From NCBI GenBank assembly GCA_029961055.1, contig JASBVM010000039.1:1-64000 (forward strand): 64,000 nucleotides of DNA, in the 5' to 3' direction. Under the pieces are notes generated by a model that was not told the origin of the DNA, made no database searches, and saw only the letters and a list, made by a program, of their open reading frames with translations. The stretch's first letter is position 1. Each line of letters opens with the position of its first letter. A program made the position numbers and the translations under genes. Below are positions 1 through 64,000 of the stretch, one piece after another. The stretch comes from Bacillota bacterium (GTDB lineage Bacteria > Bacillota > Sulfobacillia > JAIMAT01).

Positions 1-917
1 GGCTCGCGGAGCATGCGCTGCGGATCGCCCTCCTCCAGTCCGAGCAGGAGGAGGGCGGCGCCCACCGCCGGCTCGAACCGCGCCGGGGAGAGGAGCGCCC
101 CGGGCAGCAGCTCCCGCACCGCGCGGCGGAGGAACTGGCTGAAGAGACCGCTTCCTTCGGCCAGGGCGCCGCGGGCGACCACCAGCGGCCGCGCGTAGCC
201 GAGGCCGGTGCGGAGCAGGATCGCCCGGGCCAGCCGCGCCTGCCGGTCGGCCGCGCGGTCGAGGAGCTCCCGCGCCGCCGCGTCCCCCTCCAGGGCCGTG
301 TCGATGACGAGGGAGGCCAGCTGGGAGGCCCGCCGGGGCGTGGCCAGCCCCGCCGCCAGCTCCGCCTCCAGCCGCTCGGGGCTGGGGTCGGGCAGAACCG
401 AGAGCACCTTCTCCACCAGCATGGTCGGCCCCTCGGCCGACTCCAGGGCGGCCGCCACCCGGCGCAGCGCCATCAACCCCAGGTCGTAGAGGCCGCCGTC
501 CCCGCCCAGGAAGCGGCCCCAGCCACGCGTCCCCTCCCGGCGCCCGTTCCAGCGGCCCCCGTAGGCCTCCACCCAGAGGCCCACCTCCAGCACGATGCCC
601 GGCAGGAGGCCCGTCGCCCCCGCCCAGACCGCCTCGCGGGCGTCCACCATGCGCAGGGCGAGCGGGCGGAGCCGCGCCTCCAGCGCCAGCGCCTCCTCGT
701 CCGAGGCGCTCCCGGGCAGCGCCAGGCAGGCGGCGTCCGCCCCCGTCTCCGCCGCCAGTCCGCCTGCCAGCAGCGCCAGCCGCTCCAGTCCCGGGCCGCG
801 CGCCCCCTCCGGCCCGTCCGCCCGCTCGCGCCGCAGGGCCAGGAGGCCGCTCCGCGCCTCCGCGGCGGCTGCCGTCACCTCGCCGCTCTCGCCCAGCACG
901 GCACCGATGACCCGCAC
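1..917 (-). CDS. BadF/NAGK-type ASKHA-fold protein, probably non-catalytic, partial at left edge
   Basis: The reading frame stays open from a GTG at 917 to base 1, so the C-terminus lies outside the window (at least 305 residues). The start follows a GGGGAGG about 8 bases upstream; an in-frame ATG at 1001 has no such site. The stretch WGRFLGGDGGLYDLG matches the conserved GWGxxLGDEGSGYxIG region of BadF/BcrA-type ATPases and N-acetylglucosamine kinases, and a VDA sits where the family has NDA. The N-terminal phosphate loop (DGGGTKT) is absent, replaced by VIGAVLGESG, and the second loop (GTGS) is replaced by EVGLW. ATP binding and sugar phosphorylation therefore look lost, and it may be a regulatory or structural relic. 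Family placement is by motif only. Confidence 0.6.
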   Translation of the reverse strand, partial: MRVIGAVLGESGEVTAAAAEARSGLLALRRERADGPEGARGPGLERLALLAGGLAAETGADAACLALPGSASDEEALALEARLRPLALRMVDAREAVWAGATGLLPGIVLEVGLWVEAYGGRWNGRREGTRGWGRFLGGDGGLYDLGLMALRRVAAALESAEGPTMLVEKVLSVLPDPSPERLEAELAAGLATPRRASQLASLVIDTALEGDAAARELLDRAADRQARLARAILLRTGLGYARPLVVARGALAEGSGLFSQFLRRAVRELLPGALLSPARFEPAVGAALLLLGLEEGDPQRMLRE

Positions 918-999
918 GCCCTGCCTCCCCGGCCCCCTCTTCGGCGCCACCGCCGCACGATCCTTGCCCGCCGGGCCGCGCCTGGCGGATACTGGACGC

Positions 1000-1788
1000 A
1001 TGCCCTGGCACGTCATCGTCCAATCGGGCACGCCGCTCGCCCTTCGCCCGGACTGGGCCGTCTCGCTGCGCCTGCCAGGCGCGGGCGGGCTGCTCGCCAC
1101 GCCCCCCGCGGGGGAAGACGCCCCGGGGGCGGAGACCGGGACGCCGGCCTGGCTCGCCCGCGCCGCCGACCTCCTGGAGGAAGTCTATCCCTCGGCGCAC
1201 CTCCTGCGCTGGCGCCCCCGGCCCGAGGCGGGGCCCGCCTGGCCGGAGCCCTCGCCGCGCCTCTGCCTGCACCTGACCGCCCTGGCCGCCTTCGCGGTCC
1301 GCCACGCCAGCGCGCCCGGACAGCTCGCCCGCGTCGCCCAGGCGCTCCACCGCGCCCTCACCGGCGAGGAAGCGAGCCTCGCCCCCTTCCTCGCCGCGGC
1401 GCTGGGCGGCTGGGTGCGCACCCGCCGCTCGCTGCTGGGCGAAGAGCCCGACCTCGCCCCGACCGGCCCCGGGGGCGGGCACCCGCCCGAGCGCGCCCCC
1501 CGGCCCGCACCCGAACTCTGGCAGCCGTCGGCGGAGGGCGACGCCTCCTCCCTGCCCGCCCGGGTGGAGGAAGCCGCCCGGGCGGCGGCCGCCGAAGCCT
1601 CCGGCCTCGCCTGGCTGAGCCTCCCGCACGAGCCCGAGCCGCGCCCCGTCGCCTGGTTCCTGGGCGACGCCGCACGCCTCGGCGCCCTCCTCCCGCCGGC
1701 CGGCTGGCGGCCGTTCCCGGCCGCCGTGGAGCGGGTGCCGGTCCGGGTCCGCATCGAGCGGCTGGACGAGGGCGGCCGGCAGGCCTGA
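1000..1788 (+). CDS. Hypothetical protein, 262 aa
   Basis: I do not recognise this protein. It begins MPWHVIVQ, diverges from the gene at 917 with an 82-base gap, and is Ala/Pro/Arg-rich. The N-terminal half has predicted helices (about residues 50-130, including a hydrophobic LCLHLTALAAFAVRHA stretch). A low-complexity Pro-rich linker follows near residue 160. The C-terminal part contains GLAWLSLPHEPEPRPVAWFLGDA and ends in a strand-like VPVRVRIERL. I see no signal peptide or metal-binding motif. The amino-acid composition is more protein-like than the Arg-rich frame on the other strand. It ends 27 bases before the convergent bioY stop. Confidence 0.5.
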   Translation: MPWHVIVQSGTPLALRPDWAVSLRLPGAGGLLATPPAGEDAPGAETGTPAWLARAADLLEEVYPSAHLLRWRPRPEAGPAWPEPSPRLCLHLTALAAFAVRHASAPGQLARVAQALHRALTGEEASLAPFLAAALGGWVRTRRSLLGEEPDLAPTGPGGGHPPERAPRPAPELWQPSAEGDASSLPARVEEAARAAAAEASGLAWLSLPHEPEPRPVAWFLGDAARLGALLPPAGWRPFPAAVERVPVRVRIERLDEGGRQA

Positions 1789-1815
1789 CGGTCGCGGGGC
1801 GGGCCGGCCGCAGCG

Positions 1816-2418
1816 TCAGACCGCGCGGTACGGCGACCCCTGCAGGGCGGGCAGCGCCCGCCGCACCCCCAGCGCCACCGGGGTGGCCACCGCCGCCTTG
1901 ATCAGGTCGAAGGGCAGGAAAGGCCAGGCGCCAGCGGCCAGCGCCGCCTGCCAGCTGGGCATCCAGCCCGCGCGGAGCTGGAGCAGGCCGCCCAGGTAGG
2001 TGAGGCTCAGCCCCGCCAGCAGCGCCAGGTAGACGCGGAGGCCGCTCCCCGCCCAGCCCGGACGCTGGAGGAGCCAGGCAGCCAGCCCGACGCCCGCCAG
2101 GTCGCCCCAGAGGTAGCCGCCCGTGGGACCCAGCAGCACGCCGACGCCGGCGTGTCCCTGGGCGAAGACGGGCAGGCCGACCGCGCCCAGGGCGATGTAG
2201 AGGGCGACGGCGGCCACCGCCTCCGCCGGCGGCAGAAGCGCCCCGGCCAGGAGGACGCCGAAGATCTGGAGCGTGAAGGGGACCGGCGTGAAGGGCAGGG
2301 GGATGGAGAAGGCCGCAAGGGCGGCGATCAGCGCCGCCATGAGGCCGACGCGGGCCGCCCGCCCCGGCCAGCCGGAGGGTCGCGCGGGTGCACCCGGGCG
2401 TGAGTCGCCTGTCGACAT
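1816..2418 (-). CDS. bioY: Biotin transporter substrate-binding subunit BioY (ECF S component)
   Basis: This 200-residue membrane protein is the biotin-binding S component of an energy-coupling-factor transporter. About six hydrophobic segments are visible. Family landmarks are the FTPVPFTLQIFGVLLAGALL region near residue 45 and GPTGGYLWG near residue 95. The chosen ATG at 2418 has GGGAGGTGG 9 bases upstream; a longer frame upstream adds only unlikely Arg/Pro-rich sequence. No EcfA or EcfT gene is nearby, so it either uses a shared energising module encoded elsewhere or works alone, as reported for some BioY proteins. It diverges from the SufT-like gene across an A+T-rich island at 2471-2483, the only obvious place for promoters. 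I could not confirm a BirA operator there. Confidence 0.9.
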   Translation of the reverse strand: MSTGDSRPGAPARPSGWPGRAARVGLMAALIAALAAFSIPLPFTPVPFTLQIFGVLLAGALLPPAEAVAAVALYIALGAVGLPVFAQGHAGVGVLLGPTGGYLWGDLAGVGLAAWLLQRPGWAGSGLRVYLALLAGLSLTYLGGLLQLRAGWMPSWQAALAAGAWPFLPFDLIKAAVATPVALGVRRALPALQGSPYRAV

Positions 2419-2531
2419 CGGTGTCGCCACCTCCCAGGCCGTCCCGTGCCGGGCGGCCGTGGATCGCACCCTATATACTAACGTTGCGGGCGAGAGTCCC
2501 CGCTTCGCCGGAGGCGAAGGGAGGCGAGAGC

Positions 2532-2852
2532 ATGGCGGAGGCGACGCTGCCGACCGAGGAGCAGATCCTGAACGCACTCCGCGTGGTCAACGATCCCGAG
2601 ATCGGCCTCAACGTGGTCGACCTCGGCCTGGTATACGGCGTCGACATCGACGACGAGGGGAACGTGCAGATCCGCATGACGCTCACCTTCCCCGGCTGCC
2701 CGCTGGGCGACCAGGTGACCCAGGACGTCCAGGCGGCGCTCTCCATCGTGCCGGGGGTGCGCGACGTCCGGGTCGAGATCGTCTGGGAGCCCCTGTGGAC
2801 GCCGGACATGATGAGCGAGGACGCCAAGCGGGCGCTCGGCTGGGCCATGTAG
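2532..2852 (+). CDS. SufT/MIP18-type Fe-S assembly protein (DUF59)
   Basis: This 106-residue cytoplasmic protein of the MIP18/PaaD/SufT family helps assemble or deliver iron-sulfur clusters to target proteins. The family pattern is clear: LRVVNDPEIGLNVVDLGLVY near residues 13-32, then a TFPGCPLGDQV loop with the conserved cysteine, then VPGVRDVRVEIVWEPLW and a C-terminal DMMSEDAKRALG. Length is typical for a stand-alone DUF59 protein. The ATG at 2532 lies just after a GAGGCGAGAG purine stretch. No suf or isc genes are visible in the window, so its client pathway is not indicated by context. It converges with uvrC. Confidence 0.88.
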   Translation: MAEATLPTEEQILNALRVVNDPEIGLNVVDLGLVYGVDIDDEGNVQIRMTLTFPGCPLGDQVTQDVQAALSIVPGVRDVRVEIVWEPLWTPDMMSEDAKRALGWAM

Positions 2853-2891
2853 GCCTCCCGGCCGACCGCCCGCCGGCGGAGGAGATGCCGC

Positions 2892-4799
2892 TCAGGCGCG
2901 GGAACGGAGCATGTCGAGGAGCTGGCGCGCGGCCGCCCGGGTCATGCCGGGGACGCGCGCCAGCGCTTCCTCTCCCGCTTGCTCCATCGCCTCCAGCGAG
3001 GGGAAGGCGCGCAGGAGCGCCTTGGTCCGCTTGGGGCCGATGCCGGGGACGCCCTCCAGCAGCGAGCGGAGGGTGGCGCGGCTGCGGCGCTGGCGGTGGT
3101 AGGTGATGGCGAAGCGGTGCGCCTCGTCGCGGCTCCGCTGGACCAGGTGGAGCGCGGGCGAGTCGGCGGGCAGGATGATCGGGTCGTTCCGGTCGGGCGC
3201 GAAGAGCCACTCCTTCTCCTTGGCGATGCCGAAGGCGGGGATCCGCCCCGGGTCGGCGCCCGCCAGGCGCATCGCCTCCAGGGCGGCGTTCAGCTGGCCC
3301 TTGCCGCCGTCGACGAGGAGGAGGTCGGGAAGCGGCAGGAACTTGGGATCGCGCTCCACCAGCGCCCGGCGGAAGCGGCGGTAGATCACCTCGCGCATCG
3401 CATCGTAGTCGTCCGGCCCCTCCAGCGCCTGGGTGCGGAAGCGGCGGTAGTGGCTCCGGCTCGGCTTGCCGTCGGTGAAGACGACCATGGAGCCGACCGG
3501 CTCCTCGCCCTGGGTGCTGGAGATGTCGAAGCACTCGATGCGGTGCGGCGGGCGGGGCAGGTCGAGCCAGTCCCGGAGCTGCTCGACGGCGCCTTCGGTG
3601 GAGGCGCGGCGGCGGGCCCACTCCTCTTCCTCCCGCTCCACCAGGAGCTGTGCGTTCTTCCGCGCCATGGCCGCCAGCTCCCGCCGGGGCCCCCGCCTGG
3701 GCACGCGGACCTCCAGCCGCGGCGAGCCGGCCAGGTCGCGGCGCCGGAGGCGGAGCCACTCGCGGATCGCCTCCCGCTCGTCGATGGGCTGGTCCAGGAG
3801 GACCTGCGGCGGGATCTGCGCCGCCTGCGCGTAGTACTGCTTGACGAAGGCGCCCAGCACCTCGGCGTCGGACTCGCCCTCGACGCCGGTCAGGTCGAAG
3901 GCGGCCTCGTCGACCACCTTGCCCTCGCGGACGTAGAGCACCTGCGCCCAGACGGCGTGCTCGCCGCGGCCGAGCGCGATCACGTCGGCGTCCTCCAGCG
4001 CCTGGCTGACGATCTTCTGGCGCTCGGTCACCTGGCGGAGGGCGGCCAGCTGGTCGCGGTAGACGGCCGCCTGCTCGTACCGCTCTTCCTCGGCGGCCTC
4101 GAACATCCGCTTCTCCAGCCGCTGGATCAGCTCGCCCCGCCGCCCCTCCAGGAAGGCCACCAGCTCCTCCATCATGGCGTGGTAGCTCTCCCGGTCCACG
4201 CGCCCGTCGCAGGGCGCCAGGCAGCGGTGGATGTGGAAGTAGAGGCAGGGCGGGCCGCCCTGGGCCAGCCGCCGGTCGGAGCAGCTCCGCCAGGGGAAGA
4301 CCTTGCGCAGGGCGCGGAGCGTCTCGCGCACCGCCCCGGAGTTGGTGAAGGGGCCGAAGTACCGCGCCCCGTCGCCGCGCATGTTGCGCACCAGGCGGAT
4401 GGTGGGCCACTCCGCGTTCAGGTCGACGCGCAGGTAGGGGTAGTTCTTGTCGTCGCGCAGGCGGACGTTGAAGCGCGGCCGGTAGTGCTTGATCAGGTTG
4501 CACTCCAGCGCCAGCGCCTCGGTCTCGGTGTCGGTGACGACCGTCTCGATGCGCGCGATCTGCGGCACCATGGCCGCCACCTTGGGCGTCAGGCCCGCCG
4601 GGTTGTGGAAGTACGAGCGGACGCGGTTCTTCAGCGAGACCGCCTTGCCGACGTAGATCACCTGTCCGGCCGCGTCGCGGAAGAGGTAGCAGCCGGGCTG
4701 GTCCGGCAGCTGCCGGAGCGTCTCCTGGATCTCGGGGCCGCCGGCTTGGGCCGTTGCCGTGCCGGACGTGATCTGCTTCTCACCCATGGCCGTTCCCAT
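2892..4799 (-). CDS. uvrC: Excinuclease ABC subunit C
   Basis: UvrC makes the two incisions in nucleotide excision repair on a UvrB-DNA complex. The 635 residues show the expected order: GIY-YIG nuclease (PGCYLFRDAAGQVIYVGKA near residues 34-52), a UVR motif near 225-260 that contacts UvrB, the RNase H-like 5' nuclease domain (ECFDISSTQGEEPVGSMVVF and LLVDGGKGQLNA with catalytic Asp residues), and a tandem helix-hairpin-helix tail (VPGIGPKRTKALL, VPGMTRAAA). Starts at 4799 or 4787 (MGEKQ) are both possible because neither has a strong ribosome binding site. uvrA and uvrB also lie in the window but in separate operons. Confidence 0.97.
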   Translation of the reverse strand: MGTAMGEKQITSGTATAQAGGPEIQETLRQLPDQPGCYLFRDAAGQVIYVGKAVSLKNRVRSYFHNPAGLTPKVAAMVPQIARIETVVTDTETEALALECNLIKHYRPRFNVRLRDDKNYPYLRVDLNAEWPTIRLVRNMRGDGARYFGPFTNSGAVRETLRALRKVFPWRSCSDRRLAQGGPPCLYFHIHRCLAPCDGRVDRESYHAMMEELVAFLEGRRGELIQRLEKRMFEAAEEERYEQAAVYRDQLAALRQVTERQKIVSQALEDADVIALGRGEHAVWAQVLYVREGKVVDEAAFDLTGVEGESDAEVLGAFVKQYYAQAAQIPPQVLLDQPIDEREAIREWLRLRRRDLAGSPRLEVRVPRRGPRRELAAMARKNAQLLVEREEEEWARRRASTEGAVEQLRDWLDLPRPPHRIECFDISSTQGEEPVGSMVVFTDGKPSRSHYRRFRTQALEGPDDYDAMREVIYRRFRRALVERDPKFLPLPDLLLVDGGKGQLNAALEAMRLAGADPGRIPAFGIAKEKEWLFAPDRNDPIILPADSPALHLVQRSRDEAHRFAITYHRQRRSRATLRSLLEGVPGIGPKRTKALLRAFPSLEAMEQAGEEALARVPGMTRAAARQLLDMLRSRA

Positions 4800-4877
4800 T
4801 GTATCGGAGGGGCGAGCGGCTGGCTCCGCACCCGCGGGCCGCGCGCTACGGCTCCCGTCCCCGGCCGTCCCCGGGGG

Positions 4878-6599
4878 CTAGAGAATCCCCTCCACCCGCC
4901 CGTCCTCGCCCAGGCGGACCGAGAGCGCTGCAGGATGGCGCGGCAGGCCGGGCATCGTCAGGATCTCCCCGGTCAGCGCCACCACGAAGCCGGCGCCGGC
5001 GCTGGGCCGGAGCTCCCGGACGTGGAGCGTCCACGGCCCCCGCGGCGTGCCGCCCAGCTTCGGGTCGTCGCTCAGCGAGTACTGCGTCTTGGCGACGCAG
5101 ACCGGCAGCCGGTCGAGACCCGCCCGCTCCAGCTGGCGGAGCGCCGTCTCCGCCTCCTTGGCGTACTCGACGCCGGAGGCGCCGTACACCCGGCGCGCCA
5201 GGGACTCCAGGGTCTCGGTGACCGGCAGCGCCTCCCCGTAGAAGGGCCGGAACGGAGCCTCGCCCGGCGAGGCCGCCAGCGCCTCCAGCACCCGCTCCGC
5301 CAGCGCCAGGCCCCCTTCCCCGCCGCGGGCGTAGACCTCGCTCAGCGCCGCCGGCACGCCCTGCTCCGAACAGTAGGCCAGGACCCGCTCCAGCTCCGCC
5401 TCGCTGTCCGAGGGGAAGCGGTTGACGGCCACCACCACCGGCACGCCCATCTGCTCCACGATGCGGAGGTGCGCCCCCAGGTTGGGCAGCCCGCGCTCCA
5501 GCGCGGGCAGGTCCTCCCTCTCCAGCGCCTTCCTGTCGACGCCGCCGTGCAGCTTGAGCGCGCGGACGCTGGCCACCAGCACTACGGCCGAGGGGGTGAA
5601 GCCGCCTGCGCGGGCGGTGATGTCGGCGAACTTCTCGGCGCCCAGGTCGGAGCCGAAGCCGGCCTCCGTCACCGTGATCTCGGCGCTCGCCAGGCCGAGG
5701 CGCGTGGCCAGGATGCTGTTGGCGCCGTGGGCGATGTTGGCGAAGGGGCCGCCGTGCACCAGCGCGGGCGTCCCCTCCAGCGTCTGGACCAGGTTGGGCT
5801 GGAGCGCCGTCCCCAGCAGCGCCGCCATGGCGGGCGCCGCGCCCAGATCGGCGGCGGTCACCGGCTGGCCGTCGCGGCTCCAGCCGACGAGGATGCGGCC
5901 GAGCCGCGCCTCCAGGTCGGCGGTGCCGGAGGCGAGGCAGAAGACCGCCATCACCTCCGAGGCGGCGGTGATCAGGAAGGCTTCCTCGCGCGGGACGCCG
6001 CCGGTGGCGCCGCCCAGGCCGATCACGACGTGGCGGAGCGCCCGGTCGTCCATGTCCAGCGCCCGGTGGAAGGTGATCCGGCGCGGGTCGAGCGCCGGCT
6101 CGCCACCGTGGTGGAGGTGGTTGTCGATGAGCGCCGCCAGCAGGTTGTTGGCGGTGGTGATGGCGTGCAGGTCGCCGGTGAAGTGGAGGTTGATCCGGTC
6201 GGCGGGGACCAGGCTGGCCAGCCCCCCGCCGGTGGCGCCGCCCTTGGCGCCCAGCGCCGGGCCGAGGGAGGGCTCGCGCAGCGCCACCGCCGCGCGGTGT
6301 CCGAGCCTGCGCAGCGCGTCCGCCAGGCCGATGCTGGTCGTGGTCTTCCCTTCCCCGGCGGTGGTGGGCGTGATCGCCGTCACCAGCACCAGCCGGCCAG
6401 GAAGCCGCCCCAGCGGCCGCCCCGGCTCGCCGGTGACGCCCCGCCGCTCCAGCGCCTCCATCGTCACCTTGGCCACGTCGCGGCCGTACGGCTCCCACTC
6501 CGGCTCCTCCAGCCCCAGCTCCGCCGCCACCTCGGCGATGGGCCGGACCGAAGGGCGCGCAGGCGTCATCCGCGAGGAAGCTTTCACTGCCGTCGCCAC
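4878..6599 (-). CDS. fhs: Formate--tetrahydrofolate ligase
   Basis: This enzyme uses ATP to join formate to tetrahydrofolate, giving 10-formyl-THF for one-carbon metabolism, and is also a step of the Wood-Ljungdahl methyl branch. It is 573 residues, near the usual 555-560. The nucleotide-binding loop TPTTAGEGKTTTSIGL lies near residues 76-91. Other family blocks are REPSLGPALGAKGGATGGG, NLHFTGDLHAI, GGPFANIAHGANS and EAGFGSDLGAEKF. The GTG at 6599 follows GGAAGGA too closely, so an in-frame GTG at 6587 may be the true start; it has the same purine run about 11 bases away. No other acetogenesis genes are in the window. It may share a transcript with uvrC 78 bases downstream. Confidence 0.96.
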   Translation of the reverse strand: MATAVKASSRMTPARPSVRPIAEVAAELGLEEPEWEPYGRDVAKVTMEALERRGVTGEPGRPLGRLPGRLVLVTAITPTTAGEGKTTTSIGLADALRRLGHRAAVALREPSLGPALGAKGGATGGGLASLVPADRINLHFTGDLHAITTANNLLAALIDNHLHHGGEPALDPRRITFHRALDMDDRALRHVVIGLGGATGGVPREEAFLITAASEVMAVFCLASGTADLEARLGRILVGWSRDGQPVTAADLGAAPAMAALLGTALQPNLVQTLEGTPALVHGGPFANIAHGANSILATRLGLASAEITVTEAGFGSDLGAEKFADITARAGGFTPSAVVLVASVRALKLHGGVDRKALEREDLPALERGLPNLGAHLRIVEQMGVPVVVAVNRFPSDSEAELERVLAYCSEQGVPAALSEVYARGGEGGLALAERVLEALAASPGEAPFRPFYGEALPVTETLESLARRVYGASGVEYAKEAETALRQLERAGLDRLPVCVAKTQYSLSDDPKLGGTPRGPWTLHVRELRPSAGAGFVVALTGEILTMPGLPRHPAALSVRLGEDGRVEGIL

Positions 6600-6818
6600 T
6601 TCCTTCCGTGTCGGTGCTCACCCGTCTCTTCCGTCGCCAGAACCCCGCTCATTCTGGTGCCGCGCCGGCCCGCTGTCGATCGCTCCAGCGGGTCATGGCC
6701 GGGGCCCGCCTCCGCCACCCGCCGGCCGCGGCGCGTTCCACCGGTCACCCCGCAGGAAGCCTGCCCGGCGCAGCCTCCCCGATTCTGCACCGGAAGTGCA
6801 CCGGAATCCGAGACCCCC

Positions 6819-6844
6819 TGCACGACCCCTGCGCGGGGCGTGCA
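6819..6844. promoter_or_regulatory. Inverted repeat upstream of the secreted-protein gene
   Basis: TGCACG and CGTGCA flank CCCC and GGGG around a short loop with one bulged base. The element ends 41 bases before the ATG at 6885, where an operator or 5'-leader hairpin would lie. Just upstream, at about 6786-6806, TGCACCGGAA occurs twice in a row. Function is inferred from position only. Confidence 0.35.
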
Positions 6845-6884
6845 CGCCGCCCGGCTAGCCTGGGAGGCGAAGGAGGTCGAAACG

Positions 6885-7247
6885 ATGCGCAACAGGCAAG
6901 GAGTCTGGATCGCGGCGCTGGCGTTGGTGGCGGTGGTCTCCGGCGTCGCCGGGTTTGGCCTGGCCGCCGCGACGACCCCGCGCGCCGCGGCGGCGCCGGC
7001 GCCGGTGAGCGCCCCGGTGCCGGCGCAGCCGCCGGCATCGACCGTGCTTCCCGCCCCGGGAGCAGGGTACGGGCCGGGGTACGGTCCCGCCTACGGTCCG
7101 GGCCGGATGACGGGGCTCTCGCCGCAGCAGTTCCGCGAGCAGGCCCGGACCTGCGTCCAGTGGATGGACCGCTGGCTCGAGAGCGACGGCTCACAGGGCA
7201 CGGCGCCGCCGGCGCCCGCCGCACCTTCGGCGCCTTCGGGCAAGTAG
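6885..7247 (+). CDS. Small secreted or membrane-anchored protein with Gly/Tyr-Pro repeats
   Basis: I do not recognise a family. The 120 residues begin with MRNRQ and a hydrophobic segment (residues 7-30) typical of an export signal or N-terminal anchor. An Ala/Pro-rich stretch and a GYGPGYGPAYGPG repeat (about 62-75) follow, then a short conserved-looking block LSPQQFREQARTCVQWMDRW with a single Cys, then an Ala/Pro-rich tail. The start is secure: AAGGAGGT lies 8 bases before the ATG. It heads a compact run with the two SHOCT genes at 7270 and 7455, so the three are probably cotranscribed. The repeat resembles low-complexity spacers in envelope proteins. Confidence 0.6.
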   Translation: MRNRQGVWIAALALVAVVSGVAGFGLAAATTPRAAAAPAPVSAPVPAQPPASTVLPAPGAGYGPGYGPAYGPGRMTGLSPQQFREQARTCVQWMDRWLESDGSQGTAPPAPAAPSAPSGK

Positions 7248-7269
7248 GCGGAGGGGCGGATCGAAGAGG

Positions 7270-7458
7270 ATGGGGTTGGGCAGCTTCTGGGCGCCGTGGA
7301 TGGCCGGCGGCACGGGCGGCGACCGGGCCCTGGCCCTCTTGCGCGAGCGGCTGGCGCGCGGCGAGATCGACGAGGAGGAGGTCCGCCGGCGTCGGGCCGT
7401 CCTGAACGAGCGGGGAACATCGGGGGCTGCACCGGGGAAGGAGGATGACGCGTCATGA
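7270..7458 (+). CDS. SHOCT-domain small protein (soluble)
   Basis: This 62-residue protein contains one SHOCT (short C-terminal) motif, ALALLRERLARGEIDEEEV, at about residues 23-41. SHOCT segments occur at the ends of many bacterial proteins and are thought to mediate oligomerisation or protein contacts. The N-terminal MGLGSFWAPWMAGG is aromatic and may associate with a membrane but is too short to span it. The ATG at 7270 has GAAGAGG directly upstream. Its stop overlaps the ATG of the next SHOCT gene by 4 bases, indicating translational coupling. No enzymatic role is suggested. Confidence 0.7.
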   Translation: MGLGSFWAPWMAGGTGGDRALALLRERLARGEIDEEEVRRRRAVLNERGTSGAAPGKEDDAS

Positions 7459-7709
7459 TGGGGTGGTACGGGGGGCCGTGGGCCGGGGGCGGCTGGAGCG
7501 TCCTTTGGATGGCGCTGGGATGGCTGATCCCCCTGGCCATCATCGGCCTGATCGTCTGGCTGATCGTGCGGCGGCCCGGCGGCGGCGCCGTGCTGCCCGC
7601 CGAGCCGGCCGGAGACCGGGCGTTGGAGGTCCTGCGCGAGCGCTACGCCCGCGGTGAGATCACCGAGGAGGAGTACAAGCGCATGCGCGACGTGCTCAAG
7701 GACCGCTGA
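7455..7709 (+). CDS. SHOCT-domain membrane protein
   Basis: The 84 residues comprise a Trp/Gly-rich N-terminus, one transmembrane helix (about 20-43, WLIPLAIIGLIVWLIVRR), a short linker and a C-terminal SHOCT motif (ALEVLRERYARGEITEEEY, near residues 56-74). It repeats the design of the preceding gene with a membrane anchor added, so the two probably arose by duplication and may form hetero-oligomers at the membrane. The ATG overlaps the upstream stop (ATGA-type junction). The histidine kinase/response regulator pair lies on the other strand about 0.8 kb away; no link is shown. Confidence 0.8.
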   Translation: MMGWYGGPWAGGGWSVLWMALGWLIPLAIIGLIVWLIVRRPGGGAVLPAEPAGDRALEVLRERYARGEITEEEYKRMRDVLKDR

Positions 7710-7833
7710 GGCGTGGCGCGGGGCCACGGTGCCGGCCGCTTCCGCACAGGGGCGGCCGGCACGGATCGAGCCCGTCCGGACCGCGGGCACGGTAGCTTGG
7801 GAGTCCGACACTTCGTTGACCGAGGAGGCCCCG

Positions 7834-8460
7834 ATGAGCCTGCGCGTTCACTCCTCCTGATCCGCCCGGGGCAGCAACGGGAGGAACGCGCAGTGCTCAC
7901 GGTCCGAGGGCTGCGGGAAAGAGCACCCTGCTCCGCGTGATCGCCGGCGAGATCGAGGTGCCGGCGGGTGTGCTGCGCTGGCTGGGCCGCCCCCCGCGCC
8001 TTCCCGGGCACCGTCGTCCCGGCCAGCCACGACCGGGCCCTCCTGGACGCGGTCTGCGAGCGCATCTTCCTGCTGGAGCGCGGCGCGCTGCGCGCCTACC
8101 GCGGCAACTCCAGCGCCTGCGCGGCGCAGGCGGGGGCGGAGCGGCGCGCGCAGGCGCGGGCCTACCGGTCCTGGCAGCGGGAGCGCGAGCGGCTCGAAGA
8201 GGCCGCCCGGCGCCACCGCCGCTGGGCCGAGAAGGCCCGCCGCGAGGCCGGCGAACGGAACCCTGCGGCCAAGAAGAGAGCTGCGGCGTTGATGAGGAAG
8301 GCCACCGCCACCGAGCGCCGCCTGGCCCGGCACGAGGCGACCCGGGTCTCGAAGCCCCGGGAGAGCCGGCGGCTGCGGATGCCCTGGAGACGCCGGGCCG
8401 CAGCTGGCGGCGCGTGGAGTACGCGGGCGAGTTGCGCAAGGCGGAGAAGGCGGGCCGGGG
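7834..8460 (+). pseudogene. Decayed ABC-F type ATPase gene
   Basis: Pieces of one ABC-F ATPase remain in different frames. A start (MSLRVH, with GAGGAGG upstream) soon stops. A complete Walker A, GPRAAGKSTLLRVIAGE, is read from about 7901. A frame change near 8015 then leads straight to SHDRALLDAVCERIFLLE, the end of the first ATPase domain, and into the Arg/Glu-rich interdomain linker ending RHEATRVSKPRES near 8365. The Q-loop, ABC signature and Walker B of domain 1, and all of domain 2, are gone. ABC-F proteins act in translation and in ribosome-protection antibiotic resistance, so this is a lost copy of such a gene. The extent of the 3' remnant is approximate. Confidence 0.7.
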
Positions 8461-8475
8461 CCGCGCCGCCCCGGC

Positions 8476-9240
8476 TCAGCCGGCGCGCAGGCGGTAGCCG
8501 ACGCCGAAGACGGTCTCGATGTAGCGCGGCGTCTCCGGGTCGTCGCCCAGCTTGCGGCGCAGGTTGCGGACGTGGCTGTCGATGGTCCGCTCCACCGCGT
8601 CGTCGGCGTGGAGGAGCGCCCGCTCCGCCAGCTGACCGCGGGAGAAGGCGCGCCCGGGCTCCCGCATCAGTGCCTCCAGAAGCCGGAACTCCGTCGGTGT
8701 GAGGTCGAGCAGGCGACCCTCCAGGGTGGCGCGATGCGCCACCGGGTCGAGCGCCAGCCCCCCGATGCGGAGGAGCGACGCCGCCGGGGGAGTCGCTTCC
8801 GGGGTGCCGGGGGCGGGTGCGGGCCCCCCGGCCGCGCCCAGCCGCCGCAGGACGGCCTCCGCCCGGGCCGCCAGCTCCGCCGGGCTGAAGGGCTTGGTGA
8901 CGTAGTCGTCCGCCCCGAGGCGGAGGCCGGCCACCCGGTCGGCTTCCTCGCCGCGGGCGGTGAGGAGGATCACCCCGGTCCGACCGGCGGCCCGGATGCG
9001 CTGCAGGAGCTCGAGACCGGGGAGGCCGGGAAGCAGGAGGTCGAGGACGACCAGGTCGGGGTGGCTCTGATCGAAGGCCCGCCATGCCTCGTCCCCGTCG
9101 CCGGCCTCCCACACCTGGTGCCCGTCCCGCTCCAGGTAGGCGCGGACCACCCGGCGGATGGGCGCCTCGTCATCGACCACGAGCACGCGCGCCAGCCCCG
9201 TCACCCCCGTGGGCCATGCTTCTCTTCCTCCCGCCTGCAC
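8476..9240 (-). CDS. OmpR/PhoB-family response regulator
   Basis: A two-component DNA-binding response regulator of 254 residues. The receiver domain spans about residues 17-130: acidic pair in VLVVDDEAPIRR, phospho-acceptor Asp in LVVLDLLLPG, Thr in VILLTARG and Lys in VTKPF. An Ala/Pro/Gly-rich linker follows, then a winged helix (about 160-252, with LTPTEFRLLEALMREPGRAF and IDSHVRNLRRKLGDDP). The GTG at 9240 begins 1 base after the stop of the histidine kinase gene, so the pair is cotranscribed and coupled. The signal is unknown. The nearest candidate targets, the SHOCT cluster and the decayed ABC-F gene, lie downstream on the other strand. Confidence 0.93.
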   Translation of the reverse strand: MQAGGREAWPTGVTGLARVLVVDDEAPIRRVVRAYLERDGHQVWEAGDGDEAWRAFDQSHPDLVVLDLLLPGLPGLELLQRIRAAGRTGVILLTARGEEADRVAGLRLGADDYVTKPFSPAELAARAEAVLRRLGAAGGPAPAPGTPEATPPAASLLRIGGLALDPVAHRATLEGRLLDLTPTEFRLLEALMREPGRAFSRGQLAERALLHADDAVERTIDSHVRNLRRKLGDDPETPRYIETVFGVGYRLRAG

Positions 9241-9241
9241 C

Positions 9242-10357
9242 CTATCTCCACACCGGCCAGCGCAGGCGGAACTCCGTCCAGCGCTCGGGGGGATCGCCCG
9301 CCAGCTCCGCTTCCTCGGGCAGGCTCGAGACCTCGATCCGCCCGCCGTGCATCTCCACCAGCCCGCGCACGATGGCCAGGCCGAGGCCCGCGCCGCCCGT
9401 GGCCCGCGCCCGGGAGCGCTCCGCCCGGTAGAAGCGGTCGAAGACGTGCCGGGCCTCCTCGGGCGCCAGCCCGGGCCCGCTGTTGCCCACCGACCAGAGG
9501 AGCGCCTGCCGCCCGCGCCCCGGACCCGGCCGCGGCTCCAGGACGGCCTCCACCCGGATCCTCCCGCCGGAGGGAGTGTAGCGGATGGCGTTGTCCAGCA
9601 GGTTGCCCAGCACCTGCGCCAGCCGGTCGCGGTCGGCGGCCAGCGGAGGAAGCCCCTCCGGCACCGCCGCCTCCACCCGGTAGCCGCCCGCCGCCAGCTC
9701 CGCCCTGCGCAGCGCCAGCGCCCCCGCCACCGCCGCCCCCAGCTCCACCGGCTCGATGCGCAGGGTCACGTCGCGCCGCTCGATGCGGTTGAGCTCCTGG
9801 AGGTCCTCCACCAGCCGGCTGAGGCGCCCGATCTCGCCCTGCAGCGTGGCCAGCGTCTCCGGCCCCGGCTCCAGGAGCCCGTCCCGCAGCGCCTCCACGT
9901 ACCCCTGGAGCGTGGCCAGCGGGTTGCGCAGCTCGTGCGCCACGTCGTCCACCAGGTCGCGCCGGGTCCGCTCGCTCTCGTCCAGCCGCTCCGCCAGCCG
10001 GTTGAGCGCCTGGCCCAACCGGTCCAGCTCGGGATCGCCCGAGGGCCCAAGGCGGACGCCGTAGTCGCCGGCGGCGATCCGTGCCGCGGCGGCGACCGCC
10101 CGCTCCAGCGGGGCGAGGATGGCCCGGCCGAGGAAGATCGCCAGCAGCACGGCGGCCGCCGTCGCCACGCCGCCGGCCAGGAGCATGTCCGTGGCCACCC
10201 CCGAGGCCACCTCCGCCGGCAGCCCTGCCCGGGTCCAGGCGTCCAGGCGGACGAAGACCAGCAGCTCGTGGACCAGCGTGGCCAGGAGGACGACGCCGAC
10301 GAAGCCGAGGAGAAGGCGGGCGGAGAGGGTGAGCGGGTGGCGCGTCGCCTGCCGCAT
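9242..10357 (-). CDS. Sensor histidine kinase
   Basis: The 371-residue membrane sensor has two transmembrane helices (about 13-34 and 58-80) enclosing only about 25 external residues, so it probably senses within or next to the membrane. HAMP follows at about 80-130. The HisKA H-box reads DDVAHELRNPLATLQGY with the phospho-accepting His. HATPase_c has the N-box NLLDNAIRYTP, G1 GNSGPGLAPEE and G2 GGAGLGLAIV. The ATG at 10357 lies 8 bases after the uvrA stop, so read-through from uvrA is likely. Its partner regulator follows immediately. Confidence 0.93.
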   Translation of the reverse strand: MRQATRHPLTLSARLLLGFVGVVLLATLVHELLVFVRLDAWTRAGLPAEVASGVATDMLLAGGVATAAAVLLAIFLGRAILAPLERAVAAAARIAAGDYGVRLGPSGDPELDRLGQALNRLAERLDESERTRRDLVDDVAHELRNPLATLQGYVEALRDGLLEPGPETLATLQGEIGRLSRLVEDLQELNRIERRDVTLRIEPVELGAAVAGALALRRAELAAGGYRVEAAVPEGLPPLAADRDRLAQVLGNLLDNAIRYTPSGGRIRVEAVLEPRPGPGRGRQALLWSVGNSGPGLAPEEARHVFDRFYRAERSRARATGGAGLGLAIVRGLVEMHGGRIEVSSLPEEAELAGDPPERWTEFRLRWPVWR

Positions 10358-10365
10358 GACCGCCT

Positions 10366-13278
<2,913 letters not shown>

Positions 13279-13341
13279 CCCGCCTCCGGCCTCCCTCAGC
13301 AAGGGGCTCGCCGGGCCCCGGCCGCTCCCCGGGGGCTCGAA

Positions 13342-13365
13342 GGCCGGGCCCCAGGGGGCCCGGCC
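13342..13365 (-). terminator. GC-rich hairpin between the Rieske gene and uvrA
   Basis: An 11-base perfect inverted repeat (GGCCGGGCCCC and its complement) has almost no loop. It lies in the 179-base gap after the Rieske gene stop and before the uvrA start. No T-run follows, so termination by this element alone is uncertain. Confidence 0.35.
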
Positions 13366-13457
13366 GCCCGCGAGCCTGACCTACTGCTCTTGATGATACC
13401 ATCGCCTGCTTTTTCGCCCGGCGGGTCGCCGGCCCAGCCGGGGGCGTCCGGGCTCCC

Positions 13458-13772
13458 TCAGGCCGGCAGGCCGACGAAGAGCTCGCCGTTCTCCTCCCTG
13501 ATCGGGTAGACGCGGGCCCGGTACAAGGGCTGGTTGGTGGAGTGCCCGTCGGTCAGGTCGTAGCGGTAGCGGTGCCAGGGGCACTGGATCTCGTGCTCGC
13601 CCACGATCTTCGCCTCCTCCAGCGGCCCGCCCGCGTGCGGGCAGGTGCTGGTGACGGCGTAGAAGCCGGAGGGAAGGTGGAAGATCACGATCTCGTAGCC
13701 GTGAAGGGTCAACTTCCTGCGGTCGTTCTCGGGGTACTCGTCAGGCTTGCCGATCGACTCCCAGCGTTCCAT
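13458..13772 (-). CDS. Rieske [2Fe-2S] ferredoxin-like protein
   Basis: A 104-residue soluble protein with the two Rieske cluster-binding boxes: CPHAGG (C-x-H) near residue 46 and CPWHRYRYDLTDG (C-x2-H) near residue 66. No oxygenase catalytic domain follows, so it is a free-standing electron carrier or assembly partner of the NirD/BphF type. The start ATG is preceded by AGCAGGAGG. A possible promoter lies at 13849-13877. The neighbours (glycosyltransferase upstream, uvrA downstream) do not point to a redox partner. Confidence 0.9.
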   Translation of the reverse strand: MERWESIGKPDEYPENDRRKLTLHGYEIVIFHLPSGFYAVTSTCPHAGGPLEEAKIVGEHEIQCPWHRYRYDLTDGHSTNQPLYRARVYPIREENGELFVGLPA

Positions 13773-13848
13773 GCCGCATCGCCTCCTGCTTCGGCTGCTT
13801 TCTCGTCCGGGCCGGCGGGGCTCGGCGCACAGGCGCACATCGCCCGGG

Positions 13849-13877
13849 CGTACACAAGGAAGGAGAGCCCCGGTCAA
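13849..13877 (-). promoter_or_regulatory. Putative sigma-A promoter for the Rieske gene
   Basis: On the minus strand, TTGACC (13872-13877) is followed after 17 bases by TGTACG (13849-13854). It overlaps the end of the glycosyltransferase gene and would give a leader of about 70 bases. Confidence 0.4.
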
Positions 13878-14926
13878 CGGCCCTCCCGCACAAGGGTATG
13901 GTACACGCGCTCGTAGCCTTCCACCATCCGCTCCACCGTGAAGAAGGCCTCCACGCGGCGGCGGCAGGCCGCCCGGTCGATCAGCTCGATCCCGGCCAGG
14001 GCGCGGACGGCCGCCCCGATCACCTGTTCGTCCTCGCCGCCGGGGACCAACCGGCCCGTCACCCGGTCGGCCACCACCTCGGGGATGGAGCCGACGGCCG
14101 TCCCCACCACGGGCACGCCGCAGGCCATCGCCTCCACCATGGCGAGGCCGAAGGGTTCCGGCACCCGGTTGAGCTGGAGCAGGGCGAGCGCCTCCCCCAG
14201 GAAGCGGGCCTTCTCCGCCCCGCGCAGCTCGCCCGCGTACTCCACGCGCCCGCCCAGCTGCGGGCGGATCACCTGTTCGAAGAACTCGCGCTCCTCGGGA
14301 GGCACGGGTCCGGCCATGCGCAGGGGGAGGCCCGCGCGCCGCGCCACCGCCACCGCCCGGTCCGCTCCCTTCTTGGGGGAGATCCGCCCGTAGAAGGCCA
14401 GGTACCGCCCGGTCGCGGCCGCGAAGGGGAAGTCCTGGAGCCGGATCCCGTTGGGCACGTTGGCCACGTAGTGGAGCTCGGGCAGCCCCTCCCGCTCGGC
14501 CCGGCTGATGGAGACGTAGGGCAGCGCCGCGAACCGGCGGTAGACGACGCGGGTGGCCGGCTCCAGATAGGCCGAACCGTGGAGGGTGGTGACCACCGGC
14601 AGCGCCACGAAGGGCGTGAAGACCAGCGGGTGGCAGTTGAGGTGGTTGTGGAGGAGGTCGAAGCGGCCGCTCCGGGCCTCCTCGAAGGCGTGCGCCATGT
14701 GCAGGAGCTCCAGCTCGCGCGCGGGCAGCTCCGGGTGGGCGCCCAGGTGTTCGGGTACCACCGCCTCCAGGCGGCCTGCCGGGCGGCTGTCGCCGCTGGC
14801 GAAGACGGTCACCTCGTGGCCCCGGGCTGCGAGCCCCTCGGCCAGGTTGGCGACCACCTGTTCCCAGGGGCCGTACCCGTCGGGCGGCACCCTCCAGGTG
14901 ACCGGCGCCAAGAGTGCGATACGCAG
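13874..14926 (-). CDS. GT4-family glycosyltransferase
   Basis: A 350-residue GT-B fold retaining glycosyltransferase. The N-terminal motif APVTWRVPPDGYGPWEQVV with NLAEGLAARGHEVTVFASG forms the acceptor domain. The donor-binding domain has FYGRISPKKGADRAV and the EPFGLAMVEAMACGVPVVG block with the E-x7-E pattern typical of GT4. Conserved N-terminal sequence RIALLAPV continues upstream of the first TTG (14911) to a CTG at 14926, which has AAGGGGG about 10 bases before it; I take CTG as the start. The sugar donor cannot be told from sequence. It diverges from the nicotinamidase-like gene. Confidence 0.85.
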   Translation of the reverse strand: MRIALLAPVTWRVPPDGYGPWEQVVANLAEGLAARGHEVTVFASGDSRPAGRLEAVVPEHLGAHPELPARELELLHMAHAFEEARSGRFDLLHNHLNCHPLVFTPFVALPVVTTLHGSAYLEPATRVVYRRFAALPYVSISRAEREGLPELHYVANVPNGIRLQDFPFAAATGRYLAFYGRISPKKGADRAVAVARRAGLPLRMAGPVPPEEREFFEQVIRPQLGGRVEYAGELRGAEKARFLGEALALLQLNRVPEPFGLAMVEAMACGVPVVGTAVGSIPEVVADRVTGRLVPGGEDEQVIGAAVRALAGIELIDRAACRRRVEAFFTVERMVEGYERVYHTLVREGR

Positions 14927-15005
14927 AGGAGATCGCCCCCTTCGTGTCCAAAGCAGTATGGTCGAAGTTCACACGACCCGGTCGGGCTGGGAGGAGGGGA
15001 CGGCC

Positions 15006-15692
15006 GTGAGCCTCTCGGTCGAAACGCTGGTGGACGAGCGCTTCCTGGAGCACCTGGGCGCCTGGCAGTCGTCGCTCGCCTCGCGGCCGCTGGCCGAGCT
15101 GGTGGCCGAAGCCGGCGGGGCCGACCGCGTCGCCATCCTGGTGGTGGACATGATCCGCGGCTTCGCCACCGAGGGCCCCCTGGCCTCGCCCCGGGTGGCC
15201 GCGCTCTCCGCCCCCATCGCCCGCTTCCTGGAGCTGGCGCACGCGGCCGGGGTCCGCTCCATCTACCAGCTCTGCGACCACCACGATCCCGCGGCACGGG
15301 AGTTCGCCGCCTACCCGGCCCACTGCGTCCGCGGGAGCAGCGAGACCGAACTGGTGCCGGAGCTGGCCGGCCTTCCCTTCGCCGGCGAGTACCAGGTGGT
15401 GGCCAAGAACTGCCTCAGCTCCGTCTGGGCCGGCGACTGGTTCCCCGCAGCCGCCCATCGCTTCCGCCGCTTCGTGGTGGTGGGCGACTGCACCGACCTC
15501 TGCGTCTACCACACCGCCATGCCGATCAAGCTCTACCGCGACCAGCACCAGCTGGACTACGAGGTGCTGGTGCCGGCGCAGCTGGTCGACACCTACGACG
15601 CGCCGGACCACCCGGCCGACCTGTTCCACCGGCTCTTCCTCTACCACATGGCGCTCAACGGCGTGGTGGTGGTGCGGGAGCTGACCGCCTGA
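15006..15692 (+). CDS. Isochorismatase/nicotinamidase-family cysteine hydrolase
   Basis: The 228-residue protein has the catalytic triad of the cysteine hydrolase family: Asp in ILVVDMIRGF, Lys in VVAKNCLSSVW, and Cys in VVGDCTDLCVYHTAM (the second Cys is the nucleophile). A metal site is suggested by QLCDHHDP. The pattern fits a nicotinamidase (nicotinamide to nicotinate, NAD salvage) better than an isochorismatase, but the substrate is not certain. The GTG at 15006 has GGAGGAGGGG 6-10 bases upstream; an ATG at 14958 would add 16 residues without a site. Confidence 0.82.
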   Translation: MSLSVETLVDERFLEHLGAWQSSLASRPLAELVAEAGGADRVAILVVDMIRGFATEGPLASPRVAALSAPIARFLELAHAAGVRSIYQLCDHHDPAAREFAAYPAHCVRGSSETELVPELAGLPFAGEYQVVAKNCLSSVWAGDWFPAAAHRFRRFVVVGDCTDLCVYHTAMPIKLYRDQHQLDYEVLVPAQLVDTYDAPDHPADLFHRLFLYHMALNGVVVVRELTA

Positions 15693-15694
15693 GG

Positions 15695-15718
15695 GCGGGG
15701 GCGCTCCGCGGCCCCCGC
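15695..15718. terminator. Hairpin between convergent genes
   Basis: GCGGGGGC and GCCCCCGC form an 8-base stem around an 8-base loop. It starts 2 bases after the stop of the gene ending at 15692 and faces the HAD-prephenate dehydratase gene. There is no clear T-run. Confidence 0.4.
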
Positions 15719-15748
15719 GCGGTCGTCCTCGGCCTCTTCGCCTCCGCC

Positions 15749-17500
15749 TCAGGGGAGGGCGACCGGACCGGGAGGCTCCTCGGCTCTGTAGCTGCCCAGC
15801 TCCCGGTACCAGGTGGTCACCTCTCCCAGCTCGGCCAGAGCGCCGGCCAACGGCTCCCGCCGCCGGTCCCCGTCGGCGTCGACGAAGAAGAGCGCCTCCC
15901 AGGGGCGCCGCCGGTTGGGCCGTGACTCGAGCTTGGAGAGGTTGACCTGGCGGCGGGCGAAGACGCCCAACGCCCGCCAGAGGGCGCCCGGGGTGTGCTC
16001 GGTGGCCATGACCAGGGTGGTCTTCCAGCGCTCACCCGACGGGCGAGCGGACCCCCCCGGCCCGTCCGGCCCCGCGGCTCCCGCCCGGGCGGCGGACTCC
16101 GCGGCCTCGCGGCGGGCGATCACCCAGAAGCGGGTGGCGTTGTCCGGCCGGTCCTCCACGTTCTCCAGCAGGATCTCCAGCCGGTAGAGCGCCGCCGCCC
16201 TGCGCGAGGCCAGGACCCCGGTCTCGGCCAGCTCGGGCGGCAGCGGGACGCCCTCCCGGCCCACCCCCGCCCGGTCGGCGCGGCTGCGCAGCTCCCGGGC
16301 CGCGCCCGCCGTGTCCCGCGCCGCCACCGCCTCCCAGCCCCGGCTGCGGAGGCTCTCGGCGCACTGCGCCAGCGCCTGGGGATGGCTCAGCACCCGGCGG
16401 ATCGCCTCCAGGCGGGCCCCGGGCAGCGCCATCAGATGGTGGTGGATGGGCTGGTAGACCTCGCCGACGATGGCCACGTCGAACTCCAGGAAGCCGTCCA
16501 GCGTCTCCCCCACCGTGCCCGCGTAGGCGTTCTCCACCGGGACCAGGCCGTAGTCGGCGGTTCCCGCGGCGACGGCGGCGAAGACGTCGTGGACCGTCGG
16601 CCGGCCGGCGGTCTCGGCGCCGCTCCGCCAGGCGAGCGCGGCGGCCTCGCTGTGCGCCCCCGGCTCGCCCTGGTAGGCGATGAGGGGGCCCTTCGCGCTC
16701 TCCGGCTGCGGCTCCCGCTTCTGCGGCCGGCCCGCGGCCGGCGCCTCCCGGTCCGGGATCTCCCCGTCTCCCAGCATCGCCACCAGCTCCTCCAGCCGCT
16801 CGATCTCAGGCCAACCACCCGGTTCGCCCGGCCGGCCCGCCCCCTGCGGGCGGAACGCGCCCCGGTCGCCCGGGCGGAGGTAGCGGGCGAAGGCGACGCC
16901 GGCCGCCCGCGCCGCCCGCTCGTCCACCTCCGAGTCGCCGACGAAGAGCGCCTCCGACGGCGCCGCGCCCAGCCGTTTGCAGAGCGCCAGGAGCCCGTCG
17001 GGGCGGGGCTTCATGGCGGGCACGTCCTCCCTGCCCGCCACCGCGTCGAAGAGAGGCTCCAGGCCGGCCTCCTCCAGGACGCGCCGGACCGGTTCGCGCG
17101 CGTTGTTGGTCAGCACGGCCAGCCGGAGCCCCAACCCGCGCAGGCCGGAGAGCGCCGCCTCGAGGCCCGGGCTCCAGCGCAGGCGAGCCAGCCCCTCCGC
17201 CTCCGCCTCCTCCACCAGGGCGAGCAGCGCGGCCGAGAGCTCCGGGCGGCCGGCGGCCCGCTCCACGAGGAGCGGCAGCGGCGTGGAGACCGCCTCGTCC
17301 GGCGTCCCCTGCCAGAGTCCCTCCCGGCGGAGCCGCTCGGCCACCCGCCGCTTGACCGCGGGGAAGTCGATGCCCGTCTCCGCCAGGGTGTCGTCGAAGT
17401 CGAAGACGACCAGCCGGACGCGCTCCCGGCCGAGCCGGCGGGCGCCCAGACCGGGCGCCGGGCGCTTCTCCGCACCCGGCGCCGGATTCGGAGGTTCCAC
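15749..17500 (-). CDS. HAD phosphatase-prephenate dehydratase-ACT fusion protein
   Basis: One open frame of 583 residues joins two enzymes. Residues about 28-215 form a HAD hydrolase of the phosphoglycolate phosphatase type: motif I VVFDFDDTLAE, motif II VLTNN, motif III Lys in KPRPDGL, motif IV FVGDSEVDERAA. A linker (about 220-275) leads to prephenate dehydratase (about 276-470: IAYQGEPGAHSEAAAL, GLVPVENAYAGTVGETLD, and the catalytic Thr in NATRFWVIAR). A regulatory ACT domain (about 495-560, HTPGALWRALGVF and LSKLESRP) completes it, as in phenylalanine-inhibited PheA. Prephenate dehydratase converts prephenate to phenylpyruvate; the HAD substrate is unknown. The GTG start has AGGAAGGAG 11 bases upstream. 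Confidence 0.88.
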   Translation of the reverse strand: MEPPNPAPGAEKRPAPGLGARRLGRERVRLVVFDFDDTLAETGIDFPAVKRRVAERLRREGLWQGTPDEAVSTPLPLLVERAAGRPELSAALLALVEEAEAEGLARLRWSPGLEAALSGLRGLGLRLAVLTNNAREPVRRVLEEAGLEPLFDAVAGREDVPAMKPRPDGLLALCKRLGAAPSEALFVGDSEVDERAARAAGVAFARYLRPGDRGAFRPQGAGRPGEPGGWPEIERLEELVAMLGDGEIPDREAPAAGRPQKREPQPESAKGPLIAYQGEPGAHSEAAALAWRSGAETAGRPTVHDVFAAVAAGTADYGLVPVENAYAGTVGETLDGFLEFDVAIVGEVYQPIHHHLMALPGARLEAIRRVLSHPQALAQCAESLRSRGWEAVAARDTAGAARELRSRADRAGVGREGVPLPPELAETGVLASRRAAALYRLEILLENVEDRPDNATRFWVIARREAAESAARAGAAGPDGPGGSARPSGERWKTTLVMATEHTPGALWRALGVFARRQVNLSKLESRPNRRRPWEALFFVDADGDRRREPLAGALAELGEVTTWYRELGSYRAEEPPGPVALP

Positions 17501-17530
17501 CTGGAAACCGGCTCCTTCCTCGTCGGCGGC

Positions 17531-17794
17531 TCAGGCGCCCATGCGCTCGCTCTCCAGCGCCGCCAGCTCCTTGAGGCAGCTCTCGCAGACGGTCTTCCTC
17601 CGGAAGGTGGCCAGGTTCTCGTGCGAACCGCAGAAGACGCAGGAGACCTGGTACTTGCGGAGCACGATGGCGTCCTCGCGCAGGAAGATCTCCAACGGGT
17701 CGTGGAGCTGGATGTCCAGCGTGCGCCGGAGCTCGATGGGCAGCACGATCCTTCCCAGCTCGTCGATCTTGCGGACGATGCCCGTCGCCTTCAC
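17531..17794 (-). CDS. AbrB/SpoVT-type regulator with C-terminal zinc ribbon
   Basis: The N-terminal half of this 87-residue protein is a swapped-hairpin AbrB DNA-binding domain (KATGIVRKIDELGRIVLPIE, RRTLDIQLHDPLEIF). In place of the usual C-terminal module it has two Cys-x2-Cys pairs (CVFCG and CESCL), enough to bind one zinc ion. In spore-formers AbrB is a transition-state regulator and SpoVT acts in the forespore; the sequence does not decide between them. The GTG at 17794 follows GAGGAAG closely. The HAD-prephenate dehydratase fusion lies 30 bases downstream on the same strand and may be cotranscribed. Confidence 0.85.
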   Translation of the reverse strand: MKATGIVRKIDELGRIVLPIELRRTLDIQLHDPLEIFLREDAIVLRKYQVSCVFCGSHENLATFRRKTVCESCLKELAALESERMGA

Positions 17795-18139
17795 GCTTCC
17801 TCGCCCCCACGCCGCACAGGGAGCGGGCCTACGGAGCTCGTTCTCCCAGGCGCAGCCAGGAATGTCATCTCTCCACCAGCTTAACAGCAGATGGCGAACT
17901 GGCGCAAAGTGGCAATCCACCCCGCGAACCCAAAGAACTTGCCGGGAACCGGCTCCGGAGCCGCCTCGCCGCGGGGCCGGGCGGCCGCGCCCCCGGGGGA
18001 CACCGGGCGGCCCCCGGCGCCGCCCCACCGGGCGATTGCCACGCCACCCCCTCCACCCGATAATGCCTTCGAAGGAGTCGGGCCGGGCTCGGCCGTCCAG
18101 GACCGGGCGTGGACAGAGTGGACAGAAAGGTGAGTCGCC
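17795..18139. other. Divergent intergenic region, AbrB-type regulator/tatA
   Basis: This is the longest gap without a convincing gene (345 bases). It contains a good promoter for tatA (18036-18064) and, on the left, a slightly A+T-richer stretch (17870-17940) where the regulator's promoter should lie. I could not assign a sigma factor to it. An 80-codon frame at 17891-18133 is Pro/Arg-rich and has no ribosome binding site. Confidence 0.5.
18036..18064 (+). promoter_or_regulatory. Sigma-A promoter for tatA
   Basis: TTGCCA (18036-18041), a 17-base spacer and GATAAT (18059-18064) make a near-consensus vegetative promoter. Transcription would start about 70 bases before the tatA GTG. Confidence 0.6.
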
Positions 18140-18427
18140 GTGGGCAAAATCGGACCGATGGAGATCGTCATCATCCTGGTCATCGCGCTGGTGGTCTTCG
18201 GCCCCAAGCGGCTTCCGGAGCTGGGACAGGCCATCGGCCGCAGCATCCGGGAGTTCCGGCAGGCCACCCAGGGGCTGACCCACGAGGTGGTCGAGACCGC
18301 CCAGACCGTGACGGAGCCCGTCCAGGAGCTGAAGTCCAGCATCCTCCCCGCCTCCGGGGAAGCCGCCCGGGAGGGGGGCGCGGCCGGCGGCGGGAGCGCC
18401 GGCGGGCCCTCTTCGCCCGGCCGCTGA
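18140..18427 (+). CDS. tatA: Twin-arginine translocase subunit TatA
   Basis: TatA forms the oligomeric pore-like part of the Tat system, which exports folded proteins. The 95 residues have the classic layout: one short transmembrane helix (about 8-22, IVIILVIALVVFG), the FGPKRLPELG hinge, then an amphipathic helix (GQAIGRSIREFRQATQG) and an acidic-to-Gly-rich tail. The GTG start follows AAAGGTGA. It has its own promoter and a hairpin after it, so it is probably monocistronic. No tatC is in the window. Confidence 0.93.
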   Translation: MGKIGPMEIVIILVIALVVFGPKRLPELGQAIGRSIREFRQATQGLTHEVVETAQTVTEPVQELKSSILPASGEAAREGGAAGGGSAGGPSSPGR

Positions 18428-18438
18428 GCCCGTCGCGG

Positions 18439-18462
18439 GCCGCCCGCCCCTCCCCGGGCGGC
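18439..18462. terminator. Hairpin terminator between tatA and the TIM-barrel gene
   Basis: GCCGCCCG and CGGGCGGC form an 8-base stem around an 8-base loop, 12 bases after the tatA stop and between convergent genes. It can serve both strands. The T-run is missing. Confidence 0.45.
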
Positions 18463-18472
18463 AGGAAGGACC

Positions 18473-19372
18473 TCACCGGCGGGGGCGCTCGCGGCGCCCC
18501 CGTTCCAGTGCTGCGCGCCCCAGCTCCAGCTCCCGCTCGATCCGCTCCGGTTTGTACTCGTAGGCGAAGAGGAGGCCGTCGGCGTACCGGCCCGCCACCT
18601 CGACGGCGTGGGCGAGGCGCTTCTCCTCCACGTGCAGGGCGTAGAGCTCGACCAGGAGCGGCGCCCTCAGGACGTCCCGGAAGTCCCAGGCCAGCGTCTC
18701 CAGCCAGTAGGTGGTGGTGTACGCCAGGTCGTAGAGCGGCACCACGAAGGCGTCCACCAGCGGCGCCACCGCCGCCAGGTCGACGCCGAACCGCTCCCGC
18801 TGGTGCTCCGGCAGCGGGTCGGGGTAGAGGGTGAAGGTGAGGAGCGGTGCCTCGCCCGGCGCCGCGCGCCGGATCCGCTCCACCGCGCGGCGGGTGAAGT
18901 CGCTCAGGACCCCCGCCCGCCACTCCAGCCAGTCCAGCCCCGGCCGGTTGCGCCGCGCCCGGGCGTACTCCGCCTCGCAGTGCGGGCAGCGGCAGAACCC
19001 CTCGCGGGCGTAGTCGACGTCGTCCAGGCGGATGCCGGGGACGCCCGCCCGGGCCGCCTCCTCCAGGCGGTCCAGGAGGCGCGCCTGCACCTCCGGCCGC
19101 GAGGGACAGACGCTGTCCCAGTCGAAGAAGCTCGCCCCGCGCGCGGCGCGCAGCCCCTCGCCGTTGACCTGGACCCAGTCCGGATGCTCCGCCGCCAGCC
19201 GGTTGTCGCCGAAGCAGGAGATCATGGCGTGGGCGCCGGCCAGCGGCGGCTGTTCGAGCCCGCTCACGTCCTTCACTTCCAGGAAGGAGCCCGGGTACCG
19301 CTCGGCCAGCTTCCGATCCCGGGTGACCAGCGCCACCTCCGGCAGCTTCGCCCGCGCCGTCCCCCCGCTCAT
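18473..19372 (-). CDS. Putative glycoside-hydrolase-like TIM-barrel protein
   Basis: I cannot name a precise family for this 299-residue protein. The pattern is that of a (beta/alpha)8 hydrolase-like protein: HPDWVQVNGEG, then CPSRPEVQARLLDRLEEAAR, then GIRLDDVDYAREGFCRCPHC with an acidic pair after a strand and a Cys-x-Cys-x2-Cys group. Similar blocks occur in uncharacterised glycosyl-hydrolase-like proteins. Later strands include LLTFTLYPDPLP and AFVVPLYDLAYTTTYW. No signal peptide is seen, so it acts in the cytoplasm. Its ATG overlaps the creatininase stop by 4 bases, so the two are made together and may act in one pathway. Confidence 0.5.
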   Translation of the reverse strand: MSGGTARAKLPEVALVTRDRKLAERYPGSFLEVKDVSGLEQPPLAGAHAMISCFGDNRLAAEHPDWVQVNGEGLRAARGASFFDWDSVCPSRPEVQARLLDRLEEAARAGVPGIRLDDVDYAREGFCRCPHCEAEYARARRNRPGLDWLEWRAGVLSDFTRRAVERIRRAAPGEAPLLTFTLYPDPLPEHQRERFGVDLAAVAPLVDAFVVPLYDLAYTTTYWLETLAWDFRDVLRAPLLVELYALHVEEKRLAHAVEVAGRYADGLLFAYEYKPERIERELELGRAALERGRRERPRR

Positions 19373-20097
19373 CCCGTGGCCGCCTTCCAGGCGCGCAGCC
19401 GCTCGGCCAGGAGCCCGGAGACCACGCGGAGGATCTGCTCGCCCTTCTCCCGGGTGGCCAGGGTGGCGTCGCCCGACTGCGCCCAGCGGTACTCCTCCAG
19501 CGCGCCGCCCACCCGGTAGACGCGGACGCCCAGCGGCTGCTCGGGCCAGTGGACGTGCGCCCGGCTCATGTCGACGCGACGCTCGTCGATCGCCAGGAGG
19601 ACGGAGGTCTCGTCCTCGCCCGCGTGCCCCTGCCCCTGGCAGATGCGCCGGATCTCGGGGGCGAAGTCCAGCCACCAGGACCAGATCGCCACCTCGGCGC
19701 CGTGCTCCGCGATCGCCTCGGCCGCCCCCCGGAGCGCCCCGGTGTTGCCGCCGTGGCCGTTGAAGACGGCCAGCCGGCGGACCCCGCTCTCGGCGATGGA
19801 GGCACCCACCGCCGCCACGTAGGCACGGAAGACGTCGTCCGGCACGTTGACCGTCCCCGGGTAGACCGAGAGGTCCCAGGAGTGGCCGTACGGGATGGGC
19901 GGGTAGACCATCACCCGGTCCTCCAGCAGCTCCGCCACCCGCCGGGCCAGCTCGACCGGCGCCAGGATGTCGGAGCCCAGGGGCAGGTGCTCACCGTGCG
20001 CCTCCAGCGAGCCCACCGGCAGAATCGCCAGGTCGGTGCTGCGGACCGCCTCGCGGAAGGCGGCCATCGTCGTCCAGAGCGTCTCGATCCTCGCCAC
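19369..20097 (-). CDS. Creatininase-family amidohydrolase
   Basis: The 242-residue protein has the metal-binding pattern of the creatininase family: GSLEAHGEHLPLGSD (Glu, His, Asp), VFNGHGGN (His) and AGEDETS (Glu). The family includes creatinine hydrolases, FAPy/formamide hydrolases and the mycofactocin peptidase MftE, so the substrate is open. The start is taken at the GTG (VARIETLW) at 20097, because longer readings add only Arg-rich sequence. It is translationally coupled to the TIM-barrel gene downstream and follows dCMP deaminase by 138 bases on the same strand. Confidence 0.85.
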   Translation of the reverse strand: MARIETLWTTMAAFREAVRSTDLAILPVGSLEAHGEHLPLGSDILAPVELARRVAELLEDRVMVYPPIPYGHSWDLSVYPGTVNVPDDVFRAYVAAVGASIAESGVRRLAVFNGHGGNTGALRGAAEAIAEHGAEVAIWSWWLDFAPEIRRICQGQGHAGEDETSVLLAIDERRVDMSRAHVHWPEQPLGVRVYRVGGALEEYRWAQSGDATLATREKGEQILRVVSGLLAERLRAWKAATG

Positions 20098-20235
20098 CCC
20101 CTCGCATGCCTTTTTCGGCCGTGATCGGTGACTGGAACCACGGTCTCGGAACCGGCGCCATGACTCCACTTCGCGGCCTCGCCGCTCCCCGCCCTCCCGA
20201 TCCCGGCCGCCACCCGGGTGGAACCCGCGCACCGC

Positions 20236-20676
20236 CTAGGCGGCGCCCCCCTCCCCGCCCTCCTGCCGGAGCAGCACGCCTGCCGCACGGAAGAGCTCCT
20301 CCACGTCCGCCCGGTCGTCGGCGTACGGGCGGCGGTAGACCACCTCGCGCACGCCGGCGTTGATCAGCGCCTTGGCGCACTCCACGCAGGGCGTGTGGGT
20401 GCAGTAGAGCGTCGCGCCGTCGGCCGCCACCCCGAAGCGCGCGCACTGCAGGAGCGCGTTCAGCTCGGCGTGGACCGCGCGCGTGCAATGCTCCCCGTAG
20501 AGGAGGCAGCCCACCTCCGTGCAGTGGGGGAGACCCCGCGGCGCGCCGTTGTACCCGGTGGCCAGGATCCGCCGCTCGCGCACCAGCACCGCGCCCACGT
20601 GCTGCCGGTCGCACGTCGCCCTCTCCGCCACCAGCTCCGCCACGCTCAAGAAGTACTCGTCCCAGCCGGGCCTCAG
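20236..20676 (-). CDS. dCMP deaminase (ComEB-like)
   Basis: This zinc enzyme deaminates dCMP to dUMP, a precursor of dTMP. The 146 residues contain HAELNALLQC (His ligand and catalytic Glu) and TPCVECAKALI (the two Cys ligands), plus GAVLVRERRILATGYNGAPRG typical of dCMP deaminases; the CTEVGC and EHC residues could bind a second zinc. The family normally begins MRPxWDEYF, and here RPGWDEYFLSVAELV follows a CTG at 20676 with GGGAGG 9 bases upstream. The first ATG/GTG/TTG start would cut this block, so CTG is the likely start. B. subtilis ComEB belongs to this family. Confidence 0.9.
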   Translation of the reverse strand: MRPGWDEYFLSVAELVAERATCDRQHVGAVLVRERRILATGYNGAPRGLPHCTEVGCLLYGEHCTRAVHAELNALLQCARFGVAADGATLYCTHTPCVECAKALINAGVREVVYRRPYADDRADVEELFRAAGVLLRQEGGEGGAA

Positions 20677-20827
20677 CCGTCCCGCCTCCCTTCACCCGAT
20701 ACGGCGCCGCCGTCCCAACCCCTGGTCACGGGCCTGTCGCCACCCCCGGCCACCGCGGGGACCGTCCCCGCCCGGGCAGGAAGCGCTCCGGCCGGTCCGA
20801 AGGCTATGGGGAGGGGGTGGGGACGCC

Positions 20828-23098
20828 TTGACGTCGCCTGGCAGACCGCTCCCCCCGCGCGAAGGGTCATGGCCGGGCCGGCGGGGGTCGGGGTGGGTCG
20901 CCCCCTTCCTCCTGGCGGCACTGCTCCTCGCCCCCTGGTCCGGCATGCCGGGGCGCGTCCAGGCGGCCCGGACCGCGGCGGCCTCCCCGGCCGCCCAGGC
21001 GGCAGAGGCTGCTCAGGCCGCGCAGGCCGCTCCGTCGCCCGGCGCCGCGGCCGCCCTGGCGCTCGCCCGCATCAACGTCTACCGGGGGCTGGCGGGCCTT
21101 CCGCCCCTCCGGCTCGATCCGGAGCTGGGGCGCGCCGCCCAGGCGCACGCCGACTACTTCCTGCAGAATCTGGCCGACTTCCGGCAGATCACCCTGGCCG
21201 TCCACCGGGAGGAGCCGGGGCGGCCGGGGTTCACCGGCGTCGAGCCCTGGGACCGGGCGGCGGCGCAGGGTTACCCCTCGCGGTCGAGCATCGGCGAGGA
21301 CATGGCCTTCGGCACCGGGGTCCTGGAGGGGGTGGACGGGCTGATGGCAACCGTCTACCACCGCTTCCTCCTGCTCGACCCGTACGCCGCCGACGCCGGG
21401 GTGGGGCTGGCCGGCCGGCGCGGCGAGGCGGCCGCGCTGCCGGTGCTGGACCTGGAGACCGGCCGCCGGGGCGACTGGCCCCGGCTGGACCCGGCCACCG
21501 CGGTCCTGTATCCGGCGGACGGGCAGTCCGGCGTCCCGGTCGCCTTCGACGGGGAGGTGCCCGACCCGCTGGCCGCCTTCGGCGCCCGACCGCCGACCGG
21601 CTACCCGATCACGGTCCAGTTCCCCAGCCTGCTGCTCTCGAGCCTTGAGCTGCGGAGCGCCTCGCTGGTCGACCTCGGCAGCGGCGCCGCCGTCCCCTTC
21701 TGGGCGCTGACGCCGGCCGAGGCCGCCTCGGCCGGGCAGAAGGAAGAGCTGGGCCAGGCGGTCGCCCTCCTGCCCAAGGCGCCCCTCCGGCCGGGCGTGC
21801 GCTACCAGGTGGCGCTGGACCTGGTTCTCCGCGACGTCTCCGGCAGGGAGGTCCGCCTCCACCGCACCTGGAGCTTCACCACCCAGGCCCGGGCCTACCC
21901 GGCGCTCTCCCGCGTGGACGCCCGCTGGTCGCTGGACGGGCGGGGGCGCGTCGGGCGCGTCGAGCTCTCGCTCCCCGCAGGCATCCCGGGGAGCGCGGTG
22001 CGCGCCTTCCTGGCGGGGCTGCCGGTGGCGCGGGAGGCGGCCGGCGGCTCCACCTGCGCCTTCCGGGCGCCGGCCGGCGTGACGGCCGGGCCGGCCGATC
22101 TCCTGGTCGAGCTGGACGACGGGCAGGGGCTCGTCTGGCCGGACTTCCTGGGAGCGGGCGAGCCGGTGGCGCCGGCGGCGGGGACTCCCCCGGTCCGCGC
22201 CGCGCTCAGCGTCGACGGGCGCCCGGCGGGGAGCGCCCAGCGGCTGGCAGGCGGGCTCCTCCGCCTGCCCCTGGACGTGGTGGCGGCCTTCGGCGGCTGG
22301 CGCCTGCGGGCGCTGCCCGGCACGGGGGAACGGTGGTTGGAGCCCTCCCAGGGGGGTGCCGGTTACCTGGCCGTCGCCGGCCGTGCCCTCCTCTGGCCGG
22401 TCGGGCGGGCCGTCCTGCCCGAGCCGCTGCCGGCGCCGGTGGTCGGCGAAGGCGAGACCGTCTGGATGCCGCTCCAGCCGGGGAGCGCGCCGGCGCGGGA
22501 GCTGCTGGGGCCGTCGGCGCGGCTGGTGGTGCGGGGCGACGGGAGCGTGGCGCTGAACCACCTCCTCTACGACACCCGCTCCCATTGGGCGGGGCCGCTG
22601 ATCGAGGAGCTGGCCCGCCGGGGGGTCGTCGCCGGCTACCCGGACGGCTCCTTCCGGCCCGATCGGCCCGTCAGCCGCGGGGAGGCGCTGGCGCTCCTCG
22701 TCCGGGCGCTGGGCCTGAAGCCGGTCCCCCACCCGGGTGAGAGCTGGGTGGCGCAGGCGGGCTTCCTGGGCGCCGCGCTCCAGGAAGGGCTGCTCACCGC
22801 GCGCGACGCCGCCGCCTTCGAACCGTCCGCGCCGCTCGACCGGCTCCAGCTGGCCGTCTGGCTGGCGCGCACGCGGGCGCTGGCCCGCTGGCGGCCGGCA
22901 CCGGCCACCGCCCTCCCCTACGCGGACCTGGCAGGGCTGAGCGCGGAGGAGCGCCAGGCCGTCGCCGTCGTCCGGGCAGCGGGCGTCATGTTGGGGGAGC
23001 CCGGCGCCCCGGCGCCCCGCTTCGCCCCCGCGCGTCCGCTCAGCCGGGCCGAGGCGGCCGCGGTGGCCTCCCGCCTGCCCGCGCCGGCGGGGCATTGA
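20828..23098 (+). CDS. CAP-domain surface protein with SLH repeats
   Basis: A 756-residue exported protein. A TTG start at 20828 follows a G-rich ribosome binding site and gives a signal peptide (about residues 18-46, VAPFLLAALLLAPWSG). Residues about 70-225 form a CAP/SCP domain (LARINVYRGLAGLPPLRLDP, AQAHADYFLQN, SSIGEDMAFGT). An Ig-like region ends in HRTWSFTTQ (about residue 356). A region resembling copper-amine-oxidase N-domains follows (about 455-560). At least two SLH repeats come last (GVVAGYPDGSFRPDRPVSRG and RFAPARPLSRAEAAAVASRL), which bind secondary cell-wall polymers. CAP domains in spore-formers occur in envelope and spore proteins. It converges with hemY, leaving 4 bases. Confidence 0.85.
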   Translation: MTSPGRPLPPREGSWPGRRGSGWVAPFLLAALLLAPWSGMPGRVQAARTAAASPAAQAAEAAQAAQAAPSPGAAAALALARINVYRGLAGLPPLRLDPELGRAAQAHADYFLQNLADFRQITLAVHREEPGRPGFTGVEPWDRAAAQGYPSRSSIGEDMAFGTGVLEGVDGLMATVYHRFLLLDPYAADAGVGLAGRRGEAAALPVLDLETGRRGDWPRLDPATAVLYPADGQSGVPVAFDGEVPDPLAAFGARPPTGYPITVQFPSLLLSSLELRSASLVDLGSGAAVPFWALTPAEAASAGQKEELGQAVALLPKAPLRPGVRYQVALDLVLRDVSGREVRLHRTWSFTTQARAYPALSRVDARWSLDGRGRVGRVELSLPAGIPGSAVRAFLAGLPVAREAAGGSTCAFRAPAGVTAGPADLLVELDDGQGLVWPDFLGAGEPVAPAAGTPPVRAALSVDGRPAGSAQRLAGGLLRLPLDVVAAFGGWRLRALPGTGERWLEPSQGGAGYLAVAGRALLWPVGRAVLPEPLPAPVVGEGETVWMPLQPGSAPARELLGPSARLVVRGDGSVALNHLLYDTRSHWAGPLIEELARRGVVAGYPDGSFRPDRPVSRGEALALLVRALGLKPVPHPGESWVAQAGFLGAALQEGLLTARDAAAFEPSAPLDRLQLAVWLARTRALARWRPAPATALPYADLAGLSAEERQAVAVVRAAGVMLGEPGAPAPRFAPARPLSRAEAAAVASRLPAPAGH

Positions 23099-23102
23099 CC
23101 GG

Positions 23103-24662
23103 TCAGGCGGGCCGGCGGACGGCCCCCGACAGCTCCTCGGCCACCCGGCGTGCGGCCGAGATCCCGCTGGCGATGCAGTCGGGCAGGCCGATGCCGCGGT
23201 AGCTGGCGCCGGCCAGGGCGAGCGCCGGCCAGGAGGCGAGCCGCTCCTCGATGGCGGCGACGCGCTCCAGGTGGCCCAGGGTGTAGGCGGGGAGCCCCTG
23301 GGGCCAGGCGGCGGCACGGACCAGGACCGGCTCGGCGCGGAGCCCGATCATCGCCTCCAGCTCCTGCCGCGTCGCCGCCACCATCTCCGCCTCGGGGCGG
23401 AGCGCCATCTCGGGGTTGGCCGCGCCGCCCAGGAAGGCGCGCAGGAGGATCGTCCCGGCCGGGGCACGCCCCCGGAACTTGTTGGAGCTGTAGGTGACCC
23501 CGTTGATCCGCCGGCGCTCCACCGCGGGCACGAGGAAGCCGCTCCCGCGGAGCGGCACCCGGAGCTCCTCCAGGCGGTACGCGAGGTTGACCACGGCCAG
23601 GGGGACGCTCTCGATCCGCCCGGCCACGGCCGCCAGCCGGGGGTCGAGGTCGCCCAGCAGCCGCGCCACCGCCCCCGCGGGGGTGGCCACCACCACGCCG
23701 TCCGCCTCCAGCGCCTCCCCGCCGGCCAGCCGGAGCCGATACCGGCGCCGGCCGCCACCGGCCCGGTCGGCGGCGCCCGCCGCCTCGACGGCCTCCACCC
23801 GCTCCACCGGCGCGCCCGTCCGGAGGGGGACACCGGCGGCGCTCAGCGCCGCCACCATGGCGTCGGTCAACGTCTCCATGCCCTCGTCGAAGCTGACGAA
23901 GAAGCTCTTCGGGACGGTGACCTCCCTGGCTCCGGCTGCCGCGCCACCGCCACCCTCCCTCGCCGCCGCGGCGGGGGAGGCGGCCGGGATGGCGGGGGCA
24001 GCCGGCCGCCGCGCCCTGCGGCGCCGCGCCCAGGCCGCCCGCAGGACGCTGCCCGACTCCCGCTCCATCTCGGCGAGGCGGGGGAAGGTGGCGCGGAGGC
24101 TCATGGTCCGGGGCGGCGCCCCGTGGATGCCGGCGATCAGCGGCTCCGCCAGCCGATCCAGCACCTCGCGGCCGAAGCGCCGGCAGACGAACGCCTCCAG
24201 GCTCTCGTCGGCATCGTCCCGGCGCGGCGGGAGGACGAGGTCGGCCAGCGCGCGCAGCTTCCCCGGACCGGAGATCAGCCGGGTGGCCAGGAGGGCGCGG
24301 AGGTCCGTGGGCACCATCACGTCGAGGCCGGCGGGGATCGGCTCCAGCCGCCCCCGCGACCAGATGGTGGAGCTCTGCCCCGGCTCGGTGGGGATCATCC
24401 GCTCCGCGATCCCCACCCGGCGCGCCATCTCCACCACGGCCGGCCGGTAGGTGATGAACGAATCCGGCCCGTACTCGAGGAGGAAGCCGTCCACCCGCTC
24501 GCTCCGCACCTTGCCGCCCAGGCGGCCGCTCCCCTCCAGCAGGAGCACCTCCAGGCCGCGGTCGCGGAGTTCCAGGGCGGCACTGAGCCCGGCGACGCCG
24601 CCGCCCACCACCGCCACCCGGGGCCGGTCCGGGCGCCGGCTCCCCAGCGGCTCCTCGCTCAT
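23103..24662 (-). CDS. hemY: Coproporphyrinogen III/protoporphyrinogen oxidase HemY
   Basis: This FAD oxidase oxidises the porphyrinogen ring in haem synthesis. In Bacillota the HemY of hemEHY operons normally acts on coproporphyrinogen III (also called CgoX). The 519 residues begin with the dinucleotide fold VAVVGGGVAGLSAALELRDRG and the following E-G-x-x-R/G block, and contain FVCRRFGREVLDRLAEPLIAGIHG and the C-terminal FAD segment ALAGASYRGIGLPDCI. A Gly/Ala-rich insertion near 215-245 is unusual and probably a surface loop. Its ATG overlaps the hemH stop (ATGA), so it is the last gene of hemE-hemH-hemY. Confidence 0.93.
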   Translation of the reverse strand: MSEEPLGSRRPDRPRVAVVGGGVAGLSAALELRDRGLEVLLLEGSGRLGGKVRSERVDGFLLEYGPDSFITYRPAVVEMARRVGIAERMIPTEPGQSSTIWSRGRLEPIPAGLDVMVPTDLRALLATRLISGPGKLRALADLVLPPRRDDADESLEAFVCRRFGREVLDRLAEPLIAGIHGAPPRTMSLRATFPRLAEMERESGSVLRAAWARRRRARRPAAPAIPAASPAAAAREGGGGAAAGAREVTVPKSFFVSFDEGMETLTDAMVAALSAAGVPLRTGAPVERVEAVEAAGAADRAGGGRRRYRLRLAGGEALEADGVVVATPAGAVARLLGDLDPRLAAVAGRIESVPLAVVNLAYRLEELRVPLRGSGFLVPAVERRRINGVTYSSNKFRGRAPAGTILLRAFLGGAANPEMALRPEAEMVAATRQELEAMIGLRAEPVLVRAAAWPQGLPAYTLGHLERVAAIEERLASWPALALAGASYRGIGLPDCIASGISAARRVAEELSGAVRRPA

Positions 24663-25624
24663 CCTCGCTTCCTCTCGCTTTCCGAGGCGGCCCCGACCGC
24701 CACCTCGGCGAGGAGGCGGATCAGGCGGGGGGAGTCGTTGAGGCAGGGGACGCGGTGGAAGGCGAGCCCCAGCTCCCGGGCCCGCTCGCGATGGAGCACG
24801 TCATTGTCGTAGAGCGTCTCCAGGTGGTCGGCCAGGAAGCCGATGGGGTGGACCACCACCCGGCGGTGGCCCTGGATCCGGAGTTCCTCCAGCACCTGGA
24901 GCACGTCCGGCTCCAGCCAGGGCTCCCGGCTCGCCTGCCCGCGGCTCTGGAAGCCCAGTCGCCAGTTGAGCGGGCCCAGCAGGAGGTTGATGCCGCGGAC
25001 GGTCGCCTCCAGCTGCCGCACGTACGGGTCGCCCGCCTCCACCATGGAGCGCGGCAGGCTGTGGGCGCTGAAGACGACCGGCACGCCGTCCCGCTCCCCT
25101 TCCGGCACCTCCTCCAGCGTGGCCGCCAGCCGCTCCGCCAGGGCGCCCAGGTAGAGCGGATGCCGGTGCCATGGTTCCACCCGCCGCGCCTCCATGGCCA
25201 GGCCGAGCCGGTCGATCGCCTCCAGGGCGGCGCGCTCGTACTCGTCGATGCTGACCGCCGAGCGGTAGGGCGTCAGGCTGAGCAGGACGAGGCGCCGGAC
25301 GCCCGCCTCCGCCAGGCGGCGGAGCCCTTCCTCGATCGAGGGGTCGGCGTAGGCCATGCCCACCTCCACCGGCCAGCCGGGTCCGCGCCGCCGGAGCTCC
25401 GCCTCGAGGAGCTCCCGCTGGCGGCGGGTGACCGCCGGCAGGGGCGAGCCGCCGAAGCGCCGGTAGCGCTCGGTCACCTCCGCCTCCAGCGCCGGCGGCG
25501 GCTCCCGGCGGAGCAGCCTGCGCAGGAAGGCGGGCACCTCCTCCGGCCTCTCCGGACCCCCGAAGCCCAGCAAGAGGACGCCCCAGCGCGTTTCCCGGGG
25601 AGCGTCTCCGCCCCGCTCGCTCAT
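24659..25624 (-). CDS. hemH: Ferrochelatase (coproporphyrin-type)
   Basis: HemH inserts iron into the porphyrin. With a Bacillus-type operon the likely product is coproheme (also called CpfC). The 321 residues show VLLLGFGGPERPEEVPAFL, YRRFGGSPLPAVTRRQ, VVFSAHSLPRSMVEAGDPY with the iron-site His, and VHPIGFLADHLETLYDND with the second active-site region (Glu). The start at 25624 overlaps the hemE stop in an ATGA junction; an ATG two codons upstream (25630) is also possible because GGGAGG is close to both. The protein is soluble. Confidence 0.95.
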   Translation of the reverse strand: MSERGGDAPRETRWGVLLLGFGGPERPEEVPAFLRRLLRREPPPALEAEVTERYRRFGGSPLPAVTRRQRELLEAELRRRGPGWPVEVGMAYADPSIEEGLRRLAEAGVRRLVLLSLTPYRSAVSIDEYERAALEAIDRLGLAMEARRVEPWHRHPLYLGALAERLAATLEEVPEGERDGVPVVFSAHSLPRSMVEAGDPYVRQLEATVRGINLLLGPLNWRLGFQSRGQASREPWLEPDVLQVLEELRIQGHRRVVVHPIGFLADHLETLYDNDVLHRERARELGLAFHRVPCLNDSPRLIRLLAEVAVGAASESERKRG

Positions 25625-26739
25625 CTCCATCCCGCCTCCCCCGCCTCCCGCCGGCCCAGCCGGTGGACCGCCTCCACCAGCCAGGCCACGTGCTCGGGCG
25701 GCGTCGCCGGGTCGACGCCGTGCCCCAGGTTGAAGACGTGGCCGCGCGGGCCCGCCGCCCGGAGGATGGCGGCCACGCGCGCCTCCAGCACCTCCCGCGG
25801 CGCCTCGGCCAGGAGGAGCGGGTCCAGGTTGCCCTGGACCGGCCGCGCCGGGCCCAGCCGGCGCCGCGCCCAGTCCAGCTCCAGCCGCCAGTCGAGGCCG
25901 ATCACGTCGCCCCCCGCCTCCGCGGCCAGGTCGAGCAGCCCCGCGCTGGGCGTGAGGAAGTGGATGAGCGGCACCCTCTCCCCCTCCGGCGTCCGCATCT
26001 GCGCCACCGCATCGGCGATCCGGCGCGTCCACGGGAGGACGGCCTGCCGGTAGTCCTCCGGCGCCAGCGTCCCCGCCCAGGAGTCGAAGAGCTGGAGCGC
26101 CTGCGCACCCGCCTCCACCTGGGCCGCCAGGTAGTCGACGGTGACCGCGGTCAGCCGGTCCATCAGCACCGCCCAGAGCTCGGGCTCCTGCCAGAGGAGC
26201 GCCTTGGTCCGCCGGAAGTCGCGGGAGCCGCCGCCCTCCACCGCATAGCTGGCCAGGGTGAAGGGGCCGCCGGCGAAGCCGATCAGGGGGACCGGTCCCC
26301 CCTCCGCCTCGCTCCGCCCCGCCAGCGCCGCACGGACGGTCCGCGCCGCCTCCAGCACGTAGGCGAGCGCCTCCCGCGCCGGCGGCGCGCCCAGGCGCTC
26401 CACGTCCCGCCGTTCCCGGACCGGGCGGTCGAGGAGCGGTCCCTTGCCCGGCTCGTAGCGGAGGCCGAGCCCCATCGCCTCGAGGGGAAGCAGGATGTCG
26501 GCGAAGAGGATGGCGGCGTCGAGCGGGAAGCGCCGGAGCGGCTGGAGCGTCACCTCCGCCGCCAGCTCGGGCGTCTTCACCAGGGTGAGGAAGCCGTGCC
26601 TCTCCTGGAGCGCCCGGTACTCGGGGAGGTAGCGGCCCGCCTGGCGCATCAGCCAGATCGGCGTCGTCTCCACCGGCTCGCCCCGGCAGGCGCGAAGGAG
26701 GCGAGAGACGCCCGTCCGTGATCGCTCCGTCCCCCTCAC
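25621..26739 (-). CDS. hemE: Uroporphyrinogen decarboxylase
   Basis: HemE removes four carboxyl groups from uroporphyrinogen III to give coproporphyrinogen III. The 372 residues contain the signature PIWLMRQAGRYLPEYRALQE near residue 27, the active-site Asp region FADILLPLEAMG, GFAGGPFTLASYAVEG, the SWAGTLAPEDYRQ block and GLDWRLELDWA. The GTG at 26739 lies inside a purine-rich GAGGTGAGGAGG stretch. It is the first gene of a three-gene overlapping operon, hemE-hemH-hemY. The 158 bases upstream separate it from a divergent esterase gene. Confidence 0.95.
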   Translation of the reverse strand: MRGTERSRTGVSRLLRACRGEPVETTPIWLMRQAGRYLPEYRALQERHGFLTLVKTPELAAEVTLQPLRRFPLDAAILFADILLPLEAMGLGLRYEPGKGPLLDRPVRERRDVERLGAPPAREALAYVLEAARTVRAALAGRSEAEGGPVPLIGFAGGPFTLASYAVEGGGSRDFRRTKALLWQEPELWAVLMDRLTAVTVDYLAAQVEAGAQALQLFDSWAGTLAPEDYRQAVLPWTRRIADAVAQMRTPEGERVPLIHFLTPSAGLLDLAAEAGGDVIGLDWRLELDWARRRLGPARPVQGNLDPLLLAEAPREVLEARVAAILRAAGPRGHVFNLGHGVDPATPPEHVAWLVEAVHRLGRREAGEAGWR

Positions 26740-26897
26740 CTCCTCCTCACCTCTGCGCGCGTCGAAAATCCGCGCAACATCCTACCACCGGCCGGGAGGC
26801 TCCGGGTCGAGCGCGCGGCGTATCATGGAGGCGACGTCGGAAGGCGGCGGGCCGTGGACTCACCGCAGGTGAGCGGCCTGCCGGAAAGGGTGCGACG

Positions 26898-27560
26898 ATG
26901 GCGGTGGAACAGCTCTTCTGGCGCGCCAGCGAGCCGCCTTCCCCCGGCGACCGCAGCCCGCTCCTGCTTCTCTTCCACGGCTACGGGAGCAACGAGGGGG
27001 ATCTGCTGGCGCTGGCGCCGCTGTTGCCCGGCTTTCGCCTCGTCTCCGCCCGCGGCCCCCTGGAGCTGGGCCCGGGCGCCTACGCCTGGTTCGACCTCGG
27101 GGGTCCGACGCTGGAGATCGACCCGGGCAGCTTCCTGGAGAGCCTGCAGCGGGCGGAGGCGCTGCTCGACGACCTCTCCGCCCGCTATGCCTGCGAACCG
27201 CACCGCCTGGTGGTGGGCGGCTTCAGCCAGGGCGCCATGCTGGCGGCGGCACTCGCCTTGCGGCAGCCCGCCCGGGTGGGCGCGCTCCTGATGATGAGCG
27301 GCCGGCTGCCACCCGAGAGCCTCGTCCGGCCCGCCGACGCCGGCGGTACCGGCCGGCCCCTGGCCGGCCTGGAGGCGATGATCACGCACGGGCGTGCCGA
27401 CCCGCTCATCCCGCCCGCCGACGCCGAGGCGGCGCGCGACCGGCTGCAGGCGCTGGGCGCGCACGTGACGCTCCGGCTGTACGAGATGGGCCACCAGCTG
27501 AGCGGGGAGGCGGCCGAGGCGGTGAGCGCCTGGCTCAGGACGCTCCGGGAGATGGCCTGA
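26898..27560 (+). CDS. Phospholipase/carboxylesterase-family alpha/beta hydrolase
   Basis: A 220-residue cytosolic serine hydrolase of the carboxylesterase/thioesterase type. The triad is visible: nucleophile Ser in VVGGFSQGAML, Asp in ITHGRADPLIP and His in YEMGHQLSGEA. The oxyanion segment is LLLFHGYGSNEGDLL. Length matches the family (about 200-225). The ATG at 26898 has GGAAAGGG 7 bases upstream. It runs convergently into the next hydrolase gene and overlaps its 3' end by 26 bases, so the two could interfere at the RNA level. Confidence 0.88.
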   Translation: MAVEQLFWRASEPPSPGDRSPLLLLFHGYGSNEGDLLALAPLLPGFRLVSARGPLELGPGAYAWFDLGGPTLEIDPGSFLESLQRAEALLDDLSARYACEPHRLVVGGFSQGAMLAAALALRQPARVGALLMMSGRLPPESLVRPADAGGTGRPLAGLEAMITHGRADPLIPPADAEAARDRLQALGAHVTLRLYEMGHQLSGEAAEAVSAWLRTLREMA

Positions 27561-28362
27561 GCGCCGCCAGGATCGCCTCCGCGCAGGCCTCCGGCGCCTC
27601 CAGCAGGACGAAGTGGCCGGCACCGGGCACCCGCTCGAGCCGGGCACCGGGGATCCGACTTGCCAGGAACTCGCCGTACCGCGGCGGCGTCAGGGGATCC
27701 GCCTCGCCGTGGATCACCAGGGTGGGCAGGCGGATGGCGCCGACCGCCTCGCGGCGGTCGAAGCGGTCGCAGGCGAGGAAGTCGGCCAGGGCGACGGGGA
27801 GCGCGACCTCCTCCGGATCCGCTTCCTCCGCTCGCCCGGGTCCCTCCGCTCCCCCCGGTCCCTCTCCGGACGGGGCGCGGAGAAGCGGCGGCAGGCTTCC
27901 CGCCTCCATTTGCTCCAGGAAGGCCGGGGCCACCCGCAGTCGCGCCCCGGTCGCCACCAGGACCAGGCCGGCCAGGCGTTCCGGGAACGCCAGCGCCGCC
28001 TCCTGGGCGATGGCGCCGCCCATGGAATGGCCGGCGAGCCAGGGCCGCCCGAGACCGGGCCAGGAGGCGGCCAGGGCGTCGAGCAGCCGGCCGAGCCAGG
28101 CGGCGTAGGCCGGGATGCTCACCTCGCCCGTCCGCGCGGCGCTGCCGCCGTGGCCCGGCAGGTCGGGCGCAAGCGCCAGAAGCCTCTCCCGCGCCAGCAG
28201 CCGGAGCAGCGGCAGCCAGTGGCGCGCGCCGCCTCCCGCGCCGTGGACCGCCAGGAGCCAGGGCCGGCCGGCGGCCTGATCCGCCGGCTCCCCGGTGGCC
28301 CAGAGGCGGACGGGCAGGCCGTCGACCACGAGCCGGAGCCGCCGTACGAGTTCAGAAGCCAT
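27535..28362 (-). CDS. Alpha/beta hydrolase (lipase/esterase-like)
   Basis: A 275-residue alpha/beta hydrolase. Features: [18 protein letters not shown] oxyanion turn, nucleophile Ser in WLAGHSMGGAIAQEAA, Asp in LVIHGEADPLTPPRY and His in VPGAGHFVLLEAP. A Glu/Gly-rich insertion near residues 168-185 interrupts the cap region. The substrate is unknown. Its ATG lies inside the last codons of the TOBE-domain gene (11-base overlap), so it is probably coupled to moaD and the TOBE gene, although no role in metal-cofactor metabolism is known for such hydrolases. Confidence 0.85.
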   Translation of the reverse strand: MASELVRRLRLVVDGLPVRLWATGEPADQAAGRPWLLAVHGAGGGARHWLPLLRLLARERLLALAPDLPGHGGSAARTGEVSIPAYAAWLGRLLDALAASWPGLGRPWLAGHSMGGAIAQEAALAFPERLAGLVLVATGARLRVAPAFLEQMEAGSLPPLLRAPSGEGPGGAEGPGRAEEADPEEVALPVALADFLACDRFDRREAVGAIRLPTLVIHGEADPLTPPRYGEFLASRIPGARLERVPGAGHFVLLEAPEACAEAILAALRPSPGAS

Positions 28363-28891
28363 CCGACCCCTCCCCCTCCCCGTCCTCCCCCGGGGCGCCC
28401 TCCCGGATCGGGTGAAGAGCGGCCGCCGGCAGCTCGAGGAGCAGCCGGCTCCCGCGACCGGCGCCCAGCGCGGGCAGCGAGCCGGCGCCGGCGTCGGCCA
28501 CCAGCGGCACGCCGGCGTCCAGGTGAACCCCGTCGAAGGCACCCCACGCCACGACGCGCTCGACGCGCGCCCAGACCCTGTTCTCGCCCGGCGGTCCCGC
28601 CACCTCCCCCGCCTCCCCCAGGATCCGGACCCGCTCCGGCCGGATGCCGACGGTCACCGGCAGCCCCGGTCTCCACCCGTCTTCCCTTGCGGCTTCCGAG
28701 GCCGTCCCGGGCCGTCGCTCCGGGAGCTCCACCGCCCGCACGCCGAGCGGAAGGCGGACCCACAGCCGCCGCTCGCCGCCGGCCACCGCCTCCACCCGGC
28801 CCCCGCTCAGCAAGAGCTCGTAGATCTTGACCGGCGCCGTCTCCGGGCCCGGTCGGGGCAGAGCGTGGAGACGGCGCGGCGCCCGCTGCAA
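28352..28891 (-). CDS. Orphan TOBE-domain protein
   Basis: The C-terminal part (about 75-170) reads like the TOBE region at the end of ABC importer ATPases: TVGIRPERVRIL, RVWARVERVVAWGAFDGV, VPLVADAGAGSL and LLLELPAAALHPI. No ATPase precedes it: neither a Walker motif nor an ABC signature is present in any frame upstream. TOBE domains bind small oxyanions such as tungstate and molybdate. The gene sits between moaD and a hydrolase and beside a tungsten-enzyme cluster, so a binding or sensing role is plausible. The start is uncertain: a TTG at 28891 is used, and no good ribosome binding site was found. It could also be a truncated ATPase. Confidence 0.55.
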   Translation of the reverse strand: MQRAPRRLHALPRPGPETAPVKIYELLLSGGRVEAVAGGERRLWVRLPLGVRAVELPERRPGTASEAAREDGWRPGLPVTVGIRPERVRILGEAGEVAGPPGENRVWARVERVVAWGAFDGVHLDAGVPLVADAGAGSLPALGAGRGSRLLLELPAAALHPIREGAPGEDGEGEGSDGF

Positions 28892-28946
28892 GTCGTCACG
28901 GAACGGCGGGTAGCACCCCGAAGAGGGTCGATCTCGCAGCCCGGCC

Positions 28947-29228
28947 TCAGCCTCCGGCGATCGGCGGGAAGAGGGAGATGGCGTCGTCGGCTTCCAGGAC
29001 GGTCTCGAGGCCACCCTGCCAGCGCACCTCGCGGCCGTTCCGGAAGATGTGGACGAAGGGCCGCACCTCGCCCCGCTCGTCGAGGATCTCTCCGCGCAGA
29101 GCCGGATGTCCCTCGAAGAGCCTCTCCAGGGCGAAGCGCACCGTGGCCCGGTCCGGAACCTCCAGGGTCTCCGACGACGTGCCCGCGACCTGCCGCAGGT
29201 TGGCGTAGAGCCGTACCGCGATCTTCAC
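28947..29228 (-). CDS. moaD: MoaD-type sulfur carrier protein
   Basis: The 93-residue beta-grasp protein carries sulfur for molybdopterin (pyranopterin) synthesis. It begins KIAVRLYANLRQVAG, contains the family's PFVHIFRNGREV strand and ends in the required Gly-Gly (SLFPPIAGG), which is adenylated and converted to a thiocarboxylate. The GTG start has GGGAGGTGA 7 bases upstream. It diverges from the tungsten-enzyme gene across a shared 180-base promoter region, which supports a dedicated role in supplying cofactor to that enzyme. No moaE or moeB is in the window. Confidence 0.88.
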   Translation of the reverse strand: MKIAVRLYANLRQVAGTSSETLEVPDRATVRFALERLFEGHPALRGEILDERGEVRPFVHIFRNGREVRWQGGLETVLEADDAISLFPPIAGG

Positions 29229-29306
29229 CCAGGTCACCTCCCACGGGGGGGCCGGCCGCGGTCCCCTCGGCCATGGCCGCGTGCGTTTTTTCATAACTTT
29301 CCAATG

Positions 29307-29336
29307 TTGACGGTCCGTGCAAGCGACTTTTATTGT
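29307..29336 (+). promoter_or_regulatory. Promoter and possible operator of the tungsten oxidoreductase gene
   Basis: TTGACG (29307-29312) is followed after 18 bases by TATTGT (29331-29336) in an unusually A+T-rich stretch. The sequence TTGACGGTCCGTGCAA, starting at the -35 box, is a near-palindrome centred on ACGGTCCGT. That is where an operator for an oxyanion-responsive regulator could lie. The promoter is likely; the operator is a guess. Confidence 0.45.
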
Positions 29337-29408
29337 AATCGTACCGCGGCAGATGTCCCGCTCGGCACCGGAAGTCCGCGGCACCGTCCAACGAGCGGAG
29401 GCGATCGC

Positions 29409-31235
29409 ATGCTGGGTGGCTACGCGAACCGGATAGCCTGGATCGACCTGACCAGCGGAGACATCGAGTACAGGCCCGTGGACGAGCGCCTGGCCCGCAC
29501 CTACATCGGCGGTCGGGGGCTGGGCGTCCGCTTCGTCCTGGACAACGGGCCCCACGTCGAACCCCTCTCTCCGGAGAACATCCTCTGCCTCATGAACGGT
29601 CCCATCTCCGGAACGCTCGTCAACATGAGCGGCAGAATGGCCGTGGTGACCCGCTCGCCTCTGACCGGTACCGTGACCGACTCCCACATCGGCGGCTGGA
29701 CCGCGGCGCGCCTCAAGTGGGCCGGCTTCGACGGCCTGGTCTTCCGCGGGCGCGCCGATCACCCGGTCTACGCCTACGTCGAAGACGGTCGCGTGCAGCT
29801 GATGGACGCCACCCCGTACTGGGGGAAGGGCATCCACGAGACCATCGCGGCGCTCCGGGAGCGTCACGGGGAGCGCGACGTCAGCGTGCTGGCCATCGGC
29901 CCGGCGGGCGAGAACCAGGTCCGCTTCGCCGCCATGATCAACGAGAACGATCGCGCCGCGGGCCGCGGCGGCACGGGTGCGGTGGCGGGGTCCAAGGGCC
30001 TGAAGGCCGTGGTGATCAAGGCGCCGAGCCGTCTGCCCAAACCCGCGGATCCCGAGGCCTTCAGCGTTGCCCACGACGAGGCGCTGCGGCAGATCAACGA
30101 GAGCCCGATCACGGGTCCGCGCAAGGGTGGGCTCTCCGTCTACGGGACCAACGTGCTGATGAACATCACCAACGTCGCCGGCGCCCTGCCGGTCCGGAAC
30201 GGCCAGACGACCACCATGGCCACGGCCGAGCTGACCTCCGGCGAATGGGTGCGCGAGCACATCCTGGTCGGCGAACCCACCTGCCACGCCTGCCCGGTGG
30301 CCTGCAAGAAGGAGGTCGAGATCAAGGCAGGCCGCTTCAAGGTCCGGGGCGAGTCCTTCGAATACGAGTCCTCCTGGGCGCTGGGCGCCAACTGCGGCAA
30401 CGACGACGCCGCGTCCATCGCCTACATGATCGCCCTCTGCAACGACCTGGGGATGGACACCATCGAGACGGGCAATGCGCTCTCCATGAGCATGGAGGCG
30501 ACCGAGCGCGGCCTGCTCCAGGGCGAGAGGGCGCTCGCCTGGGGCGACACGGAGGGCATGGTGCGCACCATCGAGGCCATTGCCCACCGGCACCCGGGGC
30601 TGGGCGAGCTTCTCGCCGACGGCCCCGCGCGGGCGGCGCAGCGCCTGGGCGCTCCCGAGCTCTCGATGAGCGTCAAGGGGCAGTCCATCCCCGCCTACGA
30701 TCCGCGCGGCATCCAGGGCATGGGCCTGGGCTACGCCACCTCCAACCGGGGAGCGTGCCACCTGCGCGGGTACACGCCGGCCGCCGAGCTGCTCGGCATC
30801 CCCGTGGCGACCGATCGGCTGGCCTGGAAAGGCAAGGGGGAGCTGCTCAAGACCTTCCAGGATCTGCACGCCTTCTCCGACTCCATGGACGTCTGCAAGT
30901 TCTCGGCCTTCGCCGAGAGCGCGGAGAACTACGCCGCCCAGTTCTCGGCCGTCACGGGCTGGAAGATCACGGCCGAGGACGTGATGCGGATCGGCGAGCG
31001 CATCTACAACCTGGAGCGCTACTACAACAACCTCGCCGGCTTCACGGGCGACGACGACACGCTGCCACGGCGCTTCCTCGAGGAGCCGGCGGCGGGCGGC
31101 AGCGAGGGCTCGGTCACCCGTCTCTCCGACATGCTGGAGGAGTATTACGCCGCCCGGGGCTGGCAGGACGGCGTCGTGCCCGAATCGAAGCTCCGCGAAC
31201 TCGGCATCGAACCCGTGCAGAGCGGGGCCGCGTAA
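29409..31235 (+). CDS. aor: Aldehyde:ferredoxin oxidoreductase family tungsten enzyme
   Basis: The 608-residue protein belongs to the AOR family, which uses a tungsten bis-pyranopterin and one [4Fe-4S] cluster to oxidise aldehydes to acids, usually with ferredoxin. N-terminal pterin contacts: YANRIAWIDLTSG and YIGGRGLGVRF. Cluster ligands: CHACPVAC (C-x2-C-x3-C, near residues 296-303) and a fourth Cys in SMDVCKFSAF. Further pterin blocks: ESSWALGANCGNDD, DPRGIQGMGLGYATSNRG. Length equals that of characterised AORs. The ATG has GGAGG 7 bases upstream. moaD, two moeA-type genes and a tungstate transporter surround it. Which aldehyde it oxidises cannot be told. Confidence 0.93.
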   Translation: MLGGYANRIAWIDLTSGDIEYRPVDERLARTYIGGRGLGVRFVLDNGPHVEPLSPENILCLMNGPISGTLVNMSGRMAVVTRSPLTGTVTDSHIGGWTAARLKWAGFDGLVFRGRADHPVYAYVEDGRVQLMDATPYWGKGIHETIAALRERHGERDVSVLAIGPAGENQVRFAAMINENDRAAGRGGTGAVAGSKGLKAVVIKAPSRLPKPADPEAFSVAHDEALRQINESPITGPRKGGLSVYGTNVLMNITNVAGALPVRNGQTTTMATAELTSGEWVREHILVGEPTCHACPVACKKEVEIKAGRFKVRGESFEYESSWALGANCGNDDAASIAYMIALCNDLGMDTIETGNALSMSMEATERGLLQGERALAWGDTEGMVRTIEAIAHRHPGLGELLADGPARAAQRLGAPELSMSVKGQSIPAYDPRGIQGMGLGYATSNRGACHLRGYTPAAELLGIPVATDRLAWKGKGELLKTFQDLHAFSDSMDVCKFSAFAESAENYAAQFSAVTGWKITAEDVMRIGERIYNLERYYNNLAGFTGDDDTLPRRFLEEPAAGGSEGSVTRLSDMLEEYYAARGWQDGVVPESKLRELGIEPVQSGAA

Positions 31236-31287
31236 ACCCGCCCCGGCCGTTCGGGAACCCGCCGGAACGGTCGCCGCTCGCACGCCC

Positions 31288-31320
31288 AGGAAGCCGCCCC
31301 GCCCCGGGGCGGCTTCCTTC
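31288..31320 (+). terminator. Strong hairpin terminator after the AOR gene
   Basis: A perfect 13-base stem (AGGAAGCCGCCCC with its complement) closes a 5-base loop, 52 bases after the AOR stop and 50 bases before moeA. Only two T residues follow, so partial read-through into moeA is possible. Confidence 0.65.
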
Positions 31321-31370
31321 CACTCTCGAGTCGCCATGAAAGCGGTCGGCAGGGGAGGGAGGCCAGGGGG

Positions 31371-32606
31371 ATGCAACTTTTCGAGGTCAAGAGCGTGGCG
31401 GAGGTGCTCGCGCTCATCGATCGGGAGTTCGGGCCCCTCCAGAGGGAGCCCGAGAACGTTCCGGTCGAGGAGGCGGCGGGTCGCGTGCTGGCGCGCGACC
31501 TCTTCGCACCCGGGGACATCCCGGGGTTCGACCGGTCGACCGTCGACGGCTACGCCGTCCGGGCAGGCGAGACGGCGGGCGCCTCGGAGGCTCTTCCCGC
31601 CATGCTCACGCTGGCGGGGGCGGTGGTCATGGGCCGGCCGCCCGAACGCCCGCTCGGCCCTGGGCAGGCGGTCTACGTCCCCACGGGCGGCATGCTGCCC
31701 GAGGGGGCGGACGCGGTGGTGATGGTCGAGCACGTGGAGGAGCTGGACGACCTCGTGAACGTCCTGCGACCGGTGGCGCCCGGGGAGAACGTCGTCCGCC
31801 GCGACGAGGACCTGCGGGCGGGTGAGCTCGTGCTGCCGGCCGGCCACCGCCTCCGGGTGCAGGACCTGGCCGCGCTGGCGGCGAGCGGCCTGGTGGAGGT
31901 GCCCGTCCGCCCGCCGCTCCGCGTGGCCATCCTCTCCACCGGCGAGGAGGTGGTGCCGCCCGGCACCTCCCGCCTCCTTCCCGGCCAGGTCCGCGACGTC
32001 AACGGCCCCACCCTGGCGGCCGCGGCGCGGGCGGACGGCGCCCGGGTCCAGCCGGGCGGCATCGTACCGGACGACGAAGCCGAGCTGGCGCGGCGGTGCG
32101 CCCAGCTTCTCGCCGAGAGCGACGTCCTCCTGCTCTCGGGCGGCAGCTCGGTGGGCGTCAAGGATATGACCGAACGGGTGGTCGCCGGCCTGGGGCAGCC
32201 GGGGATCCTGGTCCACGGCGTCGCCCTCCATCCCGGGAAGCCGGCGCTGCTGGCCCGCGTGGGCGAGAAGGCCGTGGCCGGTCTGCCCGGCCACCCGGTC
32301 TCCGCGCTGCTCATCTACCATCTCTTCGTGCGTCCCATTCTGGCCCGGCTGGCCGGGGAGCGGCCGGCGCGACCGCGACCGGCCTGGCGCGCCCGCCTGG
32401 CCCGGAATCTGGCGTCCCATCCGGGGGAGACCACCTACGTGCGGGTCCGGCTGGAGGAACGGGACGGGGAGCTCTGGGCCGAGCCGGTCTTCGGGAAGTC
32501 CGGGCTCGTCGGCCCGCTGGCCCGCGCGGACGGCTTCCTGGCCATCGCTCCCGAGCGGGAGGGGCTCCGCCGGGGGGAGATGGTGGAGGTCTTCGCCCTG
32601 GACTGA
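31371..32606 (+). CDS. moeA: Molybdopterin molybdenumtransferase MoeA
   Basis: MoeA inserts molybdate or tungstate into adenylated pyranopterin. The 411 residues have the expected order: domain I/II start VEEAAGRVLARDLFAPGDIPGFDRSTVDGYAV, YVPTGGMLPEGADAVVMVEHV, the MoCF/MogA-like domain III (VAILSTGEEVVPPG, NGPTLAAA, LLLSGGSSVGVKDMT, LPGHPVSALL) and the beta domain IV (SGLVGPLARADGFLAI). It is followed 41 bases later by a second moeA-type gene with an extra domain, which suggests the two have separate metal or partner specificities. Confidence 0.95.
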   Translation: MQLFEVKSVAEVLALIDREFGPLQREPENVPVEEAAGRVLARDLFAPGDIPGFDRSTVDGYAVRAGETAGASEALPAMLTLAGAVVMGRPPERPLGPGQAVYVPTGGMLPEGADAVVMVEHVEELDDLVNVLRPVAPGENVVRRDEDLRAGELVLPAGHRLRVQDLAALAASGLVEVPVRPPLRVAILSTGEEVVPPGTSRLLPGQVRDVNGPTLAAAARADGARVQPGGIVPDDEAELARRCAQLLAESDVLLLSGGSSVGVKDMTERVVAGLGQPGILVHGVALHPGKPALLARVGEKAVAGLPGHPVSALLIYHLFVRPILARLAGERPARPRPAWRARLARNLASHPGETTYVRVRLEERDGELWAEPVFGKSGLVGPLARADGFLAIAPEREGLRRGEMVEVFALD

Positions 32607-32647
32607 ACCCGGCGGAAGGCCTGCCGGGAGCGAGGGAGGATGGGCGG

Positions 32648-34567
32648 ATGGTCAAGAAGCGCGAGCGGACCCTCTACCTGGAAGACGTGCCGTTGGAGGA
32701 GGCGCAGCGGCGCTGGCTCGAGGCGGTCTCCCTGCCCGCCCGGGTCGAGGAGGTGCCGACGGCGGAGGCGGCCGGCCGGGTGACGGCCGCGCCGATCTTC
32801 GCCCGTCTCTCTTCGCCGGCCTATCCCTCTTCGGCCATGGACGGCGTCGCCGTGCGCGCGGCCGACACCTTCCCGGCCCGAGAGACCCACCCCGTCCGCC
32901 TGCGGCGAGGAAGCCAGTTCGTCGAGGTGGACACCGGCGACCCGCTCCCCGAGGGCTTCGACGCGGTGATCATGGCAGAGGACCTCCACTGGGTCGACCC
33001 CGACACGGTGGAGATCCTGGAGCCGGCCCGGGCCTGGCAGCACGTCCGCCCGGTGGGCGAGGACATCGTGGCCGCCGAGCTGCTCCTGCCCGACTCCCAT
33101 CGCCTGCGACCGGTCGACCTGGGGGCTCTCCTGGCCGGCGGGATCCTCCGCGTGCCCGTCTTCGCCCGTCCGACCGCGGCCATCCTGCCGACCGGCGACG
33201 AGCTGGTCGAACCCCGCGAGAGCCTCGAACGCGGGGAGATCGTCGAGTTCAACAGCGCGGTCTTCGCCGCCTTCCTGCGCGAGTGGGGCGCGGAGCCCGT
33301 CCGCTTCCCCCCTACGCCCGACGATCCCGAAGCGCTGCGCCGACGGCTGCTCGAGGCGGTCGACCGCTTCGACCTGGTCCTGCTCAACGCCGGCTCGTCG
33401 GCGGGCTCCGAGGATTACGCGGAGGAAGTGGTGCGGGAGCTGGGGGAGCTCCTGGTCCATGGCGTGGCGACGCGCCCGGGCAAGCCGGTGCTCCTCGGGC
33501 GCGTGCGGGGGAAGCCGGTGGTCGGACTTCCCGGCTATCCCGTCTCCGCCTACCTGGCCCTGGAATGGTTCGTCCAGCCGCTGATCGCCCGCACCCTCGG
33601 CCAGCCCGTCCCGCGCCGGCCGAAGGTGAAGGCGGTGGCCGGGCGGCGCATCGTCTCCCCCATGGGGACGCGCGACTTCGTCCGCGTCACCGTCGGCTCG
33701 ATCGGCGGGCGCCTGATCGCGCAGCCGCTCTCCCGCGAAGCGGGGGTGACCATGTCGCTGGTCCGCGCGGACGGCCTCCTCGTCATCCCGCCCGAGAGCC
33801 AGGGCTACGAGCAGGGCGAGGAGGTGGAGGTGGAGCTCCTGCGCGATCTGGCGGAGGTGGAGCAGAACATCGTCGTCACCGGCAGCCACGACATGGCCAT
33901 CGACCTGCTGGCCAGCGAACTGCGCCGGATCGATCCCTGGCTGCGTATCGCCTCCTCCCATGCAGGCTCCATGGGCGCCCTCTTCGCCCTCCGCCGGCGG
34001 GAGGCCCACTTCGGGGGACTCCACCTCCTCGACCCGGAGAGCGGCGAGTACAACGTCCCTTACGTGCGCAAGTACCTGGCAGGGGTGCCCCTGGTGCTGG
34101 TCCACCTCACCTACCGCAGCCAGGGCTGGATCGTCGCCCCCGGCAACCCGCTGGGCATCCGCGGCGCGGAGGACCTGGCCCGGCCCGGCGTCCGCTTCGT
34201 CAACCGCCAGCGGGGCGCCGGCACCCGCCTCCTCCTCGACCAGATGCTGGCCCGGGCCGGTATCGAGCCCTCCGGCATCCAGGGGTACGAGCGTGAGGAG
34301 ACCACCCATCTGGGCGTGGCGGCCGCCGTCGCCGCCGGAGCGGCCGACGTGGGTCTCGGCGTCCTGTCGGCGGCGAAGGCGATGGGACTCGACTTCGTCC
34401 CGGTCGCCGAGGAGCGCTACGACCTCTGCTTCGCCCGGGACTTCTACGAGAGCCCGCGCGGACAGCTGGTCCGGAACGTCATCGCCTCGCCGGCCTTCCG
34501 CCAGCGGGTCGAGTCGCTGGGCGGCTATGACTGCCGCGACGCGGGCACGGTCTGGTACGAGCAGTGA
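32648..34567 (+). CDS. MoeA-binding-protein fusion
   Basis: The 639 residues join a complete MoeA (about 1-410: VEEVPTAEAAGRVTAAPIFA, SSAMDGVAVRA, VDTGDPLPEGFDAVIM, AAILPTGDELVEP, LLNAGSSAGSEDYAEE, GLPGYPVSAYLALEWF, TMSLVRADGLLVIPPESQGY) to a COG1910-type periplasmic-binding-protein-like domain (about 415-639: IVVTGSHDMAIDLLASELRR, GSMGALFALRRREAHFGGLHL, NRQRGAGTRLLLDQML, GAADVGLGVLSAAKAMGLDF). No signal peptide is present, so the binding domain works in the cytoplasm, probably presenting the oxyanion to the transferase or sensing it. This architecture is known from archaea and anaerobic Bacillota. The ATG has GGGAGGATGGGCGG upstream. It converges with tupC, leaving 13 bases. Confidence 0.93.
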   Translation: MVKKRERTLYLEDVPLEEAQRRWLEAVSLPARVEEVPTAEAAGRVTAAPIFARLSSPAYPSSAMDGVAVRAADTFPARETHPVRLRRGSQFVEVDTGDPLPEGFDAVIMAEDLHWVDPDTVEILEPARAWQHVRPVGEDIVAAELLLPDSHRLRPVDLGALLAGGILRVPVFARPTAAILPTGDELVEPRESLERGEIVEFNSAVFAAFLREWGAEPVRFPPTPDDPEALRRRLLEAVDRFDLVLLNAGSSAGSEDYAEEVVRELGELLVHGVATRPGKPVLLGRVRGKPVVGLPGYPVSAYLALEWFVQPLIARTLGQPVPRRPKVKAVAGRRIVSPMGTRDFVRVTVGSIGGRLIAQPLSREAGVTMSLVRADGLLVIPPESQGYEQGEEVEVELLRDLAEVEQNIVVTGSHDMAIDLLASELRRIDPWLRIASSHAGSMGALFALRRREAHFGGLHLLDPESGEYNVPYVRKYLAGVPLVLVHLTYRSQGWIVAPGNPLGIRGAEDLARPGVRFVNRQRGAGTRLLLDQMLARAGIEPSGIQGYEREETTHLGVAAAVAAGAADVGLGVLSAAKAMGLDFVPVAEERYDLCFARDFYESPRGQLVRNVIASPAFRQRVESLGGYDCRDAGTVWYEQ

Positions 34568-34580
34568 CCTCTCCGGCGGA

Positions 34581-35405
34581 TCACCCGGGAGGCGGGGCGC
34601 CCGCGGCGGCAGGGGCGCCCTGCCCCACCGCGCGGGCGGCGCTCCCCTGCCGGGACCCGTCCGCCAGCGCCTGGACCAGCTCCGCGGCATGCTGCACGAG
34701 GTGCTCCACCGTCGGGCCCGCGGGCCGGGTGAAGACCTCGCGCGGCGTCCCCACCTGGACGAGGCGACCGCGGTCGAGGACCGCCACCCGGTCGGCCACC
34801 GGCGGGATCTCGGTGAAGTCGTGCGTGACCAGAAGGGCGGTCACGCCGGCACCGTGCAGAAGCGGGCGCAGCTCCCGGATCAGCTTGCCCCGGGTGATCA
34901 CGTCCAGCGAGGCGAAAGGCTCGTCGAGGAAGAGAAGCCTGGGTTCCACCACCAGGGCCCGCGCCAGGTTCACCCTCTGCGCCTCGCCGCCCGAGAGGTG
35001 GCGGGCGGGGCGCTGAGCCAGATGCGCCACGCCGAGACGCTCCAGCCAGCGGACCGCCCGCTCCCGGGCCTCGCGCCGCGGCACCCCGCGCAGCCGCAGG
35101 GGCAGGATCACGTTGTCGATCACGCTGCCATCCAGGAGCAGCGGCTGCTGGAAGACGACGGCCATCTGCCTGCGCAGGCCGAGGGCCTCGCGGGGCAGGT
35201 CGACCGGTCTCCCGTCCAACCGGTACTCCATCTCCGCCGGCAGCAGGAGGGCCAGGGACTGGAGCAGCGTGGACTTGCCCGCCCCGTTGGGTCCGATCAC
35301 GGCCAGGATCTCGCCCCGCGCCACCTCCAGGGCCGCCACGTCGAGCACCCGGTGCCCCCCGCGGACCACCCGGAGACCGCGTACGGCGAGCGCAGGCTGG
35401 CTCAT
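34581..35405 (-). CDS. tupC: Tungstate ABC transporter ATP-binding protein
   Basis: The 274-residue ATPase energises tungstate import with TupA and TupB. Walker A GPNGAGKSTLLQ (near residue 38), Q-loop VFQQPLLLDGS, signature [16 protein letters not shown], Walker B RLLFLDEPFASLD and switch His in LLVTHDFTEIP are all present. A short Ala/Gly/Pro-rich tail replaces the TOBE domain seen in molybdate ATPases, which fits the Tup type. The ATG overlaps the tupB stop (ATGA). Specificity is assigned from the neighbouring tupA. Confidence 0.92.
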   Translation of the reverse strand: MSQPALAVRGLRVVRGGHRVLDVAALEVARGEILAVIGPNGAGKSTLLQSLALLLPAEMEYRLDGRPVDLPREALGLRRQMAVVFQQPLLLDGSVIDNVILPLRLRGVPRREARERAVRWLERLGVAHLAQRPARHLSGGEAQRVNLARALVVEPRLLFLDEPFASLDVITRGKLIRELRPLLHGAGVTALLVTHDFTEIPPVADRVAVLDRGRLVQVGTPREVFTRPAGPTVEHLVQHAAELVQALADGSRQGSAARAVGQGAPAAAGAPPPG

Positions 35406-36100
35406 GCGGCGGCCCTCCTCTGCTGGATCAGCGTCAGGACCAGCGTGACGCCGTAGGCCAGGGCGAGGAGGACCAGGCTCAGCGCCAGCGCCACGTCGAA
35501 ATCGCCCTTCGAGACCTCCATCACGATGGCCGTCGTGAGCACGCGCGTCTGGCCGAGCACGTTCCCGCCGACCATCATCGACGCCCCCACCTCGGAGACG
35601 ACGGCGCCGAAGCCCGCGATCACCGCCGCCAGGATGGAGAGGCGGGCTTCCCTGACGAGGAGGGCGTACAGCTGCCAGCGCGAAGCCCCCATGGCGAGGA
35701 TCTGGAGGCGAAGCCGCGGGTCGAGCTGGCCGACCCCGGCGATGGTGAAGCCCGCCACCACCGGGGTGGCGATCACGGACTGCGCCACCACCATCGCCGC
35801 GGGGGTGTACATGAGGTGCAGAGCGCCCAGCGGCCCATAGCGCCAGAGCAGGATGCTCACCCAGAGGCCGACCACCGTCGGCGGCAGCCCCATGCCGGTG
35901 TTGATCAGGCTGACCCACAACCGTCGCAGGGGGAGCCGCCCCAGTGCCAGGGCGAGGCCCGTCGGGACCCCCAGGAGCACGCTGACCAGCGTGGCTCCGC
36001 CCGAGACCCGGAGCGTCAGCCACGTGATGCGCAGGAGCTCGGGGTCGCCCGCCAGGAGCATGCGGAGCGCCTTGGCCAGACCTTGTCCGATCAGGTCCAT
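35402..36100 (-). CDS. tupB: Tungstate ABC transporter permease
   Basis: A 232-residue inner-membrane permease with about five or six transmembrane helices and the ABC-binding EAA loop (ILAMGASRWQLYALLVREA, near residues 142-160). It matches the TupB/YbbY-like tungstate permease pattern, including TLRVSGGATLVSVLLGVPTG and the GFGAVVSEVGASMMVGGNVL block. The ATG at 36100 (MDLIGQGL) is preferred over an upstream in-frame start, since it follows GAAGAGCAAGGG. It lies 10 bases after tupA and overlaps tupC. Confidence 0.92.
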   Translation of the reverse strand: MDLIGQGLAKALRMLLAGDPELLRITWLTLRVSGGATLVSVLLGVPTGLALALGRLPLRRLWVSLINTGMGLPPTVVGLWVSILLWRYGPLGALHLMYTPAAMVVAQSVIATPVVAGFTIAGVGQLDPRLRLQILAMGASRWQLYALLVREARLSILAAVIAGFGAVVSEVGASMMVGGNVLGQTRVLTTAIVMEVSKGDFDVALALSLVLLALAYGVTLVLTLIQQRRAAA

Positions 36101-36110
36101 CCCTTGCTCT

Positions 36111-37055
36111 TCAACTGCTTCCGCCGACCGCTTTCTCGCTCTTGCCCGCATCGGGGAAGAAGAGCGGTTGGCCGAACTCTTCGACTCCGAACCGACCGAT
36201 GACTTTCTGCGTCTCGGGAGCGGTCATGAAGTCGACGAACGCCTTGGCGCCCTCGGCGTTCACCTTGGCGAACCTGGCCGGGTTGACCTGCATCACGTGA
36301 TAGATGTTGAGGAGCGACGCATCACCTTCGAGAACGATCCCCAGGCGGAGATGCTGCTTGAGGGCCAGGTACGTGGCCCGGTCCGTCAGCGTGTAAGCTC
36401 CTTTCTCCGAGGCGATGCCGAGCGTCTGACCCATCCCCGACCCGGATTGCTGGTACCACTTCCCCTCCGGTTGAATGCCCGCCTTCTTCCAGATCGACTT
36501 CTCTCTCACATGCGTGCCGGACTCGTCGCCGCGCGAGATAAAGAGCGCCTGGGCCCGGGCGATCTTCCGGAAGGCTTCTGCAGCCGTGGCGGTGCCTTTC
36601 ACCCCGGCCGGGTCGTCCGGTGGGCCGACAAGGACGAAGTCGTTGTGCATGACCAGCCGCCGGTCGACGGCGACGCCCTTCGAGACCGCGGCCATCTCCG
36701 CCTCCGGCGCATGAACCAGCAGCACGTCCGCCTCGCCGCGTTCGCCCATCGCCAGCGCCTGGCCCGTACCCACCGCGACGATGGAGAGCCTGTATCCGGT
36801 CTTCTTTTCGAACATGGGTTGCAGGACATCCAGGAGGCCGCTGTCCTGGGTGCTGGTCGTGGTGGCGAGGATCACCCTGGGGTTGGCGGGTTTCGGCGGG
36901 CCGGACTGCGCATTCTCTTTCGTTCCGGCTGCACCGCCGGCTGCGCTGGTCCGGCCGGCTCCCGGCGCTCCGCAGGCGGAGAGGGTCAGGATCGCCGTCA
37001 ACGCCAGCGCCAGCACTGCCGGACGGCGCCCGTGGGCGGCCTGCCTCCGGTTCAT
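36111..37055 (-). CDS. tupA: Tungstate-binding lipoprotein
   Basis: The 314-residue substrate-binding protein captures tungstate outside the membrane. The signal peptide ends in a lipobox (LTLSAC, Cys near residue 28), which Lgt and signal peptidase II would process. The mature part starts with the TupA signature ATTTSTQDSGLLDVL and continues with VGTGQALAMGERGEADVLLVHAPEAE, HNDFVLVGPPDDPAG and FISRGDESGTHVREK. These motifs are typical of tungstate rather than molybdate binders. The ATG at 37055 has AAGGAGGG 8 bases upstream. First gene of tupABC, downstream of the regulator gene. Confidence 0.95.
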   Translation of the reverse strand: MNRRQAAHGRRPAVLALALTAILTLSACGAPGAGRTSAAGGAAGTKENAQSGPPKPANPRVILATTTSTQDSGLLDVLQPMFEKKTGYRLSIVAVGTGQALAMGERGEADVLLVHAPEAEMAAVSKGVAVDRRLVMHNDFVLVGPPDDPAGVKGTATAAEAFRKIARAQALFISRGDESGTHVREKSIWKKAGIQPEGKWYQQSGSGMGQTLGIASEKGAYTLTDRATYLALKQHLRLGIVLEGDASLLNIYHVMQVNPARFAKVNAEGAKAFVDFMTAPETQKVIGRFGVEEFGQPLFFPDAGKSEKAVGGSS

Positions 37056-37244
37056 GCGCAAACCCTCCTTCGGTCCATGCCGCCGCGGTCCCTGCCAAGG
37101 CGGCCCGGCTTCCGGTCGTCACCCCGGCGTCGGGAGGAATCGGCCGCAGGGAACGGTGCTCCAGCTGAAACCGTTGTGCATCATCGTGCAGAACGTAACA
37201 CGCGGGTTCTTCCGGCATCAAGGGGAGGGAATGAATCCGAATCT

Positions 37245-37330
37245 TTATAAAAAAATCAGTCGTCCGGCGCGGCACGGGAGAGGCCGGCCGGGTGAGAGGC
37301 ACGGCCGACCGCTGCAGGCGTGGTGCCTCT
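37245..37330 (-). terminator. Hairpin plus T-run after the regulator gene
   Basis: AGAGGCAC (37295-37302) pairs with GTGCCTCT (37323-37330) directly after the regulator stop. About 40 bases further on the minus strand comes a run of seven T (near 37248-37254). Together they may end or attenuate transcription before tupA. The rest of the 277-base gap holds an A+T-rich stretch that could also contain the tupA promoter; no hexamers were convincing. Confidence 0.4.
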
Positions 37331-37332
37331 GG

Positions 37333-38469
37333 TCAGGGCCGCAGCGGTCGGAAGAGCGGACGGCCGTGCGGGTCAAGGCCGAAGCGGGCGATCAGGCCCT
37401 GACCGGCAGGCCCCACCGCCCAGCGTGCGAACGCCTCGGCCCAGCGGCGACGAACCCAGGGAGCGCGTTCCGCGCTGACCGGCACCAGAGAGAAGACGTC
37501 GCGCAGTTCGGGGCCCCCTTCCCAGAGGATCGCCAGCCCCTCGGGCCGCGCGGCCCGCAGCGTCGCACGGTCGACCAGCGTGTACGCGCGCTTCGCCGCG
37601 GCGGCGGTGAGAATGTGCATGCTGCCGAGCACCCCCAGCGGGTCGACCCGGTACCACGGCGCCTCCGGCTGGACGCCGGCCGCCTCCCAGAGGCCCCTCT
37701 CCCGCAGGTGGGTGCCCGAACGGTCCCCCCGGCTCAGAAAGGGCGCCCGGGCCCGGGCGATGGCCTGAAAGGCCTGGTGCACCGTGCCCGCCTGCCGCAC
37801 GCCAGCGGGATCCCCCTCGGGGCCCACGACGACGAAGTCGTCTTCCATCAAGGGGTGGCGCCCCGTGCCGAAACCTGCCGTCACGAACTCCTCCTCCGCC
37901 TCGGGAGCGTGGCTGAGCACCAGGTCGGCCCGCCCCTCGCGGGCGAGGTCCAGAGCCTGGCCACTGCCTGCCGCCAAGGGCCGGACGGCGATCCCCGTCT
38001 CGGCGAGGAAGGCTTCCGCCAGCGCGGGGACGAGGCCGGTCTCCACGGGTTCCACCGTGGCGGCCAGCACCAGCGACCCGTGGGCTTCGCCCGTCCCGGC
38101 GCCGGGAGCCCGGTCGGCGGCCGGCGGTTCCTCCGGTCCCGCCAGGACGGGGATCCGCCTCTCCACGCCGGCCTGGAACCGGCGGTACCGGTCCAGGAGG
38201 TCCCGTGCGGCGGCCGTCAGCTGCGCGCCGCCGCCCCGCGCGCCGCCGGTACGACGGTCGAGGAGCCGGACCCCGAGGCGCTCCTCGGCCTGCTTCACCA
38301 GCCCCCAGGCGTAGCGGTACGAGAGGCCGACGTCGGCCCGCGCCTGATTCAGCGAACCCCGCAGGGCCACGGCCTCGAGCAGTGCGAACAGCCGGTCGCC
38401 GCGGATCTGATCGCCCAGGATCAGGACGACCCGGTAGGGGGGAACGCCCCCGTCTCCCGTCCCCTTCAT
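37333..38469 (-). CDS. ModE-type HTH regulator fused to a TupA-like sensor domain
   Basis: The 378-residue protein begins with a ModE/LysR-like winged helix (about 12-95: LFALLEAVALRGSLNQARAD, SYRYAWGLVKQAEERLGV, LLDRRTGGARGGGAQLT). It continues with a domain clearly related to the TupA encoded next door (about 130-378): GSGQALDLAREGRADLVLSH with APEAEEEFV, DDFVVVGPEGDPAGVR, LSRGDRSGTHLRERGLWEAAG, FGLDPHGRPLF. No signal peptide is present, so it senses the oxyanion inside the cell. It probably represses or activates tupABC and perhaps the divergent cofactor genes. It precedes tupA on the same strand, 14 bases after the MBL gene. Confidence 0.88.
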   Translation of the reverse strand: MKGTGDGGVPPYRVVLILGDQIRGDRLFALLEAVALRGSLNQARADVGLSYRYAWGLVKQAEERLGVRLLDRRTGGARGGGAQLTAAARDLLDRYRRFQAGVERRIPVLAGPEEPPAADRAPGAGTGEAHGSLVLAATVEPVETGLVPALAEAFLAETGIAVRPLAAGSGQALDLAREGRADLVLSHAPEAEEEFVTAGFGTGRHPLMEDDFVVVGPEGDPAGVRQAGTVHQAFQAIARARAPFLSRGDRSGTHLRERGLWEAAGVQPEAPWYRVDPLGVLGSMHILTAAAAKRAYTLVDRATLRAARPEGLAILWEGGPELRDVFSLVPVSAERAPWVRRRWAEAFARWAVGPAGQGLIARFGLDPHGRPLFRPLRP

Positions 38470-38483
38470 GCCCTTCGCTCCGC

Positions 38484-39179
38484 TCAGCGGAAGGTCTCGA
38501 AGGCCCAGACCTCGGTCGCCTCGGGAAGCGGCGAGCCTTCCACCGGCGCGTCGTCGGGGAGCGTCCGCACCGGCCCCTTCCAGACGGCCAGGAAGCTCGA
38601 CAGCGGCTGGATGGGCAGGCCGCGCCGGCCGTGCCCTCCCTGGGTGCGCGAGGTGGCGTAGTGCATGGGCACCACCACCCGCGGGTGGAGCGCCTCGATC
38701 ACCCGCGGGACTTCCTCGGGCGCCAGGGTGAAGAAGCCGCCCACCGGCACCATCAGGACGTCCACCGGCCCGATGGCGGCCGCCTGCTCGGCGGTCAGCA
38801 CGTGGCCCAGGTCGCCGGCGTGGGCGTAGCGCCGGCGGCCGCCCTGCCCGTCGCCCGCCTCCACGACGAAGAAGGCGTTCCGCCCGCGCCGGGCGCCCTG
38901 CTCGGGGTCGTGGAAGACGCCCACGGTGCGGAAGCGGGCGCCGTCCACCTCGGTCTCCACCCGGGCCCAGCCGCCGTCCGGGGTGAGGCCGCGGAGGACG
39001 CGGGGCTCCCCGCGCACGGGCGAGACGTGGTTGTGGTCGAAGTGCTCGTGGGAGACGGTGACCACGTCGGCGGAGACGGCGGGTTCGGGGTAGCCGACGC
39101 TGGGGTCGGGCGGATCGGTCAGCCAGACGACCCCCTCCGGCAGCTCGATGCGGAAGCAGGCATGTCCTAACCAGCGCAA
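38484..39179 (-). CDS. Metallo-beta-lactamase-fold hydrolase (UlaG/UPF0173-like)
   Basis: The 231-residue protein has the metal ligands of the MBL fold in TVSHEHFDHNH (H-x-H-x-D-H), Asp in HAGDLGHVL and His in VVPMHYATSR. It begins [11 protein letters not shown], like the UPF0173/UlaG group of cytoplasmic metal-dependent hydrolases. The substrate is unknown. The TTG at 39179 has AGGTGGAG 4 bases upstream and lies 13 bases inside the end of lgt, so translation is coupled to lgt. The oxyanion regulator follows 14 bases downstream, so all may be on one transcript from uvrB onwards. Confidence 0.88.
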   Translation of the reverse strand: MRWLGHACFRIELPEGVVWLTDPPDPSVGYPEPAVSADVVTVSHEHFDHNHVSPVRGEPRVLRGLTPDGGWARVETEVDGARFRTVGVFHDPEQGARRGRNAFFVVEAGDGQGGRRRYAHAGDLGHVLTAEQAAAIGPVDVLMVPVGGFFTLAPEEVPRVIEALHPRVVVPMHYATSRTQGGHGRRGLPIQPLSSFLAVWKGPVRTLPDDAPVEGSPLPEATEVWAFETFR

Positions 39180-40150
39180 GGATCTCCACCTCCCGCGCGC
39201 AGCGAGGCTTCCTCGCCGGACTCCTCGGCCTCCGGGGGCCGGCGCCGGTTCCAGATCCAGCCGGCGGCGCCCGCCGCGATCAGCAGCAGGCTGACCCACT
39301 GGGCCAGCGTCAGCCCGGCGATGACGGTGCCGCCCATGCGGAAGAACTCCACCCAGAAGCGCCCGATCGAGTAGACGACCAGGTAGAGCCAGAGCTCGTC
39401 CCCCCGCCGGGCGGAGCGCCGCCCGCGGTACCAGAAGAGCAAGGCAGCTCCCGCCGCGTCCCAGAGCGACTCGTAGAGGAAGGTGGGGTGGTAGAAGGCC
39501 ACGTTCTCGTAGCCGGGCACGCGGTGCTCCGGGGCGATGTACATCTTCCAGGGCAGGCTGGTGGGGTAGCCGTACAGCTCCTGGTTGAAGAAGTTCCCCC
39601 AGCGCCCGATGGCCTGCCCCAGGAGGACGCTGGGCATGGCGACGTCCAGCATCCCCCAGAGGCCGACCCGCCCGGGCAGCCGGCGGCTGAAGAGCCAGGC
39701 GGCCAGCACCCCGGCGACCAGCGCGCCGTGGATGGAGAGGCCGCCCTGCCAGGTGGCCAGCGCGTCCAGCGGGTGCTGGGCGTAATAACCCAGGTTCTGG
39801 ACGACGAAGCCGATGCGGGCGCCGATGAAGCCGGCGACGGCCACCACCACGGCGAAGTTGACCAGCGTGTCGGCGTCCACGCCCAGGCGCGCCGCATAGC
39901 CCCGGGCCAGGTAGTAGCCCGGGATGAACGAGCCGGCGATGAGCAGCCCGTACCAGCGGACCGCGAGCGGACCGATCTGGACCAGGATCGGGCTGACCGA
40001 CGCCGTCCCCGCGAAGATGGGGCGGAGCCAGAGGAAGAGGGCCGCCGCCACCACCACGCCGGCCGCGGCCCAGAGGGCTGCGGGCAGGCCGCGGCGCTCC
40101 TCCCCGGGCGGCCCGGCCCGCTGCTCCTTCGCGGCCTCCTCTTCCCTCAC
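39167..40150 (-). CDS. lgt: Prolipoprotein diacylglyceryl transferase
   Basis: Lgt attaches diacylglycerol to the lipobox cysteine of prolipoproteins, for example the TupA encoded nearby. The 327 residues have seven or so transmembrane helices and the family blocks [31 protein letters not shown] (active-site His), [17 protein letters not shown] (the Lgt signature with essential Arg and Asn) and [12 protein letters not shown]. An additional hydrophilic N-terminus of about 25 residues precedes the first helix. The GTG start overlaps the uvrB stop by 4 bases. Confidence 0.96.
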
Positions 40151-42309
40151 GGCTTCGCCTCCTCTGCCCGCGCCCGCTTCCTCGTCCCGGCGCGGAGTGA
40201 ATGGGCCTGAGCCTCGCGCAGCTCCTCCAGCTCGGAGATCATGTCGCGGAGGAGCGCCGCCCGCTCGAACTCGAGGAGCTTCGCCGCCTCCTTCATTTCT
40301 TTTCGAAGCCGCTCGATCACCTGCGGCAGCTCCCGCGGCGGCACCTCCTTCAGGCTGCGGCCCGGCTGGAGCCAGTACTCCGCCCGCGCCTCCGCCACCT
40401 GGGCGGAGCGGCGGCGCCCGCCGGACGGCGCCATGCGGTCGACCGGGTGGGTCGCCTCCAGCACCTCGCGCACCGGCTTGACGACGGTCCGGGGCGTGAT
40501 CCCGTGCTCCCGGTTGTACCGCTCCTGGATGGCGCGGCGGCGGTAGGTCTCCTCGATGGCCGCCTTCATCGAGTCGGTGATCGCGTCGGCGTACATGATC
40601 ACCTTCCCCTTCACGTTGCGCGCGGCGCGGCCGATGGTCTGGATCAGCGAGCGCTCGGAGCGGAGGTAGCCCTCCTTGTCCGCGTCGAGGATGGCGACCA
40701 GCGAGACCTCGGGCAGGTCGAGCCCCTCGCGCAGGAGGTTGATGCCCACCAGCACGTCGAAGACGCCCAGGCGGAGGTCCCGGATGATCTCCATCCGCTC
40801 GATGGTGTCCACCTCGGAGTGCATGTAGCGGACCTTGACGCCCAGGTCGCGGAGGTAGTCGGTCAGCTCCTCGGCCATCTTCTTGGTCAGCGTGGTGACC
40901 AGCACCCGCTCCCCGGCCGCCACCCGCTTCCGGATCTCCGCCAGCAGGTCGTCGATCTGGCCCTCCACCGGCCGCACCTCCACCTCGGGGTCGAGGAGGC
41001 CGGTGGGCCGGACGATCTGCTCCACCACGGCGCCCGAGTGCTCCAGCTCCCAGGGTCCCGGCGTGGCGGAGACGAAGAGGATCTGCGGCACGTGCCGCAG
41101 GAACTCCTCGAAGGTGAGCGGACGGTTGTCCAGCGCGGAAGGAAGGCGGAAGCCGTACTCCACCAGCACCTCTTTCCGCGACCGGTCCCCGTGGTACATG
41201 CCCCCGATCTGCGGCACCGTCACGTGCGACTCGTCGATGATGCAGAGGAAGTCGTCGGGGAAGTAGTCCAGCAGCGTGTACGGGGGCTCGCCCGGCTTCC
41301 TCCCGGTCAGGTGGCGCGAGTAGTTCTCGATGCCGTTGCAGTAGCCGACGGTCTGCATCATCTCCAGGTCGTAGCGCGTCCGCTGCTCCAACCGCTGCGC
41401 CTCCAGCAGCTTCCCCCGGGCGCGGAGCTCCCGGAGGCGCGCCTCCAGCTCTTCCTCGATGGAGCCGACGGCGGCGCGCATCTTCTGCGCCTCGGTCACG
41501 TAGTGCGAGGCGGGGTAGATGGCCACGTGGTCGCGCTCGCCGAAGACCTCGCCGGTGAGCGGGTCGAACTCCAGGATGCGGTCGATCTCGTCGCCGAAGA
41601 GCTCGATGCGGATCGCCCGCTCGGAGCTGGAGGCCGGGAAGACCTCGATCACGTCGCCGTGGACGCGGAACTTGCCCCGGGTCAGGTTGACGTCGTTGCG
41701 CTCGTACTGGATGTCGACCAGCCGGCGGAGGATCGCCTGGCGCGAGCGCTCCTGCCCGACGCGGAGGCTGAGCACCAGCTCCCGGTAGTCCTCGGGCGAA
41801 CCGAGGCCGTAGATGCAGGAGACGCTGGCCACGACGACCACGTCCCGCCGCTCGAAGAGCGCGCTGGTGGCGGAGTGGCGCATCTTGTCGATCTCGTCGT
41901 TGCGCAGCGCGTCCTTCTCGATGTAGAGGTCGCTGGACGGGATGTACGCCTCCGGCTGGTAGTAGTCGTAGTAGGAGACGAAGTACTCCACCGCGTTGTG
42001 CGGGAGGAACTCCTTCAGCTCGCTCGTCAGCTGGGCTGCCAGCGTCTTGTTGGGCGCGATGACCAGCGTCGGTTTCTGGACCCGCTCGATGGTCCAGGCC
42101 ATGGTGGCCGTCTTGCCGGAGCCGGTGACGCCCAGGAGCGTCACGTACCGCTGCCCGCGCCCTCCCCGCTCGGGAGGAAGCAGGTTGGCCGCCAGCTCCT
42201 CGATCGCCTTCGGCTGGTCGCCCGCCGGCGCGAAGGGCGCCACCACCTCGAAGCGTCCTTCTCTCCCGGCCTCCCGGGGTTCGCCCGGGAACGTCACCAC
42301 CTTGCCCAT
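40147..42309 (-). CDS. uvrB: Excinuclease ABC subunit B
   Basis: UvrB is the central helicase-like protein of nucleotide excision repair. The 720 residues show Walker [14 protein letters not shown] (near residue 58), the DNA-clamping beta-hairpin region [29 protein letters not shown]-like DESH in [15 protein letters not shown], helicase motifs V/VI in [14 protein letters not shown] and QTIGRAARN, and a C-terminal UVR motif (about 660-700) that binds UvrC. The ATG at 42309 fits the family start. lgt and the MBL gene follow with overlaps, an uncommon operon partner set. Confidence 0.98.
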
Positions 42310-42463
42310 CCGTCGCTCACGCTCCCCGCCCGTACGCTCCCCCCGCCTATCCTAACCCGCGGGCGCCGGAAGGAGCGCCCTCTCCCCCCCGCCCGCCTCC
42401 CTCTGGTAGGCTTCCTGCAGTGGACTCTTCTCGCCGAGACCCGGGGAGGCGGCTTCACCGTCC

Positions 42464-43051
42464 ATGCGCTTCGACGTCCGCGACCTCGTCGACTGGGCCT
42501 ACGACCGCGTCACCGGCGCACGCCGCGTCTACGACGCCCAGGGCCAGCCCACCATCTACCTGCCCGCGCTCACCCGCTACCGCGGCCCCACCGTCGCCGA
42601 CCCGGAGGGACGCGTCGTCCTCCGGGACGGCCAACCCGCCATCGAGGTCCACCTCGACAACCGCCGCCTCCGCCAGCTGGGCGCCGCCGGCTCCCTCGAC
42701 CCCAAGGCGACCTTCGCCCTCTTCCGGCTGGCCCGCCAGCAGATGAAGGCGCTGGCCGAGTACCTGGCGGGGCCCGAGGTACCCCCCGAGTATACGGTCT
42801 GCTTCGGCCGCAGCCTCTTCGGCGGCGTCATCGCGCGCCTCGGCTGGCACGAGACGGAGCTGCCCCGCAGCCAGGCCTGGATGCTCGGGAGGTACGAGGA
42901 GTGGCTCCGGCGCCGCCGCAACGGCACCGCTCGGGACGGCGCGGCCGGCGGCGCTTCGCGGCGCCAGGCGACCCTGGTCTGGGTGACGCGGTCGGAGCTG
43001 ATCCGGCTCTACGGAGGAGAGGCGGGGGGAGCGCGGGAACCGGCCCGCTGA
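42464..43051 (+). CDS. YkoP-like protein of unknown function
   Basis: The 195 residues resemble the YkoP family of spore-formers: an N-terminal VRDLVDWAYDRVTG, the strand YLPALTRYRGPTV, then GQPAIEVHLDNRRLRQLG, ALFRLARQQMKALAEYLAG and VCFGRSLFGGVIARLGW. YkoP-like domains also occur attached to polysaccharide deacetylases, hinting at a cell-envelope role, but no activity is established. No signal peptide or membrane segment is visible. The ATG follows a purine-poor leader, so translation may be weak. It diverges from uvrB. Confidence 0.6.
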   Translation: MRFDVRDLVDWAYDRVTGARRVYDAQGQPTIYLPALTRYRGPTVADPEGRVVLRDGQPAIEVHLDNRRLRQLGAAGSLDPKATFALFRLARQQMKALAEYLAGPEVPPEYTVCFGRSLFGGVIARLGWHETELPRSQAWMLGRYEEWLRRRRNGTARDGAAGGASRRQATLVWVTRSELIRLYGGEAGGAREPAR

Positions 43052-43066
43052 CCTGCTCCTCCCCTC

Positions 43067-43120
43067 TTCCTGGCCACGTGGGAGGTGCGCCGATTCCTGG
43101 CCACGTGGGAGGTGCGCCGA
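43067..43120. repeat. Two perfect 27-base tandem repeats
   Basis: Units 43067-43093 and 43094-43120 are identical. Each contains the palindrome CCACGTGG. They lie 16 bases after the YkoP-like gene stop, in the gap before the convergent pyrophosphatase gene. Confidence 0.9.
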
Positions 43121-43234
43121 CCCGGCCCCGGCCGGCATGATCGCCGCTCCGCCGGCCGTCTGCGAGGGACGCCCCCGGCCCCGCGGCCTCGACCTCGTTC
43201 GGGATCCGGCGGCCGACCGCGCAGAAGAGAGTCG

Positions 43235-43261
43235 GGGGCGGCGCGCCCCGGGCGCCGCCCC
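43235..43261. terminator. Hairpin terminator for the H+-pyrophosphatase gene
   Basis: GGGGCGGCGC (43235-43244) and GCGCCGCCCC (43252-43261) form a 10-base perfect stem around 7 bases, 34 bases beyond the stop at 43295. On the minus strand a short CTCTCTTCT follows. It may serve both converging genes. Confidence 0.55.
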
Positions 43262-43294
43262 TCCGCCCCTCCGCTTCCGCGGCGAACCCGCCCC

Positions 43295-45298
<2,004 letters not shown>

Positions 45299-45421
45299 GT
45301 CCCTGATCTCCGCTCCTTTCGTTCTCCGCTCGCCTTCCGTGCCGGTCCGAGGGCGAGCGCGGCCACGGCGGCCACGGGTCCCGTCGCGTTCCGCCGACGG
45401 CGGCGAGCTCGCAATGAAAGC

Positions 45422-45427
45422 ATTGTA
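45422..45427 (-). promoter_or_regulatory. Possible -10 box for hppA
   Basis: TACAAT on the minus strand lies in the only A+T-rich spot of the 226-base gap between hppA and the adenosine-specific kinase gene. The matching -35 is poor (CTGCAG at 17 bases), so an activator or another sigma factor may be involved. Confidence 0.3.
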
Positions 45428-45524
45428 CCTGGATCGCCCCGGACCTGCAGCCCGCCGCCCTCCGGGCCGGGAGCGCCCCACCCGGACCGCGGCCGGGGCC
45501 TGGAGACCGCACTGCCGCGAGGTC

Positions 45525-46016
45525 TCAGAGCTTGTAGCCGAAGCGGCGCAGGAGCGCGTGCCGGGCCCGCTCGTCCTCCTCGCTCTCCACGCCCACGGGC
45601 GGGAAGCCGTCGATCACGCCCAGGATGCCGCGGCCCTGCTCGGTGACGCCCACCACCACCTCCAGCGGGTTGGCGGTGGCGGCGTAGATGCGGCAGACCT
45701 CGGGCACCGCCTTGACCGCGTTGAGGACGTTGATGGGAAAGGCTTCCTTCAAGAAGACGAGGAAGGCGTGGCCGGCCCCGATGGCTTGGAGGTTGCGGGT
45801 GGCCAGCTCCACCAGCTCCGGGTCGTTGCCGGCACGGCGGACCAGTCTCGCTCCGGAGGCCTCGTCGAAGGCGAGGCCGAAGCGGATGCCCGGCGAGGAC
45901 TGGACGAGCGCCTCGTAGAGGTCTTCCACCGTCTTGATGAAGTGGCTCTGGCCGAGAATGAGGTTGTCCTCGTGCGGGTTCTCCACCCGCACCACCTCGA
46001 TCGACAGAGCTGCCAA
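45525..46016 (-). CDS. Adenosine-specific kinase family protein
   Basis: The 163-residue protein matches the small adenosine-specific kinase family (PF04008), found mainly in archaea and thermophilic bacteria and characterised in Pyrobaculum. Landmarks: [25 protein letters not shown] near the N-terminus, [32 protein letters not shown] and the C-terminal [13 protein letters not shown] with [10 protein letters not shown]. It would phosphorylate adenosine to AMP. It is not related to ribokinase-type adenosine kinases. It is upstream of hppA on the same strand. Confidence 0.85.
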
Positions 46017-46165
46017 CGCCGAACCCCCTTCCCCGGCTCGGGAGGAGCGGTCCGGAACGGGCCCCCCGCGGGGCCGCCCGGCCGTCCGGGATACGTAACT
46101 GCTCTTCCGCGCGCGTATAGCCGCCTCCTCCCCCGGCAGAGGCTAGCGCCGAGGAGGAGGAGACG

Positions 46166-46903
46166 ATGCCGACCATCCGCCGTTCCCTGCGCCGCCTCGC
46201 GCGGCAGGGAGGCGCCTTTCTCGCCTCGCTGCTGCTCCTGTCCGCCTTCCTGGCCTCGTCCGGTCGTGCCGCCCCCGCCCCTCTGCCCACGCTCTCCTGG
46301 GGCTCCTCGGGCGACGCCGTCCGCCTCCTGCAGCAGCGGCTGGCCGCCCGGGGGTACTACCGCGGCCCCATCGACGGCAACTACGGGGCGACCACCTGGC
46401 AGGCGGTCCGCCTCTTCCAGAGCCGGAACGGGCTGCCGGCGGACGGGACGGTCAGCGCCCGGACCTGGAGCTCCCTGGGCTACCCGCCCGAGGCGCCCAG
46501 CTTGGTCGCCGCGGCCGCCTCGCCGGCGACGGCGGTGGGCGCCACCCGCGCCGGCGACGTCGACCTGCTGGCGCGCCTGGTGATGGCGGAGGCGCACGGC
46601 GAACCCTTCGCCGGGCAGGTCGCCGTGGCGGCGGTGGTGCTCAACCGGATGCGAAACCCGGCCTTTCCGCACACGGTGGCCGGCGTCGTCTTCCAGCCGG
46701 ACGCCTTCGAGTCGGTCTCCAACGGCCTGATCTGGCAGCGGAGCCCGGACGCCACGGCCTACCAGGCGGCCCAGGACGCGCTCAACGGCTGGGATCCCAC
46801 GTACGGGGCGCTCTACTTCTGGAACCCGGCCAAGGCGTTCTCCGGCTGGATCTGGACCCGCCCGATCTCCCTGGTCATCGGGCATCACGTCTTCGCGCAC
46901 TAG
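46166..46903 (+). CDS. sleB: Spore cortex-lytic enzyme SleB
   Basis: SleB is a lytic transglycosylase that degrades muramic-delta-lactam cortex peptidoglycan during germination. The 245 residues have a signal peptide (about 1-36), a PG_binding_1 domain (about 45-100: SSGDAVRLLQQRLAARGYYR, GPIDGNYGATTWQAVRLFQ) and the Hydrolase_2 catalytic domain (about 130-245: LLARLVMAEAHGEPFAGQVA with the conserved Glu, VVLNRMRNPAFPHT, ALYFWNPAKA). The ATG follows GAGGAGGAGA. It forms the usual pair with ypeB, 15 bases downstream. Expression in the forespore is expected from the family, but no clear sigma-G promoter was identified. Confidence 0.94.
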   Translation: MPTIRRSLRRLARQGGAFLASLLLLSAFLASSGRAAPAPLPTLSWGSSGDAVRLLQQRLAARGYYRGPIDGNYGATTWQAVRLFQSRNGLPADGTVSARTWSSLGYPPEAPSLVAAAASPATAVGATRAGDVDLLARLVMAEAHGEPFAGQVAVAAVVLNRMRNPAFPHTVAGVVFQPDAFESVSNGLIWQRSPDATAYQAAQDALNGWDPTYGALYFWNPAKAFSGWIWTRPISLVIGHHVFAH

Positions 46904-46918
46904 GTGGAGGTGCCGTCC

Positions 46919-48625
46919 ATGGAGCGTGTCGACAACCCCGACGGTGATCGCACGGCACCCGAGGTGGAAGCGACCGGTCGGACGCAGGAAGCCCGGGACG
47001 GGAGCGGGGCGGAGGCGGCGCCCGGCCGCGGACCGGCACGGCGCCCGCCCTTCCGCCGGCAGGGGCCGGCCTGGCTGAACGCGGTCCTGGGTCTCGGCCT
47101 CGTGGCGGCGCTCGCCTGGGGCGGCTGGGAGCACTCGGCGCGCCAGCGGATGCAGATGGCGCTGGAGGCCCGCTACCAGCAGGCCTTCTACGACACGGTC
47201 GACCGGAGCGGCCAGGCGGAGGTGGCGCTGGACAAGGCGCTGGTGGCGAGCAGCCCCACCCGCCGGGCCTACCAGCTCCAGGAGGTCTGGCGCTACGCCT
47301 CCCAGGCCCACGCCTCGCTCTCGCTCCTGCCGCTCTCCAGCGTCGACCTCTCCCCGACGCGGAAGTTTCTGGCCCAGCTGGGGGACTACGCGCACGTGCT
47401 GGCCGACCGGCTGAGCGCCGGCACGGCGGCGGGGTCGGCCCCCGCCCCGGCCCGGGAGCAGACGACCCAGCTGCTGGCGCTCCGCCAGGCGCTCTCGCAG
47501 CTGAACGGGCAGCTCCACGCCACGGCGAGGAACCTCTCCGCCCGCAACTACCTGTGGAGCTCCGCGCTGGAGCCACGCCCGGTGCTGGCGCTCCACCTGC
47601 CCCGGCTCGGCCGGTCCGGTGGCGGGCCGGCGCCGCAGGGGCAGGCCGCCCCGGCCGCGACGCTCGCCCGGGCGCCCGGCGTGCCCGCCGTCGATCCGCT
47701 CTTCGCCCAGATCGCCCGGGCCAACCGGGAGATCGAGCGGATGCCCTCGCTGGCCTACGACGGTCCCTTCTCCGACGAGGCGCTGAGCATGACGCCCAAG
47801 GCTCCGGGGGGGCCGAACGTCAGCGCGGCGGCGGCGCGGCGGACGGCGCTGGCGTGGGCCGAGGCGAGCCGGGGTCCGGGGGGCGGGCCTTCCTGGAGGG
47901 TCTCCGCTTCGCCCCAGCAGCTGAACGGGCCGCTGCCGGCCTACCGGTTCGTGTTGACGCGGGACCGGGCGGGCGGAACGGAACAGCTGATCGTCGACGT
48001 CTGGCGGGCGGGAGGCCACGTGCTCAGCCTCCTCTCCAACCGGGGGCCGGGGAGGGCCCGCCTGGGGCCCGCCGACGCCCGCCGCATCGCCTCGGACTTC
48101 GTCCGCCGGCTCGGCTTCGCCGGCGCGGTGCCCACCTACAGCCTGGTGACGGGGAGCATCGCCACCGTCACCCTGGTCGACACCACCCCGTCCCCGGGCG
48201 CGGGCGGGGCGGCAGGCGGCGCGCCCGGCGCCGCCGCGGGCGGGGAGCCGGTCCTCCTCTACCCCGACCTGCTCAAGGTGCGGGTGGCGCTGGACGACGG
48301 CGAGGTGGTCGGCTTCGACGGCCTGCCCTACTGGCTCCATCACCGCAGCCGGGCGCTGCCGGCCCCGCGGATCAGCGCCTCGCAGGCGGCCGCCATCGCC
48401 ACCGGGACGGGGACGCAGAGGGGGCTTCCTCCCGCCTCCCGGCTGACGGTGGAGGCGGTCCGCCCGGCGGTGATCCCCCTGGAGTCGGGCCGCGAGGCGT
48501 TCACCTGGGAGGTGCGCGCCCGCTCGTCCTCTTCCGTCTACCTGATCTACGTCGACGTCGCCGACGGGAGCGAGGAGCGGATCCTTCTCATGGTGCCGAC
48601 GCCCGGCGGCCAGCTCACGATGTGA
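46919..48625 (+). CDS. ypeB: Germination protein YpeB
   Basis: YpeB stabilises and localises SleB in the spore. The 568 residues have an Arg/Glu/Gly-rich cytoplasmic start, one transmembrane anchor (about 50-68, LNAVLGLGLVAALAWGG) and a long helical region (about 70-220: ARYQQAFYDTVDRSGQAEV, LQEVWRYASQAHASLSLLPL). PepSY-like domains fill the C-terminal half (about 300-560). Insertions rich in Gly/Ala/Pro near 178-195 and 420-440 make it longer than Bacillus YpeB (about 450 residues). The ATG at 46919 has GGTGGAGGTG upstream. Its end overlaps the convergent MFS gene by 11 bases. Confidence 0.9.
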   Translation: MERVDNPDGDRTAPEVEATGRTQEARDGSGAEAAPGRGPARRPPFRRQGPAWLNAVLGLGLVAALAWGGWEHSARQRMQMALEARYQQAFYDTVDRSGQAEVALDKALVASSPTRRAYQLQEVWRYASQAHASLSLLPLSSVDLSPTRKFLAQLGDYAHVLADRLSAGTAAGSAPAPAREQTTQLLALRQALSQLNGQLHATARNLSARNYLWSSALEPRPVLALHLPRLGRSGGGPAPQGQAAPAATLARAPGVPAVDPLFAQIARANREIERMPSLAYDGPFSDEALSMTPKAPGGPNVSAAAARRTALAWAEASRGPGGGPSWRVSASPQQLNGPLPAYRFVLTRDRAGGTEQLIVDVWRAGGHVLSLLSNRGPGRARLGPADARRIASDFVRRLGFAGAVPTYSLVTGSIATVTLVDTTPSPGAGGAAGGAPGAAAGGEPVLLYPDLLKVRVALDDGEVVGFDGLPYWLHHRSRALPAPRISASQAAAIATGTGTQRGLPPASRLTVEAVRPAVIPLESGREAFTWEVRARSSSSVYLIYVDVADGSEERILLMVPTPGGQLTM

Positions 48626-49925
48626 GGTCGGGCCCCGCCGGCCGGGGGGCGGGCTTCCTGGCCGGCCGGCCGCCGCCGCGGCCCCGGAAGAACCAGCCGA
48701 AGAGGAGCGTCCCGACCAGGTAACAGGCGATGGTCAGGGTGAAGGCACCGCTGAAGCCGGAGTGGAGCTGGAGGTAGCCGCTGGCCAGCGGGCCGAGGCC
48801 GCCGCGGCCGAGGCTGCCGAGCATCGCGTTGAGGCTGGTCAGCGTCGCCCGCCGCCGCTCGCTCACCTGTTCCAGGGCGAAGGTGGTCTGGACGGGCATG
48901 GACATGTTCATCAGCGCGTTCCGCGCGTAGTAGGCGACCACCACCCAGCGCAGGTCGCGGGAGTAGGCGAGGATGGCCAGGAAGGGGAGCGAGGCGAGCT
49001 GCGTCCCCACCACCGTCCGCACGGCGCCCCAGCGCTCCGCCAGGACCGGCGCCACCAGCGTGGCCGCGGCCGTCACCACCGAGGAGAACCCGAAGAGGAG
49101 ACCGATGCGCGAGGTATCCAGTCCGAACTCCAGATAGAAGTAAAGCTGGAAGAAGACCACCATCGCGCCCGCGCCGAAGGCGATGAGCGCCTCGGGCAGG
49201 AGCAGGCGCGCGAAGGTGCGAGCCTCCTCGCGGTCGGCGGGCAGGAGATCGCGCCAGGCCAGGCGGGGAGCTCCGGCCGGCGCGGCCGAGGGCGACCCGT
49301 CGGAGCGGGGCTCCAGGCCGATGCGGAGTGCGGGCCAGAGGGCCAGCAGGTTGAAGAGGTCGATCAGGCCGAAGGCGAGCTGGAGCGGGAGCGCGTCGGT
49401 GGAACGCTGCCCGAGCCGCGCGGCGGCATAGGCGGGGACGGCGCCGGCCAGGAGGCTTCCGGCCAGTCCTGAGCCGAACATGATCGATTCGTTGACCGAG
49501 AAGAGGTAGACCCGCTCCTCCGGCGACGAGTAGGCGGCCATCATGGGTGCGCCGATCACCCAGGAGAGCGCCCCGGCCGCACCGGTGAGGGCGGAGAGCA
49601 CGATCAGCTCGAGGGAGCCGTGGGCGAGGCCCAGGCCCGCCGTGGCCACCAGGTTGAGCACCGTCCCCGCCAGCAGGAAGGGGCGGTAGCCCAGCCGGTC
49701 GGCGGCCAGCCCCACCGGCAGGCCGAGGAGGAGGACGGCGACCGACGGCAGCCCGTTGAGCAGGCCGACGAAGTCCGGCCCGTACCCCAGCGCGTGGATG
49801 TACAGGTTGAAGACCAGGTTGAACATGTTCCAGCTCAGGCTGGTGAGGAGGCTGTAGAGCAGGTAGGCCCGGGCGCTGGGGCTGAAACGGGCGATGCGGG
49901 CGGCGTACCGGCGCAGCGCTCCCAC
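48615..49925 (-). CDS. Major facilitator superfamily transporter
   Basis: A 436-residue membrane protein with about 11-12 transmembrane helices in two halves. MFS marks include GLPVGLAADRLGYRPFLLAG (loop 2-3 motif) in the first half and a repeat-like VAPVLAERWGAVRTVVGTQ in the second. A hydrophilic loop (about 208-245) separates them. The substrate cannot be inferred; the family includes drug and sugar exporters. The C-terminal tail is Arg/Pro/Gly-rich. The GTG start lies 4 bases after the murJ stop, so the two are probably cotranscribed. Confidence 0.85.
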   Translation of the reverse strand: MGALRRYAARIARFSPSARAYLLYSLLTSLSWNMFNLVFNLYIHALGYGPDFVGLLNGLPSVAVLLLGLPVGLAADRLGYRPFLLAGTVLNLVATAGLGLAHGSLELIVLSALTGAAGALSWVIGAPMMAAYSSPEERVYLFSVNESIMFGSGLAGSLLAGAVPAYAAARLGQRSTDALPLQLAFGLIDLFNLLALWPALRIGLEPRSDGSPSAAPAGAPRLAWRDLLPADREEARTFARLLLPEALIAFGAGAMVVFFQLYFYLEFGLDTSRIGLLFGFSSVVTAAATLVAPVLAERWGAVRTVVGTQLASLPFLAILAYSRDLRWVVVAYYARNALMNMSMPVQTTFALEQVSERRRATLTSLNAMLGSLGRGGLGPLASGYLQLHSGFSGAFTLTIACYLVGTLLFGWFFRGRGGGRPARKPAPRPAGPDLTS

Positions 49926-49929
49926 GGGC

Positions 49930-51495
49930 TCAGACCGCCATGCGGCGGGCCAGCATGCGCCTGCCGGCCGAGAGCGCCTCCTGTACCTCTGGAACGCGGA
50001 GGAGCCAGAGGGCGAGGCCGTAGACGAGGACGGAGATCAGACCCGCGATCACGAGCCAGAGCGCCTGGTGGAGGAGGCCGGTGCCGGGGCCCGGCACCCC
50101 GGCCACCCTCTCCCAGCCGTAGGCCGCGGCGGTCATCGCCAGGGAGGCCAGCGTGATCCGGGTCCACTTGGCCGCCTCCCCCTCCAGCGCGCCCCGGAGC
50201 CCTTTCAGGCCGATCCCCAGCCAGAGCGTCTGCACCCAGGTGGCCACCGTGGAGGCCAGCGCCAGGCCGCCCAACCCCATCGGCCCGACCAGGGCGAAGC
50301 TGAGCGCGATGGTGATCGCCACCCCGGCGATGTTGACCGCCATGGGCGTCCGCGTGTCCTGGCGCGCGTAGAAGGTGCGCCGCAAGACATCCTGCGTGGT
50401 GGCCGCCGGCAGCCCCGCCGCGTACATGGCCAGCGCCACCGAGGTCATCGCCGTGGCCCGGGAGTCGAAGGCCCCGCGCTCGAAGAGGAAGCGGACGATG
50501 GGCTCGCCCAGGACGATCAGGAGGAGCGCCACCGGGATCCCGGTCAGCAGACCCAGATCGAGCCCGCGGCGCGTCAGCGACAGCGTGCCCGGCTCGTCCC
50601 CGCGGGCGACGCGGTCCGAGAGCACCGGGTAGAGCACCGTGCCGACGGCCGCGGTGAAGAGGCCGGTGGGGAGCATGAAGAGGAGGCTGGCGTAGTTGAG
50701 CGCCGAGATGCTGCCGGCCGGCAGGCTGGAGCCGAGCATCCGGTTGATCACCGGGCTGAGCTGGACCACCACCATCCCCAGCAGCACCGGCGTCATCAGC
50801 CGCCCCACGTCGGCCAGCGCCGGCTGCTCCAGGTCGACGCGCCAGGTGAACCGCCCCAGGCCGCGCATCCCCGGCAGCTGGGCCAGCGTCTGGACCAGCG
50901 TGCCCACCAGGAGGCCGGCCGCGGCCGCCTCGATCCCCGCCCGCCCGCCGAACACGAGGACCGCGCCGATCACGGTCAGGTTCTGCCAGACCGGCGCCAG
51001 CGCCGGCAGCGTGAACCGCCGGTGCGCCTGCTCCACCCCGGTCAGCACCGCCCCCACGGAGAGGAAGACCATCATGGGCAGCAGGATCCTCGTCAGGCGG
51101 ACCGCCAGGTCCATGCGCGACGCGGGGAAGCCCGGCGCGATCAGTTCGATCATGGGGACGGTCAGCCCCCACATGATCGCCACCAGGAGGAGCGTCCCGC
51201 CGCTGACCAGGATGAGGAGGCTGGAGTACAGCTGGCTCGCCCGCTTCGGGTCGCGGACGTACTCCGCGGTGTACGCGGGGACCACGGTGGTGGAGAGCGC
51301 CGTCCCGACCACCAGCCAGACCAGGTTGGGCACCGTCTGCGCCACCACGTAGGCGTCGGTCAGGCCGCTGGCGCCGTAGCGGGCGGCGATGACGCTCTCG
51401 CGCAGGAAGCCCAGCAGCTTGGAGATCACCGTGGCCACGGCGATCACCCCGGCCGCCTGGGCGAATTGACGCTTGCTGATCACGGCGCTCGCCAC
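49930..51495 (-). CDS. murJ: Lipid II flippase MurJ
   Basis: MurJ moves lipid II across the membrane for peptidoglycan synthesis. The 521 residues have about 14 transmembrane helices. Family landmarks: VISKLLGFLRESVIAARYGAS near the start with the conserved Arg, GLTDAYVVAQTVPNLVW, LLPMMVFLSVGAVLTGVEQA, SPVINRMLGSSLPAGSISAL and VLRRTFYARQDTRTPM. The GTG at 51495 is chosen because AGGAAAGGA lies 5 bases upstream, and the longer frame adds an atypical N-terminus. In spore-formers several paralogs exist (including SpoVB), but this sequence fits the MurJ/MviN type. Confidence 0.93.
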   Translation of the reverse strand: MASAVISKRQFAQAAGVIAVATVISKLLGFLRESVIAARYGASGLTDAYVVAQTVPNLVWLVVGTALSTTVVPAYTAEYVRDPKRASQLYSSLLILVSGGTLLLVAIMWGLTVPMIELIAPGFPASRMDLAVRLTRILLPMMVFLSVGAVLTGVEQAHRRFTLPALAPVWQNLTVIGAVLVFGGRAGIEAAAAGLLVGTLVQTLAQLPGMRGLGRFTWRVDLEQPALADVGRLMTPVLLGMVVVQLSPVINRMLGSSLPAGSISALNYASLLFMLPTGLFTAAVGTVLYPVLSDRVARGDEPGTLSLTRRGLDLGLLTGIPVALLLIVLGEPIVRFLFERGAFDSRATAMTSVALAMYAAGLPAATTQDVLRRTFYARQDTRTPMAVNIAGVAITIALSFALVGPMGLGGLALASTVATWVQTLWLGIGLKGLRGALEGEAAKWTRITLASLAMTAAAYGWERVAGVPGPGTGLLHQALWLVIAGLISVLVYGLALWLLRVPEVQEALSAGRRMLARRMAV

Positions 51496-51700
51496 GCACG
51501 TCCTTTCCTGAACGGGCCAGACCAAAACACAAGGATACACCCTCGTCCTCCGCCCTGCTGGCGAGCGCTCCCCCGTCCGGGGGCTCCATCATGTGCCAGG
51601 CGGCGGCGGAGGCGCCCGGATGCAACGAGATCGCCTTTCTGCTAACCTTGCAAAAGAGATCGACTCGTCACAGGTGTTGACGGGGAGGGCGGCGGCCCAC

Positions 51701-53035
51701 ATGACCACACTCGGAAGACAACTGCGGGCATTGCGCATCGAGCGGGGCCTCAGCCAGGCCCAGGTGGCGGGCAACCTGACCCGCGCCGCCGTCAGCGCGG
51801 TGGAACTCGGCCACATCTGGCCCTCGGTGGACACGTTGGACACCATGACCCGCGGCCTCGGCCTGCCCGACGGCTACCTCTACGAGCTCTACCTGTCGGA
51901 GACGTACGGGGAGGCGCACCTGATCGCCTTCGGCCAGCGCTGCTTCGAGCGCGGCATGGGCGATCTCGCCCGGCGCGCCATGGCCAAGCTGGTGGCGATC
52001 GCCCGGAGCAAGGGCCGCAACCGCGTGGTGACCGAGGTGCTCTGGCGGCTGGGCCTCTGGGCGCTGGCCGAAGGCCGGATCGAGACGGCCACCGCCACCT
52101 TCCACGCCTGCCTGGACCGGGCCATGGGGGAGCGCGACTGGGAGCGGGTGGTCCGGCTCCACCTCCGCCTCGCCGAGCTGGAGCGGGCACAGGGCAGCCG
52201 CGAGGCGGCGCTGGAGCGGCTGATGACCGCTCACCACCTGCTCGCCTGGGTGGGGGAGCGGGCGCCCGATCTCCGCATCCTGGTCAACCACCGGCTGGGC
52301 GACCTCTGCCTGGAGCTGGAGCTCTTTACCCTGGCGCGGGAATACTACCAGGCGGCATGGCAGGAGCTGACCCGGCCGAAGCCGGCCCCCGAGGAGGCCG
52401 CCCCGGGCGCGGCGGGCGCGGAGCCCGTGCCGGGCGACCTGCTGGCCACGCTCGCGCTCGCGCTGGCGACGGTCAGCCGGCGCCTGGGCGACGCCGAGGA
52501 GGCGGCCGAGTGGAGTCGCAGGGCCGACCGGGCCTTCGCCGAGCTGGGCGAGGAAGCCCGGCGCGCCCAGGCGCACGGCGCCTACGGCATGGCGCTGGCC
52601 GACCTGGGCCGGCTGGAAGAGGCGCGCGCCGCCCTGCTCCAGGCCCTGGAGGGCGCCGGGGGCGAGGAGCGCGTCCGGCTCCTGGTGGAGCTGGCCGCGG
52701 TGGAGCAGGGGCTCGGCCAGACCGCCGCCCTGCAGGAACGCGCGGCCGAGGCGCTCGAGCTGGCGGGGGACGACCCGCGGCTGCGGGGCGCGGCGCTCCG
52801 GGTGAGCGCCATGGCGGCGCGCGAGGCGGGATCGCTTGCGGACGCCTTCGAGTCCTTCCTGGAGAGCGCGTCCCTCCTGGCGGGAGCGGGTGAGCGGAGC
52901 GAGCTGCAGCTGACGCTCTCCGAGATCGGGCGGACGCTGGCGCAGACGACGGAGCTGCGCGAGAGCGGCATGGACCGGTACGTGCTGCAGATGTCCAGGT
53001 ACCTGGGGCTGGAGGCGGAGCGCCGGACGGCCTAG
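51701..53035 (+). CDS. XRE-family regulator with TPR domain
   Basis: The 444 residues start with a Cro/CI-type helix-turn-helix (about 4-58: LGRQLRALRIERGLSQAQVA with RAAVSAVELGHIWPS), followed by an all-helical region of TPR-like repeats (about 80-440: YEAHL-type helices such as ALAEGRIETATATFHACLDR, ALADLGRLEEARAALLQALE, QGLGQTAALQERAAEALEL). This layout is shared by the RRNPP regulators that bind peptides, but no pheromone gene is evident nearby. The ATG at 51701 is preceded by GGGGAGGG about 12 bases away; an earlier start at 51593 is possible. It diverges from murJ. Confidence 0.82.
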   Translation: MTTLGRQLRALRIERGLSQAQVAGNLTRAAVSAVELGHIWPSVDTLDTMTRGLGLPDGYLYELYLSETYGEAHLIAFGQRCFERGMGDLARRAMAKLVAIARSKGRNRVVTEVLWRLGLWALAEGRIETATATFHACLDRAMGERDWERVVRLHLRLAELERAQGSREAALERLMTAHHLLAWVGERAPDLRILVNHRLGDLCLELELFTLAREYYQAAWQELTRPKPAPEEAAPGAAGAEPVPGDLLATLALALATVSRRLGDAEEAAEWSRRADRAFAELGEEARRAQAHGAYGMALADLGRLEEARAALLQALEGAGGEERVRLLVELAAVEQGLGQTAALQERAAEALELAGDDPRLRGAALRVSAMAAREAGSLADAFESFLESASLLAGAGERSELQLTLSEIGRTLAQTTELRESGMDRYVLQMSRYLGLEAERRTA

Positions 53036-53109
53036 GCCCCGGGGAACGGCGTAGAGATTCGGAACGGAGAGAGCTCGGGAGAGGAGGGGCGACCATCTCA
53101 GCGGCAGCT

Positions 53110-53781
53110 ATGCAGGCCGTCGCCGTCGCCGTCGGCGCGCACGAAGGGGGACGCCGGCGGGAGGAGGCCCGGACCATCCGGGTGCTGACCAGCGACGGTC
53201 TGAAGCTGGATCCCTGCAGCCGCAGCACCGCGCTTCAGGAAGTCCGCCTGGGACGCGCGCGCTGGCGCGGACGGTCGACGATCCAGCTGGTCTACAACCC
53301 CTTCGTGGCGCGGCGGATCCGGAAGCAGGTCCTGAAGCGGGACCACCACCGCTGCGCCTGGTGCGGCGGACACGGCGACACCATCGATCACCTCCTGCCC
53401 TGGTCGCAGGGGGGCTTGACCACCCCGGACAACTGCGTCTGCAGCTGCCAGGAGTGCAACGGGCGGCGCGGCGACCGGAGCGTGGAACAGTTCATCGCCG
53501 ACGAGGGGATCCGGCCGACGCACCCCGTGGTGCTCGCCTTCCTGCGGGCGCGGGGGGCGGGGCCGGCGGAGGCTGCGGCCGGAAAGGCGGCCGCGGAGCC
53601 GGCCGGACCGGCGGCCGCCTCCCCGCCGGAGGAGGCCAAGGGCCGCCCGCGGCGGCGGAACCGCCGCCGCGGCCGCCGCGAGGCCGAGAAGAGCGACGAG
53701 CGGCCGGCCGAGCCGAGGGCGACCTGGCTGGAGCCCTGGGTCGGCGAGATCTTCGACGAGCGGTTCGCCTGCGGGGCCTAG
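53110..53781 (+). CDS. HNH endonuclease (McrA-like)
   Basis: The 223-residue protein has a beta-beta-alpha metal nuclease fold: CAWCGGHGDTIDHLLPWSQG then NCVCSCQECNGRRGDR, with two Cys-x2-Cys pairs and the catalytic DH. The N-terminal part (about 22-65, VLTSDGLKLDPC and QLVYNPFVARRIRKQVLKRD) matches the stand-alone HNH proteins widespread in bacteria. The tail (about 155-205) is Ala/Pro-rich and very basic (RPRRRNRRRGRREAEK), probably for nucleic-acid contact. The ATG at 53110 lacks a nearby site, and GAGGAGGGG is 18 bases upstream. No restriction partner or intron is seen. Confidence 0.85.
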   Translation: MQAVAVAVGAHEGGRRREEARTIRVLTSDGLKLDPCSRSTALQEVRLGRARWRGRSTIQLVYNPFVARRIRKQVLKRDHHRCAWCGGHGDTIDHLLPWSQGGLTTPDNCVCSCQECNGRRGDRSVEQFIADEGIRPTHPVVLAFLRARGAGPAEAAAGKAAAEPAGPAAASPPEEAKGRPRRRNRRRGRREAEKSDERPAEPRATWLEPWVGEIFDERFACGA

Positions 53782-53782
53782 T

Positions 53783-53800
53783 CCCGCGGGGTCCCGCGGG
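53783..53800. terminator. Short hairpin between convergent genes
   Basis: CCCGCGG and CCGCGGG form a 7-base stem with a 4-base loop, directly after the HNH stop. It arises from a tandem GTCCCGCGGG repeat. Confidence 0.4.
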
Positions 53801-53817
53801 CGCGGCCACCCCCTGGC

Positions 53818-56508
53818 TCAGCCGGCGAGGGCGGCGCGGAGCGCCTGGACGGCGCGCTCCGCCGCCTGCTTCTGTGCCGAGAAGGCCGGGTTGGTCCGCA
53901 CCTGCTGGAAGAGGCCGGCCGCCTGGGCCGGGAGGCTGCTCTCCGGCCGGCCGGCGAGGCTCCACCAGGCGGCCGCCTCGGGCTGGAGCTGGGCGGGCAG
54001 GCCCGGGAGCGCCGCGGCGATGCGCCGGGCGGCTTCCTGGGCCTGCCCCTCCACCAGGGCGAGCTGGCCCAGGCGGAGGTCCCACATGGGCGTGGACTCC
54101 GGCATCACCATGCCCTCCCGGATCGCCTCGGCGGGCGCGGTCCGGCGCTCGGCCCGGTAGCGGCTCCAGAGCTGGCGCAGCAAGCCGATCTGCTCCCGTG
54201 CCTGGGCACGGAGTGCCGCCGGGTCGCCGGCCGGCGTCGACCCGCCCGCGGAGGCCTGGAGCGCCGTCTGGACGGCCAGCTGCCAGCGGGCACTGGCCAG
54301 GTTGTCGTAGCCGCCGGAGACCTTGGGCTGGAGGTCGATCGCCCGTTCCAGCTCCCGCAGGCCGGGCTGGATCTGGCCGTGCTGGAGCAGGAAGCCGCCG
54401 TAGAGCGCGGCCATGTTGGCGTTGGTGGGGTTGAGCGCGATGCCCCGCTCCATCTCCTTCTGCGCCCGGGCCAGGAGCTGCCGGGCGTCGGGGCCGGGCG
54501 CCGCTCCCGCCTGGGGCAGGCCGTCGGCCTGCGTCATCGCCAGCGCGGCCAGCGCCTGCCCGCGGTCGAAGTGGAAGGAGCCGCTCCACGGATCCAGGGT
54601 GGAGGCCTTCTGGAAGAGATCGGCCGCCTGCTGGTAGCGCTGCCCGTTCAGCGCCTGGGCCGCCGCCTGGCCGTCCTGGAAGCCGGCGGCGAGCGAGAGG
54701 GCGAGCAGAAAGACGAAGCCTAGCGCCGTGAAGCTGGCCGCCTGCGTCCCCCAGGAAGTCCCCTCCCCCTCGCGGCGGCGCGTCGCCCGGGGGACGCCCC
54801 CCGCCCGGGCGGCCGCAGCCTCGCGTTGCGAGGCCCCCGCCTCGGCCAGCGCCCCGGCCGGCGCCTGGTCGGAGAGGCTCTGGGCGGCCGCCAGGAGCGC
54901 CCAGAGGGCCACGGAGACGGCGGACAGCGAGAGGTTGAAGTCGATCAGGCTGTGAAGGCCGAGGAGGAGCGCCGCGCTCCCCACCGCGGCCGCCAGCGCC
55001 CTCCGCTCCGGCTGGAGGCGCCCCGTCGCCCGGACCGCCCGCAGGAGCGCCCGCAGGAGCCCGGCCCAGACCGCCAGGAAGGCGAGCACCCCCACCGCCC
55101 CGGCCTCCACCCAGATCTGGGCCAGGGCGTTGTGCACCTGGGTCGACCAGTACGGGTAGGCCTGGACCTGGTGGTAGAGCGCGTTCCAGGCGCCGCCTCC
55201 GCTGCCCAGGACGGGATCGCGCAGGCCCAGGCGGAGCGCGTCCCCCGTCCAGTCGAGGCGCGACCAGGCCGAGTAGGCGCCGAGGTTGATCTGGCTGAGG
55301 CGCTCGGCCAGCGGTGCGGGCAGCAGGTGGAGGAGCCCCGACGGCGCCCAGAGCCCGAGAGCCACCGCCCCCGCCGCGCCCGCTCCGGGCAGGGCGCGCC
55401 GGGCCCCGGCGAGGGCGGCGCGGGCCGCGCGCCCGCCCCAGAGCGCGGCCAGCCAGCTGCCCGCCAGCACCACCGGAAGGCCGGCCAGGAGCGTTGCCCA
55501 GACCGCCCACGAACTGCCGGGCGGGGCGGCCTGACCCGCCGCGGTCGCCCGGTAGAGCGCCCCCGCCGCCTGCGGGAAGGAGCGGAGCAGGAGGCCGAAG
55601 CTGCCCGGCAGGAGCGCCACCAGCAGGACCAGCGCCTCGAGGACCGTCGCCAGGCGGCGCCCGGGTGGCAGCAGGAAGAGGCCGATCAGGGCGGTCACGG
55701 GGAGGACCAGCAGGGCGCCCCGGGAGTAGGTGAAGACGAAGGCGAAGAGCGAGACGTAGGCGGTGACGGCCAGCGCCTCGAGGCCGAGAAGGCGGAGGGC
55801 CGGGCGGCCGCCGCCCTCCTCCCCGCCCAGCCCCCGCGCCCAGAGCGCCAGCGCCGCCAGGAGGCTGGCTCCCAGGTAGGCGGCCAGGGTGTTCGGATAC
55901 TGGAAGACCGAGTAGAGGCGCGTCCCGTCCCAGGCGCCGTTGTACTGCCAGCTGCCCGCCGCCACCCCGATACCCGCGACGGCCACGGCGCCGCCCGTCG
56001 CGGCCAGCACCGCCGCCACCGCCAGCGCGGCCCTCTCCGCCCGTTCCGGAGAGGGCCGCCCGTAGCCGAGGCCGGCCAGGCGGATCGTCAGGTAGACCAG
56101 GAGGTAGAGGAGGATCTTGAGATCTTCCTGGACGGCCGAGCGGCGGTCCACCGCCACCAGCGTCGAGAGCAGGTAGGCGACCAGGAAGCCCGCCGCGGCC
56201 ACGTCCGGCCAGTGGGCGCGGAACACCCGGCCGGCGGTGCGGGCGCGGAAGAGCGACCACGGGTCGGCCGGCGCGCGCCGGAAGCGGAGCGCCAGCGCCC
56301 AGGCGGCCAGCGGGATGGCGGCCAGAAGCGCCACCAGCTGCTCGAACGGGAAGTAGAGCCCCCGGAAGAAGGGCGTCACCGCCAGGAGCAGGAGCGCCCC
56401 CGCCAGGGGACCCAGCTCCCAGGCGGGGTGGGCGGCTTCCTGAGGCCGGCGCGCCGCCTGCGCCTGGGACTGCGGGCGCCGGGCACGACCCTTCTTGACG
56501 TCGCTCAA
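53818..56508 (-). CDS. O-antigen ligase/polymerase-type membrane protein with C-terminal TPRs
   Basis: The 896 residues combine a membrane part (about 30-530, roughly 12 helices) with a cytoplasmic or external TPR part (about 620-890). The Wzy_C-like core shows FVFTYSRGALLVLPVTALIG and a large loop with RLGLRDPVLGSGGGAWNALY and TQVHNALAQIWVEAGAVG (conserved His), as in WaaL/PglL-type enzymes that join or transfer polysaccharides. TPR-like units include ALNGQRYQQAADLFQKASTL and GIALNPTNANMAALYGGFL. In a spore-former the product is more likely a cell-wall polymer or glycan than O-antigen. The TTG start overlaps the lipid-kinase stop (TTGA); GGAGGT is 8 bases upstream. Confidence 0.82.
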   Translation of the reverse strand: MSDVKKGRARRPQSQAQAARRPQEAAHPAWELGPLAGALLLLAVTPFFRGLYFPFEQLVALLAAIPLAAWALALRFRRAPADPWSLFRARTAGRVFRAHWPDVAAAGFLVAYLLSTLVAVDRRSAVQEDLKILLYLLVYLTIRLAGLGYGRPSPERAERAALAVAAVLAATGGAVAVAGIGVAAGSWQYNGAWDGTRLYSVFQYPNTLAAYLGASLLAALALWARGLGGEEGGGRPALRLLGLEALAVTAYVSLFAFVFTYSRGALLVLPVTALIGLFLLPPGRRLATVLEALVLLVALLPGSFGLLLRSFPQAAGALYRATAAGQAAPPGSSWAVWATLLAGLPVVLAGSWLAALWGGRAARAALAGARRALPGAGAAGAVALGLWAPSGLLHLLPAPLAERLSQINLGAYSAWSRLDWTGDALRLGLRDPVLGSGGGAWNALYHQVQAYPYWSTQVHNALAQIWVEAGAVGVLAFLAVWAGLLRALLRAVRATGRLQPERRALAAAVGSAALLLGLHSLIDFNLSLSAVSVALWALLAAAQSLSDQAPAGALAEAGASQREAAAARAGGVPRATRRREGEGTSWGTQAASFTALGFVFLLALSLAAGFQDGQAAAQALNGQRYQQAADLFQKASTLDPWSGSFHFDRGQALAALAMTQADGLPQAGAAPGPDARQLLARAQKEMERGIALNPTNANMAALYGGFLLQHGQIQPGLRELERAIDLQPKVSGGYDNLASARWQLAVQTALQASAGGSTPAGDPAALRAQAREQIGLLRQLWSRYRAERRTAPAEAIREGMVMPESTPMWDLRLGQLALVEGQAQEAARRIAAALPGLPAQLQPEAAAWWSLAGRPESSLPAQAAGLFQQVRTNPAFSAQKQAAERAVQALRAALAG

Positions 56509-57464
56509 CGCTCTCGACCTCCGTCTCGCTCGCCGGGCGGGACGTAGCCCGCCACACGGACGGCCTGCGGGACGACCTCCACGGCGATGGCGGTGCCGGC
56601 GGGGACCTGGCCCATCAGCTCCCCGTCCAGCTGGGCCGTCACCTCCTGCTCGAAGCGGATCCGGAACGAGGCGACAGGCTCCACCAGGGTGCGCGGATCG
56701 CCCAGGTGCCTGCCCTGGACGATCCGGGCGAAGAGCGGCAGGACGCCGGCCCGGGAGAGGTCGTGGACGAGGAAGAGGTTGAGGCGGCCGTCGGCGGCGT
56801 CCGCCCCCGGCGCCGCCTTCATGCCGCCGGCCAGCCGCTCGGTGTTGACGCAGTTGCAGAGCCAGACCCGCTCGTACCTCCGCTCCTCGCCCCCCTCCAC
56901 CGAGAGCCAGGCGGTCACGGGCCGGTAGGTGACAAATCCTTTGACGACCGCGGTGTGGTAGCTGAAGCCGCCCAGGAAGGACTTGTACCAGGCGGTGTTG
57001 ACGTCGCGGACGATGGCGCCGTCGAAGCCGGCGCCGAAGGTGTTGACGCCGATGTGGCGGCCGATCCCGGGGATCTCGACGGCGATCAGGTCCACCGCCC
57101 GGGCTTCCCCCTCGCAGGCGAGCCGGACGGCCGCCTCGGGATCCGTCGGCAGCCCCAGGCCGAGGCCGAAGTCGTTGCCGGTGCCCGCGGGCAGGATGCC
57201 CAGCACCGGGAGCTCCCCGGCTGCGCGCCCGCTGGCCACCAGCCCGCGGACCGCCTCCCCCACCGTACCGTCCCCGCCCACCACCAGGAGCCTCTCGACG
57301 CCTTCCTCCGCCGCCTGGCGCGCGAGACGGGTGGCGTGGCCCGGTCCTTCCGTGAACAGGCTGCGGAGCTCGGGCACAGGGAGCCCCTCCCGCTCGAGCC
57401 GGCGCCAGGCGCGGAGCGCGTCGCCGCGGCCCGCCGCCGGGTTGACGATCGCCCAGGCCTCCAA
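56505..57464 (-). CDS. Diacylglycerol kinase-family lipid kinase
   Basis: The 319-residue protein belongs to the DagK/YegS/BmrU family that phosphorylates diacylglycerol or related lipids. Features: AWAIVNPAAGRGDALRAWRR at the start, the nucleotide site LLVVGGDGTVGEAVRGL, ILPAGTGNDFGLGLGLP, and NTFGAGFDGAIVRDV. A TTG at 57464 is taken as the start because GAGGTGG lies 5 bases upstream and family proteins begin here; a GTG three codons earlier is equally possible. It is coupled to the polymerase-type gene downstream, which suggests a lipid carrier or lipid-recycling link. Confidence 0.9.
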   Translation of the reverse strand: MEAWAIVNPAAGRGDALRAWRRLEREGLPVPELRSLFTEGPGHATRLARQAAEEGVERLLVVGGDGTVGEAVRGLVASGRAAGELPVLGILPAGTGNDFGLGLGLPTDPEAAVRLACEGEARAVDLIAVEIPGIGRHIGVNTFGAGFDGAIVRDVNTAWYKSFLGGFSYHTAVVKGFVTYRPVTAWLSVEGGEERRYERVWLCNCVNTERLAGGMKAAPGADAADGRLNLFLVHDLSRAGVLPLFARIVQGRHLGDPRTLVEPVASFRIRFEQEVTAQLDGELMGQVPAGTAIAVEVVPQAVRVAGYVPPGERDGGRER

Positions 57465-57608
57465 CCGTTCCACCTCACCACAGGGTTCGGGAGCACGACC
57501 CGGCCGGAGGCGCATGGCGCCCGTCGACACCGGCGGCTCGGCCCGGTCCCGGGCCCCTATCCTACCATCCCGGCCCGGGCGGGGGCTCCGCCGCGCACCG
57601 CAGCCGGG

Positions 57609-57833
57609 TCAGCAGCAGCGCATTCCACCTCCGTCGCCGTACTTCCTGTCGACCTCGCGCCGGAAGAACTCGGCCCGGCTCAGCTCGGGCTCCTCCCCCC
57701 GGGCCAGGTGGAACTCCAGGTAGCGGTCGTAGTCGGGGATGCCGGCGACGGCGCGGACGACCCGGACCGCCCGGCGCCAGAACTCCCCCAGTCCCCGGTG
57801 GAGCGGACTCCCGTCGACTTCCACTGCACGCAC
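57609..57833 (-). CDS. YbdD/YjiX-family small protein
   Basis: This 74-residue protein matches the YbdD/YjiX family that accompanies CstA carbon-starvation transporters. The block AGIPDYDRYLEFHLARG and the ending EFFRREVDRKYGDGGGMRCC with a C-terminal Cys pair are diagnostic. In E. coli the YjiY-type transporter works together with YjiX in pyruvate uptake. The GTG at 57833 has a GAGGGGG stretch just upstream. It follows cstA on the same strand after 87 bases that contain a large inverted repeat. Confidence 0.88.
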   Translation of the reverse strand: MRAVEVDGSPLHRGLGEFWRRAVRVVRAVAGIPDYDRYLEFHLARGEEPELSRAEFFRREVDRKYGDGGGMRCC

Positions 57834-57843
57834 CCCCCTCGGG

Positions 57844-57885
57844 CCCCCGCCGGCGAGGGGCGCTCGCGTCTCCCACCGGCGGGGG
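57844..57885 (-). other. Inverted repeat between cstA and the YbdD-type gene
   Basis: CCCCCGCCGG and CCGGCGGGGG form a 10-base stem with a 22-base loop in the gap between the two genes. It may stabilise or partly terminate the cstA transcript and so set the ratio of the two proteins. Confidence 0.4.
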
Positions 57886-57920
57886 TGACGGCCCGGTCCG
57901 CGCCGGACGGCGCTCAGCGC

Positions 57921-60128
57921 TCAGCGGCCGGCGGCCGTGCCGGGCTCGAAGGCGACCCGCGGCTCGTACGGCTCCTCGTGGAGCTCGGGCCGCTGCCTGC
58001 CGAAGAGGACGGGCAACCAGACGCGGACCGCGTCGACCAGGATGCCCGCCATGATCACCAGGAAGACGCCGGTCAGGACCGCGTCCACCCGGTCGTTGAA
58101 GATCACCTGGTGCGCCTGGGCCAGCGTCTTCGCCGGCGCCGGGATCTGCCCCGCCGCCAGCTTGGCCGCGAAGGCGTTGGCGTGCGCCCAGAAGCCGATC
58201 TTCGGGTCGGGCGAGAAGATCTTCTGGAGCGCCGCCGTCCAGGTGGTGGCGTACATGAAGAGCATCGGCACCAGCGTGACGAAGCTGTACTTCGCCTTCC
58301 CCATCTTGATGAAGACGGTGGTGACGATCACCAGCGCGACCGCGCCCAGCATCTGGTTGGCGATGCCGAAGAGCGGCCAGAGGGTGTTGATGCCGCCCAG
58401 GGGATCGGTGGCACCGGCGTAGAGGAAGTAGCCCCAGATGGCGACCGTCAGCGCCGAGGCCAGCACCGTGCCCGGATACCAGCCGACGTCACCGAACTTC
58501 GGCCAGATGCGGCCCACCAGACCCTGGAACATGAAGCGGGCGACGCGGGTGCCCGCGTCCACCGTGGTCAGGATGAAGACCGCCTCGAAGAGGATGGCGA
58601 AGTGGTACCAGAAGGCCATCACCGCCTCGCCGCCCAGGAAGCGCGAGAAGACGTGGGCCATGCCCACCGCCAGGGAGGGCGCGCCCCCCGTCCGCGAGAG
58701 GATCGTCTGCTCCCCCACCAGCTGGGCGGTGCGCTGAAGCGTGGCGGCGTCGATGGGGAAGCCCCAGGAGCTGACCGTCTGCGCCGCCTGGGCGACCGTG
58801 GTGCCGATGGCCGAGGCGGGCGAGTTGATGGCGAAGTAGAGACCCGGCGTCAGCAGCGTGGCCGCGATCATGGCCATCACGGCGACGAACGACTCGGCCA
58901 GCATGCCGGCGTAGCCGATCATGGGCGCGTCCGTCTCCCGCTCCAGCAGCTTGGGCGTGGTGCCCGAGGAGATCACCGTGTGCCAGCCCGAGAGGGCGCC
59001 GCAGGCGATGGTGATGAAGAGGAAGGGGAAGAGCCTGCCCGCGAAGACCGGCCCGGTCCCGTCGATGAAGCGGGTGACGCCGGTCATCTGGAGCTCCGGA
59101 TGGACGACGACGATGCCCACGGCGAGGAGAGCGATGGTGCCCAGCTTGAGGAAGGTGGAGAGGTAGTCGCGGGGCACCAGCAGGAACCAGACGGGCAGGA
59201 TGGAGGCGAGGAAGCCGTAGATCATGATGGCCACGGCCAGCTGCGGAGCCGTCAGCGTGAAGACGGGCGCCAGCACCGGCGAGTCCGCCACGCCGCGGCC
59301 CAGGACGAGCGCCACCAGCATCAGCGCGACGCCGATCACCGTCGCCTCGCCCACCTGGCCGGGCCGGACGAAGCGCATGTAGAGGCCCATCAGGATGGCG
59401 ATGGGGATGGTCATGGCCACCACGAAGGTCCCCCAGGGGCTCCCCTTCAGCGCGTTGACCACCACCAGCGCCAGCACCGCCAGCACGATCAGCGCCATCA
59501 GCAGCGTGCCGATCTGGGCGATCCAGCCGCCCACCGGCCCCACCTCGTCGCTGGCCATCTCGCCCAGGCTCCGCCCCTTCCGCCGCATGCTGGCGAAGAG
59601 GACGACGAAGTCCTGGACGGCGCCGGCGAGGACCGCGCCCACGACGATCCAGAGCGTCCCGGGCAGCCACCCCATCTGGGCCGCCAGCGTCGGCCCGACC
59701 AGCGGCCCCGCCCCCGCGATGGCGGCGAAGTGGTGACCGTAGAGCACCCAGCGGTTGGTGGGCACGAAGTCGCGCCCGTCGTTGTGCGCCACCGCCGGCG
59801 TGGCGCGCTCGGGGTCGAGCTCCATCACCCGGCGCGCGATCCAGAGCGCGTAGAAGCGGTAGCCGAGGGCATAGGTGCCCAGCGCCGCGACCAGGAGCCA
59901 GAGCGCGTTGACCCGCTCCCCCCGGTGGATGGCCAGCGTGGCGAAGGCGGCGGCTACGACGACGGCGACCAGGGCCCAAAGAATGAAGCCCAGGATCTTC
60001 CTTCCGGACGGACCTGCCGGGCCGGCGGAAGCATTCCGCCCGGCAGAAATCTCGGCGCGTCCGGTGCCCCGTGCCGCCGTAGCGGCGCCACCGCTCCTGG
60101 AGCCCGAATCTTCCCTCCGCTCAGCCAT
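57921..60128 (-). CDS. cstA: Carbon starvation protein CstA (peptide/pyruvate transporter)
   Basis: A 735-residue transporter with about 16-18 transmembrane helices. Family blocks: DGRDFVPTNRWVLYGHHFAAIAG, GAGPLVGPTLAAQMGWLPG, GALSGWHTVISSGTTPKLL and DAGTRVARFMFQGLVG. CstA proteins take up peptides during carbon limitation; some members import pyruvate. A Ser/Gly/Arg-rich N-terminus of about 43 residues before the first helix is longer than usual. The ATG at 60128 follows a GGAAGAAGGTGG stretch at slightly long distance; an in-frame GTG at 60167 lies too near the promoter. Two promoter-like elements stand upstream. Confidence 0.94.
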   Translation of the reverse strand: MAERREDSGSRSGGAATAARGTGRAEISAGRNASAGPAGPSGRKILGFILWALVAVVVAAAFATLAIHRGERVNALWLLVAALGTYALGYRFYALWIARRVMELDPERATPAVAHNDGRDFVPTNRWVLYGHHFAAIAGAGPLVGPTLAAQMGWLPGTLWIVVGAVLAGAVQDFVVLFASMRRKGRSLGEMASDEVGPVGGWIAQIGTLLMALIVLAVLALVVVNALKGSPWGTFVVAMTIPIAILMGLYMRFVRPGQVGEATVIGVALMLVALVLGRGVADSPVLAPVFTLTAPQLAVAIMIYGFLASILPVWFLLVPRDYLSTFLKLGTIALLAVGIVVVHPELQMTGVTRFIDGTGPVFAGRLFPFLFITIACGALSGWHTVISSGTTPKLLERETDAPMIGYAGMLAESFVAVMAMIAATLLTPGLYFAINSPASAIGTTVAQAAQTVSSWGFPIDAATLQRTAQLVGEQTILSRTGGAPSLAVGMAHVFSRFLGGEAVMAFWYHFAILFEAVFILTTVDAGTRVARFMFQGLVGRIWPKFGDVGWYPGTVLASALTVAIWGYFLYAGATDPLGGINTLWPLFGIANQMLGAVALVIVTTVFIKMGKAKYSFVTLVPMLFMYATTWTAALQKIFSPDPKIGFWAHANAFAAKLAAGQIPAPAKTLAQAHQVIFNDRVDAVLTGVFLVIMAGILVDAVRVWLPVLFGRQRPELHEEPYEPRVAFEPGTAAGR

Positions 60129-60167
60129 GAAGAATACGCCACCTTCTTCCTTGAAACTTGGATTCAC

Positions 60168-60195
60168 ATTATGAATTTCGCTGTGTGGAAGTCAA
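60168..60195 (-). promoter_or_regulatory. Sigma-A promoter for cstA
   Basis: On the minus strand TTGACT (60190-60195), a 16-base spacer and CATAAT (60168-60173) give a strong vegetative promoter, with a leader of about 35 bases to the ATG at 60128. Confidence 0.65.
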
Positions 60196-60212
60196 ACTCA
60201 CCTCCCCAAATT

Positions 60213-60241
60213 CGTATACGCCCGCAATTTATTGTTTGCAA
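60213..60241 (-). promoter_or_regulatory. Second promoter-like element upstream of cstA
   Basis: TTGCAA (60236-60241), 17 bases and TATACG (60213-60218) on the minus strand. This A+T-rich block also lies upstream of the divergent cotJ genes and could host regulators for both. A 7-base hairpin (CCGGCCC/GGGCCGG) follows at 60263-60281. Confidence 0.4.
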
Positions 60242-60350
60242 GTGCACCGTTTTTGCCGGAGACCGGCCCCCCCCGGGCCGGCCCCGGGACGAACCCCCGG
60301 CCGCGGAGGTCCATATGCTGGCTTGACCACGCCAGGAAGGAGGAAGAGCC

Positions 60351-60746
60351 GTGCTGCGAGATCCGCGACATCGCCGCGGAGACGGGCAACGAACCGCCTC
60401 CGAGCCGGCGCAGACCGGGCCCGCGACCGGCGGGTCCGCGCCGGAGGCCGCCGAGCCCGAGCCGGGCTCGGCGGGCCTCGGACCCGACCTGCCGCCTTGG
60501 CCGGGGCCGGAGGGAGGCCCCGGGATGCCGCTGCCGCCGCCCTCCGGCGAGGCGAGCTACGGCATCCCTGCCGGCATCGATCTGGCCATGGCCTTCGTCC
60601 CCATCCAGTCGGCCGCCTCGTACCGGAATCCGTACCCGTACGACGAGGCGCTCCGGCAGGGGTCGCTCTGGCCCGACCTGGTCCGGCCGTACATGGGCCG
60701 GCCCTGGCGCCGGCCGGCAGGAGGTGGCGCGGCGTGGACGAGGTGA
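60351..60746 (+). CDS. cotJA: CotJA-like spore coat protein
   Basis: The C-terminal 60 residues (about 72-131) match CotJA: DLAMAFVPIQSAASYRNPY with PYDEALRQGSLWPDLVRPYMG. CotJA helps assemble CotJC into the spore coat. The N-terminal 70 residues are Pro/Gly/Glu-rich and unlike the short Bacillus CotJA; they may be a spacer or a wrong upstream extension, since an in-frame start nearer the domain (such as the GMPLPPP region) is conceivable. The GTG at 60351 has GGAAGGAGGAAGAG upstream, which supports the long form. It overlaps cotJB by 13 bases. Confidence 0.8.
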   Translation: MLRDPRHRRGDGQRTASEPAQTGPATGGSAPEAAEPEPGSAGLGPDLPPWPGPEGGPGMPLPPPSGEASYGIPAGIDLAMAFVPIQSAASYRNPYPYDEALRQGSLWPDLVRPYMGRPWRRPAGGGAAWTR

Positions 60747-61021
60747 CCGCGGAAGGCTACAGCCCCGACGAGCTCTCGCGACGGATGCAGCAGCTCCACT
60801 TCGCGGCGCTGGAGATCAACCTCTACCTCGACACCCACCCCGACGACCGGCAGGCGCTGGAGGATTACAACCGCCTGGTCCAGGAGCTGATGCGCCTGCA
60901 CCAGGAGTGGGTGCGCCGCTACGGGCCGCTGATGAACCACGGCCAGGACCCGAGCGCCTACCCGTGGCAGTGGACGCGGACGCCCTTCCCCTATCCGCTC
61001 TGGGGCGGGCCGGACACCTGA
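60734..61021 (+). CDS. cotJB: CotJB-like spore coat protein
   Basis: The 95-residue protein has the CotJB core: LSRRMQQLHFAALEINLYLD then THPDDRQALEDYNRLVQELM and RYGPLMNHG. CotJB is needed with CotJA for deposition of CotJC in the inner coat. The GTG at 60734 is inside the end of cotJA, with AGGAGGTGG 5-7 bases upstream, so translation is coupled. The C-terminus is Trp/Pro-rich (YPWQWTRTPFPYPLW), as in other members. Confidence 0.88.
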   Translation: MDEVTAEGYSPDELSRRMQQLHFAALEINLYLDTHPDDRQALEDYNRLVQELMRLHQEWVRRYGPLMNHGQDPSAYPWQWTRTPFPYPLWGGPDT

Positions 61022-61036
61022 GGGGGCAGAGACGGC

Positions 61037-61612
61037 ATGTGGGTCTACGTCAAGCAGTTGGAGGTGCCCATCGAGATCACGCGGCCCGATCCCCGGCTGG
61101 CCAAGGTGATCATGACCCAGTTCGGGGGGCCGGACGGCGAGTTCACCGCCTCCTGGCGCTACTTCACGCAGGCCTTCGCCATGCCCACCGGGCGCGGCAA
61201 GGCCATCCTCATCGACATCGGCACCGAGGAGCTGGCTCACATGGAGATGGTGGGCACGCTGGTGCAGAAGCTGATCCAGGACGCCTCGCCCAGGGAGCTG
61301 GAGGCGGCGGGCCTGGGCGGCCACTACGCCCAGCACGGCTACGGCATGTTCCTGCAGGACGCCAACGGCATGCCCTGGACCGCCACCTACTTCCAGTCGT
61401 TCGACGACCCCGTCACCTGCATGCACGAGGACCTGGCGGCGGAGCAGAAGGCGCGCACCACCTACGAGAACCTGCTCGACCTCTCCCAGGACGAGAGGGT
61501 CTCGCGGGTGCTGGCCTTCCTGAGGCAAAGGGAGGTGACCCACTTCCAGCGCTTCGGGGAGACGCTGGACTACCTCCAGGAACGGTACTCCCGGCCGCGC
61601 ACCGTCTACTGA
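61037..61612 (+). CDS. cotJC: Manganese catalase CotJC
   Basis: A 191-residue di-manganese catalase of the spore coat. The four-helix ligand set is visible: Glu in FGGPDGEFTASWRYF, Glu and His in GTEELAHMEMVGTL, Glu in HEDLAAEQKARTTYENLL and His in REVTHFQRFGE. It would break down hydrogen peroxide. Length matches Bacillus CotJC (189). The ATG follows GGGGGCAGAGACGGC. Third gene of cotJA-cotJB-cotJC; a terminator follows at 61638. Confidence 0.94.
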   Translation: MWVYVKQLEVPIEITRPDPRLAKVIMTQFGGPDGEFTASWRYFTQAFAMPTGRGKAILIDIGTEELAHMEMVGTLVQKLIQDASPRELEAAGLGGHYAQHGYGMFLQDANGMPWTATYFQSFDDPVTCMHEDLAAEQKARTTYENLLDLSQDERVSRVLAFLRQREVTHFQRFGETLDYLQERYSRPRTVY

Positions 61613-61637
61613 CCGGAGGGTGCCCCTGGGGGATAAT

Positions 61638-61690
61638 GGCGGTGAGCCTCCGCCGGCCACGGGGCCGGGACGGCGCTCACCGCCCTTTGT
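61638..61690 (+). terminator. Terminator after the cotJ operon
   Basis: GGCGGTGAGC (61638-61647) pairs with GCTCACCGCC (61675-61684) with an internal CGGCC/GGCCG stem, followed by CTTTGT. It lies 26 bases after the cotJC stop. Confidence 0.6.
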
Positions 61691-61753
61691 CGCGGGTTCG
61701 GCGGGGCGGCGGCGCCGCCGCGATCGGGAGTTCGGAGGGCCGAGGTGAGGGGC

Positions 61754-63004
61754 ATGGTCCCGGAAGTCTTCCGCTTTCCGCCCGACTTCCTCTGGGGGGC
61801 GGCCACCAGCGGCCACCAGGTGGAGGGCGGGAACCGGCTGAGCGACTGGTGGCTCTGGGAGCAGGTTCCGGGTCACGTCGCCGGCGGTGACCGCTCCGGC
61901 AGGGCGGCCGACCACTACCACCGCTTCCGCGAGGACATCGGGCTGCTGGCCGACCTGGGGCTGAACGCCTACCGGTTCGGCGTCGAGTGGGCGCGGGTCG
62001 AGCCCTTCCCGGGCGAGTACGACCGGCGGGAGCTCGACCACTACGCGGAGATGGTGGAGGCCTGCCGGGAACGCGGCGTGACGCCGATGGTCACGCTCTA
62101 CCACTTCACGCTGCCCAGCTGGCTGGCCAGCCGCGGCGGCTGGCTCTGGCCCGGGGCGCCGCGCCGCTTCGCCGCCTACGTGGAGCGGGTGGTGCGGGCG
62201 CTCTCGCCGCTCGGGGTGGAGTGGTGGGTGACGGTCAACGAGCCGATGGTGCTGGTGGTGCAGGGCTTCCTCACCGGGGTCTGGCCGCCCCAGCTCCGGT
62301 CGCCGCGCGCGGCGATGCGGGCGCACGCAGCGCTGGTCCAGGCCCACCACCTGGCCTACGAGACGATCCACGCCCTGGCCGAGGGCCGTCCCAAGGCGGG
62401 CGTGGCGCAGAACATGATCGACTTCGTCCCGCTGGATGCGGGGAGCCCCGCCGACCGCCGGGCCGCGGCGCTGCACTGGCGCGTCTACAACCTCGGCTTC
62501 CTGCGGCGGATCCGCGAGCAGCAGGACTTCGTGGGGCTGAACTACTACTCGCGCAGCTGGAGCCGCTGGAGCTGGCGCCTGGACGGGCTGCTCACCCCCC
62601 TGGGCTCGCTGCCCGGGCAGCGGACCACGCAGATGGGCTGGGTCTGGGCGCCCGACGGCCTGGGCCGGACGCTGGAGGCGGCCGCCTCCTTCGGGCGTCC
62701 GGTGGTGGTGACCGAGAACGGGATCGCCACGCTGGACGACCGCGAGCGGGTCCGCTGGATCCGCCTCCACCTGGAGCAGGTGGCGGCGGCGCTCCAGCGG
62801 GGGATCGACGTGCGCGGCTACTTCCACTGGGCGCTGCTGGACAACTTCGAGTGGGCGGAAGGCTTCCGGCCCCGCTTCGGGCTGATCGGGGTGGACTACG
62901 AGAGCCAGGCGCGGGAGGTGCGGCCCAGCGCCCGCTACTACGGGGAGATCGCGCGTTCCGGTTCCCTCCTGCCGCTGCCGGCGGAGGCGAGCGAGGAGGG
63001 CTGA
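61754..63004 (+). CDS. GH1 beta-glycosidase
   Basis: The 416-residue protein is a glycoside hydrolase family 1 beta-glucosidase or beta-galactosidase. Acid/base Glu is in WWVTVNEPMVL and nucleophile Glu in VVVTENGIAT. Other family blocks are FLWGAATSGHQVEG, YRFGVEWARVEPFPGEYD, VTLYHFTLPSWL and YFHWALLDNFEWAEGF. It is somewhat shorter than the usual 440-460. It lacks a signal peptide, so it is cytoplasmic and acts on imported sugars. The ATG at 61754 follows GAGGTGAGG. No sugar transporter is nearby. Confidence 0.94.
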   Translation: MVPEVFRFPPDFLWGAATSGHQVEGGNRLSDWWLWEQVPGHVAGGDRSGRAADHYHRFREDIGLLADLGLNAYRFGVEWARVEPFPGEYDRRELDHYAEMVEACRERGVTPMVTLYHFTLPSWLASRGGWLWPGAPRRFAAYVERVVRALSPLGVEWWVTVNEPMVLVVQGFLTGVWPPQLRSPRAAMRAHAALVQAHHLAYETIHALAEGRPKAGVAQNMIDFVPLDAGSPADRRAAALHWRVYNLGFLRRIREQQDFVGLNYYSRSWSRWSWRLDGLLTPLGSLPGQRTTQMGWVWAPDGLGRTLEAAASFGRPVVVTENGIATLDDRERVRWIRLHLEQVAAALQRGIDVRGYFHWALLDNFEWAEGFRPRFGLIGVDYESQAREVRPSARYYGEIARSGSLLPLPAEASEEG

Positions 63005-63007
63005 GCC

Positions 63008-64000
63008 GTGGCCCGCGTCATCCTTCGCGACGGGACGGTGGCCGAGCTCCGACCCATCCGCCACGATGAGGAGGAGCGGGCGCGGCTGCGCGAGCTCTTC
63101 CGCGGCGCCTCGCCCGACAGCCTTTACTTCCGCTTCTTCCACGCCGTCCGCGAGGTGAACGAGAAGGAGCTGGAGCGGCTCCTGGAGAGCGACGGGCGCC
63201 GCGCCCTGACGCTCGTCTGCGAGGCGGGGGAGCGCTTCCTGGCGGTGGGCAACTTCGTCCGCACGGCCGAGCCCGACGTGGCGGAGGTGGCCTTCCTGGT
63301 CGACGACCGCTACCAGGGGCGGGGCCTGGGCACGCTGCTCCTGGAACACCTGGCCCAGGCGGCCTGGCGGGCGGGCTACAAGCGCTTCGAGGCGGTGGTG
63401 CTGCCGGCCAACCGGAAGATGATCCAGGTGCTTCACGACTCCGGCTACGAGACGACGGAGCGCTGGGAGGGCGGGGCGGTGCGCATGGTCCTCCCGCTGG
63501 GCGAGACGGAGCGCAGCCGGGCCCTCCAGGAGACGCGGGAGAAGCTGGCCACCGCCGCCTCGCTCCAGCCTTTCTTCCGCCCCGCCACCGTGGCGGTGAT
63601 CGGCGCCTCGCGCGACCCGAGGCGGCTGGGCCACCTTCTCTTCCGCCACCTGGTGGAGGGCGGCTTCCAGGGCGTCGTCTACCCCGTCAACCCGGCGGCC
63701 CGTTCGGTCGCCGCCGTCCGCGCCTACCCCAGTGTCCGCGAGCTGCCGGAGCCGGTCGACCTGGCGGTGGTGGTGGTGCCGGCGCGCGAGGTGCTCCAGG
63801 TGGTCGACGACTGCATCGAGGCCCGGGTCCGGGCGGTGCTGATCACCTCCGCCGGCTTCGCCGAGACGGGCCCGGAGGGCGAGGCGCTCCAGCAGGAGGT
63901 GGTCCGCCGCCTCCGCGCCGCAGGCATCCGCCTGGTGGGGCCCAACTGCCTGGGCATCATCAACACGGCCGGGGAGCTCCGCCTCAACGCCAGCTTCGCG
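63008..64000 (+). CDS. GNAT acetyltransferase-ADP-forming acyl-CoA synthetase fusion, partial at right edge
   Basis: The frame is open from the GTG at 63008 to the end of the window (331 residues visible). Residues about 1-165 are a GNAT domain (ELRPIRHDEEERARLRELF, AFLVDDRYQGRGLGTLLLEH with the acetyl-CoA loop, ANRKMIQVLHDSGY). Residues about 185-331 begin a CoA-binding domain of ADP-forming acyl-CoA synthetases (PATVAVIGASRDPRRLGHLL, PVDLAVVVVPAREV, LVGPNCLGIINTAG). Such proteins are lysine acetyltransferases (Pat type) that modify acyl-CoA synthetases and other enzymes. Here the GNAT part comes first; in E. coli Pat it comes last. GGAGGG lies 8 bases before the GTG, and the gene starts 3 bases after the GH1 stop. 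Confidence 0.9.
   Translation, partial: MARVILRDGTVAELRPIRHDEEERARLRELFRGASPDSLYFRFFHAVREVNEKELERLLESDGRRALTLVCEAGERFLAVGNFVRTAEPDVAEVAFLVDDRYQGRGLGTLLLEHLAQAAWRAGYKRFEAVVLPANRKMIQVLHDSGYETTERWEGGAVRMVLPLGETERSRALQETREKLATAASLQPFFRPATVAVIGASRDPRRLGHLLFRHLVEGGFQGVVYPVNPAARSVAAVRAYPSVRELPEPVDLAVVVVPAREVLQVVDDCIEARVRAVLITSAGFAETGPEGEALQQEVVRRLRAAGIRLVGPNCLGIINTAGELRLNASFA

Follow-up and report, generated by a model that had tools for sequence, protein, structure and literature searches.

A HAD-family hydrolase domain joined to prephenate dehydratase: an apparently undescribed, genus-restricted combination in Bacillota

Results

The stretch of DNA analysed here (the window; 64,000 nucleotides from contig JASBVM010000039.1 of a Bacillota bacterium of the class Sulfobacillia) carries on its minus strand, read from 17500 to 15749, a gene that joins a HAD hydrolase to a prephenate dehydratase (PDT) with an ACT domain (Table 1). 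Its GTG start is preceded by GGAAGGAG. A preliminary description, which gave no strand, had reported one unbroken 583-codon frame made of HAD, linker and PDT-ACT, and this is borne out: the frame holds no internal stop, and Pfam places all the domains on the same strand and in the same frame.

An AbrB/MazE-type gene lies directly upstream, separated from the fusion gene by 30 nt. It is found upstream of the fusion in all three members of the genus, overlapping the fusion start in one of them (G002), and is present in a single copy in this genome. Judging by this arrangement, the two genes are probably co-transcribed as part of one operon. From 15500 to 18300 the coding strand showed no promoter-like site, and no Rfam family was found near the fusion gene. 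In the examined PDT loci of the rest of the class abrB does not stand beside pheA except in G018 (L051:1018-2358), where a more distant AbrB-like gene with a CxxC-CxxC tail is divergent from pheA.

Table 1. Features of the fusion locus and related loci
Feature	Location	Strand	Remarks
HAD-PDT-ACT fusion gene, complete	15749..17500	minus	583 codons + stop, GTG start
HAD-IA hydrolase domain, helical C1 cap	16886..17410	minus	residues 31-205; Pfam (HAD_2, E 9.5e-27, above gathering score), alignment, model, fold matches
Linker	16688..16882	minus	residues 207-271; largely disordered, close to neutral, indels of whole codons
PDT domain	16106..16681	minus	residues 274-465; Pfam (PDT, E 3.3e-52, above gathering score), conserved columns
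ACT regulatory domain	15824..15997	minus	residues 502-559; Pfam (ACT, E 1.7e-07, above gathering score); PGALW (504-508), ESRP (525-528)
Possible internal start, PDT-only product	16775..16793	minus	sequence only; all three species
AbrB/MazE-type DNA-binding protein, CxxC-CxxC C-terminal part	17531..17794	minus	Pfam PF04014
Orthologue in G001	L083:8282-10015		fusion, uninterrupted
Orthologue in G002	L084:3437-5056		fusion, uninterrupted
aroH - DAHP synthase - tyrA - aroA cluster, without pheA	L168:6149-9881		G000 (this genome), contig C48

The N-terminal half matches HAD_2 with 94.7 bits (cut-off 23.8), and TIGR01509 and TIGR01549 also score above their cut-offs. The four motifs ascribed to it earlier are intact (D34/D36/T38, T131, K164 and D189/D193) and are conserved in an alignment with 19 other HADs; the second aspartate is what one expects in a phosphatase, not in a dehalogenase. 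In the predicted model of the domain (pLDDT 91.8) a helical C1 cap is seen. The four motifs, the position of the cap between motifs I and II and the score above cut-off place the domain in HAD subfamily IA.

Fold and sequence searches with the HAD half lead to phosphoglycolate-phosphatase-type and unassigned HAD-IA structures, the fold matches including MtlD (7ocn) and others. The phosphoglycolate-phosphatase type proposed in the preliminary description holds as a resemblance of fold and sequence, but not as a family assignment: TIGR01449 scores 81.6 bits against a strict cut-off of 180, a shortfall that says little because only one of 14 control genomes passes that cut-off. The genome contains no match above the strict cut-offs of TIGR01449 or SerB; its best phosphoglycolate-phosphatase-type match is the fused HAD itself, which we take as a lead only. 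We rejected a canonical phosphoglycolate phosphatase or SerB for want of a match above either family's strict cut-off in the genome, a result that bears on family membership and does not decide the substrate; none of the listed NCBIfam equivalog cut-offs is reached by the domain. It shares core, C1 cap and four motifs with TIGR01449-type HAD-IA structures (2yy6, 2hsz, 2hdo) and with GSU2069 (4rn3), but with only about 21-25% identity in fold alignments, a score far under the equivalog cut-off and the attachment to PDT. Its closest stand-alone relatives outside the genus, in G075 and G148, have the TNNA and R-D-D-x-x-A-x-KP stretches in common with it; their genes lie in unrelated neighbourhoods with no recognisable aromatic genes nearby.

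The C-terminal half matches PF00800 with 177.4 bits (cut-off 25.2). Residues E323-N324, S372-H373-P374, Q379, N454 and T456-R457-F458 are invariant or nearly so in 47 aligned sequences. The same alignment, together with alignments to PDB entries, shows the EN, SHPQ and TRF motifs followed by a C-terminal ACT domain with GAL and ESRP motifs; these PDT and ACT motifs are common to the fusion and 44 stand-alone PDTs and match the solved PDT 2qmx (E 7.5e-49). Monofunctional PheA (2qmx, 3mwb) consists of the same PDT and ACT domains with the same catalytic and ACT motifs, and identity to the stand-alone PDTs of the class is about 35-55%. The fusion differs from monofunctional PheA by its extra N-terminal HAD and in not reaching the NCBIfam equivalog cut-offs for PDT (PRK11898, 199.3 versus 219 bits; PRK11899, 217.4 versus 359 bits), although such a score does not define the PDT family. 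Since homology and motifs are clear while these scores fall short, we regard it as a somewhat divergent PDT.

The fusion protein is the sole PDT in the genome (a 96% complete assembly), and the aro cluster is located elsewhere, on contig C48; therefore the fusion most likely makes phenylalanine. No AroQ-type mutase (CM_2) was found in the fusion protein or in the genome. Provided that the route operates here as it does elsewhere among bacteria, prephenate from the C48 cluster must go through the fusion on its way to phenylalanine.

The full-length model has well-formed domains connected by a linker whose pLDDT drops below 50 at residues 219-228 and 247-267. This, with a pTM of 0.61, means that no fixed packing of the domains is predicted. 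The linker also contains the C-terminal helix of the HAD, RLEELVA.

The surrounding GC-rich DNA has many antisense frames, 400-1015 aa in length. In such DNA an open frame alone is weak evidence, so we relied on comparison within the genus. The fusion is unbroken and in a single frame in all three genus genomes (G000, G001 and G002), which are separate assemblies, with 76-78% identity, that is, 22-24% protein divergence. Close relatives interrupted by a stop or a frameshift would, according to the preliminary description, point to two separate genes; no such interruption was found in these three assemblies. Counted per domain by the Nei-Gojobori procedure across the three genomes, pN/pS is 0.34-0.41 for HAD, 0.17-0.28 for PDT and 0.22-0.41 for ACT, indicating purifying selection on each, and 0.73-0.99 for the HAD-PDT linker, which evolves nearly neutrally. 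Linker lengths differ among the three species by whole codons, and the GC bias by codon position persists across the linker. Conservation in three species together with purifying selection rules out a chance open frame. We conclude that this is a genuine fusion of two enzymes, which probably arose in the ancestor of the genus.

Among 154 genomes of the class, full-length clean matches to the fusion query were confined to the genus, the 151 further genomes containing no fusion; among the matches listed for a phylum sample of 399 genomes, no further one spanned the fusion. When about 85,000 species were scanned with a seed pattern, an approach that reaches close relatives only, the sole fusion returned was that of Bacillota bacterium Bu54 (JASBVS010000054.1), which matches G001. 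'Genus-restricted' is used here with reference to these searches, in which the phylum was sampled and not exhausted. Two candidates were discarded. A 'spanning' match in G143 (11-572) has a TAA inside, and what lies upstream in it belongs to a different protein, in which no HAD signal is seen. In G056 (L086) a 584-codon frame runs through PDT, its upstream part being antisense to a HAD gene, and is no fusion. The plasmid collection holds no record covering 80% of the fusion protein. No paper was found that combines 'prephenate dehydratase' with 'HAD hydrolase', and broader literature searches yielded only fusions with chorismate mutase, TyrA or DAHP synthase and none of HAD with PDT. The architecture had not been recognised in the preliminary description either, and the genomes and papers searched offer no other example.

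Discussion

HAD-PDT appears to be an undescribed, genus-restricted architecture that pairs two known families of enzymes. It adds a partner to the short list of PDT fusions, in which AroQ chorismate mutase, sometimes with prephenate dehydrogenase as well, is attached to PDT (PMC11237513; PMC10520331); in Shewanella a DAHP synthase pseudogene is joined to aroQ-pheA (PMC1173090). The P-protein (AroQ-PDT-ACT, E. coli PheA) likewise carries a second enzyme N-terminal of PDT-ACT, but there the partner is chorismate mutase, while here it is a HAD hydrolase and the mutase of this genome, an AroH, is encoded apart from it. The chorismate mutase-PDT-prephenate dehydrogenase of Archaeoglobus also has extra enzymes fused to PDT.

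Fusions of HAD phosphatases to metabolic enzymes are known from other pathways. The phosphatase part of HisB, for example, is a HAD. HisB is a bifunctional enzyme (PMC11237513), and in MtlD (PMC6291793) and the HAD-terpene cyclases (PMC12365925) a HAD is similarly joined to a metabolic enzyme. In all of these the phosphatase serves the pathway of its partner, whereas no such link is known for HAD-PDT.

The locus is probably best explained as a fusion of two enzymes, a PDT-ACT for phenylalanine synthesis and a largely independent, tethered HAD phosphatase that share their expression. Prephenate made with the separate AroH chorismate mutase would be converted to phenylpyruvate by the C-terminal PDT, on which phenylalanine may feed back through the ACT domain. 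The N-terminal half would be a putatively active phosphatase of the HAD-IA type that acts on a small metabolite carrying phosphate, held by a flexible linker and working largely independently of PDT. What is gained would then be common expression from an abrB-linked operon, and not channelling or joint allostery.

A rather unlikely variant is that the gene yields two products, the full-length HAD-PDT-ACT and a PDT-ACT begun at M242, leaving much of the PDT untethered. On the minus strand GGAGGAG (16787-16793) is followed after 9 nt by the in-frame ATG of M242 (16775-16777), a perfect Shine-Dalgarno arrangement kept in all three species within an otherwise diverging linker. This ATG stands 18-31 codons ahead of the PDT domain, and only four ATG codons occur in the fusion frame of the window. 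Yet the RLEELVAM stretch encoded here forms the helix that closes the HAD fold at its C-terminus, and Glu is written GAG in 57 of 60 cases, so that constraint on the protein and codon bias would by themselves be expected to give GAGGAG.

Under the preferred reading of a largely independent, tethered phosphatase the two halves are not coupled. That they are, with the HAD clearing a phosphorylated aromatic side product or intermediate, or with phenylalanine controlling the HAD via ACT, we consider unlikely. Fusions do usually join related functions, as in chorismate mutase-PDT and HisB (PMC11237513), and in two other lineages, G003 (L085:7304-9127) and G056 (L086:7487-9157), a HAD gene is placed head-to-head with pheA. 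Taking each genome to have about 7 to 10 HADs, and the PDT loci to number about 60, the chance expectation of such adjacency is roughly 0.2-0.5, against the two cases seen, which may point to a weak association. These HADs, however, look like other subfamilies than the fused one, the aro cluster is located elsewhere, and the closest HAD relatives outside the genus are away from aromatic genes. Control of both activities by the ACT domain, which the preliminary description had put forward, is not indicated by a disordered, nearly neutral linker and low-confidence domain packing.

More specific still, and highly improbable in our view, is a phosphatase of the shikimate route or of damaged metabolites that is tied both physically and, via ACT, allosterically to phenylalanine synthesis. 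Neither such joint control nor the repair of a shikimate-route metabolite, also proposed at the outset, receives support, because the closest relatives of the HAD beyond this genus are unfused and lie among unrelated genes. Finally, that two separate genes were joined by a sequencing or assembly error is effectively excluded: the genomes are draft assemblies and long spurious frames are frequent in GC-rich DNA, but the conservation of the join in three separate and diverged genomes, the pN/pS values, the whole-codon indels and the unbroken codon-position GC bias of the linker speak against it.

A fusion conserved in three species allows one to ask whether such a lineage-specific joining carries metabolic information or mere co-expression. 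If the HAD acts on a metabolite of the aromatic pathway, an unrecognised control or repair step would be involved; if it does not, the case would caution against inferring function from fusion.

Two further genes were noted around the locus. A frame at 18473-19675 on the minus strand, beside a creatininase-family gene, has no Pfam match at 1e-5. On the plus strand a gene for an isochorismatase-domain hydrolase (14586-15692) is convergent with the fusion gene, running towards its end, and in G002 a similar one (L084:5103-5651) comes after the fusion.
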